Shown here one piece after another: positions 1 through 46,159 of a stretch of DNA of 46,159 nucleotides. Made by a program: the position numbers and the translations under genes. This DNA comes from Nitrospira lenta (GTDB taxonomy: Bacteria > Nitrospirota > Nitrospiria > Nitrospirales > Nitrospiraceae): NCBI GenBank assembly GCA_945865525.1, contig CAMBDY010000016.1:1-46159 (forward strand). The letters are read 5' to 3'. The stretch's first letter is position 1. Every line of letters starts with the position of its first letter. A model generated the notes under the pieces. The model was not told where the DNA came from, did no database searches, and saw nothing but the letters and a program-made list of their open reading frames with translations.

Positions 1-348
1 CTGTCGCTGGTCTCCGACGACGAGTACAAGCTGAACGCGGTGATCGATATCATTAAGGCCAAGTGCGTGAAGCGCGGCGTCTCGCTGAAGGCCTTTGACT
101 ATGGGGCCCTCGAAGCGGCGCTGGGCGGCACGGTGCGGCAGGTAGCAAAGATCCAAAGTGGGATCGCGGCGGACAAAGCCAAAGAAGTGACGAAGGCCAT
201 CAAGGAGTCCAAGCTGAAGGTGCAGGCGCAGATTCAGGGCGAGCAGGTGCGCGTGCTGAGTAAGAGCAAAGACGATCTTCAGGCGGCCATGGCCTTTCTT
301 AAGGGGCAGGAGTTCGGGATAGACCTTCAGTTTACGAACTATCGCTAA
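1..348 (+). CDS. yajQ: YajQ family nucleotide-binding protein (3' part)
   Basis: The reading frame is open from the first base of the window, so the gene starts upstream; it ends at TAA 346-348. The visible 115 residues match the C-terminal half of the YajQ/UPF0234 family. The run DSKLKVQAQIQGEQVRV-type (here ESKLKVQAQIQGEQVRV) and the ending LQFTNYR are characteristic. Members are small cytoplasmic proteins of about 160 residues with two RNA-recognition-like folds; some bind cyclic di-GMP and act as transcription co-regulators. That activity is known for a few homologues only and is not shown here. The gene is followed by 89 bases before the next coding region. Confidence 0.9.
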   Translation: MSLVSDDEYKLNAVIDIIKAKCVKRGVSLKAFDYGALEAALGGTVRQVAKIQSGIAADKAKEVTKAIKESKLKVQAQIQGEQVRVLSKSKDDLQAAMAFLKGQEFGIDLQFTNYR

Positions 349-437
349 CGCAGGAGGCCGAAACAGGTCACGAGCGGCGTTGTCCGTCGATCACGCGCCT
401 CCACGCGTCGGCGGTCCGCCTCGGCCCCGTTCAACAC

Positions 438-1454
438 ATGACACACGTTCTGGCCCTTCTGCTGCTTTTCGTCGCCACGCTTGCAGGCTGCAATCGCAGC
501 GATGCGATTGTTGTGATCCAGCTCCATCCAAAGAATCCTGACCTCCTCTATATCGCGACGAACGACTACATCTATAAGACGCGCGATGGGGGCCTCACCT
601 GGACGAATCTGTCGCAGGGGATGAGTCACTCGCGGGTGATTGCGATGACGCTCGACCCCGCCTATCCGGCCACGGTTTATGCCGGCACCAAGGGCGATGC
701 GGTGTATAAGAGTTACGACGGAGGGCAGCGCTGGGTCTCGCAGCGCGCCGGCCTCGACGATGTGACGGTTTCCTCGGTGGTCAATCAGTTTGCCATCGAC
801 CCCGCTGACTCAACGCATCTTTTTGCCGCCACGACGATGGGCATCTTTGAAACGAAGGATGCCGGCGATAGTTGGACAAAGCGGATGGAGGGCATGAAAG
901 AGGTTTTGATGGTGGTGACGCTCGGCCTGGACCCGACGAGACCGGCGATCCTCTATGCGGGCACGAGCGGCGGCGTCTATAAGTCGGTCAATCACGCGGC
1001 CCATTGGACGAAGGTCAATAGCGGACTCGTGGACCCCGCCATCATCAAGTCGTCGCGCGCATTGAATGTCACGGCGATTCTGGTTGATCCCTATGAGCCG
1101 AATACGGTCTATGCGGCTACGCTCGAAGGGCTTTATAAGACGACGGATGGCGCGGCCTCGTGGGTGCGCATTGGACAGTCCCTGCAGGACCAAATGGTGT
1201 TTTCGATGATCTTAGATCGAACGAAAGCCGGCGTAATTTATTTGAGTGGGCGGGCGGGAGTTCACCGGAGCGAAGACGGTGGCACCACCTGGACTACGAT
1301 GAATAAAGGGTTGGCGACGTCGAACGTGCGGTCTCTAGCGCAGAGTCCGATTGATCCCAGGCTGTTTTATCTCGGGACGAACGGGAGCGGGCTGTATCGC
1401 AGCAAGGATGCGGGCGAGACGTGGGAGCCGATGCCACCGGTGGTGGGGAAATAG
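438..1454 (+). CDS. Lipoprotein with BNR/YCF48-like beta-propeller repeats
   Basis: This encodes a 338-residue exported lipoprotein. The N-terminus is a short hydrophobic signal ending in a lipobox LAGC with the lipidated Cys at residue 18. The rest is built of about seven repeats of the form (I/V/L)Y-K-S/T-x-D-G-G-x-x-W, for example IYKTRDGGLTW, VYKSYDGGQRW, IFETKDAGDSW, VHRSEDGGTTW and LYRSKDAGETW. These are Asp-box (BNR) turns typical of sialidase-like, VPS10/sortilin-like and YCF48-like seven-bladed propellers. Such propellers bind ligands or help assemble envelope or photosystem complexes; none of the sequence identifies a substrate, and sialidase activity should not be assumed from Asp boxes alone. 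The protein probably sits at the periplasmic face of a membrane. Confidence 0.8.
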   Translation: MTHVLALLLLFVATLAGCNRSDAIVVIQLHPKNPDLLYIATNDYIYKTRDGGLTWTNLSQGMSHSRVIAMTLDPAYPATVYAGTKGDAVYKSYDGGQRWVSQRAGLDDVTVSSVVNQFAIDPADSTHLFAATTMGIFETKDAGDSWTKRMEGMKEVLMVVTLGLDPTRPAILYAGTSGGVYKSVNHAAHWTKVNSGLVDPAIIKSSRALNVTAILVDPYEPNTVYAATLEGLYKTTDGAASWVRIGQSLQDQMVFSMILDRTKAGVIYLSGRAGVHRSEDGGTTWTTMNKGLATSNVRSLAQSPIDPRLFYLGTNGSGLYRSKDAGETWEPMPPVVGK

Positions 1455-1530
1455 GTAGCATTGGCTCCCGTCGTATCTTGTCCAGCACAGAGCCTTTGAG
1501 GTCAGGGGGCGTACGGTTTGGCCCGGCGCG

Positions 1531-2288
1531 TCATTGTGGAGTGGGCGAGTGCCCAAACGCGTCAAACGTGTAGCCCACCCCGAACAGGACATTCATCGCA
1601 CTGACCAACGGGCGCGACGAGAAGCAAACCGCGTGTGCCCCCGCATACGCAGATCCCTGTATCGTCGCCTTCGCATAGAGCACAGAGTTGGCTTCGACAA
1701 AGCCGTAGAACCCATGCGCCACCGTTTGCTTGTAGCCTGCACCGATGAGCATCCCGTTTTGCCGTGCGTTTCGTTCAAAACCTGAAGTTAGACCCCCTGC
1801 GTCAGGGGCTATTTGTCTGTATTTCAGCGTTTGCGTGGAATATCCGAGCTTCAGATACAGCAGCTTGTCTGGCGCAAGCGTATACGCCGGCATGACAGAC
1901 AGATTGACTCTGTTGGAAACCTGGTACGACATATTCTGATAAAAACTACTGTGGCTGGATGCGGGATTGGTGAGGACCTTGAAAGTACCATTATCTTGGG
2001 CGAGGGGGTGATAGTCCACCCCGAACCCGATCAGCCAATCATTGGTCACTTCGTGAAAGTACCCCCCCCTAGCACGAGCGGAGCGCCTGTTTTATGCTGG
2101 CTGCCGCCAGGTCCGATGCCAGAACTCCCAGACGTACGCCAGTTCGGGTTGATGCTAGAGAACCGGTTGTCCTCGTACCCCGTTGCGACTTGCCCATAAA
2201 ATCCCTTGAACTCAGATTCGGCGTGACTGGGGAGGCACCACCCGATCGTGCTGAGTGCCGTGAGAATAAGAATCACTAGGTATTGCAT
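1531..2288 (-). pseudogene. Outer-membrane beta-barrel protein, split by a G8 tract (frameshifted or phase-variable)
   Basis: Two - strand frames make up one barrel protein. The 5' frame (2288 down to 2046) starts with a signal peptide, MQYLVILILTALSTIGWCL then PSHA|ES, continues KGFYGQVATGYEDNRFS, and ends early at the TGA read at 2048-2046. The 3' frame runs from about 2049 to 1531 and contains alternating barrel strands such as WLIGFGVDYHP, LLYLKLGYS and MLIGAGYKQ, ending near VLFGVGYTF. The break is at a run of eight G on the coding strand (2062-2069). One more G gives a seamless reading, LGGGYFHEVTNDWLIGFGVDY, and a protein of about 252 residues. As written, only an 80-residue fragment would be made. 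Either a sequencing indel or an ON/OFF switch explains it. The family resembles opacity/OmpW-like small barrels; no specific ligand can be named. Confidence 0.75.
2062..2069 (-). repeat. Poly-G tract (G8 on the coding strand) in the outer-membrane protein gene
   Basis: Eight consecutive C on the + strand are eight G in the sense of the beta-barrel gene. Tract lengths of 6 or 9 G keep the two parts of the gene in frame; 7 or 8 G do not. Homopolymeric G tracts of this kind within surface-protein genes are the classic substrate for slipped-strand phase variation, but they are also common places for base-calling errors. Confidence 0.8.
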
Positions 2289-2686
2289 GTAATAGGGGCT
2301 CCTATGGAAATAGCCGCGGGCGACGTGTAATGCCGTCCGCCACTGTGAGGTTCAAAAAGTTTTTGTGACCATACAGGTTGCTGAGTACCCGTGCAAGCGA
2401 ATTAGTGGCCGCGGAGTTAGCGCGCTGAACGGACGTCGTCGAGGGTTGGCGTGCGTGACGTCCGGCGTATGTCCGCACTGTGCGGGGGACGGATTGTCCA
2501 ATCGGCACCGCCGCGCGCTGTTCCATCAATAGCCATGACCGTTTTCCGTCCGAATCCGCCGCCGGCGTTTGCGGACAGGGGCTTGGCGGACCAAACAATA
2601 TCGTCGTTTCTTATGCACAGGCCGAGGGCCCAATCGGGCGAAACGAAAGAGGGGGCTCGGGACCTCGTAAGTACCTGAATTTCTTA

Positions 2687-2714
2687 TTGACAAGTGTTTT
2701 TGCGGGTGTATAAT
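2687..2714 (+). promoter_or_regulatory. Sigma70-type promoter of the dcw cluster
   Basis: A perfect -35 box TTGACA (2687-2692) and a perfect -10 box TATAAT (2709-2714) are separated by 16 bases. The expected transcription start is near 2720-2722, about 40 bases before rsmH and right at the first MraZ-type repeat. It is the best promoter match in the window and is placed to drive the long rsmH-ftsZ operon. Confidence 0.85.
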
Positions 2715-2725
2715 CCACCGATAAG

Positions 2726-2750
2726 TGGGAGAAAGTGGGTAGTTTTGGTC
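2726..2750 (+). promoter_or_regulatory. MraZ-type operator: three TGGGN-like repeats with 5-base spacers
   Basis: TGGGA (2726-2730), TGGGT (2736-2740) and a weaker TGGTC (2746-2750) are spaced exactly 10 bases apart. This is the arrangement described for MraZ binding sites upstream of dcw clusters (TGGGN repeats with 5-base spacers). The site starts at or just after the predicted transcription start, so a bound repressor would block the promoter at 2687-2714. MraZ is normally encoded as the first gene of the cluster; here rsmH is first, so the regulator must be encoded elsewhere if the site is used. Confidence 0.65.
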
Positions 2751-2760
2751 GCGAATATGT

Positions 2761-3678
2761 ATGGAGGATTCTAGGCATTTACCGGTCATGCCCGCAGAGG
2801 TGCTGTTTTGGCTGGTTCAAGAAGAAGGTCGAACCTGTCTGGATTGTACGGTGGGATACAGTGGGCATGCTGAAAGAATTCTTGAGGCGAGCGGGTCTGG
2901 TGGCAGACTTATCGGATTGGATCGCGATGCCATGGCGATTGCGGCGAGTCGCGAACGACTCGCGCGATTTGGCGATCGCGCACTTCTTCTACAGGGGCAT
3001 TTTGCGGATCTGAAACAGCATCTTGCGGCGCAGGGCATTCGTCGAGTCGATGGGATTTTGTTCGATCTGGGTGTCTCGTCTCCGCAGTTAGATGAAGCGG
3101 CGCGGGGGTTCAGTTTTCAGGGAGATGGTCCGTTGGATATGCGCATGGATCAATCGACGGGCGAGACCGCCGCCCACCTGGTCAACCAATGGCCGGAGGC
3201 GCAGTTGGCCGACACAATTTTTCAATTCGGTGAGGAACGATTTTCTCGGCGCATTGCGCGCGCCATCGTGAGCGCGCGCGCACGACAGCCGCTGGCGACG
3301 ACGCAGGAGCTAGTTGCCGTCATCGAAGGGTCGGTGCCGGCCAAGTATCGGCATGGTCGGCTTCATTGCGCGACGCGCACATTCCAGGCCCTTCGTATTG
3401 CCGTCAATCAGGAGCTGGAGTGTCTGGAGGGGGCCTTGCGCGATGCGGTGGAGGTGTTGTCGCCCGGCGGACGCCTCTGCGTGATCTCGTTCCATTCGCT
3501 CGAAGATCGGATCGTCAAGCACACGTTTCGGGCCCTCGCAGACCAGGAGGATCCGGAGTTAGCGATCCTCACGAAGCGACCGCAGGTCGCCACGAGTGAA
3601 GAGTCAACTCGAAATCCACGCTCGCGTAGCGCCAAGTTGCGGGCCGCGCAACGAGTCACCATGGAGGGGCATGCATGA
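2761..3678 (+). CDS. rsmH: 16S rRNA (cytosine1402-N4)-methyltransferase
   Basis: RsmH (MraW) methylates N4 of C1402 in the 16S rRNA decoding centre using S-adenosylmethionine. The 305-residue length is normal. Visible hallmarks are the N-terminal HLPVMPAEV, the SAM-binding loop DCTVGYSGHAERIL, the signature FDLGVSSPQLDEAARGFSF followed by GPLDMRMD, the CVISFHSLEDRIVK block and the C-terminal NPRSRSAKLRAAQR. The start at 2761 has no clear ribosome-binding site: GGAGGA lies inside the first codons (2763-2768). A short leader or an alternative start at the ATG at 2788 cannot be excluded. The stop overlaps the ftsL start by 4 bases (ATGA). It opens the dcw cluster in place of mraZ. Confidence 0.95.
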   Translation: MEDSRHLPVMPAEVLFWLVQEEGRTCLDCTVGYSGHAERILEASGSGGRLIGLDRDAMAIAASRERLARFGDRALLLQGHFADLKQHLAAQGIRRVDGILFDLGVSSPQLDEAARGFSFQGDGPLDMRMDQSTGETAAHLVNQWPEAQLADTIFQFGEERFSRRIARAIVSARARQPLATTQELVAVIEGSVPAKYRHGRLHCATRTFQALRIAVNQELECLEGALRDAVEVLSPGGRLCVISFHSLEDRIVKHTFRALADQEDPELAILTKRPQVATSEESTRNPRSRSAKLRAAQRVTMEGHA

Positions 3679-4010
3679 AGACGCTCATGATTCTAGCCGG
3701 TGTGATGTTGGTCTTTGTGTTTGTGTGGGAGCGGGTAGATGTCGTGCGACTCGGATATCAGATCGAGCGATCGAAGAGTCAGAAGATATTGCTGGAGCGC
3801 GAGCGGGATCAACTGCAAGTGAAGGTTTCGTCATTGGCGGCGCCTGAGCGGATCGCAAAGGTGGCGACGGAGAAGTTGGGGATGGGGCCCCCACAGCAGG
3901 GGCAAATCATCATGGTGCATCAGCCGATGGAGGCACCGGGCTCGTCATCTCCGTCCGTGGAACAGGTTCGGTTAGCGCGGCATATGGTAACGGGGAGAGT
4001 AAACGAGTGA
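3675..4010 (+). CDS. ftsL: Cell division protein FtsL
   Basis: A 111-residue bitopic membrane protein with one N-terminal transmembrane segment (about residues 4-20, TLMILAGVMLVFVFVWE), followed by a predicted coiled coil (about 25-60, rich in Glu, Arg, Leu and Gln in heptads). A conserved-looking PERIAKVATEKLGM stretch comes next and matches the FtsL/DivIC pattern. Sequence conservation in FtsL is low, so the call rests on topology, size and position between rsmH and ftsI. It would form the FtsQLB complex that activates septal peptidoglycan synthesis. The start codon overlaps the rsmH stop and its own stop overlaps the ftsI GTG start, so translation is probably coupled. Confidence 0.85.
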   Translation: MKTLMILAGVMLVFVFVWERVDVVRLGYQIERSKSQKILLERERDQLQVKVSSLAAPERIAKVATEKLGMGPPQQGQIIMVHQPMEAPGSSSPSVEQVRLARHMVTGRVNE

Positions 4011-5728
4011 CCGTCGGCCCCTCACGCGGTCGTCGCTATGTGATGCTGTTCCTGTTTTTCTGCGGGTTCAGCATCATTCTGTTTCGGTTAGTCACGCTCC
4101 AAGTGCTGCAAGCGGCAGACCTCACCGCCAAGGCCGATCGCCAACATGAAAAAACTGTCTCGTTCGAGGGGGCCAGGGGTATGGTGCTGGATCGCCATGG
4201 CAAGGTGCTCGCGATGAATGTGGAGGTGCCCTCCGTCTTCGGCATCCCCACGTCCCTCGCGAACCCGTCGGAATCTGCTCGCCACCTGTCGCCAGTCCTC
4301 CACATGCGCAGCGGTGAGCTGGAGAAGAAACTCCGGCAGAAGAAGAGCTTCGTTTGGCTGGCGCGCAAGGTCGAGCCTGAGCAGGGCCGTAGGTTGGAGC
4401 AGTTGTCGTTGGGCGGAATTGGAGTGGTGATGGAGGGGCAGCGCTTCTATCCCAATGGACCGTTACTCTCTCATGTCCTTGGATTTGCAGGAATCGATGG
4501 GCAGGGGCTGGAGGGGCTGGAGCGCCGATACGACCCCCAACTGCAAGGAGAAAAACGCGTGACCGTGCTGCAGCGTGATGCGCTGGGCCAAACGATTTTT
4601 CCGAAGGGCCTGAAGGAGCAAGTGCCGACGCCGGGACAGGCCCTGACGCTGACGGTGGACGAGGTCATTCAATACATTGCAGAAAAAGAATTGGATGAGA
4701 CGGTCTCGCGCACCGCGGCGAGGTCCGGGACGATCATTGTCATGGAGCCGCAAACCGGCGCGATTCTCGCGATGGCCGTGAGTCCGCGGTTTGATCCGAA
4801 TGCCGTGAACGCCTTGACGCCTGATCGGTGGCGTAATCGGGCGCTGACCGACACCTACGAGCCGGGGTCGACGATGAAGGCGATGGTGGCGGCGGCGGCG
4901 CTGGAAGAAAAGGTGATGACGCCGGACTCCATGATCTTTGGTGAAAACGGCAAGATGACGATTGCGAGTACGACGATTCACGACCATGAAAAGCTCGGCT
5001 GGATGACGTTTTTCGAGATGATTCAAAAGTCCAGTAACATCGGCGCTGCGAAAACCGGAATCGCCCTCGGTGACCAGCGGCTCTACCGCTATCTCCGGGC
5101 TTTTGGATTTGGTCAACGGACGGAGATTGATCTGCCGGGCGAAGTCAACGGGCTTTTGAAGGCGCCGAAGGATTGGGGCCGCCGAACGCTGGCATCGATC
5201 TCGATGGGACAGGAGATTGGGGTCACGCCACTGCAGATGGTGTCGGCGATCGCGACACTCGCAAACGGGGGCGTGAGTATGAAGCCTTATGTGGTGTCTG
5301 CCGTGCACGATCCGAAGGGGCTGCTCATGCAGGAAGTGGCGCCTTACGCGAAGCGGCGCGTGGTGTCGGAGGAGACGGCCACGATGGTGACGACCATGTT
5401 GGAAGGGGTTGTCACGAACGGCACGGGCAAGAAGGCGGCGATTCCCGGATTCCGTGTGGCGGGCAAGACGGGGACGGCGCAAAAAATCGATCCACAAACC
5501 CGCCGCTATTCGACCTCCCTATTTGTCGGATCGTTCGTCGGCTATGTGCCGGCGGAATCCCCTCGGTTGGCCATGATCGTGGTCATCGATGAGCCGCGAG
5601 GCGAAGCGTGGGGTGGGACCGTCGCGGCGCCAGTCTTTCGGCGGGTTGGGGAGCAGGTGTTGAACTATCTTGGCGTGTCCAGAGAGGACACCGTGAAAAT
5701 TGCATTGGTGGCGAAGGACGCCAAATAG
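4007..5728 (+). CDS. ftsI: Septal peptidoglycan transpeptidase (class B PBP)
   Basis: FtsI/PBP3-type D,D-transpeptidase of 573 residues, cross-linking septal peptidoglycan in the periplasm. It has a short cytoplasmic N-terminus, one membrane anchor (about residues 9-28), a PBP dimerisation domain, and a transpeptidase domain with all three active-site motifs: STMK with Ser288 and Lys291, SSN at 342-344, and KTGT starting at Lys487. The run RFYPNGPLLSHVLGFAG is the usual linker block of this class. Translation starts at GTG 4007, overlapping the ftsL stop (GTGA). Its partner polymerase FtsW is encoded at 11329. A spoVD-type PASTA tail is absent. Confidence 0.95.
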   Translation: MTVGPSRGRRYVMLFLFFCGFSIILFRLVTLQVLQAADLTAKADRQHEKTVSFEGARGMVLDRHGKVLAMNVEVPSVFGIPTSLANPSESARHLSPVLHMRSGELEKKLRQKKSFVWLARKVEPEQGRRLEQLSLGGIGVVMEGQRFYPNGPLLSHVLGFAGIDGQGLEGLERRYDPQLQGEKRVTVLQRDALGQTIFPKGLKEQVPTPGQALTLTVDEVIQYIAEKELDETVSRTAARSGTIIVMEPQTGAILAMAVSPRFDPNAVNALTPDRWRNRALTDTYEPGSTMKAMVAAAALEEKVMTPDSMIFGENGKMTIASTTIHDHEKLGWMTFFEMIQKSSNIGAAKTGIALGDQRLYRYLRAFGFGQRTEIDLPGEVNGLLKAPKDWGRRTLASISMGQEIGVTPLQMVSAIATLANGGVSMKPYVVSAVHDPKGLLMQEVAPYAKRRVVSEETATMVTTMLEGVVTNGTGKKAAIPGFRVAGKTGTAQKIDPQTRRYSTSLFVGSFVGYVPAESPRLAMIVVIDEPRGEAWGGTVAAPVFRRVGEQVLNYLGVSREDTVKIALVAKDAK

Positions 5729-5730
5729 CC

Positions 5731-7248
5731 ATGCGGCGCGACCCGCCCACGCTCACGCAGTTGCTCGTGGCGCTCCGTGGGCAGGTAGCGGTTCAAGAGC
5801 AGCGTGGGGCGATGACTTATCCGGTGCAGGGGATCACGGACGATTCGCGGGCGGTCACGGCCGGGAGTCTTTTCGTCGCGGTCACGGGCGAGCGAGTGGA
5901 CGGGCATAACTTTATTGAGCAGGCCATCAAGGCCGGAGCCGGCGCCATTGTTGCGCAGGCGCCTGTGGCCTCAGGGTCGTTGCCCTTTGTGCGGGTGGCG
6001 GATTCGCGTAAGGCGCTCGGACTCCTCGGCAGTCGGTTCCATGGAGCACCGTCCGCCCATCTGAAGATGATCGGCGTGACGGGGACGAATGGAAAGACGA
6101 CGATCACCTATCTGTGTAAGTCGTTGCTGGAAGGAATCGGCCGGAAAGTCGGGGTGATCGGCACGGTGGGGTATCAGATTGGGCCGGAGACCGTTCCGGC
6201 CTCGCACACGACGCCCGGCGCGCTCGAGCTGCAGCACGTGTTGGCAAAGATGGTCGAACATGGACTTGATACGACGGTGATGGAAGTGTCGTCTCATGCC
6301 CTCGCATTAGACCGGACGTCCGGCTGTGAGTATGACGTGGCCGTCTTTACGAACCTCACGCAGGACCATCTCGATTTTCATCACACGATGGAGGCGTACT
6401 TTGCCGCGAAGTTGCAACTGTTTACTGGATTGACCGGAGGGCAGAAGACCGGGAAGTGCGCCATCGTCAATATGGATGATCCGAAGGGGTCTGCGATTCG
6501 GGAGGCCTGTCCTGTGCCGGTCTGGGGGTATGCCATTCAGAATAAGGCCGAGCTCAAGGCGGAGGGGGTGCGGCTCTCTTTGTCGGGCACGACCTTTACT
6601 GCCGCGACGCCCGTGGGGTCATTTACGGTCGAGAGCCGGCTGGTAGGGAAACATAACGTCTATAACTTATTGGGGGCGATTGGGGTCGCGTTGCATGATG
6701 GGGCGACGGCGGATCAGATCTGTGAGGCGGCCGCCCATATCACGCAGGTCCCAGGCCGGTTCGAACGGGTCTCGTCCGGGCAGGACTTTACCGTCGTCGT
6801 CGATTATGCCCATACGGAAGATGCCCTCATCCAGCTCCTCACCGCAGCCCAGGGCTTGAAGACCCATCGGATCATTACGGTGTTCGGCTGCGGCGGCGAT
6901 CGCGACCGAGGGAAGCGGCCGAAGATGGGCCGTGCCGCTGTGGAGTTCAGCGATGTCGTGGTGCTGACCTCCGACAATCCGCGCACCGAGGATCCGATGG
7001 CGATCCTTCGTGAGGTTGAAGCCGGCGTACGCGAGGCCCTCGCGCACCGGAGCCATGTGCAGTATCGCGTGGTGCCGGATCGCCGTGAGGCAATTGGCGC
7101 GGCGATCCGTGAAGCGCACCACGGTGACATGGTTCTCATTGCCGGCAAGGGGCATGAAGACTATCAAATCATCGGCACGAAGAAAGTGTATTTTGACGAC
7201 CGTGAGGTCGCGCGCGAAGCGATTCAGCAGCTGCAGAGTTGCGCATGA
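5731..7248 (+). CDS. murE: UDP-MurNAc-tripeptide ligase (meso-diaminopimelate adding)
   Basis: MurE adds the third stem-peptide residue to UDP-MurNAc-L-Ala-D-Glu in the cytoplasm, using ATP. The protein has 505 residues from ATG 5731, two bases after the ftsI stop; the frame stays open further upstream, but that would overlap ftsI. Visible features are the Mur N-terminal domain with GITDDSRAV, the ATP loop GTNGKTT (118-124), the HTTPGALELQ and EVSSHAL blocks, and the DNPR motif in TSDNPRTEDPM. DNPR is the signature for meso-diaminopimelate rather than lysine, so the wall is predicted to be of the DAP type. The stop overlaps the murF start by 4 bases. Confidence 0.95.
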   Translation: MRRDPPTLTQLLVALRGQVAVQEQRGAMTYPVQGITDDSRAVTAGSLFVAVTGERVDGHNFIEQAIKAGAGAIVAQAPVASGSLPFVRVADSRKALGLLGSRFHGAPSAHLKMIGVTGTNGKTTITYLCKSLLEGIGRKVGVIGTVGYQIGPETVPASHTTPGALELQHVLAKMVEHGLDTTVMEVSSHALALDRTSGCEYDVAVFTNLTQDHLDFHHTMEAYFAAKLQLFTGLTGGQKTGKCAIVNMDDPKGSAIREACPVPVWGYAIQNKAELKAEGVRLSLSGTTFTAATPVGSFTVESRLVGKHNVYNLLGAIGVALHDGATADQICEAAAHITQVPGRFERVSSGQDFTVVVDYAHTEDALIQLLTAAQGLKTHRIITVFGCGGDRDRGKRPKMGRAAVEFSDVVVLTSDNPRTEDPMAILREVEAGVREALAHRSHVQYRVVPDRREAIGAAIREAHHGDMVLIAGKGHEDYQIIGTKKVYFDDREVAREAIQQLQSCA

Positions 7249-8744
7249 CGATGCAGAACACGGGGACGGTTGGACAGGATAGGGAATCGATGGGACTCTT
7301 TACGGTTGAAGAATTGCGGGAAGTCATCAGCGTAAAGATCCTCGCTGGCCGGGACGCGGTATCGGGGACGCGTCAGATCAGGCAGCTCAGCACGGATTCG
7401 CGATCGATTCGCCGCGGGGATATTTTTGTTGCGTTGCGAGGCGAGCAGTTCGACGGGCATGAGTTCGTCCCGGCGGTGCTGGCGAACGGCGCCGCTGGCG
7501 CGATCGTCCACGATGAATATAACTTGCCGCGCAGTTCCACGTTGGAACGGCTTTTTGAGGGACGGTCGGCCCCCTTTCTCTTGGGTGTACGGGACCCGCT
7601 GTTTGCCTACCAGCAGCTGGCGACCCATCATCGCAGCGGATTCGCGATCCCCGTGGTGGCGGTCACTGGCAGCAATGGCAAGACGACGACAAAAGATATG
7701 GTGGCGGCGGTGCTGGCGCAGCGATGGCGGACGCTGAAGACTGAGGGGAATTTCAACAATCGGATTGGTGTCCCCCATACCTTGTTCCGGCTCACCGCAT
7801 ACCATCAAGCCGCGGTCATCGAGATGGGGGTGGATCATCAGGGGCAGACGACCAGGCTCTGTGAGATTGTTCGCCCTACGGTCGGGTTGATCACCAATGT
7901 CGGACCCGATCATCTCGAATTCTTCAGGAGCATGGAAGGATCGATGCAGGCGAAGGCGGAACTATTAGAGATGCTTCCGGCCGATGGTACAGCGATTTTG
8001 AACGCGGACGATCCCTCCTTTGACTATCTCGCCGCGCGCGCACAATGCCGCGTCATGTCGTTCGGATTGTCAGCGCGGGCCAATGTCCATGCGAGTGAGG
8101 TGATGTTTGACGCCCGTGAGGGCACGACCTTCCGGTTGCATCTTCCAGGCAAGAGCCGTCCCGTAGCCGTCCGCATTAAGGTTCATGGAGCCCATAACGT
8201 AGCCAATGCACTTGCCGCTGCAGCAGTGGGCGCAGCATTGAACCTATCCGGTTCGATGATTGTCCAGGGACTGGGCCGATTCCGCCCTGCCGCAATGCGG
8301 TCGCAGGTGGTGACTCATCATGGCGTCGCTATCATCAACGATTGTTACAACGCCAACCCTGCGTCGATGGAAGCGGCGCTTCAGCTCTTGGCGCAGTGGA
8401 CTCCAGCGCGTGAACGGATTGCCGTCCTAGGAGACATGTTGGAGCTCGGTCCTGAGAGCCGTGCGATGCACCGAGGGGTCGGGGAGTTTCTTGCCGCCCA
8501 GGGTCTGTCGCGGCTGATCGCCTGTGGACCGCGCGGTCGGGACATGGCCGAGGGGGCGAGGCGCGGAGGGATGACCGATTCGCAGATCGAGGAAGTGACG
8601 GATGCGGTGGCGGCGGCTGATCGGCTCAAGAAGATTGTGCGGCAAGGCGATGTGGTGCTGGTGAAAGCCTCGCGCGGCATGAAGATGGAGCGGGTGGTCC
8701 AGGTTCTGACAGGAATGAGAGCGGTCATCAAGCAGGCATCCTGA
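7245..8744 (+). CDS. murF: UDP-MurNAc-tripeptide:D-Ala-D-Ala ligase
   Basis: MurF attaches D-Ala-D-Ala to the UDP-MurNAc-tripeptide, completing the cytoplasmic pentapeptide precursor. From ATG 7245 it has 499 residues. The N-terminal domain has LSTDSRSIRRGDIFVAL, the ATP loop is GSNGKTTTKD, and ERIAVLGDMLELG and INDCYNANPASM are typical of MurF. The chosen start overlaps the murE stop (ATGA). A second ATG at 7290 (MGLFTVEELREV) preceded by AGGATAGGG is an alternative start that would fit the family N-terminus slightly better. Confidence 0.95.
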   Translation: MTMQNTGTVGQDRESMGLFTVEELREVISVKILAGRDAVSGTRQIRQLSTDSRSIRRGDIFVALRGEQFDGHEFVPAVLANGAAGAIVHDEYNLPRSSTLERLFEGRSAPFLLGVRDPLFAYQQLATHHRSGFAIPVVAVTGSNGKTTTKDMVAAVLAQRWRTLKTEGNFNNRIGVPHTLFRLTAYHQAAVIEMGVDHQGQTTRLCEIVRPTVGLITNVGPDHLEFFRSMEGSMQAKAELLEMLPADGTAILNADDPSFDYLAARAQCRVMSFGLSARANVHASEVMFDAREGTTFRLHLPGKSRPVAVRIKVHGAHNVANALAAAAVGAALNLSGSMIVQGLGRFRPAAMRSQVVTHHGVAIINDCYNANPASMEAALQLLAQWTPARERIAVLGDMLELGPESRAMHRGVGEFLAAQGLSRLIACGPRGRDMAEGARRGGMTDSQIEEVTDAVAAADRLKKIVRQGDVVLVKASRGMKMERVVQVLTGMRAVIKQAS

Positions 8745-8806
8745 GGAGTGAGCGTTTCGTGGGCGTGGGTATCGGTCTAATTCATTTTCATTGAGGTGCA
8801 GGCGGC

Positions 8807-9883
8807 ATGTTTTATAACTGGCTCTATCCCTTTCATGCCGAATACTCCTTTCTGAACGTCTTTCGGTATTTGAGCTTCCGTATCATCTATGCCGCAGTGA
8901 CGGCATTTTTAATTGCGTTCGTTCTAGCGCCCTGGGTGATCCGGAAGCTGCAAGAAATTAAGTTGGGTCAACGCATTCGCGATGACGGGCCCAAAAGCCA
9001 TCTAGCCAAGAGCGGGACGCCTACTATGGGAGGCGTGCTCATCATTTTTGCGGTGTTGCTCTCGACGCTTCTCTGGGCCGATATCTCGCGGGCGTATGTA
9101 TGGTTGGTGCTTGCTGCTACGGTGGGGTTCGGGGCGATCGGATTTGTGGACGACTATCTCAAGTTCGTCAAGGCGCAGTCGACGGGCCTCACGGCGGGGC
9201 AGAAATTTACGGCGCAAATCGTGTTGGCCACGGCGATCGCGGTCGCCCTCTATTTCCTACCTGGGTATACGACTAAGCTCAGCATCCCCTTCTTCAAGAA
9301 TTTCGTTCCGGATCTCGGCTGGGGCTATATCGTCTTTGCCGTTCTGGTCATTGTCGGGAGCTCCAACGCCGTCAATCTGACCGACGGGCTGGATGGATTG
9401 GTGATCGGGCCGGTCATGATCGCAGCCCTGGCCTATACGATCGTGGCCTATATTACTGGTCATCGTGTCATGTCGGACTATTTACTCATTCCACACATCG
9501 AAGGTGCGGGGGAATTGGCGGTCTTCACCGCCTCGATCTTCGGGGCGAGTCTGGGATTCCTCTGGTTCAATGCCTATCCGGCTACCGTATTCATGGGCGA
9601 TGTCGGGTCGCTTCCGCTGGGGGCGGCGCTGGGTACGGTCGCCGTGATCAGCAAGCACGAGCTCCTCCTCCTCATGGTCGGCGGGGTATTTGTTATCGAA
9701 GCGGTCTCGGTCATTTTCCAGGTCGCGTCATTCAAGTCGCGTGGGAAGCGCATTTTTCTCATGGCGCCGATCCATCATCATTTTGAGATGAAGGGATGGG
9801 AGGAGCCGAAGATCGTGGCACGGTTGTGGATTATCGCCATTTTGTTGGCTTTGTTGAGCTTGAGCACCTTAAAGCTCCGGTGA
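8807..9883 (+). CDS. mraY: Phospho-MurNAc-pentapeptide transferase
   Basis: MraY transfers phospho-MurNAc-pentapeptide to undecaprenyl phosphate, forming lipid I in the inner membrane. The 358-residue protein is polytopic with about ten hydrophobic segments. Diagnostic motifs are GTPTMGG, the Mg-binding [15 protein letters not shown], the [15 protein letters not shown] loop and the cytoplasmic [12 protein letters not shown]. The ATG at 8807 has GAGGTG about 10 bases upstream. A 62-base gap separates it from murF, one of the wider gaps in this part of the cluster. Confidence 0.97.
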
Positions 9884-9890
9884 GGGCGTA

Positions 9891-11297
9891 GTGGGAGTCG
9901 GCTCAGTGAAACTTGCGGGAGCCAAAGTCACTGTGATGGGACTGGCGAGAAGCGGTGTGGCGGCTTGCCGCCTGCTCCAGGCTGCCGGGGCGCAGGTCAC
10001 GGTGGCAGATCAGAAGGAGCCAGAAGAATTGACGTCGATTCTTGGTTCCATCGATCGCGCGCGCGTCGGCGTGACGGTCGGGGCTCAGTACGAATCGTCG
10101 CTTGAGGTGGCGGAGCTGGTGGTGATCAGTCCGGGAGTGCCGTCTCGATTGGCCTCGCTTGAAACAGCGCGTCGGCGTGGAGTGAAGGTGATCGGCGAAT
10201 TGGAGTTGGCCTCGCAATTTATTCGAAGTCCGATTCTGGCCATCACCGGGACCAACGGCAAGAGTACGACGGTGACCTTGATCGGTAAATTTCTGATGGA
10301 GAGCGGCAAGCGTGCATTCGTTGGCGGGAATTTAGGTACGGCCTTGAGCGAGGCAGCGCTGGAAGATTTCCGCGCCCAGCTTGAAGGGAAGCCAAGTCCG
10401 TACGACTACGTCGTCGTGGAGGTCTCCAGCTTCCAGATGGAAACGATCGACCAATTCCATCCCTGGGTCGCGACCCTGCTCAATGTGACGGTGGACCATC
10501 AGGACCGGTATGAGTCGCTGGACGATTATGTCGCGGCGAAACAGCGGATCTTCGAGAATCAAGTCGCGTCGGACTTCGCTCTGTTCAACCTCGACGATGA
10601 CCGTGTGGCCTCGTTGCGGCATCGTGTGGCGGCTAGACGGCTGGGGTTTACGAGTCGGTCCACGCTCGGCGCTGATCTGTCCGGGGGAACCTATCTCGAG
10701 GGAGACTGGATTGTGACGACAGTCACAGGGGTTCGGCTGGAGATTTGCCGCAGAAGCGAGATCCGCATCATCGGGAATCACAATGTGCAGAACGTTATGG
10801 CGGCGGTGACCAATGCGGTGTTGTGCGGCTGTCCCCTTGAGGTGATCCGGCGAGTCCTCGCGACGTTTCCCGGACTGGAGCATGCGTTAGAGATTGTTCG
10901 TGAGTGGCGAGGAGTTCGGTTCGTCAACGATTCGAAGGGTACGAACGTCGATGCCACACTCAAGGCACTGGAGAGTATCGATCAACCAATTTGTCTCATT
11001 GCCGGAGGCCGGGATAAGGGTGGCGACTTTTCGCGGCTGGCTCAGGTGGTCGACCGAAGGGTGAAGCGCGTGATTCTGATTGGAGAAGCGGCGCCGCTGT
11101 TGCGACGGGCTTGGGAAGGAGTTGCCACGATGATTGACGCGGACAGCTTGCAGGAGGCCGTGGATTGCGCGGCGCAGGGGGCGGAGTCCGGCGATGTCGT
11201 GTTGTTGTCTCCGTGCTGTGCCAGTTTCGACATGTTTACGGACTATCAAGACCGCGGTCGTCAATTTAAGACATTGGTTCATGCCTTACCGGCGTAA
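9891..11297 (+). CDS. murD: UDP-MurNAc-L-alanine:D-glutamate ligase
   Basis: MurD adds D-Glu to UDP-MurNAc-L-Ala. The 468-residue product begins at GTG 9891, seven bases after mraY, behind GAGGG (9882-9886); a second GTG at 9906 (VKLAGAKV) is possible. The N-terminal Rossmann part reads [17 protein letters not shown], the ATP loop is [18 protein letters not shown] and the DHQDRY metal-site region are present, and [13 protein letters not shown] with [12 protein letters not shown] are characteristic MurD blocks. All expected catalytic regions are intact. Confidence 0.95.
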
Positions 11298-11328
11298 CGT
11301 GTAGGCAAGGGAGGGGCAGTTCTGAGTA

Positions 11329-12525
11329 ATGGGGTATCGATCAGCGGGGACCTTGGCTCTTCCATGGTCTCAGACCAACCAACGATCGGGCAAGCAGCGG
11401 GTGGCGGCGGACTACACGCTCCTGGCCGTCACCATGACCCTGGCCCTGGTGGGGCTGGTCATGGTGTTCAGCGCGAGCGCCATTGTGGCGGGCAACCGGT
11501 TTCACGATTCTGGATTTTTCCTGAAGCGGCAGGTCGCCTGGCTCGCTTTTGGCTTTCTCTTAATGCATCTGACGTCGCGCATCGATTATACGCTGTGGAA
11601 GAAGCTCTCCATGCCGATGTTGCTTTGCATGCTACTGCTGCTGGTGATGGTGCTGATACCCGGGATTGGTGTGGTGGCCAAGGGGGCACGGCGCTGGTTG
11701 CGGTTGGGGCCGATTTCGATGCAGCCGGCGGAAATGGTCAAGCTAGTCGTGGTTATTTATATGGCGGCCTATCTCGCCAGAAAAGGAGACAAGATCGCGT
11801 CATTTCGCGAGGGCCTGTTACCAGCTCTGATCGTGCTCGGACTGCTGAGCGGGCTGGTCTTGCTCGAACCGGATCTTGGGACGGTCGTGGTGATGGGACT
11901 GGTGACGATCGGGCTCTGTTTCCTTGCTGGCGCGCGTCTGTCCCATCTCTCGGCGCTGGCTCTTTGCGCCATTCCGGTCGTCATGGTGCTGGCCCTAGGG
12001 TCCAGTTATCGGCGACAACGGCTTATGACTTTTTTGGATCCCTGGAAGGAAGCGTCGGCTGCCGGGTTTCAAATTACGCAGTCCTTCCTAGCCTTCGGCA
12101 GCGGTGGGCCCTTCGGAGTCGGGTTAGGCGAGGGCAAGCAGAAACTGTACTTTCTCCCAGAGGCGCATACGGATTTTGTGTTGTCGTTGGTCGGGGAAGA
12201 ACTGGGGCTCATGGGGACTGTGATCGTGGTCCTGCTTTTTGCAGCGTTCGTTTGGCGGGGCTTTCAGATCGCCGCGCGTGCACGGGTCCCGTTCGGTCGG
12301 CATCTGGGCATGGGCATTACCCTCTTGATTGGTGGTCAGGCCTTGGTGAATGCGGCGGTGGTGACAGGGCTCTTGCCGACGAAAGGGCTGACCTTACCGT
12401 TCGTCAGCTACGGGGGCTCATCGCTCGTGGTCAGTCTGATTGGTGTGGGGATCTTGCTCAACATCTCTCGGGACCGGCATGCAGGCGACTTGCGCGGTGG
12501 ACAGGGTGGATCGGATTACGCATGA
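11329..12525 (+). CDS. ftsW: Peptidoglycan glycosyltransferase (SEDS family)
   Basis: FtsW is the division-specific SEDS polymerase, working with FtsI at the septum. The 398-residue protein has about ten membrane segments, starting after a 30-residue cytoplasmic N-terminus. Family markers are FSASAIVAGNRF, QPAEMVKLVVVIYMA, LLEPDLGTVVVM, GLGEGKQKLYFLPEAHTDF and the C-terminal SYGGSSLVVSLIGVGILL. The extracellular-loop stretch GLGEGKQKLYFLPEAHTD carries the catalytic Asp region of SEDS proteins. It has a good ribosome-binding site (GGGAGGGG, 11309-11316). Its last bases overlap the murG start (ATGA). Confidence 0.95.
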   Translation: MGYRSAGTLALPWSQTNQRSGKQRVAADYTLLAVTMTLALVGLVMVFSASAIVAGNRFHDSGFFLKRQVAWLAFGFLLMHLTSRIDYTLWKKLSMPMLLCMLLLLVMVLIPGIGVVAKGARRWLRLGPISMQPAEMVKLVVVIYMAAYLARKGDKIASFREGLLPALIVLGLLSGLVLLEPDLGTVVVMGLVTIGLCFLAGARLSHLSALALCAIPVVMVLALGSSYRRQRLMTFLDPWKEASAAGFQITQSFLAFGSGGPFGVGLGEGKQKLYFLPEAHTDFVLSLVGEELGLMGTVIVVLLFAAFVWRGFQIAARARVPFGRHLGMGITLLIGGQALVNAAVVTGLLPTKGLTLPFVSYGGSSLVVSLIGVGILLNISRDRHAGDLRGGQGGSDYA

Positions 12526-13640
12526 CGATTGTCATTGCCGCAGGGGGAACCGGTGGTCATCTCTATCCGGCTGTGGCGTTGGCGCGAGAGTTTCTCCGGC
12601 GTGACCCCGTAACCGAGACGCTCTTCGTGGGGACTTTGCGGGGGTTGGAATCCAAGGTGCTGTCCCATGAGCGATTCGAGCTGGCACTGATCAGTGCGCA
12701 GCCTGTGATGGGCAAGGGGTTATTCGAGGCGGTGAGAGGCTTGTGCGTCTTGCCGAAAAGTTTGTGGCAGTGTTTGAAGATTTTGCGAACGAGACGGGCA
12801 GACCTAGTGATCGGGGTCGGTGGCTATGCCAGTCCAATGATGCTGCTAGCCGCAGCCTTGAGGGGGGTACCACGCGTGATTCTTGAGCCGAATGCACGTC
12901 CCGGTATGGCGAATAAGGTGGTGGGGCCCTTCGCGCAATTGGTGTTTCTCGGATTTGAATCGGCGGCTGCATCGTTCACTCGTTCTAAGGTGCGGGTGAC
13001 GGGGGTTCCGATTCGCAAGTCTTTTCTGGACTGTGTACCGCAGAGCCAGGAAAGCCAAAAGCGCTTCCATTTGTTGATTTTCGGCGGGAGTCAGGGGGCG
13101 AAGGCGATTAATACAGCGGTGATAGAAGGATTGCCAGAACTGATGGCGCAACTACCACAATTGACCGTCACCCATCAGACCGGCGAATCCGACCATGCGG
13201 AAGTGGTTGAAGCCTATCGCCGCGCCGGGATCACTGCTCACGTGAGGCCGTTTCTCTATGATATGCCCGCGGCGTTCCAGCAGGCCGATCTGGTGGTGGC
13301 GAGAGCCGGGGCCATGACGGTGGCAGAACTGACGACCTGTGGCAAGCCGGCGATTCTGATCCCCTTGCCGTCGGCTATCTATGATCACCAGATGCAGAAT
13401 GCCAAAGTGATGGAGGGGGCAGGGGCCGCCGTCGTCCTTCCGCAATCTGCGCTCACGGGCGCTACGCTAGCGCGCGCGGTGGTGGGGATTCTTGGAGATC
13501 CAGTGCGCGTGCAGGCAATGGGAGTGGCCAGTTTAGCGATGAGACGAACTGATGCAGCCGAGGTCATCGTGCGCGAATGCTACGCACTTATGGAGGGCCA
13601 TCATGATGTCAACCGGTCTCGTAGAGAGGCGGGAGTCTAA
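12522..13640 (+). CDS. murG: Lipid II synthase (UDP-GlcNAc transferase)
   Basis: MurG adds GlcNAc to lipid I on the cytoplasmic face of the membrane. The 372-residue product starts at ATG 12522, overlapping the ftsW stop; MTIVIAAGGTGGHLYPAVAL is the exact family N-terminus with the G-loop GGTGGH. Other markers are VGVGGYASPM, LEPNARPGMANK, FGGSQGAKAIN in the second G-loop, and the UDP-GlcNAc site RAGAMTVAEL followed by PLPSAIYDHQMQNA. The same frame is open for 1.1 kb further upstream through ftsW, but that part has no family features and the overlap start is clear. Confidence 0.96.
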   Translation: MTIVIAAGGTGGHLYPAVALAREFLRRDPVTETLFVGTLRGLESKVLSHERFELALISAQPVMGKGLFEAVRGLCVLPKSLWQCLKILRTRRADLVIGVGGYASPMMLLAAALRGVPRVILEPNARPGMANKVVGPFAQLVFLGFESAAASFTRSKVRVTGVPIRKSFLDCVPQSQESQKRFHLLIFGGSQGAKAINTAVIEGLPELMAQLPQLTVTHQTGESDHAEVVEAYRRAGITAHVRPFLYDMPAAFQQADLVVARAGAMTVAELTTCGKPAILIPLPSAIYDHQMQNAKVMEGAGAAVVLPQSALTGATLARAVVGILGDPVRVQAMGVASLAMRRTDAAEVIVRECYALMEGHHDVNRSRREAGV

Positions 13641-13707
13641 TGGTGCAGAGCAACGTGATGGGGGGCAAGTTTTACGTCTACCGGTCGGTGGAGTAAGGCG
13701 CGCGACC

Positions 13708-15099
13708 ATGTTTCGCAAGACGCAACAGATACATCTCGTGGGCATTGGCGGTTCGGGGATGAGTGGCATCGCCGAGGTGCTGTTGACCCTAGGCTACAAA
13801 GTAACGGGCTCCGATTTGCAAGCTTCCGATACAACGCGGCGATTGGAGGAGCTTGGTGGCTGCATCTTTGTGGGCCATCAGGAGTCGAATGTGGGGGAGG
13901 CGCAAGTGGTGGTCATCTCCTCCGCAGTCTCGGCCCAGAACCCTGAGGTAGTGGCGGCGAAGGCCAAACAGATTCCCGTGATCCCACGGGCGGAGATGCT
14001 GTCGGAGCTGATGCGGTTGAAATTTGGGGTCGCTATTGCCGGTGCCCATGGGAAGACCACGACGACATCGATGGTGGCCCATGTGCTGGCCCAGGGGGGC
14101 TTGGATCCCACTATGGTGATTGGGGGGAAGGTGAATGCGCTGGGGAGTCATGCCCGTCTTGGTCGTGGGGATCTCCTCGTAGCGGAAGCGGACGAGAGCG
14201 ACGGGTCGTTTCTCCGTCTATCTCCGACCATCGCCGCCGTCACGAATCTTGACCGAGAGCATCTCGAACATTACGGCAGCATGGAGCGCATCAGCGAATG
14301 CTTTCTCGAATTCATCAATAAGGTACCCTTCTATGGATTGTCGGTATTGTGTGCGGATGATGATCGGCTGCGGGGGCTATTTCCGAAGATCGTCAAACGC
14401 TATCAGACCTATGGGCTCAGTGAGCCGGATGGAGTGACGCCGGATTTCTTTGCAACGGGTATCAGCTTGAACCAATGGGGCGCTGAATTCCGGGCGCAGT
14501 TCCGCGGGCGCAACCTAGGTCCCTTCCGCTTGGCGGTGCCGGGTCGGCACAATGTCTCCAATGCGCTTGTTGCGATTGCGATCGGGGTCGAGTTGGATGT
14601 GCCGGTGGACCTGATTCGAAAGGCGCTGGCGTCCTACACGGGTGTGGAGCGGCGCTTCCATCTGCGAGGGGAAGTCAACGGGATCATGGTCGTGGACGAT
14701 TACGGGCACCATCCGACGGAGATTCATGCGACTCTGTCCGCGGCAAGGCAAGGCTGGGGGGACCGGCGGTTGGTGGTGGTGTTCCAGCCTCATCGGTATA
14801 CCCGGACGCGAGATCTGTTGGAGGATTTCGCGAAGGCCTTCGCGCAATCGGACGTGTTGTTTCTGACGGAAATTTATGCAGCCGGTGAGCAGCCCATTCC
14901 TGGAGTGTCCGGAGCCAAGCTGGCCGAGATCGTTCGTGCGGCGGGCCACCCCTCCGTGACCTTTGTGGAGAAGAAAGAGCAGCTGGTGGAGCAAGTCTTG
15001 CCCCATCTGACATCGGGGGATCTCGTTATTACTTTGGGGGCGGGGGATATTTGGAAGACGGGGCCAGGACTCTTGGCTCGTTTGACTTCTTCCGCATGA
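13708..15099 (+). CDS. murC: UDP-MurNAc:L-alanine ligase
   Basis: MurC adds the first stem residue, L-Ala, to UDP-MurNAc. From ATG 13708 the product has 463 residues and begins MFRKTQQIHLVGIGGSGMSG, the standard MurC start with the UDP-binding glycine loop. The frame extends upstream into murG (ATG near 13602), but that part looks non-conserved, and TAAGG about 10 bases before 13708 supports the later start. The ATP loop is GAHGKTTTT (112-120). EADESDGSFL and the VVDDYGHHPTEI block are diagnostic. The gap to murB is 4 bases. Confidence 0.93.
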   Translation: MFRKTQQIHLVGIGGSGMSGIAEVLLTLGYKVTGSDLQASDTTRRLEELGGCIFVGHQESNVGEAQVVVISSAVSAQNPEVVAAKAKQIPVIPRAEMLSELMRLKFGVAIAGAHGKTTTTSMVAHVLAQGGLDPTMVIGGKVNALGSHARLGRGDLLVAEADESDGSFLRLSPTIAAVTNLDREHLEHYGSMERISECFLEFINKVPFYGLSVLCADDDRLRGLFPKIVKRYQTYGLSEPDGVTPDFFATGISLNQWGAEFRAQFRGRNLGPFRLAVPGRHNVSNALVAIAIGVELDVPVDLIRKALASYTGVERRFHLRGEVNGIMVVDDYGHHPTEIHATLSAARQGWGDRRLVVVFQPHRYTRTRDLLEDFAKAFAQSDVLFLTEIYAAGEQPIPGVSGAKLAEIVRAAGHPSVTFVEKKEQLVEQVLPHLTSGDLVITLGAGDIWKTGPGLLARLTSSA

Positions 15100-15103
15100 T
15101 GCC

Positions 15104-16054
15104 ATGGCATTAGGTGGGGCGCGCGCAACGACAGCAGTGAGAAAGTCTGCGAGATTTACACAGGCGGATGTGCGGGCTGCGGTGGCAGGTCTTCGGGGCC
15201 CTGTGTTCTTTCAGGCTTCGTTGCGAGAGTACACCTCATTCAAGATCGGCGGGCCTGCAGATGTAGTCGTAGAACCTGCTGATATTGAGGATGTCTGTCT
15301 GGTCGTCCAGCAGGCACGCGCACGTAAGATCCCTCTATTTGTCGTGGGTGGAACGAATCTGCTCATCCGGGACGGAGGCATCCGCGGCATTGTGGTCAGC
15401 CTAGTGCGTCTGCGGGCCATCAAGGAAGAGCCGGGCCATGTTCTCTATGCCGAAGGGGGAGTGGGGATGCCGACGTTGATCGGCTACGCCATCAAACATT
15501 CTCTTGCAGGGCTGGAATGGGCGGCGGGTATTCCCGGAACGGTGGCTGGGTGTGTGGTGATGAATGCCGGCACGAAGCTTGGGGAAATGAAGGATACCGT
15601 CAAGGCGGTTCACATGGTCAATTTGAAAGGCCAGACCGTGGACCTAGAGGCGAGTCAAATTCCGTTTGAGTATCGCTGGGCGCGGTTGCCGCGCGGCATT
15701 GTCGTAGGGGTCTCACTCCAATTGAAGCCGGGAGTTCGGGTGGAGATGGAGAAGGTGGTGAAGGACTACCTCCACTATCGGGGGGATACACAACCGCTCG
15801 CGATGCCAAGCGCTGGCTGTGTGTTCAAGAATCCTCCGAACGATTCTGCCGGCCGACTGATTGAGACTGTGGGACTCAAGGGCGCTCGCGTCGGCGACGC
15901 AGAAGTCTCGACGAAACATGCCAATTTCATGGTGAACCGAGGACAGGCGCGCGCCGCGGATGTGATTGCCCTGATTGGAAAAGTCCGCACCACCATTCGC
16001 CGGCGGGTCGGCGTCCGGTTGGATCTTGAGCTGAAAATTGTAGGAGAGGCGTAG
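15104..16054 (+). CDS. murB: UDP-N-acetylenolpyruvoylglucosamine reductase
   Basis: MurB reduces UDP-GlcNAc-enolpyruvate to UDP-MurNAc with NADPH and bound FAD. The 316-residue protein shows NTSFKIGGPAD-like YTSFKIGGPADVVVEP, the FAD loop VGGGTNLLIRDGGIRG, AGIPGTVAGCVVMNAG and the C-terminal VNRGQARAADVIALI. In the proton-donor motif the usual Ser is Cys (PSAGCVFKNP, Cys239). The family knows Ser or Cys here, so activity is expected. An alternative start is the GTG at 15137. The first 20 residues are not conserved-looking. Confidence 0.93.
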   Translation: MALGGARATTAVRKSARFTQADVRAAVAGLRGPVFFQASLREYTSFKIGGPADVVVEPADIEDVCLVVQQARARKIPLFVVGGTNLLIRDGGIRGIVVSLVRLRAIKEEPGHVLYAEGGVGMPTLIGYAIKHSLAGLEWAAGIPGTVAGCVVMNAGTKLGEMKDTVKAVHMVNLKGQTVDLEASQIPFEYRWARLPRGIVVGVSLQLKPGVRVEMEKVVKDYLHYRGDTQPLAMPSAGCVFKNPPNDSAGRLIETVGLKGARVGDAEVSTKHANFMVNRGQARAADVIALIGKVRTTIRRRVGVRLDLELKIVGEA

Positions 16055-16058
16055 TTCG

Positions 16059-17060
16059 ATGCGCAATCTTCGTTCGACAAAGCGACCCCTGTTGACCCAC
16101 GCCCGCATTGGGGTGTTGATGGGTGGGCAATCGGCGGAGCGCGAGGTTTCCCTCCGGACCGGCGCCGCCGTGCATCGGTCGTTAGTGCGCTGCGGGTACG
16201 ATGCCGTAGCTATCGATGTCGGCCCGACGCTGGTTCAGGATTTGCGTAAGCAGAAGGTTGCGGTGGCGTTTCTCGCCTTGCATGGACCAGGGGGAGAAGA
16301 TGGCACGATTCAAGGATTTCTAGAAACGGTAGGGATCCCCTACACGGGTTCCAGCGTCCAGGCTAGCGCGATGGGCATGGATAAAGTGACAACGAAAACG
16401 CTCTTAGCCATGGCGCATATTCCTGTGCCGGCCGGCACGGTCGTGAAGCGAGGGAAGACCGTCTCGAGCGCTGCTCTATTGCGGACAGTGAAGTTGCGCT
16501 GGCCTGTGGTGGTAAAGCCGGCCTCGCAAGGGTCCACGATTGGTGTGACGATCGTGCGAAATCCATCGCAATGGGGTGCGGCGCTAGCGTTGGCTCATCA
16601 GTACGATACGGATGCGTTGGTTGAAGCCTATATTCCTGGGCATGAGGTGACAGTTTCAATTATCGGGCGACGCCAGGCGTCTCCATTAGTGCTACCCAGC
16701 GTGGAGATTGTGGCGCTGGGTGGGTTCTACGATTTTTCGGCAAAGTACGAAAAGGGGAAAACCCAGTATCTCTGTCCTGCGCCTTTGTCGGCATCGGTGA
16801 CCAAACAGATTCGGGCGCTGGCCTTGCGCACCTATGAGGTGCTGGGCTGTGAAGGGGCGGCCCGGGTCGACTTCCGAGTCACGCCGCGAGGACGTCCGTT
16901 CGTTTTAGAGATCAATACGGCACCGGGCATGACGGAGACGAGTCTACTACCGATGGCGGCGGCGAAGGCTAAGATCGAGTATGACGAGCTGACTGAATGG
17001 ATTCTGGAGTCGGCGTTCACGCGGCTAGACCGTTCGTCAGGGGCAGGAGGCACGTCATGA
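16059..17060 (+). CDS. ddl: D-alanine--D-alanine ligase
   Basis: Ddl makes the D-Ala-D-Ala dipeptide used by MurF, using ATP in an ATP-grasp fold. The 333-residue protein carries IGVLMGGQSAEREVSLRTG at the N-terminus, FLALHGPGGEDGTIQGFLE, the YTGSSVQASAMGMDK block, VVVKPASQGSTIGV and the metal-binding FVLEINTAPGMTETSLLPM. The N-terminal His/Glu/Ser positions are intact. ATG 16059 has GGAGAGG 11 bases upstream. The stop overlaps the ftsQ start (ATGA at 17057), which links precursor synthesis and division translationally. Confidence 0.95.
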   Translation: MRNLRSTKRPLLTHARIGVLMGGQSAEREVSLRTGAAVHRSLVRCGYDAVAIDVGPTLVQDLRKQKVAVAFLALHGPGGEDGTIQGFLETVGIPYTGSSVQASAMGMDKVTTKTLLAMAHIPVPAGTVVKRGKTVSSAALLRTVKLRWPVVVKPASQGSTIGVTIVRNPSQWGAALALAHQYDTDALVEAYIPGHEVTVSIIGRRQASPLVLPSVEIVALGGFYDFSAKYEKGKTQYLCPAPLSASVTKQIRALALRTYEVLGCEGAARVDFRVTPRGRPFVLEINTAPGMTETSLLPMAAAKAKIEYDELTEWILESAFTRLDRSSGAGGTS

Positions 17061-17926
17061 AGTTGTTGATGCGCAACCGATCGGCGCGCAACGCTGGGTC
17101 GCGGCTGAATCAGTGGAAGGGCGCGCGTGCCAGTCAGGCTGCCGATGAACGGCAGCAGGTGCAGCGTGAAAAACTGTTCGCGTGGGGCCGCCGGGCGTTG
17201 CGGATGGGACAAGGCATTGTCGGTCTGGCGGCACTGGCATGGGGATTGGCCTTTGCGGCCGGAGAAATGGGGCCAGTGCTCCAGAAGTGGTTGGAAATCC
17301 AGTCGGTCACGGTGGAGGGGATTCATCATGTGACGAAGCCGGAAGTGGAGGCGTTGCTAGCCTTAAAACCCGGTGTGGGGCTCCATCAAGTCAGCGTTAC
17401 CTTTCTGGCTGAGCGTGTGAGAACGCATTTCTGGATCAAAGAGGCCGTGGTTGAACGCAGGCTACCGCATGTGCTGCATGTGACCATCTTGGAGCGCACG
17501 CCGGCTGCGATTATTCGCACGGACGTCGATCATTGGCTAAGTGATGAGACTGGACACCTCCTAGCTAAGTTGGGCAGCCAGGAGGATCTCACGCTCCCTC
17601 TCTTGGTCGGACTGGAATCGAAGGCCCTGCTGCTGGGGGATCCGCGCGCCCGCAATGCGGTGCAGTCTGGAGTCGTCCTGGCCAAGCTGATCGCCAGTAC
17701 GATCGAGGGGCGAGTCGAAGTGGATCTCGCGAATTTGTCGAATGTGGTGGTGTCGACCGACAGGGCGCGCTTTCAGTTTGGTAACGACTCCTTGATCGGT
17801 CAGTGGGAGCGGTTCCAGAAACTGAAGCCATTGTTCAGGGCTGTGGCCTTTGATGGGCGGAAGCACGAGGCAAGCGAGATTGATTTGCGTTACGACAACC
17901 GAGTCATTGTGCGTGAAAGGGGGTGA
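17057..17926 (+). CDS. ftsQ: Cell division protein FtsQ
   Basis: A 289-residue bitopic protein with a basic cytoplasmic tail (about 45 residues), one membrane helix (about 51-69, GIVGLAALAWGLAF) and a periplasmic POTRA domain (VTVEGIHHVTKPEVEALL) followed by the beta domain with ERTPAAIIR. It scaffolds FtsL/FtsB and activates FtsW-FtsI. ATG 17057 is used because it overlaps the ddl stop; upstream in-frame starts would run into ddl. The stop overlaps the ftsA GTG start. The sequence is divergent, as is usual in this family; position and topology support the call. Confidence 0.9.
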   Translation: MKLLMRNRSARNAGSRLNQWKGARASQAADERQQVQREKLFAWGRRALRMGQGIVGLAALAWGLAFAAGEMGPVLQKWLEIQSVTVEGIHHVTKPEVEALLALKPGVGLHQVSVTFLAERVRTHFWIKEAVVERRLPHVLHVTILERTPAAIIRTDVDHWLSDETGHLLAKLGSQEDLTLPLLVGLESKALLLGDPRARNAVQSGVVLAKLIASTIEGRVEVDLANLSNVVVSTDRARFQFGNDSLIGQWERFQKLKPLFRAVAFDGRKHEASEIDLRYDNRVIVRERG

Positions 17927-19167
17927 GGGCTGTGCCGAAGCGTGATCAGATTCTTGTGGGGTTGGATATCGGGACCACGAAGATCTGCGCCATAGTTTCG
18001 GAGGTGACAGATGAGGGGATCCTCAACATTATCGGGGTCGGAACCTCTCCGTCTCGTGGTCTCCGTAAAGGCGTCGTGGTTGATATCGAGAGTACCGTTG
18101 AATCGATCAAGAAAGCGGTCGAGGAAGCGGAGCTCATGGCGGCGGTTCAGATCAATTCCGTCTATACAGGGATTGCGGGCAGTCACATCTCCGCGGAGAA
18201 TTGTAAGGGCGTGGTAGTGCTCAAGAAGTCGGAGGTGACGCGCGAGGATATCCAGCGAGCCATCGAGAGCGCCCGCACGCTGGCGGTTATTCCTCACGAA
18301 CGGCGGATACTTCATGTCCTCCCACGCGAATTCACGGTGGACGGGCAAGAGGGCGTACGGGAACCTTTGGGGCTCTCTGGCAACCGCCTTGAGGTTAACG
18401 TGCATGTGATTACCGGCGCCGTGACCTCCGCGCAGAATATCATCAAGTGTGTCAATCGTGCGGGGTTAGATGTCGTGGATATCGTGCTGCAGCCCTTGGC
18501 CTCCAGTGAAGCGGTGTTGACCCTGGAAGAGCGGGAGCTGGGCGTCGTCATGATCGATCTTGGCGGCGGAACGACCGATCTCGCGATTTTTCTCGATGGG
18601 AGTATCCGGCATTCGGCCGTGCTGCCGATCGGCGGGCAGAATTTGACAAAGGATCTCGCGATCGGGTTGCTGACCACGCAGACCGAGGCGGAGAAGATTA
18701 AGCTACAGCATGGGATTGCCCGGACCGAATTAGTACAGAGTCATGAAACAGTGGAAGTGCCGTTGGTCGGAGACCGCCCTGCTAGGATGTTTTCGCGCCG
18801 CGATGTGGCCGAGATTCTTGAGCCGCGGGTTGAAGAAATATTCGACCTGGTCCGTCGGGAAATTACGCGAGTTGGCTACGAGGGCATATTGGGAGCGGGG
18901 GTGGTGATTACCGGGGGCACGTCGCTGCTGGAAGGGATGCCTGATGCGGCAGAAAAGGTCTTGAACCTTCCCGCCCGTCGTGGCGCGCCATCTGGGATTA
19001 ACGGCCTGCCCGAGATCGCCGGTAATCCCATGTATGCCACGGGAGTTGGTCTGCTGCTCCATGCCAGGCACCATGCTCAGGAGATGGCCACGACGGGGGT
19101 GCGCGGTAGACGGCCATTGAGTAAGGCGTTCGATCGAATGAAGTCTTGGATGTCCGAGTTCTTTTAA
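17923..19167 (+). CDS. ftsA: Cell division protein FtsA
   Basis: FtsA is the actin-like protein that tethers FtsZ to the membrane. The 414-residue product has the phosphate-1 motif GLDIGTTKICAIVSEV, the SHV-like ISAENCKGVVVL region, VIDLGGGTTDLAIF (phosphate 2), the adenosine motif GVVITGGTSLLEG and a C-terminal amphipathic helix (FDRMKSWMSEFF) that fits the membrane-targeting sequence. GTG 17923 overlaps the ftsQ stop; GTG at 17932 is an alternative start. A 54-base gap precedes ftsZ, with its own good ribosome-binding site. Confidence 0.96.
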   Translation: MRAVPKRDQILVGLDIGTTKICAIVSEVTDEGILNIIGVGTSPSRGLRKGVVVDIESTVESIKKAVEEAELMAAVQINSVYTGIAGSHISAENCKGVVVLKKSEVTREDIQRAIESARTLAVIPHERRILHVLPREFTVDGQEGVREPLGLSGNRLEVNVHVITGAVTSAQNIIKCVNRAGLDVVDIVLQPLASSEAVLTLEERELGVVMIDLGGGTTDLAIFLDGSIRHSAVLPIGGQNLTKDLAIGLLTTQTEAEKIKLQHGIARTELVQSHETVEVPLVGDRPARMFSRRDVAEILEPRVEEIFDLVRREITRVGYEGILGAGVVITGGTSLLEGMPDAAEKVLNLPARRGAPSGINGLPEIAGNPMYATGVGLLLHARHHAQEMATTGVRGRRPLSKAFDRMKSWMSEFF

Positions 19168-19221
19168 CTGTGAGGCCAGAAGGCAGGCCGTTCCACGTAT
19201 TTTACCAAGGGAGGTGTCTCA

Positions 19222-20421
19222 ATGTTTTCATTTGAAGAGGATGTGGTCTCCCCTGTCAGGATTAAAGTGATCGGTGTTGGTGGCGCCGGCTGTAACGCCA
19301 TCAATACGATGATCCTGTCCGGATTGGCACGGGTCGATTTCATTGCGGCGAATACTGATCTGCAGGCGTTGGACCGGTCGCGGGCATCCTACAAGATACA
19401 ACTGGGTCCCGATCGGACTAGGGGACTCGGGGCTGGGGCGAAGCCGGAAGTCGGAAAAGACTCGGCACTGGAAAGCAAAGATCAGATCCGAGAATGTCTC
19501 ACGGGCGCTGATATGGTGTTCGTGACTGCAGGCATGGGCGGTGGGACTGGGACCGGTGCGGCGCCGATCGTGGCGAGCATCGCCCGCGAACTTGGGATCT
19601 TGACAGTCGGGGTCGTGACGAAGCCGTTTACCTACGAAGGGCACCGCCGGATGCTTCATGCAGATGAAGGGATTCGCGACCTTCGTCGCCATGTGGATAC
19701 TTTACTCGTAATCCCGAATCAGCGGTTGCTGGGCATCGTGGATAAATCCACACCGCTACTCGAAGCCTTTAAGGTGGCCGATGACGTTCTCCGCCAGGCG
19801 GTTCAGGGAATCGCCGATGTGATCACGACGACGGGTCATGTGAACGTGGACTTTGCTGATGTGCGCACCGTGATGTCTCATACGGGGCGTGCCGTCATGG
19901 GCATGGGTGTCGCGCGTGGGACAAATCGGGGGATTGAAGCGGCGCAGAAAGCGATCTGCAGTCCCTTATTGGAAGAAGGTAGTGTCGAGGGCGCGCGTGG
20001 GGTGTTGCTGAACATCACCGGTGGATCGAACATGTCGTTGCATGAGATCGAGCAAGCGGCCATGATCGTCCAGCAGACGGCCGATCCGGAGGCTAATATC
20101 ATCGTCGGGCAGGTGATCAATCCCGATATGGGCGATGATCTGGTTGTGACGGTGATTGCCACAGGGTTTGAACGGGAAGAGTTGCCCACGCCGAGATCTG
20201 GGATTATGGCGCGGGGGGTACGCACCGGGCAGCAAGTTATGACTACTACCGGTGCGCAGACGGGTGAGCGGAGTTCTGACCGGACGAGCAAAGAGGGTGA
20301 CCGCTCGACATTTTTTGAGGAGATCACCGATTCGCGGGATTCGATAGAGCGAGTCGGGGTGCCGGTGCCGGCGGACGATAAGTGGGATGTCCCCACGTTT
20401 TTGCGGAAGCGGGTTGATTAA
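19222..20421 (+). CDS. ftsZ: Cell division protein FtsZ
   Basis: FtsZ is the tubulin-like GTPase that forms the Z ring. The 399-residue protein contains [13 protein letters not shown], the tubulin signature GGGTGTG at residues 106-112, and the T7 synergy loop with Asn208, Asp210 and Asp213 (NVDFADV). A variable linker of about 60 residues follows, and the conserved tail ends [15 protein letters not shown], which fits the peptide bound by FtsA/ZipA-type partners. GGGAGGTG precedes ATG 19222 by about 7 bases. Compared with the overlapping genes upstream, this gene has independent translation initiation, consistent with the high FtsZ demand. Confidence 0.98.
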
Positions 20422-20462
20422 ACCGACCGGTTTCCCTCAAGGGTGAGTCGTGTGAGTGGAAT

Positions 20463-21203
20463 ATGTCCATGAATGCCGCGGTCATTACAGTACCTGCGTT
20501 TGCGTCCACGCGTGACGGCGTCCGGCATTTTTTTGGCACGCGCCGCCATGCGGACCTGGAGAGCCTCGTGGCCGGCGTGCCTGCCCGTCAGTCTGGGGCG
20601 AAGGGGCGCGGCTGGCTGTTGTCCGTCAAGCAAGTGCACGGGACCGATGCGTTGGTGGTGGATCGGCCGCTAACCGACTCCGACCAGTTTCTCGGTGGGT
20701 GGGATGCGTTGGTGACCAACCAGCCTGGCGTGACGGTGGCGGTGCGCACGGCTGATTGTGTTCCAGTGCTTGTGCATGATCCGCACCAGCGTGTGGTGGC
20801 GGCGATTCATGCAGGTTGGCGTGGCGCTGTCGCGGGGATTGTTTTGAAGACGATCGCATTGATGGCGGCTCGGTTCGGTTCGGTGAGCGCGGATCTGCGG
20901 ATCAGTATTGGCCCCTCCGCCGGCCCCTGTTGTTATGAAGTGGATGAGCCGGTTCTTGAACAGCTGCGAGCGCGATTGCCTGAGTGGGAGTTGGTGCTAC
21001 GGGACTATCAGGGGCAGCAGGCGCGATTGGATCTCAAGGCCCTGATCCGTCGGCAAGTGGAGAGAGCGGGGGTGTCTGCTCCCTCTGTCTCGTCGGTGAA
21101 TCTCTGTACGATCTGCCAGGGGGAGCTCTTCTATTCCTACCGGCGGGAAGGCCGGGTAAAGGGGACGATGGTCAGCGGTATTACGCTGGTGCCTAGTAAG
21201 TAG
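20463..21203 (+). CDS. pgeF: Peptidoglycan editing factor PgeF (YfiH/YlmD family)
   Basis: A 246-residue protein of the purine nucleoside phosphorylase YfiH/LACC1 family. PgeF in other bacteria removes MurNAc-L-Ser errors from peptidoglycan precursors, and members also act on purine nucleosides. Markers are SVKQVHGTDALVV, TADCVPVLVHDP, AAIHAGWRGAVAGI with the metal-binding His, SAGPCCYEVDEPV and NLCTICQGELFYSYRREG. It lies 41 bases downstream of ftsZ in the same direction, so an envelope-linked role is supported by context. The ATG at 20463 is followed in frame by another ATG (20469), either of which could be used. Confidence 0.88.
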   Translation: MSMNAAVITVPAFASTRDGVRHFFGTRRHADLESLVAGVPARQSGAKGRGWLLSVKQVHGTDALVVDRPLTDSDQFLGGWDALVTNQPGVTVAVRTADCVPVLVHDPHQRVVAAIHAGWRGAVAGIVLKTIALMAARFGSVSADLRISIGPSAGPCCYEVDEPVLEQLRARLPEWELVLRDYQGQQARLDLKALIRRQVERAGVSAPSVSSVNLCTICQGELFYSYRREGRVKGTMVSGITLVPSK

Positions 21204-21221
21204 CCGATAGCTGCGCCTGCG

Positions 21222-21251
21222 CTGACATTTGACTGGCAGTTTGGGTAGAAT
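21222..21251 (+). promoter_or_regulatory. Candidate promoter upstream of the YggS-family gene
   Basis: CTGACA (21222-21227) and TAGAAT (21246-21251) each match five of six consensus bases and are 18 bases apart. They lie in the 98-base gap after pgeF and would allow the yggS-proC-yggT-divIVA group to be transcribed apart from the dcw operon. Confidence 0.5.
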
Positions 21252-21301
21252 ACGAGAAGCTTTTTACAAAACAGGAATTCAGCGGTGGCTGATCAAATGC
21301 A

Positions 21302-22012
21302 ATGGATTTACGGTCAGGCGGGACAATTAGTGAGAATGTTCGGAACGTGTTTGAGCAGATCCGGCATGCGATGCAGCAATCCGGAAGGCCCGAAGGGACT
21401 GTGCGCGTCGTCGCAGCGACGAAATCGGCAGGGCTAGAGCAGATTCGTGAGGGCCTCGCCGCAGGGTTGACGATCCTTGGTGAGAACCGCCTCCAGGAGG
21501 CGCTTCCCAAAATCGAGGCGTTACGAGGATTACCGATCCACTGGCATTTTATCGGTCATTTACAGCGGCGCAAGGCTCGGTTGGTTGTGGGAGCTTTCGA
21601 CCTGATTCACTCGGTTGATAGTCTCGAGCTAGCGGAGGAGATCAACAAGCGGGCGCAGGAGGTAGGGATTAGGCAAGCGGTGTTGCTGGAAGTGAATCTT
21701 GCAGGGGAGCCGACGAAGTCTGGTTTTCAGCCAGACGAACTTGCACGGCTGTTGCCGCAAGTGGGGACCCTGCCCCATCTGGACGTGAGGGGGCTCATGG
21801 CGATTCCTCCTCCGGTCAGCGATCCCGAACAGGCTCGGCCCTCCTTTCGTCGCCTGCGGGAGTTGGCCGAGCGCCTCTCTCGTCAAGGGATCAGCACCGT
21901 CTCGCTGAAGGAACTGTCGATGGGTATGTCGAGCGATTATCCCGTGGCAGTTGAAGAGGGTGCGACGATGGTTCGGGTTGGTACGGCGATATTTGGAGCA
22001 AGGCATGGCTAA
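21302..22012 (+). CDS. yggS: YggS/PLPBP family pyridoxal phosphate-binding protein
   Basis: A 236-residue single-domain PLP protein that folds as a TIM barrel like the N-terminal part of alanine racemase. Homologues keep PLP homeostasis and have no established enzymatic reaction. The PLP Lys lies in VVAATKSAGLEQI (about residue 40). GENRLQEALPKIEAL, WHFIGHLQRRKARLV, HSVDSLELAEEI and ELSMGMSSDYPVAVEEGATMVRVGTAIFG (shown in parts here by their first residues) are family blocks. It sits directly before proC, separated from it by an 8-base overlap, which is the conserved order yggS-proC-yggT. Confidence 0.92.
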   Translation: MDLRSGGTISENVRNVFEQIRHAMQQSGRPEGTVRVVAATKSAGLEQIREGLAAGLTILGENRLQEALPKIEALRGLPIHWHFIGHLQRRKARLVVGAFDLIHSVDSLELAEEINKRAQEVGIRQAVLLEVNLAGEPTKSGFQPDELARLLPQVGTLPHLDVRGLMAIPPPVSDPEQARPSFRRLRELAERLSRQGISTVSLKELSMGMSSDYPVAVEEGATMVRVGTAIFGARHG

Positions 22013-22823
22013 TTCCACGATTACCAACAAGATCGCATTTATCGGGGGAGGCCAGATGGCCGAGGCCCTGATCGGTGGTCTCCTTGCGGGCCAGCTCTGC
22101 TCGGCCGAGTCGATCTGGGCAACGGATCTCGTTGCTGCGCGCTGCCACCACTTGAAGGGCCAGTTCGGCATCCGGGTCGGCTCTGCGAACCGTGAAGCAA
22201 TCGCCTGGGCCGATGTGGTGGTCTTGGCGGTGAAGCCCCAGACACTTCCCGCTGTGTTAAGCGAGCTTGGCCCGGCTTTGGCCAAGGCACTGGTGATCTC
22301 GATTGTAGCTGGCGTGACGATCAAGACCATTGCGGCACAGATGGGCGGGACAATGAGGGTCGTGCGGGCCATGCCGAATACTCCGGCTTTGATTCGGGAG
22401 GGGATGACAGCTTTGACCTTGGGTAGTGCCATTTCTGAAGAGGATGGCCGATTGGCTCGGACGGTATTCGAAGCGGTCGGACGGGTCGTGCTGGTTGAGG
22501 AACGATTGATGGATGCGGTGACGGGATTGAGCGGCAGCGGCCCAGCCTATGTGTTTCTTGCCATTGAGGCGTTAGCTGACGGGGGCGTTCAGATGGGGCT
22601 CCCGCGGCAGACGGCCGAACTGCTGGCCGCCCAGACCGTGCTCGGGTCGGCTCGGTTGGTGTTAGAGTCAGGAGTACATCCTGCGCAACTCAAGGACCGA
22701 GTGGCCTCGCCAGGAGGTACCACTATTGCCGGGCTCTATCAACTTGAACAGGGGAGCTTCCGGGCGACGCTGATGGCGGCCGTCGAAGCGGCGACGATAC
22801 GGTCGAAGGAACTGGGAGACTGA
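22005..22823 (+). CDS. proC: Pyrroline-5-carboxylate reductase
   Basis: ProC reduces pyrroline-5-carboxylate to proline with NAD(P)H. From ATG 22005 it has 272 residues. The dinucleotide-binding start is IAFIGGGQMAEALIGGLL, followed by AVKPQTLPAVL, VRAMPNTPALIREGMTAL and the dimer/active-site helix GLSGSGPAYVFLAIEALADG, and ends with the SPGGTTIAGLYQLE motif. The frame is open 18 codons further upstream inside the YggS gene, but the chosen start overlaps its stop and matches the family N-terminus. Its stop overlaps the next start (TGATG). Confidence 0.95.
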   Translation: MANSTITNKIAFIGGGQMAEALIGGLLAGQLCSAESIWATDLVAARCHHLKGQFGIRVGSANREAIAWADVVVLAVKPQTLPAVLSELGPALAKALVISIVAGVTIKTIAAQMGGTMRVVRAMPNTPALIREGMTALTLGSAISEEDGRLARTVFEAVGRVVLVEERLMDAVTGLSGSGPAYVFLAIEALADGGVQMGLPRQTAELLAAQTVLGSARLVLESGVHPAQLKDRVASPGGTTIAGLYQLEQGSFRATLMAAVEAATIRSKELGD

Positions 22824-23119
22824 TGTTTGTTGCAGGTAATGTCATAACGGGGATTGCGACGATTCTCGATTATGTGTTGTGGCTCTATATGTGGGTGGTC
22901 ATCGCGCGAGCCCTGATCTCCTGGGTGAACCCGGACCCCTGGAATCCTATCGTGCAATTTCTCGATCGCGTGACCGAGCCGGTCTTGGCGCCGATTCGTG
23001 GATGGGTTGGCTGGCGCATGGGGATCGATTTATCGCCGATGATTGTGATTCTGATTATTACATTTTTGCAGATCGCAGTTGTGCAATCACTTAAGGAATT
23101 GGCCCTGAGGATGAATTGA
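22823..23119 (+). CDS. YggT family integral membrane protein
   Basis: A 98-residue hydrophobic protein with two or three predicted membrane helices (about 8-32, 70-90) and a central amphipathic part. The YggT pattern is seen in ISWVNPDPWNPIVQFLDRVTEP and VLAPIRGWVG. Homologues are linked genetically to osmotic tolerance, cell-division placement or chloroplast thylakoid organisation, but the molecular role is unknown. It overlaps proC by one base at TGATG and is followed by divIVA, so it belongs to the same operon. Confidence 0.88.
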   Translation: MFVAGNVITGIATILDYVLWLYMWVVIARALISWVNPDPWNPIVQFLDRVTEPVLAPIRGWVGWRMGIDLSPMIVILIITFLQIAVVQSLKELALRMN

Positions 23120-23138
23120 GATGACCAGGGAGGATGCC

Positions 23139-23651
23139 ATGGGAATCACACCGCTCGACATTCAGCAAATGGTTTTCAGGGTGGGTTTTCGGGGGTACGA
23201 CAAAGACGAGGTCAATCACTTCCTTGAAGAGGTGGCGCAGACGGTCGAATCGCTGAACCTGAGCGCTACGACCCAGCGAGAACGAATTCTGTTGCTGGAG
23301 CAACAGCTTGCCGAGCTGAAGCGGACGGAATCGACTCTGTCGAGTACGCTCCTGTCGGCGCAGACACTGGCGGATGATTTAAAGCGGAATGCGCAGCGTG
23401 AGGCGGACCTGATCGTCAAGGAGGCCGAGCTGAAGGCCGGCGAACTGATCCGTCAGGCTAGAGTCGAGTTGACGGATACGCAGCGAGACCTCTTAGCGCT
23501 CCAGAAACAGCGGCTCCTCATGGTCGAACGGTTGCGCGCGTCGCTGCGAATGTTCGAGCGGATGTTGGAAGTGGAAGAGCAGGAAGCGTTGCATGACGCC
23601 GCCCCTGCATCGACGAACAAGCTGGCGGGAGAGCGGAGACCGGCCTTGTGA
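23139..23651 (+). CDS. divIVA: DivIVA domain protein
   Basis: A 170-residue coiled-coil protein. The N-terminal membrane-curvature-sensing domain reads MGITPLDIQQMVFRVGFRGY followed by DKDEVNHFLEEV, matching DivIVA. The rest is a long coiled coil (about 35-150), rich in Leu, Glu, Arg and Gln. The start at 23139 is preferred because GGGAGG lies 6 bases upstream; an in-frame ATG at 23121 would bury that ribosome-binding site in the coding region. DivIVA in Gram-positive bacteria organises poles and septa. In a diderm of this type its role is not settled, but the location behind ftsZ, pgeF, yggS and yggT supports a role in growth or division. Confidence 0.9.
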   Translation: MGITPLDIQQMVFRVGFRGYDKDEVNHFLEEVAQTVESLNLSATTQRERILLLEQQLAELKRTESTLSSTLLSAQTLADDLKRNAQREADLIVKEAELKAGELIRQARVELTDTQRDLLALQKQRLLMVERLRASLRMFERMLEVEEQEALHDAAPASTNKLAGERRPAL

Positions 23652-23743
23652 TGAGCTTAATTAGGCCTCTCCCCTTCGCTGAGGCGTTCTTTATGTCCGT
23701 TGTGCCACCCGCCAACAGATTTCTCCACTGGTAACGAGTTGTC

Positions 23744-24874
23744 GTGCCTATGGCCACTCCGCAACATATTGTAGCGGCCTTGCAATCGGCCGCTGGTGAG
23801 GGGGTCTTCCCAGGCGCGCAATTAGCGGTGCGTTTGCGCGGTGAGATGCAATGTCTGCTGGTGGTGGGGCGATTGTCGTCGGAGCCTTCTGGCCCTCCCG
23901 TGCAAGTTTCCACTATCTATGACCTAGCCTCGCTCACGAAGCCGCTGGTGACGGTCACCTCGCTCTTGCTTCTGATTCAACGTGGAAAGGTTGCGCTCGA
24001 TGACTCCCTGCAACAGGTCTTTGTGGAGCTGGAAGGGACGCCGATCGGACAGGCCTCTGTGCGGGATATTCTGATCCACCGCTCAGGCTTGCCAGGCTGG
24101 AGGCCTTTATATGAGCGGCTTGAAGCGCGAGGCTTGGTTTCCGGAGGGGCCGACGGAAATCAGTCCATCAAGTCGGCAATGCTGGAGCTGATTCGTGACG
24201 AACCCTTGATTTACGAACGGGGCGCGCGAAGCCTCTACAGTGACCTTGGGTTTATCTTGTTGGGATTGCTGGTGGAGCGTCTCACGGGAATGGGCTTGGA
24301 CCGCTGGTGCGAAGCGGCCATTGCGAGACCGCTGGGGACTAACCCGCTGATATTTTGTCCCACAAAAGGGCATGGGCAATCCCCCATTGATCTATTAAGT
24401 ATTGCACCGACTGAATGGAGTGAGAGGCACCAGCGGCTGTTGCGCGGCGAGGTGCATGACGAAAATGCCGCGGCGATGGGCGGGGTTGCAGGGCATGCGG
24501 GCCTGTTTGGGACGACGGAGTCTGTGTTGGCTGTGTCAGGGGCCTGGCTCAGCGCCTATCACGGGAAAGAGTCGATGCTGGATGATGCATTGGTCCGGCA
24601 GTTTACGCTGCGCCAGAAATCAGCCTATCAATCCAGTTGGGCCTTGGGATGGGATACTCCGTCTGCCCCCTCCTCCTCCGGGTCCTACTTCTCCGAGCAG
24701 TCGTTCGGGCATCTCGGCTACACCGGGACGTCTCTGTGGATCGACCCGCTGTGCGAGTTGGAGGTGGTATTGCTCTCTAACCGTGTGCACCCTCATCGGA
24801 CGAACGAGAAGATTAAAGCTTTCCGCCCGCTTATTCATGATTTGATCTATCGCGAGTTTGTGGCGAGGGGATAG
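23744..24874 (+). CDS. Serine hydrolase, beta-lactamase/PBP4*-type (class C fold)
   Basis: A 376-residue protein of the serine beta-lactamase-like superfamily. The nucleophile motif SLTK has Ser63 and Lys66, the second motif is Tyr165-Ser166-Asp167 (YSD), and the third is HLG in FGHLGYTGTSLW. HRSGLPGW and GGVAGHAGLFGT are typical of the esterase EstB/PBP4*-like branch. No clear signal peptide is visible, so it may be cytoplasmic or the start may be wrong; GTG 23744 and ATG 23750 are both possible. Neighbouring division genes suggest a cell-wall substrate, but an esterase or amidase is equally possible. A 92-base gap separates it from divIVA. Confidence 0.8.
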   Translation: MPMATPQHIVAALQSAAGEGVFPGAQLAVRLRGEMQCLLVVGRLSSEPSGPPVQVSTIYDLASLTKPLVTVTSLLLLIQRGKVALDDSLQQVFVELEGTPIGQASVRDILIHRSGLPGWRPLYERLEARGLVSGGADGNQSIKSAMLELIRDEPLIYERGARSLYSDLGFILLGLLVERLTGMGLDRWCEAAIARPLGTNPLIFCPTKGHGQSPIDLLSIAPTEWSERHQRLLRGEVHDENAAAMGGVAGHAGLFGTTESVLAVSGAWLSAYHGKESMLDDALVRQFTLRQKSAYQSSWALGWDTPSAPSSSGSYFSEQSFGHLGYTGTSLWIDPLCELEVVLLSNRVHPHRTNEKIKAFRPLIHDLIYREFVARG

Positions 24875-24880
24875 TCGGGG

Positions 24881-25198
24881 TTACGCCTGGTCTTGATACT
24901 CGATCCAGGTTTCTTTTTCGGCGAGATACTTCGCGCCTTTGAAGTTGGGGCGGGTTCTCAGCTTGCTAAAGCCAAATCCCTGCATCACGTTGATGAGCTC
25001 CCTGACGGCTGCGCCGATGGTCTGATGCGAGTGCCCTTCGACCGTGAGGGCTTCATACATGGTCTTGGCGGCGTAGCCGGAGGGAGTCCGATTGACGAGG
25101 ACGGCACGATTGAAATACCGGTCGCTTGGATCGACTCCTTCAACCTGGTGTTTTTCGACGAGACCTTCTTTTTTAAAGAGCAGGGGAAGCGAACTCAT
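24881..25198 (-). CDS. Small conserved-looking protein of unknown function
   Basis: A 105-residue soluble protein, acidic and basic residues balanced, no membrane segment and no signal. I do not recognise a family. It contains LLFKKEGLVEKHQVEGVDPSD, an RAVLVNRTPSGYAAKTMYEA stretch (quoted in parts), HSHQTIGAAVREL and a C-terminal KGAKYLAEKETWIEYQDQA. The start at 25198 is chosen because a full GGAGGT lies 5 bases upstream; an ATG at 25210 exists in the same frame but would place that site inside the gene. It ends 6 bases after the convergent serine hydrolase. The gene has its own promoter candidate (25240-25268), shared intergenic space with pgsA. Confidence 0.65.
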   Translation of the reverse strand: MSSLPLLFKKEGLVEKHQVEGVDPSDRYFNRAVLVNRTPSGYAAKTMYEALTVEGHSHQTIGAAVRELINVMQGFGFSKLRTRPNFKGAKYLAEKETWIEYQDQA

Positions 25199-25239
25199 CA
25201 CGACCTCCATAACACGCCAGTGAAATGCCCAGAACCCCG

Positions 25240-25268
25240 ATTATAAGGAGAGGCCTTGCCGACCGCAA
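25240..25268 (-). promoter_or_regulatory. Candidate promoter of the small unknown gene (- strand)
   Basis: Read on the - strand, TTGCGG (25268-25263) and a perfect TATAAT (25245-25240) are 17 bases apart. The predicted start lies about 30-40 bases before the gene. The -35 boxes of this promoter and of the pgsA promoter are only 4 bases apart, back to back. Confidence 0.55.
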
Positions 25269-25272
25269 GCCG

Positions 25273-25301
25273 TTGACATCAACATAACGCACTCCTATTA
25301 T
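25273..25301 (+). promoter_or_regulatory. Candidate promoter of the pgsA-ispE operon
   Basis: TTGACA (25273-25278, perfect) and TATTAT (25296-25301, five of six) are 17 bases apart. The predicted start is about 30 bases before the pgsA ATG. Together with the - strand promoter beside it, this is a compact divergent promoter pair. Confidence 0.7.
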
Positions 25302-25339
25302 TCACCGCCCGCTACCGTAGAGGATATGCTTAGGAAAAT

Positions 25340-25879
25340 ATGAATGTTCCCAACAGTCTGACCATCCTCCGGATCCTCTTGATCCCCTGCTACATCGGGT
25401 TGTTGGTCTACGGCCAGTTCGATCAGGCCTTGGTCGTTCTGATTGTGGCCGGCATCACCGATGCGCTTGATGGGGCGATCGCCCGTGTCATGAATCAGCA
25501 TACGAAGTTGGGGGCCATGTTGGACCCTTTGGCCGATAAGCTGCTCCTCACCTCCGGGTTCATTACGCTTTCGCTGATTCATTTGATCCCCTCATGGGTC
25601 ACCATCCTCGTGGTTAGTCGGGATTTGATCTTGATGCTGGGAACAGTGGTGGCGCACGTAACGGATTCTCACGTGGATATTACCCCCACGCTTCTGGGTA
25701 AAGGCACGACGCTGTTCCAGCTATCCTATATTGTGATGGTGATATTCCTGACCTCCCATCAGCTCAATGCTGCTGTCATGCTACCGCTGTTGTTCTGTAT
25801 GATCTCCTTTACGCTCATGTCCGGGCTGCATTACCTTTACCGAGGCTATAGGGACACGAGTGCAGCTAATACCGATTAG
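25340..25879 (+). CDS. pgsA: CDP-diacylglycerol--glycerol-3-phosphate 3-phosphatidyltransferase
   Basis: PgsA forms phosphatidylglycerol phosphate in the inner membrane. The 179-residue protein is of normal length, starts MNVPNSLTILRILLIPC and has about five hydrophobic helices. The CDP-alcohol phosphotransferase motif is complete, with Asp41, Asp44, Asp62 and Asp66 in DALDGAIAR and GAMLDPLAD. No ribosome-binding site of standard strength is visible (TTAGGAAAATATG), so initiation may be modest. ispE starts seven bases after the stop. Confidence 0.93.
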   Translation: MNVPNSLTILRILLIPCYIGLLVYGQFDQALVVLIVAGITDALDGAIARVMNQHTKLGAMLDPLADKLLLTSGFITLSLIHLIPSWVTILVVSRDLILMLGTVVAHVTDSHVDITPTLLGKGTTLFQLSYIVMVIFLTSHQLNAAVMLPLLFCMISFTLMSGLHYLYRGYRDTSAANTD

Positions 25880-25885
25880 AGAAGT

Positions 25886-26827
25886 ATGCGATCAAAGAAG
25901 ATCGTGAGTAATCCGCCACTAAGTCCCTTGGAGATTACCGTTTTCGCTCCGGCCAAAATCAATAGTATCCTCCGCATTCTTGACCGCCGTCCCGACGGGT
26001 TCCACAATCTCTGGTCAATCATGCAGACGGTCGCGCTTACAGATGAGGTGCGGATCAGGCTCTGTCCTGAACGGCCTGGTATCCATCTGAGTTGCGATAC
26101 CGTGCAGCTGGCGGCGGATCAGAGCAATCTCGTCTATCGCGCGGCCTCGGCGGTCTTGGCGCGAGCCCAACAATCGATTGGTCTCGACATTGCACTGCGT
26201 AAGCGCATTCCTATGGGCGCAGGTCTGGGTGGAGGGAGCAGCGATGCCGCTGCGACGATCATCGGATTGAACCGCTTGTTGCGGCTGGGCTGGTCATCGC
26301 TGGAGATGGCTGATGTCGGGCAAGCGCTGGGGAGTGATGTGTCCTTCTTTCTCTTTGCTCCCTCGGCCTTTGTGGCCGGCCGAGGCGAAACGGTTCGTTC
26401 GGTTGTCGTTGAAGGGGGCCGCTGGGTCCTGTTGGTTAACCCAGGGTTCGAGGTCAATACCAAGTGGGCCTACCAGGAGTTGGCTGCGGCGAGGACCGGA
26501 GTCACGTCTTTGTCCCAGATTCACCGAGAGCTCGACCGTCAGGCTCTGGTGAGTTGGCCACAATTAGCTAGCGCAGCAGTTAATGACTTCGAGGCTCCCG
26601 TCTTTGCCGCCCATGGGAAGCTCCGGGAGATCAAGCAGCGCCTGCAGGCGCAAGGGGCTGAGATTGCACTTTTATCCGGAAGCGGGGCGACGGTGTTTGG
26701 GGTTTTTGCGGATGAAACGGCCGCGCGTCTAGCGCACGCCACGTTTGCGGGTGAGCAGGGGATGGCCTTGTTTGTCGTCCCAACCTGTTCCGGCCCGCTC
26801 CTCGTCCAAGAGGGGCCTCCGCGATAG
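25886..26827 (+). CDS. ispE: 4-diphosphocytidyl-2-C-methyl-D-erythritol kinase
   Basis: IspE phosphorylates CDP-methylerythritol in the MEP route to isoprenoids; the pathway also supplies undecaprenyl phosphate for the wall enzymes encoded upstream. The 313-residue GHMP kinase shows FAPAKINSILRILDRRPDGFH, the ATP loop PMGAGLGGGSSDAAATI and a C-terminal LSGSGATVFGVF. An N-terminal extension of about 16 residues precedes the conserved start; the true start may be later. It follows pgsA closely and is followed by a 188-base gap before prs. Confidence 0.93.
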   Translation: MRSKKIVSNPPLSPLEITVFAPAKINSILRILDRRPDGFHNLWSIMQTVALTDEVRIRLCPERPGIHLSCDTVQLAADQSNLVYRAASAVLARAQQSIGLDIALRKRIPMGAGLGGGSSDAAATIIGLNRLLRLGWSSLEMADVGQALGSDVSFFLFAPSAFVAGRGETVRSVVVEGGRWVLLVNPGFEVNTKWAYQELAAARTGVTSLSQIHRELDRQALVSWPQLASAAVNDFEAPVFAAHGKLREIKQRLQAQGAEIALLSGSGATVFGVFADETAARLAHATFAGEQGMALFVVPTCSGPLLVQEGPPR

Positions 26828-26834
26828 GGCTCGG

Positions 26835-26864
26835 TTGACAACCTTCCGTGCATTCCGTTAGAGT
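26835..26864 (+). promoter_or_regulatory. Candidate promoter of prs
   Basis: TTGACA (26835-26840) and TAGAGT (26859-26864) lie 18 bases apart in the gap between ispE and prs. The -35 is perfect and the -10 matches four of six bases. The resulting leader would be about 140 bases; no tRNA fold was found in it. Confidence 0.45.
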
Positions 26865-27015
26865 TTCATCCCTTAGTTGGCTTCCTCAATAGCGCGCAGT
26901 TCAGAGGGGTAGGCGAGTAGTACTATTACGCTTGCCGAATGTCCGCCGTCGAGACGAACCACTCAACGAAATCAGAATCTTAGCAGTTGTATCCAACGGA
27001 TCATCTGGGAAATCA

Positions 27016-27957
27016 ATGAGTCGAGAGATTAAGATATTTTCCGGTAATGCGAATCCGGCTCTGGCCCATGAGATTTGTCTCTATCTCGGGATAAAGCTTG
27101 GCGAGGCCACGGTCGGATCGTTTAGCGACGGTGAGATTCGCGTCAAGATCGAGGAAAACGTGCGTGGCGCCGACGTCTTTGTCGTGCAGTCTAGCTGTCA
27201 GCCGGTTAATGACTCCCTGATGGAGATGTTGATCATCATTGATGCGCTCAAACGGTCTTCCGCGGATCGCATCACGGCAGTCATCCCCTACTTTGGCTAT
27301 GCTAGGCAGGATCGTAAAGACCAGCCGCGCGTGCCGATTTCAGCAAAGCTTGTGGCCGACCTGATCAGCACGGCCGGTACGGACCGCGTCCTCACGATGG
27401 ACCTCCATGCGGGGCAGATTCAGGGATTCTTCAATATTCCGGTGGACCATCTCTATGCGCTTCCCGTCTTGCTAGATTACATTACCAAGCAAAAAGTCAG
27501 CGATCTGGTGGTGGTGTCTCCCGATGCCGGTGGCGTCGAGCGAGCCAGAGCATTTGCGAAACGGCTTCAAGCGAATTTGGCCATTATCGACAAGCGGCGT
27601 GAAGGTCCCAACCAGACGCAGGTGATGAATATCATCGGCGACGTGTCGGGCAAGAGCGCGCTTTTATTGGACGACATGATTGACACGGCCGGTACCATCG
27701 TGAAGGGGGCGCAGGCCTGTCTCGATAAAGGGGCGCGGGAAGTCTGGACCGCTTGTACTCATGCCGTGCTGACGGGGTCAGCGTTGGAACGGATTCAGCA
27801 ATCCTGCCTGAAGCAGGTGATCGTGACCAATTCGATTCCGTTGCGGGGCAAGGAGCAGATCTGCCCGAAGTTGTATCAATTATCGATCGCGCCACTTTTG
27901 GGTGAAGCGATCCGGCGTATCCATGAAGATGAGTCAGTCAGTTCATTATTTGCCTAG
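27016..27957 (+). CDS. prs: Ribose-phosphate pyrophosphokinase
   Basis: Prs makes PRPP from ribose 5-phosphate and ATP, feeding nucleotide, His and Trp synthesis. From ATG 27016 it has 313 residues and begins [20 protein letters not shown], the usual start. The frame is open 28 codons upstream, but that part is not conserved-looking. Diagnostic blocks are [16 protein letters not shown], the [11 protein letters not shown] loop, [17 protein letters not shown] and the PRPP loop [17 protein letters not shown]. The order ispE-prs-rplY-pth is a frequent housekeeping arrangement. Confidence 0.96.
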
Positions 27958-28007
27958 CGCGAGATCACCGCATCTGAAGATTAGCGAGAAGGGGACGGAG
28001 GAGTACC

Positions 28008-28778
28008 ATGAAATTTGAACTAGCGGTCACAGTACGAGAAACAACGGGCAAAGGTGCGGCACGCCAGCTTCGGCGCGAGGGCAAGATCCCTGGCGTGTTG
28101 TATGGGCAGGGCGAATGCCTGATGCTGATGATTGAGCCGGATAGCTTGGTCAAGATTTTGACGGCTCAATCCGGAGGGTCCGCCCTCGTGTCGCTCACGT
28201 TGACCGGCGCGAAGTCCAAACCAAAACGGACCGCGCTCTTACGAGATTTTCAGGTCGATCCGGTCGAGGGCAACATCCTGCATGCAGATTTGTTCGAAAT
28301 TTCGATGAATAAGCCGATTCGCGTCAAGGTGCCCCTGCATTTGACCGGCGGCGTGCCGGCCGGGGTCAAGGAAGGCGGTATCCTGCACCACAATATGCGC
28401 GAGTTGCATATTGAATGTTTGCCGGATGTATTGCCGGACTTCATCGAAGTCGATGCGTCTGGTTTGAATATTTCGCAGGGTCTTCACTTGAAAGACGTGG
28501 CCGCGTACGAAGGGATCCGTTATCTCGACGATCCTGAGCAGATGGTGGTGAGCGTCGCGGCGCCGATTACGGAAGCCAAACTGGAGTCGCTCCTTGCTAG
28601 TGGCGTAGCTGGTGCCGAGGGCGCGAAAGAGCCTGAAGTAGCCGCGAAGGGCAAGGTTGAAGGCGCGGCTGTCGGCGACGCGGCGAAAGCTGGGGCAGCT
28701 GTCGATCCCAAGGGCGGCGACAAGAAGGGCGCTGCAGCGCCAAAAGCTGAGAAGAAAGAAGCTGAAAAGAAGAAGTAA
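28008..28778 (+). CDS. rplY: Ribosomal protein bL25 (Ctc type) with low-complexity tail
   Basis: A 256-residue bL25/Ctc protein that binds 5S rRNA. Residues 1-95 are the L25 domain (TGKGAARQLRREGKIPGVLYG) and about 96-195 the C-terminal TL5 beta domain (GVPAGVKEGGILHHNMREL). About residues 196-256 form a low-complexity tail of Ala, Lys, Glu and Gly, ending in KAEKKEAEKKK. Such tails are common but vary greatly in length. GGAGGAG before ATG 28008 is a strong ribosome-binding site. The pth gene starts two bases after the stop. Confidence 0.93.
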   Translation: MKFELAVTVRETTGKGAARQLRREGKIPGVLYGQGECLMLMIEPDSLVKILTAQSGGSALVSLTLTGAKSKPKRTALLRDFQVDPVEGNILHADLFEISMNKPIRVKVPLHLTGGVPAGVKEGGILHHNMRELHIECLPDVLPDFIEVDASGLNISQGLHLKDVAAYEGIRYLDDPEQMVVSVAAPITEAKLESLLASGVAGAEGAKEPEVAAKGKVEGAAVGDAAKAGAAVDPKGGDKKGAAAPKAEKKEAEKKK

Positions 28779-28780
28779 CG

Positions 28781-29377
28781 TTGCGTCTCATTGTTGGACT
28801 GGGCAACCCGGGTACTTCCTACGTCCAGACTCGCCATAACGTTGGCATGTGGGTCATTGAGCGGGCAGCCGCTCGGTGGTCTATCCGTCTCTCCAAACAC
28901 GGTGTAGGCCAGCGCGGCTCGGGCCGTCTTGGGTCGGCATTTCTCGAGCTCGCGGGTATGCTCGATTGGATGAATCTCACCGGTCCCCCTCTTCAAGGTC
29001 TCCTGGGCGAGTATTCACTCACTGTCGACGATCTCATCCTCATCCACGACGACCTAGATCTTGACTTGGGACGTCTCCGGATCAAGCAGGGCGGCGGGCA
29101 TGGGGGGCACAATGGAATCAAGTCGGTGATTGAGGCGGTCGGGACGCCCGAGTTTGTCCGGATCAAGGTTGGAATCGGCCGACCAGCGCCGCGTCAGGAT
29201 TCAGCGGACTACGTATTGCAGGCCTTCACGCGAGAAGAGATCGAGGCGTTGAATCCCTCCCTGGATCGTGCCGTCGATGCGCTGGAATGTCTGATCCATC
29301 GAGGGGTGGCTGTTGCGATGAACCAGTTTAATATACGAGAGAAGCCGGAGGACGACGCGGAGGCGCAGCCGGGCTGA
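28781..29377 (+). CDS. pth: Peptidyl-tRNA hydrolase
   Basis: Pth recycles tRNA from prematurely released peptidyl-tRNA. The 198-residue product starts at TTG 28781, two bases after the rplY stop; MRLIVGLGNPGTSYVQTRHN is the exact family start. Asn9, His19, Asn65 and Asp90 (HDDLDLDLGRLR) sit at catalytic positions, and GGGHGGHNGIKS is present. The usual KPxTYMN block before Asn65 is altered to GMLDWMN, and the preceding 25 residues are divergent. No ribosome-binding site is evident, so the TTG start probably depends on coupling to rplY. Confidence 0.92.
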   Translation: MRLIVGLGNPGTSYVQTRHNVGMWVIERAAARWSIRLSKHGVGQRGSGRLGSAFLELAGMLDWMNLTGPPLQGLLGEYSLTVDDLILIHDDLDLDLGRLRIKQGGGHGGHNGIKSVIEAVGTPEFVRIKVGIGRPAPRQDSADYVLQAFTREEIEALNPSLDRAVDALECLIHRGVAVAMNQFNIREKPEDDAEAQPG

Positions 29378-29447
29378 GCAGAGTGCTCGGAGTGCTTCCC
29401 CCTTTGATTTGACAGTTTCTTCAAGGCTATGTTAGTTTTGACCCCTT

Positions 29448-29466
29448 GCGCTGGTTGAACCAGCGC
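29448..29466 (+). promoter_or_regulatory. Hairpin in the rpsF leader
   Basis: GCGCTGGT (29448-29455) and ACCAGCGC (29459-29466) form a perfect 8-bp stem with a 3-base loop, 55 bases before the rpsF start. A second hairpin, with arms GCTCCCGA and TCGGGGGC, follows between about 29480 and 29500, just before the ribosome-binding site. S6:S18 autoregulatory leaders exist in many bacteria; this may be one, but I cannot show the conserved bulge. A weak promoter (TTGACA 29409-29414, no good -10 box) lies upstream. Confidence 0.4.
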
Positions 29467-29520
29467 CCCTACACCTTGCTCCCGACTTGTTCGGGGGCCT
29501 TTGTCCAGGAGGATTGCTTC

Positions 29521-29868
29521 ATGGAGCTCTACGAGTCTCTGTTCATTATTCGTACGTCTATTTCCGATGAGGAGACTGCTGCCCTGATCGCGAAGATGAA
29601 AGCAGTAGCGGAAAAGACCGGCGCACAGTTCATCAAATCTGAAAACTTGGGCAAGAAAAAGCTCGCCTATGAGGTGAAACGGGAGCGGAAGGGGACGTAT
29701 GTCCACTTCTACTTCAGGGCGCCCAGCATCACGGTTGGTGAATTGGAGCGCTCCTATCGTCTCGAAGACCCCATCATCAAGTTTTTGACCGTCCATCTCA
29801 AAAAAGAGTTAGTGGCGCCACGTCCGCTTCAGGCGCCATCGGAGGAGTTCGCCGGTGGCCGGGTTTAA
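29521..29868 (+). CDS. rpsF: Ribosomal protein bS6
   Basis: bS6 binds with bS18 to the platform of the small ribosomal subunit. The 115-residue protein starts at ATG 29521 (MELYESLFIIRTSISDEET) behind CAGGAGG. KKLAYEVKRERKGTYVHFYF is the conserved core; its ferredoxin-like fold is complete, and the C-terminal tail is longer than in E. coli trimmed forms but normal. The upstream open stretch to 29446 is leader sequence. The 3' end overlaps the ssb start by 14 bases. Confidence 0.95.
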   Translation: MELYESLFIIRTSISDEETAALIAKMKAVAEKTGAQFIKSENLGKKKLAYEVKRERKGTYVHFYFRAPSITVGELERSYRLEDPIIKFLTVHLKKELVAPRPLQAPSEEFAGGRV

Positions 29869-30253
29869 TAAAGTTATTCTTATCGGGAACCTCACGAAGA
29901 ACCCCGAATTGCGGTATACGCCGAACGGGACGCCGGTGGCCAGTTTGGGTCTGGCGGTCAGCCGGCGCTATAAGCAGGGTGAGGAATTAAAAGAGGAAGT
30001 ATGTTTTGTCGACATTGTCGTCTTCGGAAAGCAAGCGGAACACTGCGGACAGTATCTCAGCAAGGGGAGCGGGGTCATCGTCGACGGGCGACTGCAGCAG
30101 CGCCGGTGGGAAACAGAAGACGGCCAGAAGCGCAGCAAGCATGAGGTGGTGGCCCAAACGGTCACGTTCATGCCAAAACGCCAGGATGGCGGCGGTGGGG
30201 CTGAGGCGCCAGCGAATGATGATGTCGGCTATGAACCTGAAGAACACGTCTAA
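29855..30253 (+). CDS. ssb: Single-stranded DNA-binding protein
   Basis: A 132-residue SSB with the OB fold intact: [51 protein letters not shown] and [11 protein letters not shown]. The gene sits between rpsF and rpsR, the classic location. The tail is short (about 20 residues) and ends YEPEEHV; the usual acidic DDDIPF-like tip that recruits RecO, RecQ, PriA and others is missing. The GTG start at 29855 overlaps rpsF by 14 bases. A second, canonical SSB elsewhere in the genome would be expected if this one cannot support those contacts. Confidence 0.92.
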
Positions 30254-30270
30254 CAGAGAGGGAGACGGTT

Positions 30271-30528
30271 ATGGAGCGTGAGCAGGGCGGAGATCGCGAG
30301 GGTGGAGGCGGACGGTTTTTTCAACGCCGTCGGCCTTGTCGGTTTTGTGTCGAAAAAGGGGCGATTGATTTTAAAGATGTCGGTTTGCTGAGAAATTTTT
30401 TGACGGAGCGGGGTCGGATTGTCCCGCGGCGTATCTCCGGCAATTGCATGAGGCACCAGCGCGAATTGACGGCAGCCATCAAGCGGGCTCGGCACATTGC
30501 CCTCATCAGTTTTGCGGAAGAGCGATAG
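30271..30528 (+). CDS. rpsR: Ribosomal protein bS18
   Basis: bS18 pairs with bS6 in the small-subunit platform. The 85-residue protein has a basic, Gly-rich N-terminal extension and the conserved [20 protein letters not shown] and [20 protein letters not shown] blocks. The Cys pair in PCRFCVEK and the Cys/His in [10 protein letters not shown] mark the zinc-binding (C+) form. It follows ssb after 17 bases, with GAGGGAG upstream. Confidence 0.97.
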
Positions 30529-30540
30529 ATCACTGGTGAC

Positions 30541-31161
30541 GTGGGGATGGGGATGCAGGTAGGTGTCGCGATGGATTTGCTGACGCCGCTGTTGGCGGAC
30601 ATCACAGATGACGGGCTTTCGCTAGTTGGCGAGATCACGGCTGAAGAGCTCGGCTTAACCGAGGATGATGGCGTCGCCCGTGGTCCTCTGGCTGTCAGTC
30701 TTGACCTGACCAACGTCGAAGGGCTGGTTGCCGTGACCGGTGTGCTGGAAGGCACAATTGTCCGCGAGTGTGTGCGGTGTTTGAAGCAGTACGAAGATCC
30801 CTTGGCTTTCTCTGTACGAGCGGCCTTTATCTCGGAGCCCAAACCCGCGTCGAAGCATCCCAAGCGTGTCGATTCCAGAAAGGCCCGTGAAGAGGCTGCA
30901 GCGGCCGAAGAAGAAGAGGACCTGGACGATCAGTATCAATATCAGGGCAACCGTCTCGATCTCGCTCCCATGTTACGAGAGCACATAATCCTAGCCGCAC
31001 CGATGCAGCCGATCTGCAGCGACGAGTGTTTGGGGCTGTGCGCGCGATGTGGGAAGAATTTGAATGAGGGCCCCTGCCAGTGTGCCGCGGAACCACCGAT
31101 CCCGACGTTTCGGGTGGTCCAGAGCATGAAACGCAAGACCGGCGGATCATTAGCCTCTTAG
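30541..31161 (+). CDS. DUF177 (YceD) family protein with Cys-rich C-terminus
   Basis: A protein of up to 206 residues placed just before rpmF, the standard location of yceD/DUF177. Family members are linked to 23S rRNA or large-subunit biogenesis. The central domain has the Cys pair ECVRCLK (about residues 78-81) and the last third has a Cys-rich segment (CSDECLGLCARCGKNLNEGP then CQC), which fits a zinc-binding knuckle. A Glu-rich charged stretch lies between. The start is uncertain: GTG 30541, ATG 30547, ATG 30553 and ATG 30571 are all in frame, and the last (MDLLTPLLADI) has AGGTAGGTG close upstream and best fits the family start. Confidence 0.85.
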   Translation: MGMGMQVGVAMDLLTPLLADITDDGLSLVGEITAEELGLTEDDGVARGPLAVSLDLTNVEGLVAVTGVLEGTIVRECVRCLKQYEDPLAFSVRAAFISEPKPASKHPKRVDSRKAREEAAAAEEEEDLDDQYQYQGNRLDLAPMLREHIILAAPMQPICSDECLGLCARCGKNLNEGPCQCAAEPPIPTFRVVQSMKRKTGGSLAS

Positions 31162-31199
31162 GCCTGACCGCTTGCTACGGAGAGTGAGAAGGAGTTGCT

Positions 31200-31385
31200 A
31201 TGCCAAATCCGAAACATAAACATTCACGGGAACGTCGCGATACGCGACGCACCCAGAAATTGCGTATGACCCCTCCGGGCATGTCCGTCTGTCCGCAGTG
31301 CCATGAGATCAAGCTGCCGCATTACGCCTGCTTGAAGTGCGGCATGTATAAGGGCAAGGCGGTCATTCAGGTCGAAGAGTCCTAG
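31200..31385 (+). CDS. rpmF: Ribosomal protein bL32
   Basis: bL32 of the large subunit, 61 residues. It begins MPNPKHKHSRERRDTRR and contains the zinc-ribbon pairs CPQC and CLKC, the C+ form. AAGGAG precedes the ATG by about 8 bases. In most bacteria rpmF is followed immediately by plsX; here the two are 183 bases apart, and the gap holds other possible features. Confidence 0.96.
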   Translation: MPNPKHKHSRERRDTRRTQKLRMTPPGMSVCPQCHEIKLPHYACLKCGMYKGKAVIQVEES

Positions 31386-31386
31386 G

Positions 31387-31548
31387 TCACTCATGTCCGT
31401 GGGCGATGCCCGCAGGATCGAGGCTCAAGATCACGACGGGAAGATGTCTGTTCGCTTGTTGCGTCAAGTATTTCACTGCTTTACACTTCTCCAGTATGTC
31501 GCGGGGTGACGGACAACCGTCGACCGTGACCGCGTAATACACCATCAT
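31387..31548 (-). CDS. Possible small protein in the rpmF-plsX gap (53 codons)
   Basis: On the - strand an open frame of 53 residues runs from ATG (31548-31546), immediately followed by a second ATG, to TGA (31389-31387). The translation starts MMVYYAVTVDGCPSPRDILE and continues CKAVKYLTQQANRHLPVVIL, ending in DPAGIAHGHE. It has a balanced charge, an amphipathic look and no low complexity. I recognise no family. A weak TAGG stretch lies about 12 bases upstream on that strand. It may equally be a chance frame in a regulatory gap, as a + strand promoter candidate overlaps it. Confidence 0.35.
   Translation of the reverse strand: MMVYYAVTVDGCPSPRDILEKCKAVKYLTQQANRHLPVVILSLDPAGIAHGHE
31459..31487 (+). 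promoter_or_regulatory. Candidate promoter of the plsX-fab operon
   Basis: TTGCGT (31459-31464) and TACACT (31482-31487) lie 17 bases apart, about 75 bases upstream of plsX. The match is moderate (three and four of six bases). It would explain the unusually wide gap before plsX by giving the fatty-acid genes their own start. Confidence 0.35.
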
Positions 31549-31568
31549 TTGACGAGTACCTAGTCGCT

Positions 31569-32594
31569 ATGAAAATCGCGCTTGATGCCATGGGCGGTGA
31601 CTATGGACCGGCCCCGGCTATTCAGGGGGCGCTTGAGGCTGCCCAGGAATGTGACGTGGAGATCATCCTCGTCGGCGATGAGGCCCTGCTCACCGCCGAA
31701 TGTCACCGCCTTGACTGTACCGATCCCCGTCTGTCGATTCGCCATGCGTCGCAAGTCGTCGAGATGCACGAATCGCCGGCAGCGGTCGCCCGCAAAAAGA
31801 GAAATTCCTCCATTTGGATTGCGACCGAGCTGGTCAAGAGCGGCGAGGCCAGTGCCGTCGTCAGTCCCGGGAACACCGGCGCCAGCATGGTGGCCTCCTT
31901 CTTTGTGCTCGGGCTAACCACAGGCGTTGAGCGCCCGGCAATCGCTACCTGCCTGCCCACGGTGACCGGCATGGCCATCATGTTGGATGTCGGGGCTAAT
32001 GTGGATTGTAGCGCCCAGCATCTGGCGCAATTTGCCATCATGGGGAATGAATATGGCAAGCATCTCTTCGGGAAGCCTAATCCGCGCATCGGATTGTTAA
32101 GTATCGGGGAAGAGGACAGCAAGGGGAATGAGGTGACGAAGGAAGCGTTCAAACTCCTGAAGGCCAGCTCACTGAATTTTATCGGTAATGTCGAGGGCCG
32201 CGATGTGTATAGCGGGAGTGCGGACGTGGTGGTGTGCGACGGATTTATCGGGAACGTCGCGCTGAAGATTTCCGAGGGTGTGGCCGATACGATCAAGAAG
32301 TTGTTGCTCAAGGAAATCTCCGGCTCCTTTTTCGCACGTTTGGCGTACCCGCTGTTTGCCAAGCCGCTGCAGAATTTGAAAAAACGAATTGATTATGCAG
32401 AATTCGGCGGCGCCCCGTTGCTGGGGGTCAATGGCATTACGGTGATCTGTCATGGCCGTTCGTCTGCCAAGGCGATTAAGAATGCCATTCGCCTGGCGAA
32501 GGGTTTGGCCGAGAGCCGCGTCGATGAGTTGATTCAGCGTGATATTCAAGAGAGCCTCTCGCAACCCAAGCCCGCCGGGGATGTTTCAGCATGA
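31569..32594 (+). CDS. plsX: Phosphate acyltransferase PlsX
   Basis: PlsX converts acyl-ACP to acyl-phosphate for phospholipid synthesis. The 341-residue protein starts MKIALDAMGGDYGPAPAIQG and has AVVSPGNTGASMVASFF, DVGANVDCSAQHLAQFA, GNEVTKEAFKLLK and VCDGFIGNVALKISEG, all family blocks. The ribosome-binding site is poor. The stop overlaps the fabH start by 4 bases (ATGA). Confidence 0.96.
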   Translation: MKIALDAMGGDYGPAPAIQGALEAAQECDVEIILVGDEALLTAECHRLDCTDPRLSIRHASQVVEMHESPAAVARKKRNSSIWIATELVKSGEASAVVSPGNTGASMVASFFVLGLTTGVERPAIATCLPTVTGMAIMLDVGANVDCSAQHLAQFAIMGNEYGKHLFGKPNPRIGLLSIGEEDSKGNEVTKEAFKLLKASSLNFIGNVEGRDVYSGSADVVVCDGFIGNVALKISEGVADTIKKLLLKEISGSFFARLAYPLFAKPLQNLKKRIDYAEFGGAPLLGVNGITVICHGRSSAKAIKNAIRLAKGLAESRVDELIQRDIQESLSQPKPAGDVSA

Positions 32595-33565
32595 GGGCCT
32601 GCATAGCAGGGATGGGTTCCTATGTGCCGGTCAAGGTGCTGACCAATACCGATTTGGAAGGGATGGTGGCCACCTCGGACGAATGGATCGTCGAGCGAAC
32701 CGGTATCCGCGAGCGGCATGTGGCCAGTCCCGGTGAGGCCTGTTCAGATCTGGCGGTGCAGGCGGCGGAGCGGGCCTTGGCCGCCGCGCGGGTGAGCGCG
32801 GCCGAGCTCGACATGATTCTGTTAGCTACCTGTACCGGCGATTACCCGCTGCCTGCGACCGCTTGTTTGATTCAGCATCGATTGGGGGCGGCAAAGGCGG
32901 CAGCATGTGATGTGTCAGCCGCCTGTTGCGGATTTGTCTATGCCCTCTCGCTGGCGGATGCCTATATTAAAACCGGCATGCGCCATGTGTTGATCATCGG
33001 GTCGGAAGTGATGTCGGGGATTACCGATTGGACTGATCGGAACACCTGCATCCTGTTTGGCGACGGAGCCGGGGCTGCCGTGATCAGCGCCAGTGACAAC
33101 GACCGAGGCATTCTATCCACGCACCTCCGTTCCGATGGAAGCCTGTGCGAGTTGATTACGGTCCCAGGGGGCGGGTCGCGCCTGCCTCTCTCTGAAAAAG
33201 TTGTGGCGGAGCGGATGCAGTACATCAAGATGAAGGGAAACGAGACCTTTAAGGTGGCGGTGCGGACCCTCGAGGAAGTGGCACGCGAGACCTTGGCTGC
33301 GAATCATCTTGGGGTGGAGGATCTCGACCTCTATGTGCCGCATCAAGCCAATATTCGCATTCTGAAGGCCGTGGCCAGCCGTCTCGGGCTTCCGCCTGAA
33401 AAAGTGATGCTGAACCTCGATCGGTATGGGAATACCTCGGCTGCTTCGATTCCCATTGCGTTGGATGAGGCGGTGCGTCAGGGCCGTATCAAAGAGGGCA
33501 GCTTGGTCCTGTTGGGAGCCTTCGGAGCCGGATTGACGTGGGCCTCGGCGCTTATCCGGTGGTAG
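32591..33565 (+). CDS. fabH: Beta-ketoacyl-ACP synthase III
   Basis: FabH condenses acetyl-CoA with malonyl-ACP to start fatty-acid synthesis. The 324-residue protein has the catalytic triad at Cys112 (SAACCGFVYAL), His251 (PHQANIRI) and Asn281 (GNTSAASIP). TSDEWIVERTGIRERH and the C-terminal LLGAFGAGLTWASALIRW are characteristic. A second Cys follows the catalytic one where Ala is usual. It overlaps plsX and is followed by a 175-base gap before fabD. Confidence 0.97.
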   Translation: MRACIAGMGSYVPVKVLTNTDLEGMVATSDEWIVERTGIRERHVASPGEACSDLAVQAAERALAAARVSAAELDMILLATCTGDYPLPATACLIQHRLGAAKAAACDVSAACCGFVYALSLADAYIKTGMRHVLIIGSEVMSGITDWTDRNTCILFGDGAGAAVISASDNDRGILSTHLRSDGSLCELITVPGGGSRLPLSEKVVAERMQYIKMKGNETFKVAVRTLEEVARETLAANHLGVEDLDLYVPHQANIRILKAVASRLGLPPEKVMLNLDRYGNTSAASIPIALDEAVRQGRIKEGSLVLLGAFGAGLTWASALIRW

Positions 33566-33620
33566 GACAAGAACCGACCAGCCAGCGCGCTCAGCGTGTA
33601 GGCTCAAGAAACTTTTCTCG

Positions 33621-33649
33621 TTGACATTCAAGGGAAATTCGACGATATC
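33621..33649 (+). promoter_or_regulatory. Possible weak promoter upstream of fabD
   Basis: A perfect TTGACA (33621-33626) lies in the 175-base gap between fabH and fabD. The matching -10 box is poor (GATATC at 33644-33649 with 17-base spacing). I see no convincing gene in the gap. Confidence 0.3.
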
Positions 33650-33740
33650 TAACCACCGAAAGGGCGTATAGCGCCTGCTCGAGCTTTGAGTATTATGATG
33701 ATGAGAGTAACTAGGAACCCCCTGCAATCACTCCGGTAGC

Positions 33741-34700
33741 ATGACGATTCTCCAATCGACAAGGTCTTGCAACGTTGGATTGGTTTTTCCGGGCCAGGGG
33801 TCCCAGTCAGTCGGGATGGGCCGCGCCTTGGCCGAGTCCAATCCCGGCATCAGGAGTCTCTACGAGGAGGCTTCGTCGGTGCTGAGGTATGATATTGCCG
33901 CGTTGTGCTTCGAGGGCCCGGCAGAACGGTTGAACCTGACGGAATATACTCAGCCGGCCTTGCTGGTGAGCAGCCTAGCCGCGCTCCGTGCCTTCGAGCC
34001 TTTGGGCATTAGCCCGGTTGCGGTTGCGGGCCATAGTTTGGGAGAATATTCCGCTCTTGTTGCCGCCGGAGGGCTGACCTATCGTGAGGCGGTGGCGATC
34101 GTGCAGCAGCGGGGCCGCTATATGGCCGAGGCTGTGCCGCTAGGAACTGGGTTGGTTGCCGCGCTCCTCGGCTTGACCTCTGATGTTGCGCAAGAGCTCT
34201 GCCGCGAGGCTTCATCCGTAGGAGTCGTGGCCGTGGCGAATTTCAATTCGCCCGAGCAGGTGGTCATTGCCGGAGCAAAGCCTGCTGTCGAGCGGGCCAT
34301 TGAACTGGCGAAGGCTAGGGGCTGTAAGAGGGCGATTCCACTCCCTGTTAGTGTGCCGGTCCATACGCCGCTGATGCAGAAGGCGGCGGATCGATTGGCG
34401 GGCGATTTGGCCAGGATCGCCTGGTCCGATCTGAAGATACCCCTAGTGAATAATGCGGAAGCTAGGGTGATTAGTAAGGCCGGCGACATTCAGGCGTCGT
34501 TAATACGGCAGTTACCATCATCGGTGCGTTGGGAAGACTCGGTGAAGGCGATGGCTGCGATGGGCGTGACGACATTCGTCGAAGTCGGGCCAGGAGCGGT
34601 CTTGAGCGGTTTGATCAAACGAATCGTACCCGACGCAGTGACCTTGAACGTGAATGATCCGAAGTCGCTTGAGGCGGCTCGCGTGGCGTTGAGTGCGTGA
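33741..34700 (+). CDS. fabD: Malonyl-CoA:ACP transacylase
   Basis: FabD loads malonyl groups onto ACP. The 319-residue protein shows GLVFPGQGSQSVGMGRALAE, the nucleophile motif GHSLGEYSAL with Ser99, and the catalytic His208 in PVHTPLM. VEVGPGAVLSGLIKR is the conserved C-terminal block. An N-terminal extension of about ten residues precedes the conserved part. fabG starts 21 bases after the stop. Confidence 0.96.
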   Translation: MTILQSTRSCNVGLVFPGQGSQSVGMGRALAESNPGIRSLYEEASSVLRYDIAALCFEGPAERLNLTEYTQPALLVSSLAALRAFEPLGISPVAVAGHSLGEYSALVAAGGLTYREAVAIVQQRGRYMAEAVPLGTGLVAALLGLTSDVAQELCREASSVGVVAVANFNSPEQVVIAGAKPAVERAIELAKARGCKRAIPLPVSVPVHTPLMQKAADRLAGDLARIAWSDLKIPLVNNAEARVISKAGDIQASLIRQLPSSVRWEDSVKAMAAMGVTTFVEVGPGAVLSGLIKRIVPDAVTLNVNDPKSLEAARVALSA

Positions 34701-34721
34701 AGGAATGTGAGGAACGAACGA

Positions 34722-35465
34722 ATGTCACTAGAGGGTAAGGTTGCAATTGTTACAGGGGCCGCGCAGGGGATTGGCCGGGCGATCGCAGAAGCGTTAGCGC
34801 AGGCTGGGGCGGATATCGTCGTCGCCGACCTCGATCCGGGCCGGTCGAAGGATACGATTGCGGCGGTGGAGCAGTTGGGCCGCAAGGCGTTGAACGTCAA
34901 GGTCAATGTGGCGGACGGCGCCGACACCAAAGCCATGGTCGATCAGGTGATCAAGGAATGGGGGAAGGTCGATATCTTAGTGAACAATGCTGGGATCACG
35001 CGCGACGGGCTGCTGCTGCGGATGAAGGAAGAAGACTGGAACTTGGTCCTGCAAGTGAATTTGACGGGGACGTTCAATTGTATCAAGGCGGTCTTGCTCC
35101 CGATGACCAAGCAGCGGTATGGTCGTATCGTCAACATTGCGTCGATCGTCGGGGTAATGGGCAATGTGGGCCAGGCCAACTACGCAGCCTCCAAGGCGGC
35201 GGTGATCGGCTTGACCAAGACTGCTGCGCGGGAGTATGCGAGCCGGTCCGTGACGGTGAACGCAGTCGCGCCTGGATTCATCGACACCGCCATGACGCAG
35301 GGATTGTCGCCCGAGGTGAAAGACACGCTTCAAAAGCAAATCCCACTAGGGCGGTTGGGTACGCCGGTTGATATTGCTGCCGCGGTGCGCTTTCTCGTGT
35401 CGGACGAGGCAGCCTACATCACGGGCCACGTGTTGCACGTGAACGGGGGCATGCTGATGCCGTGA
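34722..35465 (+). CDS. fabG: 3-oxoacyl-ACP reductase
   Basis: FabG reduces 3-oxoacyl-ACP with NADPH. From ATG 34722 it has 247 residues and begins [20 protein letters not shown] with the cofactor loop at 11-18. The catalytic Ser141, Tyr154 and Lys158 (YAASK) are present, as is [19 protein letters not shown] lies 8 bases before this start; a GTG at 34707 in the same frame would absorb that site. The FabG-specific [16 protein letters not shown] and the C-terminal GGMLMP support FabG over other short-chain reductases, as does the neighbourhood. Confidence 0.96.
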
Positions 35466-35532
35466 CGACGGTGTGGACGGAGTTTTGTATGATGCGTCGG
35501 TGAAAGATTTGCAGCGACAAGGAGGATCTACG

Positions 35533-35790
35533 ATGGCGAAGGAGGCAGGGAAATCAATGGGTACTGTAGAAGAGCGGGTGAAGAAAATTATCGGCGAGCA
35601 GCTCGGAGTCGAGGAAAATGAGGTCACGCTCGAAGCCAGCTTCGTGGAAGATCTCGGTGCCGACTCGCTCGATACGGTCGAGCTGGTGATGGCCCTCGAA
35701 GAAGAGTTTGGAATCGAGATTCCTGACGAAGACGCAGAAAAGATTCTGACCGTTGGGAAAGCCTTGGACTACATCAAGGAAAAGGCCTAA
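35533..35790 (+). CDS. acpP: Acyl carrier protein
   Basis: ACP carries growing acyl chains on 4'-phosphopantetheine. The 85-residue acidic protein has the attachment site Ser45 in [20 protein letters not shown]. The start at 35533 has a strong AAGGAGG about 9 bases upstream; the frame is open from 35473 but that part is leader. A short N-terminal extension (MAKEAGKS) precedes the usual [12 protein letters not shown]; initiation at the ATG at 35557 would give the normal 77 residues, yet it lacks as good a site. fabF follows after 16 bases. Confidence 0.97.
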
Positions 35791-35806
35791 ACGGCCGCAA
35801 GGCGTT

Positions 35807-37057
35807 ATGAGTGTTCGTTCGACCAGACGGATCGTCGTGACCGGCTTGGGGGCGGTGACGCCTCTGGGTACCGGTATCGACAAAACGTGGAAGGCCATCT
35901 GTGCCGGCCACTCCGGTATCGGTCCGATCACGAAGTTCGATCCCGCGGGCTACGATGCTCGCATTGCCGGTGAAGTGAAAGACTTCGACCCAGCCCAGTT
36001 CATCGAGAAAAAAGACATTAAAAAGATGGATACGTTTATCCATTACGCCGTGGGCGCAGCCCAGCTGGCGGTGGATGATGCGGGGTTCACCGTGGCCCCG
36101 GAAGAGGCCACGAGAGTCGGGGTCTATATTGGGTCCGGCATCGGCGGGCTGGGATCGATCGAGCACTACCATAAGATTTTACAGGAAAAAGGGCCGGGTC
36201 GAGTCTCGCCATTTTTCATTCCGATGACCATCATCAATTTGGCGTCGGGGCAGGTGGCGATCAGATTGGGTGCTAAAGGGCCGAATTCTTGTGCCGTGAC
36301 CGCGTGCGCAACGGGCAATCATTGCATCGGCGACGCGTTTCGGCTGATTCAGGCGGGTGATGCCGATGTTATGATCGCTGGTGGGGCGGAAGCCGCCATT
36401 ACACCGTTGGGGGTCGCGGGGTTTGCCGCCTCAAAGGCCCTCTCATTCCGCAACGATGAGCCGGCGAAAGCCAGTCGGCCTTTCGACAAGGATCGTGACG
36501 GGTTCGTGCTCGGTGAAGGCTCCGGAGTCGTGGTCCTGGAGGAGCTGGAACATGCGCGCCGCCGCGGGGTTCGGATCTATGCCGAACTCATCGGCTACGG
36601 TATGAACAGCGACGCCTACCATATTACGGCCCCGTCGGAAGAAGGTGAGGGCGCAGTCCGCTGCATGGAACTGGCGCTCAAGGATGCTGGGATCAGCAAG
36701 GATCAGGTTGGGTACATCAACGCCCACGGCACCTCGACGATGGCGGATGCCATTGAGACCAAGGCCATCAAGCAGGTATTTGGCCAACGCGCTTATCAGA
36801 TTCCAGTGAGTTCGACCAAGTCGATGACCGGCCACTTACTTGGAGCCGCAGGTGGGATCGAAGCGGTATTCAGTGTGCTGGCGCTTCATCACGGGATATT
36901 GCCTCCGACGATCAACTTGGACCATGCAGACCCGGCGTGCGACCTAGACTACATCCCGCATAAGGCCCGGCCTGCGGCGGTGACGGTTGCGTTGTCGAAC
37001 TCCTTCGGGTTTGGCGGGGTCAATGCCTGTCTGCTCTTTAAAAAACAGGACGCCTAA
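35807..37057 (+). CDS. fabF: Beta-ketoacyl-ACP synthase II
   Basis: FabF elongates acyl-ACP with malonyl-ACP. From ATG 35807 ([20 protein letters not shown]) it has 416 residues. The catalytic Cys167 lies in [10 protein letters not shown], the two His in INAHGTST and [10 protein letters not shown], and the C-terminal gate region [11 protein letters not shown] is intact. ARGGAD-like variations are absent, and the length is standard. The frame extends upstream into acpP, but only this start fits the family. Confidence 0.97.
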
Positions 37058-37087
37058 CAGGCCTGTACGAGGGATAGACTCGCCATT

Positions 37088-37795
37088 ATGACGTCGGTCT
37101 CTTCCGTCGACTCACTCCAGTCTTTGTTGGGCTATCGATTCAAGGCGCCGGCCTTGCTCGAAGAGGCGCTGACCCATTCCTCTCACGTCAATGAACAGAA
37201 AACACTTCCACTGCCACACAATGAGCGGCTAGAATTTCTCGGGGATGCCGTGCTGTCGCTGGCGATGAGCGAGTATCTGGCTTCCGCTTTTCCGCAGTCT
37301 CCCGAGGGAATCCTCTCGAAGCTGAAGGCGAAGGTGGTGAGTGAGGGATCGCTGGCGCAGGTAGCTCGCCGGCTCGGGCTAGGGGAACATCTTAAGCTCG
37401 GACGCGGCGAAGACCGTTCGAAGGGGCGTGAGAAAGATTCGCTGCTGGCTGATGCGCTGGAGGCCGTGCTCGCGGCGGTGCATCTGGACGGAGGATTCGA
37501 GGTCAGTCGGGCGGTGACACGCCACATTTTCGCCGAAGAGCTGGCGAATATTGCCGCGCAGCAGGAGCAGCCGGGAGCGGGAGACTACAAGACCCAGTTT
37601 CAAGAGTGGTGTCAAAAAACGCATAGCACCTTGCCGTGCTATGTCACCACTCGCGAAACAGGACCGGATCACCAAAAGCTTTTCGCCGTCGAGCTATCCG
37701 TGCAGGGCAAGGCGGTAGGGACGGGGTCGGGGCGCAGCAAGAAAGAAGCGGAACAGCAGGCGGCCAAGCAGGCTCTCGAACAGTTAGGGCGCTGA
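37088..37795 (+). CDS. rnc: Ribonuclease III
   Basis: RNase III cleaves double-stranded RNA in rRNA and mRNA processing. The 235-residue protein has the signature NERLEFLGDAVL (45-56) with the metal-binding Glu and Asp, DSLLADALEAVLAAVHLDGG in the second catalytic region, and a C-terminal dsRNA-binding domain (about 160-233, GDYKTQFQEWCQK and SKKEAEQQAAKQALEQL). It closes the fatty-acid cluster, as in many bacteria (acpP-fabF-rnc). Confidence 0.97.
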   Translation: MTSVSSVDSLQSLLGYRFKAPALLEEALTHSSHVNEQKTLPLPHNERLEFLGDAVLSLAMSEYLASAFPQSPEGILSKLKAKVVSEGSLAQVARRLGLGEHLKLGRGEDRSKGREKDSLLADALEAVLAAVHLDGGFEVSRAVTRHIFAEELANIAAQQEQPGAGDYKTQFQEWCQKTHSTLPCYVTTRETGPDHQKLFAVELSVQGKAVGTGSGRSKKEAEQQAAKQALEQLGR

Positions 37796-37856
37796 TTCTG
37801 CCGGCAGGGTCGGTCGCTTTACCGCGAGACCAATTTTCATTTTAGGGGGGCAGACG

Positions 37857-38462
37857 ATGCAGAGGCGAATCATGGTACGCACGGTAGCGATGGTGCTTGC
37901 GCTGGGAGGTAGTCTGTTGTTGGGCCTGGGCTTGCTTCAGGCAGCCGATAAAGTCCTGTCTGGGAAAGTGGAGCCGGCCAAAGGTCCCAAGGCGATTATC
38001 AAAACGAAGCTCGGAGAGATCGAAATCGTGTTTTTTCCCGACAAGGCCCCCAAGCACGTTGAAAATTTCGTGACGTTAGCGAAGTCCGGTTTCTACAACG
38101 GGACAATTTTTCATCGGGTGATTCCCGGGTTCATGATCCAGGGCGGTGATCCGAACACCAAAGATCCGAACAAGCAGGAGACCTATGGGCAGGGAGGACC
38201 GAGCCAGCGATTGAAGGCTGAGTTCAACGATATTCCCCACCGGCGCGGTATTCTCTCCATGGCGCGTACGAACGACCCTCATAGCGCCGGGTCGCAGTTT
38301 TTTATTGTCGTGAAGGATTCGAATTTCCTCGATGGCCAGTACACGGTCTTCGGCGAGGTGGTGAAGGGGCTGGACGTGGTGGATAAGATTGTCAGCGCGC
38401 CGAGGAATAACCGAGACCTTCCAGCTGAGCGGGTAGAGCTGATGGTCACGGTCGTCGAGTAA
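37857..38462 (+). CDS. Exported cyclophilin-type peptidyl-prolyl isomerase
   Basis: A 201-residue PPIase with a signal peptide (about residues 1-29, MVLALGGSLLLGLGLLQAAD with likely cleavage after AQAA-like QAA). The cyclophilin core reads IFHRVIPGFMIQGGDPN, with the catalytic Arg in FHRV, then HRRGILSMARTNDPHSAGSQ and FFIVVKDSNFLDGQYTVFGEV. It acts on proline bonds in proteins of the periplasm. It is followed after three bases by a close paralogue, so the two are a tandem duplication. AGGGGGG precedes the ATG. Confidence 0.93.
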   Translation: MQRRIMVRTVAMVLALGGSLLLGLGLLQAADKVLSGKVEPAKGPKAIIKTKLGEIEIVFFPDKAPKHVENFVTLAKSGFYNGTIFHRVIPGFMIQGGDPNTKDPNKQETYGQGGPSQRLKAEFNDIPHRRGILSMARTNDPHSAGSQFFIVVKDSNFLDGQYTVFGEVVKGLDVVDKIVSAPRNNRDLPAERVELMVTVVE

Positions 38463-38465
38463 CCG

Positions 38466-39104
38466 ATGCAACCTTGTTGGCCCATAACAGGCCATGCTGT
38501 TGCCGTGAGATTGGGCCAGCTCTGCACGGTACTCGTGGCACTCACGTTGGTGATAGCCTGCGGAGGGAAGCCTGACGTGAAGCCCGTGGTGTCGGCACCG
38601 GACCCTCGGCCTAAAGCCATTATCACAACGAAGTTCGGGGAGATTCACTTTAAGTTCTATCCGGATGTGGCTCCGAAGCATGTGGAGAATTTCATCGCTT
38701 TGGCCAAGTCGGGATTTTACAATCAGACGATTTTCCACCGTGTCATTCCAGGCTTTATGATTCAAGGCGGTGATCCCAACACCAAGAACTCGCTGCGCAA
38801 GGAGACCTATGGGGCGGGCGGGCCGAAGGATGAAAAAGGGAACCCGATCTATCTCAAAGCGGAATTCAACGAGGTGCCGCACAAGCGGGGTATCGTGTCG
38901 ATGGCGCGGGCGACCGAGCCGGACACAGCGGGATCGCAGTTCTTCATCGTTGTCGAGGTGTCTCCCTTTCTCGATCGGAAATACACGGCCTTCGGCGAGG
39001 TGATCAAAGGTCTTGGTGTGGCCGATAAGATCGTGGCCCTACCTAGGAATGACCAGGACCTGCCAAAAGAGCGAATTGAGATGGTGGTGACGATTGTTGA
39101 ATAG
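38466..39104 (+). CDS. Lipoprotein cyclophilin-type peptidyl-prolyl isomerase
   Basis: A 212-residue paralogue of the preceding gene. The hydrophobic N-terminal segment ends in LVIAC (Cys32), a plausible lipobox, so this copy is probably membrane-anchored while its neighbour is soluble. The core shows IFHRVIPGFMIQGGDPNTKN, RGIVSMARATEPDTAGSQFF and RKYTAFGEVIKGL. A six-residue insertion (DEKGNPI) in the loop after YGAGGPK distinguishes it from the first copy. The start may be later than 38466, as the first ten residues are not signal-like. Confidence 0.9.
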   Translation: MQPCWPITGHAVAVRLGQLCTVLVALTLVIACGGKPDVKPVVSAPDPRPKAIITTKFGEIHFKFYPDVAPKHVENFIALAKSGFYNQTIFHRVIPGFMIQGGDPNTKNSLRKETYGAGGPKDEKGNPIYLKAEFNEVPHKRGIVSMARATEPDTAGSQFFIVVEVSPFLDRKYTAFGEVIKGLGVADKIVALPRNDQDLPKERIEMVVTIVE

Positions 39105-39128
39105 CCCCGGAGTCTCAGCGGCTTTTTT
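39103..39128 (+). terminator. Possible terminator after the cyclophilin pair
   Basis: Arms AGCC (39103-39106) and GGCT (39120-39123), with an inner CCG/CGG pairing, are followed by six T (39123-39128). The stem is short and imperfect, but the position right after the second cyclophilin stop is fitting. Confidence 0.35.
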
Positions 39129-39300
39129 GCTTCCGGATGGCGTGTAATAAGTGGGTGAGCGGGGCTGCAAAGAGGTAGTAGGAAGTATGGCGTTCGTTCT
39201 TGAAGAAGTGTGCAATCGTCTTTGTCGATCACGGTTCGGAAGAGAGTTTGTTGTTCAGCACTCACCCTTTCGAAGCTGGCGGGATGTTTCAGCACCCTGC

Positions 39301-39999
39301 TTAATGGTGGTGCTGGCAACTCGGATCGTGGGCCTGTTGCTCCTGTGCCGGAGGTGGCATCAACTGCTGTCCTGGCAAGATGATGTGGCCAGACTCCCGT
39401 TGTTTGGTCAGATACGTTGCAATCTCCGGATGGTAAGCGCGGACATAGCCGACGAGCCCGTTCAGAAACCGGTGTGATTGAAAATCCGTTCCAGAGAAGT
39501 TCGAAACGAAGGTAATTGCTCGGTCTAGGATCTCCGGTGCGGAGGACATATCGGCGATCTGCTGGGGGTTTTGCTTCTTGAACGCGTCATACTCCTTCAT
39601 GAGATGTTCCGCAAAGACCGGCGCCGGGGCCGCCGGGACATGGAGCGGACTCAGTGTCCGTCGCAGAGCTTGGAGCGCCGCCACGATTTCCGCATCCTGC
39701 CCATCGCGGCGTGACTGGAAATAGCCGAAGATTACCACTTCGACGAGATTAAACAGGGCTACGGCTTTCTCGCCACCCAGTTCAGATAGTTCGCGATAGA
39801 AGTCCCGCCGCAACGGCATAAATTGTACCGCCAGCCGCTTCTGCTGATAGTCGCTCCCAGATTCGAGATAGATGCAGTCTTGTGGGCAGGCGACTCGCAC
39901 GATGCGATGCTCACCGCAGCATTGGCTGCAGATCAGGCCAGACAGAGCCGGGCAAGGCCGTTTGCCTTTCCGTTGTGTGCAATAGGCGCATTGGCTCAT
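39301..39999 (-). CDS. Cys-rich, probably zinc-binding protein of unknown function
   Basis: A 232-residue soluble protein. The N-terminus carries Cys4, Cys7, Cys16, Cys24, Cys27, Cys28, His31, Cys38 and Cys42 (for example CAYC and CSQCC), a clear metal-binding cluster of zinc-finger type. The middle is a helical domain with FMPLRRDFYRELSELGG and LFNLVEVVIFGYFQSRRDG. The C-terminus ends in a His-rich SCQHHH. I do not recognise a named family. Its start overlaps the stop of the upstream propeller gene by 4 bases, so the two are probably translated together although their predicted locations differ. Confidence 0.7.
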   Translation of the reverse strand: MSQCAYCTQRKGKRPCPALSGLICSQCCGEHRIVRVACPQDCIYLESGSDYQQKRLAVQFMPLRRDFYRELSELGGEKAVALFNLVEVVIFGYFQSRRDGQDAEIVAALQALRRTLSPLHVPAAPAPVFAEHLMKEYDAFKKQNPQQIADMSSAPEILDRAITFVSNFSGTDFQSHRFLNGLVGYVRAYHPEIATYLTKQRESGHIILPGQQLMPPPAQEQQAHDPSCQHHH

Positions 40000-41030
40000 T
40001 TTTTTAGAGATCCGTCCGGGGCCGGTTTCGGCGGGGGAGGGATGAACCCGTAGTCCGCCAACGTCCGTTTTTCTTGTTTGGGCTTCCCATCGCTCGGGGT
40101 TTCGAGCCCGTTCATTTCCGCGGCATTGGCATATTCATAGGGTACGAGAATTAGATTATTGGCACGGTCGATGCTGAGGTCTCCTGGCGAAGGAAGGAAT
40201 TCAGCGATGACTTGAAACCGTTTATCCCAGCTCATGCGCCACACTTTCCCTGTGGTGAAGTCCGACACGTACATGTTGCCCCAACGGTCGAAGTCCACAC
40301 CACGGAGATTCTGAAAGCGGTTAGAAAAGAACCCGTTGGAGAAGAGCTCGGTGACCCGTCCCTCCGGCGAGATCTCGGAAATCTTGCCCTTCTCCCAACT
40401 CACTGCGATGATCTGACCGGACCTTGGATGGACGACCAGTCCTGAAGGGCCTGCCAGGCTTTGGTCCGTCACCAGCACAGAAAAGGTCTTGGTGTTTAGA
40501 TCGACTCGGTAAATCGTGTTGGCTTTCTGATCGGAGCAATATAAATGGCCCTTACCATCGAAGGTCACATCGATCAAGGAGGCTTGAGGCCCAGTTGCGT
40601 ACGAGGCCGTTGGCATCCGGATAGTCAGTGCCAGGGTCGGCTTCCCGGTGGTCGTGTCAAAGCCACGCAAGGTATCGAGGTCAGCGACGTAGAGCACATG
40701 TTCCACCAGCGCCATGCCTTTGGGGGCATGGAGGGTGACATTATTTTTTCCGCCCTGGATAAATTTCAGATTGAGGAGCTTGCCGTTCGGATCGAGTTTG
40801 GTGATGAACCCGTTGTTGTCGGCGGTCTCCGCCTCGCCGTTGACGCTGGAGATGAAATAGCCCTTGTCGGCTGGGTCGTTGATGAAGCTATAGGGGGATT
40901 GCAGCTCCGTCACGGTGATCTGGGCACCCAGCGGGCTGACGGCCACCAGGGCGAGGGTCCAGATTAGCCAAGAGCCTGGATGATTGATACTGCGTGTTAG
41001 AAGGGACATCACGGGAGAGGTTCTGCTCAC
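39996..41030 (-). CDS. Exported NHL/SMP-30-like beta-propeller protein
   Basis: A 344-residue protein with an N-terminal signal (about residues 18-36, WLIWTLALVAVSPLGA). Repeats such as GFITKLDPNGKLLNLKF, GKGHLYCSDQKANTIYRVD, GPSGLVVHPRSGQIIAVSW and DFDRWGNMYVSDFTTGKVWR-type blades are those of NHL/SMP-30 six-bladed propellers. A Pro-rich tail follows (FIPPPPKPAPDG). The likely location is the periplasm or outside. The function is unknown: such propellers include lactonases, binding proteins and scaffolds, and no catalytic set is evident. The start may be the ATG eight codons in. It is transcribed from a good promoter at 41066-41095. Confidence 0.78.
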   Translation of the reverse strand: MSRTSPVMSLLTRSINHPGSWLIWTLALVAVSPLGAQITVTELQSPYSFINDPADKGYFISSVNGEAETADNNGFITKLDPNGKLLNLKFIQGGKNNVTLHAPKGMALVEHVLYVADLDTLRGFDTTTGKPTLALTIRMPTASYATGPQASLIDVTFDGKGHLYCSDQKANTIYRVDLNTKTFSVLVTDQSLAGPSGLVVHPRSGQIIAVSWEKGKISEISPEGRVTELFSNGFFSNRFQNLRGVDFDRWGNMYVSDFTTGKVWRMSWDKRFQVIAEFLPSPGDLSIDRANNLILVPYEYANAAEMNGLETPSDGKPKQEKRTLADYGFIPPPPKPAPDGSLKK

Positions 41031-41065
41031 AGGATAGATGGCTATTGATCGTGGTCGATGAATCT

Positions 41066-41095
41066 ATCGTAGCTGCCAGCCGAAGAGCCTGTCAA
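41066..41095 (-). promoter_or_regulatory. Promoter of the propeller/Cys-rich gene pair
   Basis: On the - strand a perfect TTGACA (41095-41090) and TACGAT (41071-41066, four of six) are 18 bases apart, some 30 bases before the gene. It is divergent from the folD promoter, which starts 33 bases away. Confidence 0.6.
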
Positions 41096-41127
41096 GAAAC
41101 AGACGCGACATTCACGTCGCCCTGTCG

Positions 41128-41157
41128 TTGACTTGCTCAAAAATGCCCTGCTATGGT
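41128..41157 (+). promoter_or_regulatory. Promoter of the folD-metF-panB operon
   Basis: TTGACT (41128-41133, five of six) and TATGGT (41152-41157, four of six) are 18 bases apart, 40 bases before the folD GTG start. Confidence 0.5.
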
Positions 41158-41198
41158 GCCTCGGTTGTTCTTGTTAGTCTCTCACTGAGGAGGGTGTT

Positions 41199-42059
41199 GT
41201 GGCCGCACGATTAATCGATGGCAAAGCATTGGCATTACAAGTACGGGAGCGGTTAGCCGTCGAATCGGCGGCGGTTTTGGCTAAAACTGGGATGAAGCCG
41301 GGCTTGGCTACGATTTTAGTGGGCGACGATCCGGCCTCCCAGGTGTATGTGAGAAATAAGCAGAAGGCCTGCGAATTAGCCGGCATTTATGTGGACGACC
41401 ATAAGCTGTCAACCAGTATTACTCAGGCGGAGTTGCTAGCGTTGATTGAGAAGAAAAATGTCGATCCGAAGATTCACGGCATTCTGGTGCAGCTCCCCCT
41501 ACCGAAACATATCGAGAGCCGAGTGGTCCTTGAGGCAGTTTCGCCAAACAAGGATGCAGACGGGTTTCACCCGTATAATTTGGGCCGGTTGGTCGAAGGC
41601 AGTCCGGTGTTCGAGGCCTGTACCCCCAAGGGTGTGATTAAGATGATCGAATCGGCTGGGATTGCAATCGAGGGCAAGCGCGCGGTCGTTTTAGGGCGTA
41701 GCACTATCGTTGGCAAGCCATTGGCACTCATGTTACTCCAACGGAACGCTACCGTGACGATTTGCCATTCCAAGACCAAGAATTTGGCCTCGGTCTGCCA
41801 GGAGGCCGAGTTGCTTCTGGTGGCGATCGGGCGGGCTAAGTTCGTAACCGCCGACATGGTGAGTGAGGGAGCCGTGGTCATCGACGTGGGCACCAATAAG
41901 TTGCCAGACGGCAAATTGTGCGGCGATGTCGATTTTGAGCCGGTCAGTCAGAAGGCCAGCTGGATCAGCCCTGTGCCGGGCGGTGTGGGCCCAATGACGA
42001 TTGCGATGTTGCTGTATAATACGGTGGAGTCGGCCAAACGGCAGGCTGGGATGTTGTAG
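41199..42059 (+). CDS. folD: Methylene-THF dehydrogenase/methenyl-THF cyclohydrolase
   Basis: FolD interconverts methylene-, methenyl- and formyl-tetrahydrofolate. The 286-residue protein starts at GTG 41199 behind GAGGAGGG. The catalytic Tyr50 and Lys54 are in YVRNKQKACE, and GILVQLPLPKH, CTPKGVIKM, VVLGRSTIVGKP and PVPGGVGPMTIAMLL are present. The operon continues with metF and panB, which both use folate-bound C1 units, so this enzyme supplies their methylene-THF. Confidence 0.97.
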   Translation: MAARLIDGKALALQVRERLAVESAAVLAKTGMKPGLATILVGDDPASQVYVRNKQKACELAGIYVDDHKLSTSITQAELLALIEKKNVDPKIHGILVQLPLPKHIESRVVLEAVSPNKDADGFHPYNLGRLVEGSPVFEACTPKGVIKMIESAGIAIEGKRAVVLGRSTIVGKPLALMLLQRNATVTICHSKTKNLASVCQEAELLLVAIGRAKFVTADMVSEGAVVIDVGTNKLPDGKLCGDVDFEPVSQKASWISPVPGGVGPMTIAMLLYNTVESAKRQAGML

Positions 42060-42076
42060 CGGGGTGTAGGGCAACT

Positions 42077-42967
42077 ATGAGTCGAGAGCCAAAACGGTTG
42101 AAGGATGCGCTCGCGCAGGGACAGTTCGCTGTCACGATTGAGTACAATCCCCCTAAGGGCACCAACATTTCCAGCGTGCTGGACAATGCCAAGCAGTTGG
42201 TGGGGCGGGTGCACGGGGTTAATGTGACGGACAACACGGCCGCCGTGGTACGGGCCGGATCGCTCCCTGTCTGCCGGCTCCTCTATGAGCTCGGCCACGA
42301 CCCCGTGATGCAGATGACCTGCCGTGATCGGAACCGGATTGCGATGCAGTCGGACCTCATGGGCGCATCCATGCTTGGCATCCGCAATATTCTCTGTCTC
42401 ACGGGGGACTATCCGACCGTCGGAGACCATAAAGAAGCCAAGCCAGTGTACGATCTGGATTCAGTCCAAGTGATGCAGCTTGTGCAGGGATTGAATAACG
42501 GATTGGATATGGCTGGCAACAAGCTGGATGGCTCGACGGATTTTACGATCGGGGCTGCCGTGACTCCCGAAGCCGACCCGCTGGGACCGATGCTGGCCAA
42601 GTTCGAAGTGAAGGTCAAAGCAGGCACCCAGTTTTTCCAGACACAGGCGATCTACCACCCGGAACAGTTTGCCTTCTTCATGAAAGCGGTGCGGCCCTTC
42701 AAGGTCAAGGTGCTAGCGGGCATTCTCGTCTTGCGCAACGCCAAGATGGCGGAGTTTATGAACGCTAACATTCCTGGCGTGTCAGTTCCCCAAGAGATCA
42801 TCGACGAGCTCAGGGCTGCCGGTCATGGGCGCGCGGAGGATGTGGGGGTGGACATCGCGGTGCGGACGATCAAGGCGGTGCGCCCCTACTGCGACGGAGT
42901 CCATATCATGGCGATCAAGGCCACCCATCGGTTGTCAGAGATTCTCACCAAAGCAGAAGTGGGCTGA
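42077..42967 (+). CDS. metF: Methylenetetrahydrofolate reductase
   Basis: A 296-residue FAD-type MTHFR (TIM barrel) making 5-methyl-THF. Family blocks are VTIEYNPPKGTN, MQMTCRDRNRIAMQSDLMGA, ILCLTGDYP and FFQTQAIYHPEQF. The DRNRIAMQSDL form and the lack of a C-terminal Cys-rich domain resemble the MetF subunit of MetFV-type reductases rather than the E. coli enzyme. A small protein matching the missing C-terminal domain is encoded 2.4 kb away (45317-45571, - strand). Whether methionine synthesis or an acetyl-CoA/C1 route uses the product cannot be told. It starts 17 bases after folD and overlaps panB by one base. Confidence 0.9.
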   Translation: MSREPKRLKDALAQGQFAVTIEYNPPKGTNISSVLDNAKQLVGRVHGVNVTDNTAAVVRAGSLPVCRLLYELGHDPVMQMTCRDRNRIAMQSDLMGASMLGIRNILCLTGDYPTVGDHKEAKPVYDLDSVQVMQLVQGLNNGLDMAGNKLDGSTDFTIGAAVTPEADPLGPMLAKFEVKVKAGTQFFQTQAIYHPEQFAFFMKAVRPFKVKVLAGILVLRNAKMAEFMNANIPGVSVPQEIIDELRAAGHGRAEDVGVDIAVRTIKAVRPYCDGVHIMAIKATHRLSEILTKAEVG

Positions 42968-43755
42968 TGACGATCCCCGAGTTTCAACGGCACAAGCTCG
43001 ACAAGAAAAAACTTATCGTCGTGACCGCCTACGACGCGCTCTTCACGCGCATCGTCGAACAGGCTGGTATTGAAGCGATCCTAGTTGGGGATTCGCTGGG
43101 CGTAGTTGTGCAGGGGCAGGCCGATACCCTCTCCGTGACGATGGACGACATGCTGTACCATGCGAAGCTGGTGGCGGGGGCGGCGCAACGGGCGCTGGTC
43201 ATCGGCGATATGCCCTTTATGTCCTATCAAGCCAGCAGCGAGGATGCGCTCCGCAACGCGGGCCGGTTTCTCCAGGCTGGAGCCCATGCGGTCAAGGTGG
43301 AAGGGGGAGTAGCGGTGATTGATCGGGTGGCGGCGATGACTAGTATCGGCATCCCTGTGATGGGACATCTCGGCATGACACCTCAATCAGTCCATCGCTA
43401 TGGCGGGTACAAGGTGCAGGGGAGAGAATCGGATCGTGCCGCGGCACTACTAAAGGATGCCACGGATTTGGAAGCAGCTGGTGCCTTTGCCCTCGTGCTT
43501 GAAGCGATTCCCGCTGAACTGGCCAAGCGCGTGACGGAACAATTAACCATTCCCACTATTGGAATTGGGGCAGGTCCTCACTGCGACGGCCAAGTCCTCG
43601 TTCTCTACGATCTGCTCGGTCTATTCGATGACTTCGTACCGAAGTTCGTCAAGCCCTATGCCCACCTCAAGTCTGATGCGCTGCAAGCCCTTCGTCGCTA
43701 CAAAGAAGAAGTTGAGTCCGGTGCGTTTCCGAGCGAATCCGAAAGCTACCATTGA
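42967..43755 (+). CDS. panB: 3-methyl-2-oxobutanoate hydroxymethyltransferase
   Basis: PanB transfers a hydroxymethyl group from methylene-THF to ketoisovalerate, the first step to pantothenate and so to CoA and the ACP prosthetic group. The 262-residue protein shows VTAYDALFTRIVEQAGIEAI, the metal-site VGDSLGVVVQG, DMPFMSYQAS, GHLGMTPQSVHRYGGYKVQG and TIGIGAGPHCDGQVLVLYDL. The length and all sites are standard. It overlaps metF at ATGA-type TGATGA. panC is not in the window. Confidence 0.97.
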   Translation: MTIPEFQRHKLDKKKLIVVTAYDALFTRIVEQAGIEAILVGDSLGVVVQGQADTLSVTMDDMLYHAKLVAGAAQRALVIGDMPFMSYQASSEDALRNAGRFLQAGAHAVKVEGGVAVIDRVAAMTSIGIPVMGHLGMTPQSVHRYGGYKVQGRESDRAAALLKDATDLEAAGAFALVLEAIPAELAKRVTEQLTIPTIGIGAGPHCDGQVLVLYDLLGLFDDFVPKFVKPYAHLKSDALQALRRYKEEVESGAFPSESESYH

Positions 43756-43809
43756 CTCTTCTGTCGAACATCCCGTCAGTCATGTTGAGATGGACGAGAT
43801 CGTGACGAC

Positions 43810-44631
43810 TTAACGGCTGGGACGGTCCTTGCCATCGCAGGGCACTTGGAAGATCCTGCGATCTTCCAGCCTGACAGCTGTCAACTCTTTGCCCCATACG
43901 CATCCGCTATCCAACGCCAACACATTATCACGTAGATGTAGCCCTAACGCGGCCCAATGTCCGCAAATAATCGTAGCCTCGGAACTGCGGTGAGTGGGCA
44001 TTTGAAACCATGGTAAGAAGCCTGGCGGAGCATGATCCGGCGGGCCCTTGTACGATTCATTCATCATGCCGGCCACCGAACAGGTTCTGAGTCTGGTGAA
44101 GACGTGGACCAAGGAGGCGAGTCGTGGCAGCCCGGTTAGGTTGTCCGACCATTGGACGGAAGGAGACGTAAAGGAGGCGCATAGCACCTCCTGATAGTCT
44201 GGACCAGATAGGATTGTTTCGACTTCATGCGCCAGTCCTTCAGCCTGCTCGATCGTCCATTGCGGAAGCAGCCCTGCATGCACCATCACAAAGGGCCCCA
44301 CGTGGTAGAGCAGGGGTTGGCATCGGAGCCAGGCGAGCAACTCGTCACGGTCCGGTGCGGTCAGGATCGGCTGGATCGTATCCATGGGACGGGGCATGGC
44401 GATTCCGGACGCGACGGCCAAGAGGAATAGATCATGATTGCCAAGCACGGTCACGGCCGCTGGGCCGAGTCCCTTCACGTATCGTAGGACGCCGAGTGAG
44501 TCGGGGCCGCGATTGACCAGATCGCCTACGAACCAGAGGCGATCGTGAGCCGGTGTGAAGCGAATTTGTGCGAGTAGCTGTTGGAGGGATGCCAAGCAGC
44601 CTTGCACGTCGCCGATTGCGTAAATAGCCAT
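43810..44631 (-). CDS. apaH: Symmetrical bis(5'-nucleosyl)-tetraphosphatase (ApaH type)
   Basis: A calcineurin-like phosphatase of 273 residues starting MAIYAIGDVQGCLASLQQLL. The metal and catalytic positions include Asp8, Asp37 in FVGDLVNRGPDSL, and Asn65, His66 and Asp67 in LGNHDLFLLA; later His residues are in VMVHAGLLPQW and CGHWAALGLH. It hydrolyses Ap4A-like dinucleotides, and ApaH in E. coli also removes Np4 caps from RNA. The frame is open upstream, but the start at 44631 fits the family. It ends 54 bases from convergent panB. Confidence 0.93.
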   Translation of the reverse strand: MAIYAIGDVQGCLASLQQLLAQIRFTPAHDRLWFVGDLVNRGPDSLGVLRYVKGLGPAAVTVLGNHDLFLLAVASGIAMPRPMDTIQPILTAPDRDELLAWLRCQPLLYHVGPFVMVHAGLLPQWTIEQAEGLAHEVETILSGPDYQEVLCASFTSPSVQWSDNLTGLPRLASLVHVFTRLRTCSVAGMMNESYKGPPDHAPPGFLPWFQMPTHRSSEATIICGHWAALGLHLRDNVLALDSGCVWGKELTAVRLEDRRIFQVPCDGKDRPSR

Positions 44632-44635
44632 GAAG

Positions 44636-44836
44636 CTAGCGTTCTCCGAGCAGGGCGAGCCTATCCTGAATAAGGTGCGAGCACAAGCAGGCGGCGTTGC
44701 GCTTAAGCGGGACGATAACTTGCCAGACGCTGCCATGACTTGGCTCGCTGTCTACCTGGAGGGATCCGTCCATCAGCTCGATGCGCTGATGGCAAATCGC
44801 CAATCCCGTCTCGTCGTATGTTCTCGTGGTTGATCC
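44636..44836 (-). pseudogene. Sensor histidine kinase C-terminal remnant
   Basis: Between queF and apaH, about 66 codons on the - strand match the end of a HATPase_c domain: GSTTRTYDETGLAICHQRIE followed by LMDGSLQVDSEPSHGSVWQV then IVPL. Intact kinases read STTR-x-x-GGTGLGLAIC here. The ATP-lid glycines GGTGLGL are degraded to DETGLA, and no upstream dimerisation or ATP-binding part exists, since queF lies there. This is a decaying 3' end of a lost gene, not a functional protein. It marks a past deletion or rearrangement at this locus. Confidence 0.7.
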
Positions 44837-44873
44837 AGCAGCCTGGGGCGCTGCGCTGACAGGGGTTGGACTG

Positions 44874-45296
44874 CTACCGTTGGGGGTAGTGGGCTTCGAT
44901 AATGCTGCGAAGCCCGCCACGGGCGGCGAAAGTGCCGGTGACTTTGGCTTGGACAGGTTGGCAGGCCTTCACGACGTCCTGCAGGATGCGGTTAACCGCG
45001 TTTTCATAGAAAATGCCGAGATTTCTGTAGGCATGGAGATACATTTTGAGCGATTTTAGCTCTAGGCATTTTTTGCCTGGCATGTAGTGGAGCGTAATGG
45101 TGCCGAAGTCGGGCAAACCGGTCTTTGGACAGATGGCGGTATATTCAGGGATTTCGATGGTGATCGCATAGCCCTTGTATTGGTTCGGGAAGGTCTCCAT
45201 GTCTGGCAGGGGGACCGTAATCCCGCTTTTCGCATGGTGCTCGTCGTAGCCGAGTTTTGTGGTTCTCTGTTTTCTTCTTATCGTTTCACGTTTCAT
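44874..45296 (-). CDS. queF: NADPH-dependent 7-cyano-7-deazaguanine reductase
   Basis: QueF reduces preQ0 to preQ1 in queuosine synthesis. The short (140-residue, unimodular) form is seen, with the catalytic Cys56 and Asp63 in EYTAICPKTGLPDFGTITLH, the NADPH motif region ELKSLKMYLHAYRN and the C-terminal FAARGGLRSIIEAHYP. Start ATG 45296 has GTGAGG 7 bases upstream; the frame is open to 45335, which would overlap the next gene. No other queuosine genes lie in the window. Confidence 0.95.
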   Translation of the reverse strand: MKRETIRRKQRTTKLGYDEHHAKSGITVPLPDMETFPNQYKGYAITIEIPEYTAICPKTGLPDFGTITLHYMPGKKCLELKSLKMYLHAYRNLGIFYENAVNRILQDVVKACQPVQAKVTGTFAARGGLRSIIEAHYPQR

Positions 45297-45316
45297 GCTG
45301 TACGCCTCACCCTTGC

Positions 45317-45571
45317 CTAGACCTGCTTCATCCATTCAAGTTGACCGATTTTTTCTAATTGAATGTAGAGGGTGACCCAAGGGCAGATCATCTCCGGGTA
45401 CACCTCGCAGAAGCCCCCTTTGCGCACGCCTCCGCAGGGGCCGTGGCTCATGAACTTCGGGCATTCGGCCTTGAGCGACCCGTCAGGAATCGGGGGGCGC
45501 TTATGGACTCCACCGGCCTGCTGTGCGCTGTCGTCTTCTCCCGGGATCATTACGAGATTTGGCATATCCAC
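45317..45571 (-). CDS. Small Cys-rich protein, MTHFR C-terminal domain (MetV-like)
   Basis: An 84-residue protein with four Cys: Cys37, Cys46, Cys55 and Cys63 in AECPKFMSHGPCGGVRKGGF, then CEVYPEMICPWVTLY. This matches the C-terminal methylenetetrahydrofolate reductase domain (zinc or Fe-S-linked), which in acetogens is found in MetV, the partner of MetF. Here the domain stands alone. The first 30 residues look disordered. The GTG at 45571 or the ATG at 45565 may start it. No clear ribosome-binding site is visible, and a -10-like TACACT (- strand) sits just before the start, so the message could be leaderless. queF follows after 20 bases. Confidence 0.75.
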   Translation of the reverse strand: MDMPNLVMIPGEDDSAQQAGGVHKRPPIPDGSLKAECPKFMSHGPCGGVRKGGFCEVYPEMICPWVTLYIQLEKIGQLEWMKQV

Positions 45572-45597
45572 ATAGTGTAGACAGATTTTGCGGAATC

Positions 45598-45618
45598 GGC
45601 AATCTCTCTCTCATTGCC
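45598..45618. promoter_or_regulatory. Perfect inverted repeat, possible operator
   Basis: GGCAAT (45598-45603) and ATTGCC (45613-45618) are a perfect 6-bp inverted repeat with a CT-repeat spacer of nine bases. It lies 27 bases upstream of the MetV-like gene start and may be a regulator-binding site or a hairpin; no regulator can be named. Confidence 0.4.
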
Positions 45619-45683
45619 CCTCTAGGTGATCGCGTTGCAAAAATATAAGGGAATATAGCAAAGCATCGCGTGTTAGGGCGAAT

Positions 45684-45719
45684 GGCCTACGGGCCGTAGA
45701 TGGGCTAGGCCTTCTTTTT
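45684..45719 (+). terminator. Terminator-like hairpin with T-run in a divergent intergenic region
   Basis: Outer arms GGCCTA (45684-45689) and TAGGCC (45706-45711) pair perfectly and are followed by TTCTTTTT (45712-45719). An alternative inner hairpin CTACG/CGTAG (45687-45691 and 45695-45699) shares part of the sequence. It is oriented for + strand transcripts, although all genes directly to the left are on the - strand. Confidence 0.5.
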
Positions 45720-45742
45720 GTCATGGTGGGTCTTCTGTGAAG

Positions 45743-45771
45743 TTGTGTTGATTATCAGGAAGTTATACAAT
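45743..45771 (+). promoter_or_regulatory. Promoter candidate 1 of the oxidoreductase gene
   Basis: TTGTGT (45743-45748) and TACAAT (45766-45771, five of six) are 17 bases apart. It would give a leader of about 205 bases. Confidence 0.4.
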
Positions 45772-45814
45772 TCGCCCCTGTGCATGTGGTTCGGGGATAT
45801 GCTGACGTTTCTCA

Positions 45815-45843
45815 TTGCAGTCTTTTTTCGGCTTTGCTACGAT
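45815..45843 (+). promoter_or_regulatory. Promoter candidate 2 of the oxidoreductase gene
   Basis: TTGCAG (45815-45820, four of six) and TACGAT (45838-45843, four of six) are 17 bases apart, giving a leader of about 130 bases. Confidence 0.4.
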
Positions 45844-45983
45844 GCGTAGTTGTTTGGCCGTCTATCTATATGTGGGGCGGTTCTGTTTTTCCAGCCTCAA
45901 CTTCTTGCGGGTTTGTTGCACATAACGGTGTCTTTACCGACAGGCAATAGCGTTCCGTTGTAACGATAGAGGGAGGTATTCCG

Positions 45984-46159
45984 ATGAGCCTTGATTATGT
46001 AAAGTTTGCTGGTGGATTTGAGAAGTTTATGCCCAAAGAATACCGGGATATGGTCGAGCATGGCCCCTTCGGCAAGAAGGTTTCGGTGTCCCAAATGGGG
46101 AGCTTTAAAGAAATTCTTGAAGAACACCCCATGTGTGCCGGTTGTGCGATGACCCTGTT
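45984..46159 (+). CDS. 2-oxoacid:ferredoxin oxidoreductase beta subunit (5' part)
   Basis: The gene starts at ATG 45984 behind GGGAGG and runs off the window after 58 codons. The protein begins MSLDYVKFAGGFEKFMPKEY and reaches EEHPMCAGCAMTL. The Cys-x-x-Cys near residue 53 is at the place of the CPGCGH-type motif that starts the thiamine-diphosphate-binding beta subunits of pyruvate and 2-oxoglutarate ferredoxin oxidoreductases. I recall this N-terminal style from Nitrospira enzymes, where such complexes serve the reductive TCA cycle; the substrate cannot be read from this fragment. Confidence 0.7.
   Translation, partial: MSLDYVKFAGGFEKFMPKEYRDMVEHGPFGKKVSVSQMGSFKEILEEHPMCAGCAMTL

Follow-up and report, generated by a model that had tools for sequence, protein, structure and literature searches.

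A conserved MraZ-type operator in front of rsmH in Nitrospirales, probably read in trans by an MraZ encoded outside the dcw cluster

The element that precedes rsmH in Nitrospira lenta, at positions 2723-2749 of the window (the whole 46,159-nucleotide stretch of contig CAMBDY010000016.1 analysed here), is very probably a true MraZ operator, through which an MraZ encoded at a distant locus would repress the dcw cluster in trans, the direct autorepression of mraZ having presumably gone. In published systems, repression of dcw by MraZ proceeds through GTG-type repeats that lie over the start site, just past the -10 box, and follow one another every 10 bp (PMC7761207; PMC8475190). We infer MraZ binding, dcw repression and loss of the feedback in the present case.

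On the plus strand of the window, rsmH (mraW; 2761..3678; Pfam PF01795, E 3e-108) is the first dcw gene and is followed by ftsL (3675..4010; PF04999, E 2.5e-6) and by ftsI, a downstream dcw gene encoding a PBP3-type transpeptidase (4007..5728; PF00905, E 7e-84). The RsmH protein has its close relatives in Nitrospira MAGs. The first-pass annotation had stated that rsmH stands first with no mraZ remnant upstream, and this was borne out by a tblastn search with the genome's own MraZ, which returned nothing upstream of rsmH and only matches with E >= 0.023 in the window as a whole. An outer-membrane-like gene on the minus strand (1531-2288) is apparently divided into two reading frames around position 2046, by a frameshift or an assembly error, and its 172-aa part has no Pfam match.

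The rsmH promoter consists of a -35 element, TTGACA (2687..2692), and a -10 element, TATAAT (2709..2714), both matching the consensus and separated by a 16-bp spacer. Downstream of TATAAT the sequence reads AAGTGGGAGAAAGTGGGTAGTTTTGGT, which places TGGG at 2726-2729 and again at 2736-2739, and TGGT at 2746-2749. The complete repeats are AAGTGGG (2723..2729), a second AAGTGGG (2733..2739) and a degenerate TTTTGGT (2743..2749), and the array agrees with 11 of 12 consensus letters at steps of exactly 10 bp. The consensus for MraZ repeats is reportedly TGGGN-N5, as given by Eraso et al. in 2014. An MraZ box is expected to consist of multiple GTGGG-type direct repeats spaced by 10 bp and to lie just past the -10 box of the promoter that drives the first dcw gene. 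Both features are found at 2723-2749, with the third repeat degenerate and the first one beginning 11-12 bp after TATAAT, so that the array overlaps the predicted transcription start.

Considered in the window alone, such an array could perceivably be a chance or residual feature with no present function, given that an equally good score arises in 14 of 4000 Markov simulations when the 472 bp ahead of rsmH are modelled (a chance of ~0.35%). We attach practically no weight to this reading, because it is refuted by conservation. When the regions upstream of rsmH were compared in 70 genomes of the same family, three TGG(G) cores at steps of exactly 10 were present in all 70, across the genera of the family and with the linking bases drifting; the repeats, their 10-base spacing and their place at the predicted start of a consensus promoter are therefore as the first-pass annotation had described them, and the check on relatives that it had proposed gives the same answer. 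The array scores 11 of 12 in 54 of these genomes, 10 in 12 and 9 in four, a score of 11 is attained by 0.17% of shuffles, and at any other spacing the scores fall to background. In a weight matrix built from the 70 family sites, the information is concentrated in the TGG cores of all three repeats and in the AAG ahead of repeat 2, at ~1.5-1.7 bits per base, with little in the linking bases; even in the degenerate third repeat the TGG core is retained at 93-95%, with 1.55-1.62 bits at its three columns. The promoter is conserved along with the array, as TTGACA-N16-TATAMT occurs in nearly all of the 70 genomes (the promoter scan gave no result in one, G040), and the distance from the -10 box to the array ranges from 8 to 14 bp among these relatives. 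Among the six mraZ-bearing species of the sister family (f2), however, a weakened array was seen in two (G161, locus L212, and G164, locus L213), so that the control is not retained everywhere; this, like the degenerate third repeat of N. lenta, weighs against the operator reading.

The array is also unique to the region upstream of rsmH, as emerged when the same repeat was sought elsewhere in the 1.8-Mb genome with IUPAC patterns. Both the exact AAGTGGG-N3-AAGTGGG and the whole array without mismatch occur once. The sole match with one mismatch, at C8:52067, was rejected as a second operator, lying inside a response-regulator-like coding frame, and relaxing the search to at most two mismatches produced 18 matches in the genome against 11 for a reversed-pattern control, i.e. 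no indication of further operators. Across the genus there is likewise one perfect site per genome, at rsmH, with the other one-mismatch matches scattered.

Another reading starts from the location of the repeats, since the array falls within the predicted 5' leader, its last repeat ends ~12 nt ahead of the rsmH ATG (2761), and no clear Shine-Dalgarno sequence was seen for rsmH in this genome. The repeats might accordingly be imagined to act in the mRNA leader, as a translation element or as the target of an RNA-binding protein, with no role as an operator in the DNA. We regard this as very improbable, however, because the 10-bp period corresponds to one turn of DNA and other spacings carry no signal, because in the outgroup Nitrospirota the same array, with a similar promoter, precedes mraZ and not rsmH, because known MraZ boxes occupy the same place, and because an Rfam search returned no family matches.

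A DNA operator of this type calls for a reader, and the first-pass annotation had left the choice between an MraZ acting in trans from another locus and another protein that has taken over the site. The search of the genome with an MraZ profile, which it had suggested as a check, revealed an intact mraZ on contig C11 (28620-29057, minus strand; PF02381, whole-protein E 6e-28). Its product contains two PF02381 stretches and the motifs DEKGR (residue 11) and DKAGR (residue 84), and therefore has what characterizes the MraZ family, a tandem pair of SpoVT-AbrB-like domains that both carry a D-x-x-x-R motif; residues 2-133 can be aligned to solved MraZ structures.

If another DNA-binding protein had taken over the old MraZ site, the distant MraZ would be doing something else. 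In favor of such a takeover, the MraZ of the order is strongly diverged, at 24-31% identity to its class relatives, which share 38-59% among themselves, and the array is present even in three family genomes where mraZ went undetected (G003, G004 and G015). Against it, mraZ was found in 73 of 78 family genomes, both DNA-contact motifs (D-x-K-G-R / D-K-x-G-R) are retained in all 57 order MraZ sequences read, and the half-site and spacing of the array are identical to those of the MraZ boxes of the outgroups and of E. coli, where K-12 has AGTGGGAAATTGTGGGGCAAAGTGGG 43 bp before mraZ. Moreover, all five family genomes in which the search missed mraZ are drafts, estimated to be 76-96% complete, that lack the neighboring rusA too, and two of the three that carry the array have sister species with mraZ, so that assembly gaps are the likely cause. 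Of the two options, it is hence the action of MraZ in trans that is favored, by the intact gene elsewhere, the conserved array and the outgroup- and E. coli-type site, and a takeover strikes us as improbable. Neither outcome that the first-pass annotation had named as refuting, repeats not conserved in relatives or a genome devoid of mraZ, was observed. On the other side, the DNA specificity of the order's MraZ could have shifted, given its low identity to class relatives, with the operator itself unchanged.

In the phylum genomes compared, the separation of mraZ from rsmH is confined to the order. Where the listings gave the coordinates of both genes, and with adjacency taken as a distance of no more than 2.5 kb, the two adjoin in 86 of 86 genomes outside the order (80/80 outside the class, and 6/6 in the class but outside the order) and are apart in 32 of 32 Nitrospirales genomes (26/26 in the family of N. 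lenta, 6/6 in the sister family). The most parsimonious history would be that the two genes were separated once, in the order's ancestor, and that the promoter and operator stayed behind at the head of the cluster. Our literature search of openly licensed papers found no report of such a separation of mraZ from its operator.

At its new location mraZ belongs to a conserved block, HTH_17 - mraZ - rusA, which in N. lenta spans G000:C11:28050-29271 on the minus strand. Upstream of the block lies a divergently oriented gene for an ABC-transporter ATPase, as in most other cases where the contig allows. A RusA-type gene follows mraZ in 57 of 57 order loci, i.e. in both families, and a 65-aa HTH_17 protein (excisionase/MerR-like) was detected upstream of mraZ in 41 of 51 family loci. 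None of the 57 order loci has an MraZ box at mraZ: over 700 nt of upstream sequence the best scores are on a par with those of shuffles, they fall mostly within coding sequence, often that of the HTH_17 gene, and the weight matrix reaches at most ~11, compared with 22-40 at true sites. Because the mraZ locus lacks an MraZ box, direct autorepression would be gone; direct autoregulation of mraZ in the order thus appears to have been lost or replaced.

What may have replaced it in Nitrospiraceae is suggested by a palindrome, TGACA-N5-TGTCA, in the mraZ promoter upstream of the HTH_17-mraZ-rusA operon (G000:C11:29353-29384, in locus L003). It was detected together with TTGACA, at no more than two mismatches, 10-11 bp upstream of the TTGACA -35 element in 46 of 51 Nitrospiraceae mraZ promoters, and in none of the six mraZ promoters of the sister family. 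At zero or one mismatch, the composite of palindrome and -35 element occurs once per genome in the genus, and it lies at the mraZ promoter wherever the position of mraZ is known; within the genus it is apparently private to mraZ. The palindrome is probably the site of a regulator. The HTH_17 protein is unlikely to be its sole reader, as some species that have lost the HTH_17 gene retain the palindrome in the form TGACC-N5-GGTCA. This change, matched in both arms, would suggest that a dimeric protein distinct from HTH_17 binds there.

The divergence of the order's MraZ can possibly be explained either by fast change after the move or by replacement with a foreign gene. The branch leading to the order measures ~2 changes per site, and the order's MraZ is closer to Firmicutes-like MraZ in phage-labelled records, which it matches at up to 38-40%. 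In a small MraZ tree, with few rows and a long branch and with the outgroup row G087 left out on account of a misread frame, the order's MraZ fell on the Firmicutes-like side; tree tests rejected its grouping with the class (AU p 0.012) and with the phylum (p 0.028) and did not reject a grouping with the Firmicutes-like rows (p 0.12). A foreign (xenologous) origin is weakly favored by these comparisons and should be treated as a lead. The "phage" records (OR847157.1, OR847551.1, OR846610.1 and others) are unverified, their MraZ genes resembling host chromosomal DNA, as expected of contamination, and a scan of IMG/VR for a viral origin found nothing. We tentatively put forward, as a possible but rather doubtful scenario, that the Nitrospirales ancestor lost its native dcw mraZ and that a foreign MraZ, inserted together with rusA at a distant locus, came to read the inherited operator, which would have opened the feedback loop and, in Nitrospiraceae, placed the supply of MraZ under a new regulator binding TGACA-N5-TGTCA. 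If this were true, the expression of division genes would be tied to a different signal.

The model we prefer, trans repression by a distantly encoded MraZ, can be outlined as follows. The three direct repeats, one helical turn apart, would cover the dcw transcription start, such that a bound MraZ oligomer would block RNA polymerase. The mraZ gene sits at a distant locus ahead of rusA, in Nitrospiraceae usually behind the small HTH_17 gene, from where its product would repress the dcw operon in trans, and in Nitrospiraceae its own transcription would be set by the private promoter with TGACA-N5-TGTCA.

This arrangement shares with the MraZ/MraZ-box dcw systems of E. coli, Burkholderia cenocepacia, Mycoplasma and Corynebacterium the AAGTGGG-type half-site with its 10-bp step, the position just past the -10 box and the two-domain layout of MraZ. 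Unlike in those systems, the Nitrospirales mraZ lies outside the operon, at a locus of its own without an MraZ box, and its promoter in Nitrospiraceae contains another conserved element. The outgroup Nitrospirota dcw clusters (mraZ-rsmH-ftsL...) have the same promoter and operator as the order, at the cluster head in both; there the operator controls mraZ as the first gene, whereas in the order rsmH takes that place. The Nitrospirales arrangement is, in other words, a rewired variant of the known MraZ system.

Few bacterial regulators are as conserved as MraZ. In Nitrospirales, an order to which the nitrite- and ammonia-oxidising Nitrospira of environmental importance belong, the operator is retained throughout but the regulator has been uncoupled from it, so that action of MraZ from a distance is probably feasible and a dcw cluster without mraZ must not be taken as evidence that MraZ control has been lost. 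The uncoupled mraZ of Nitrospirales amounts to a natural experiment on the purpose of the autorepression feedback.
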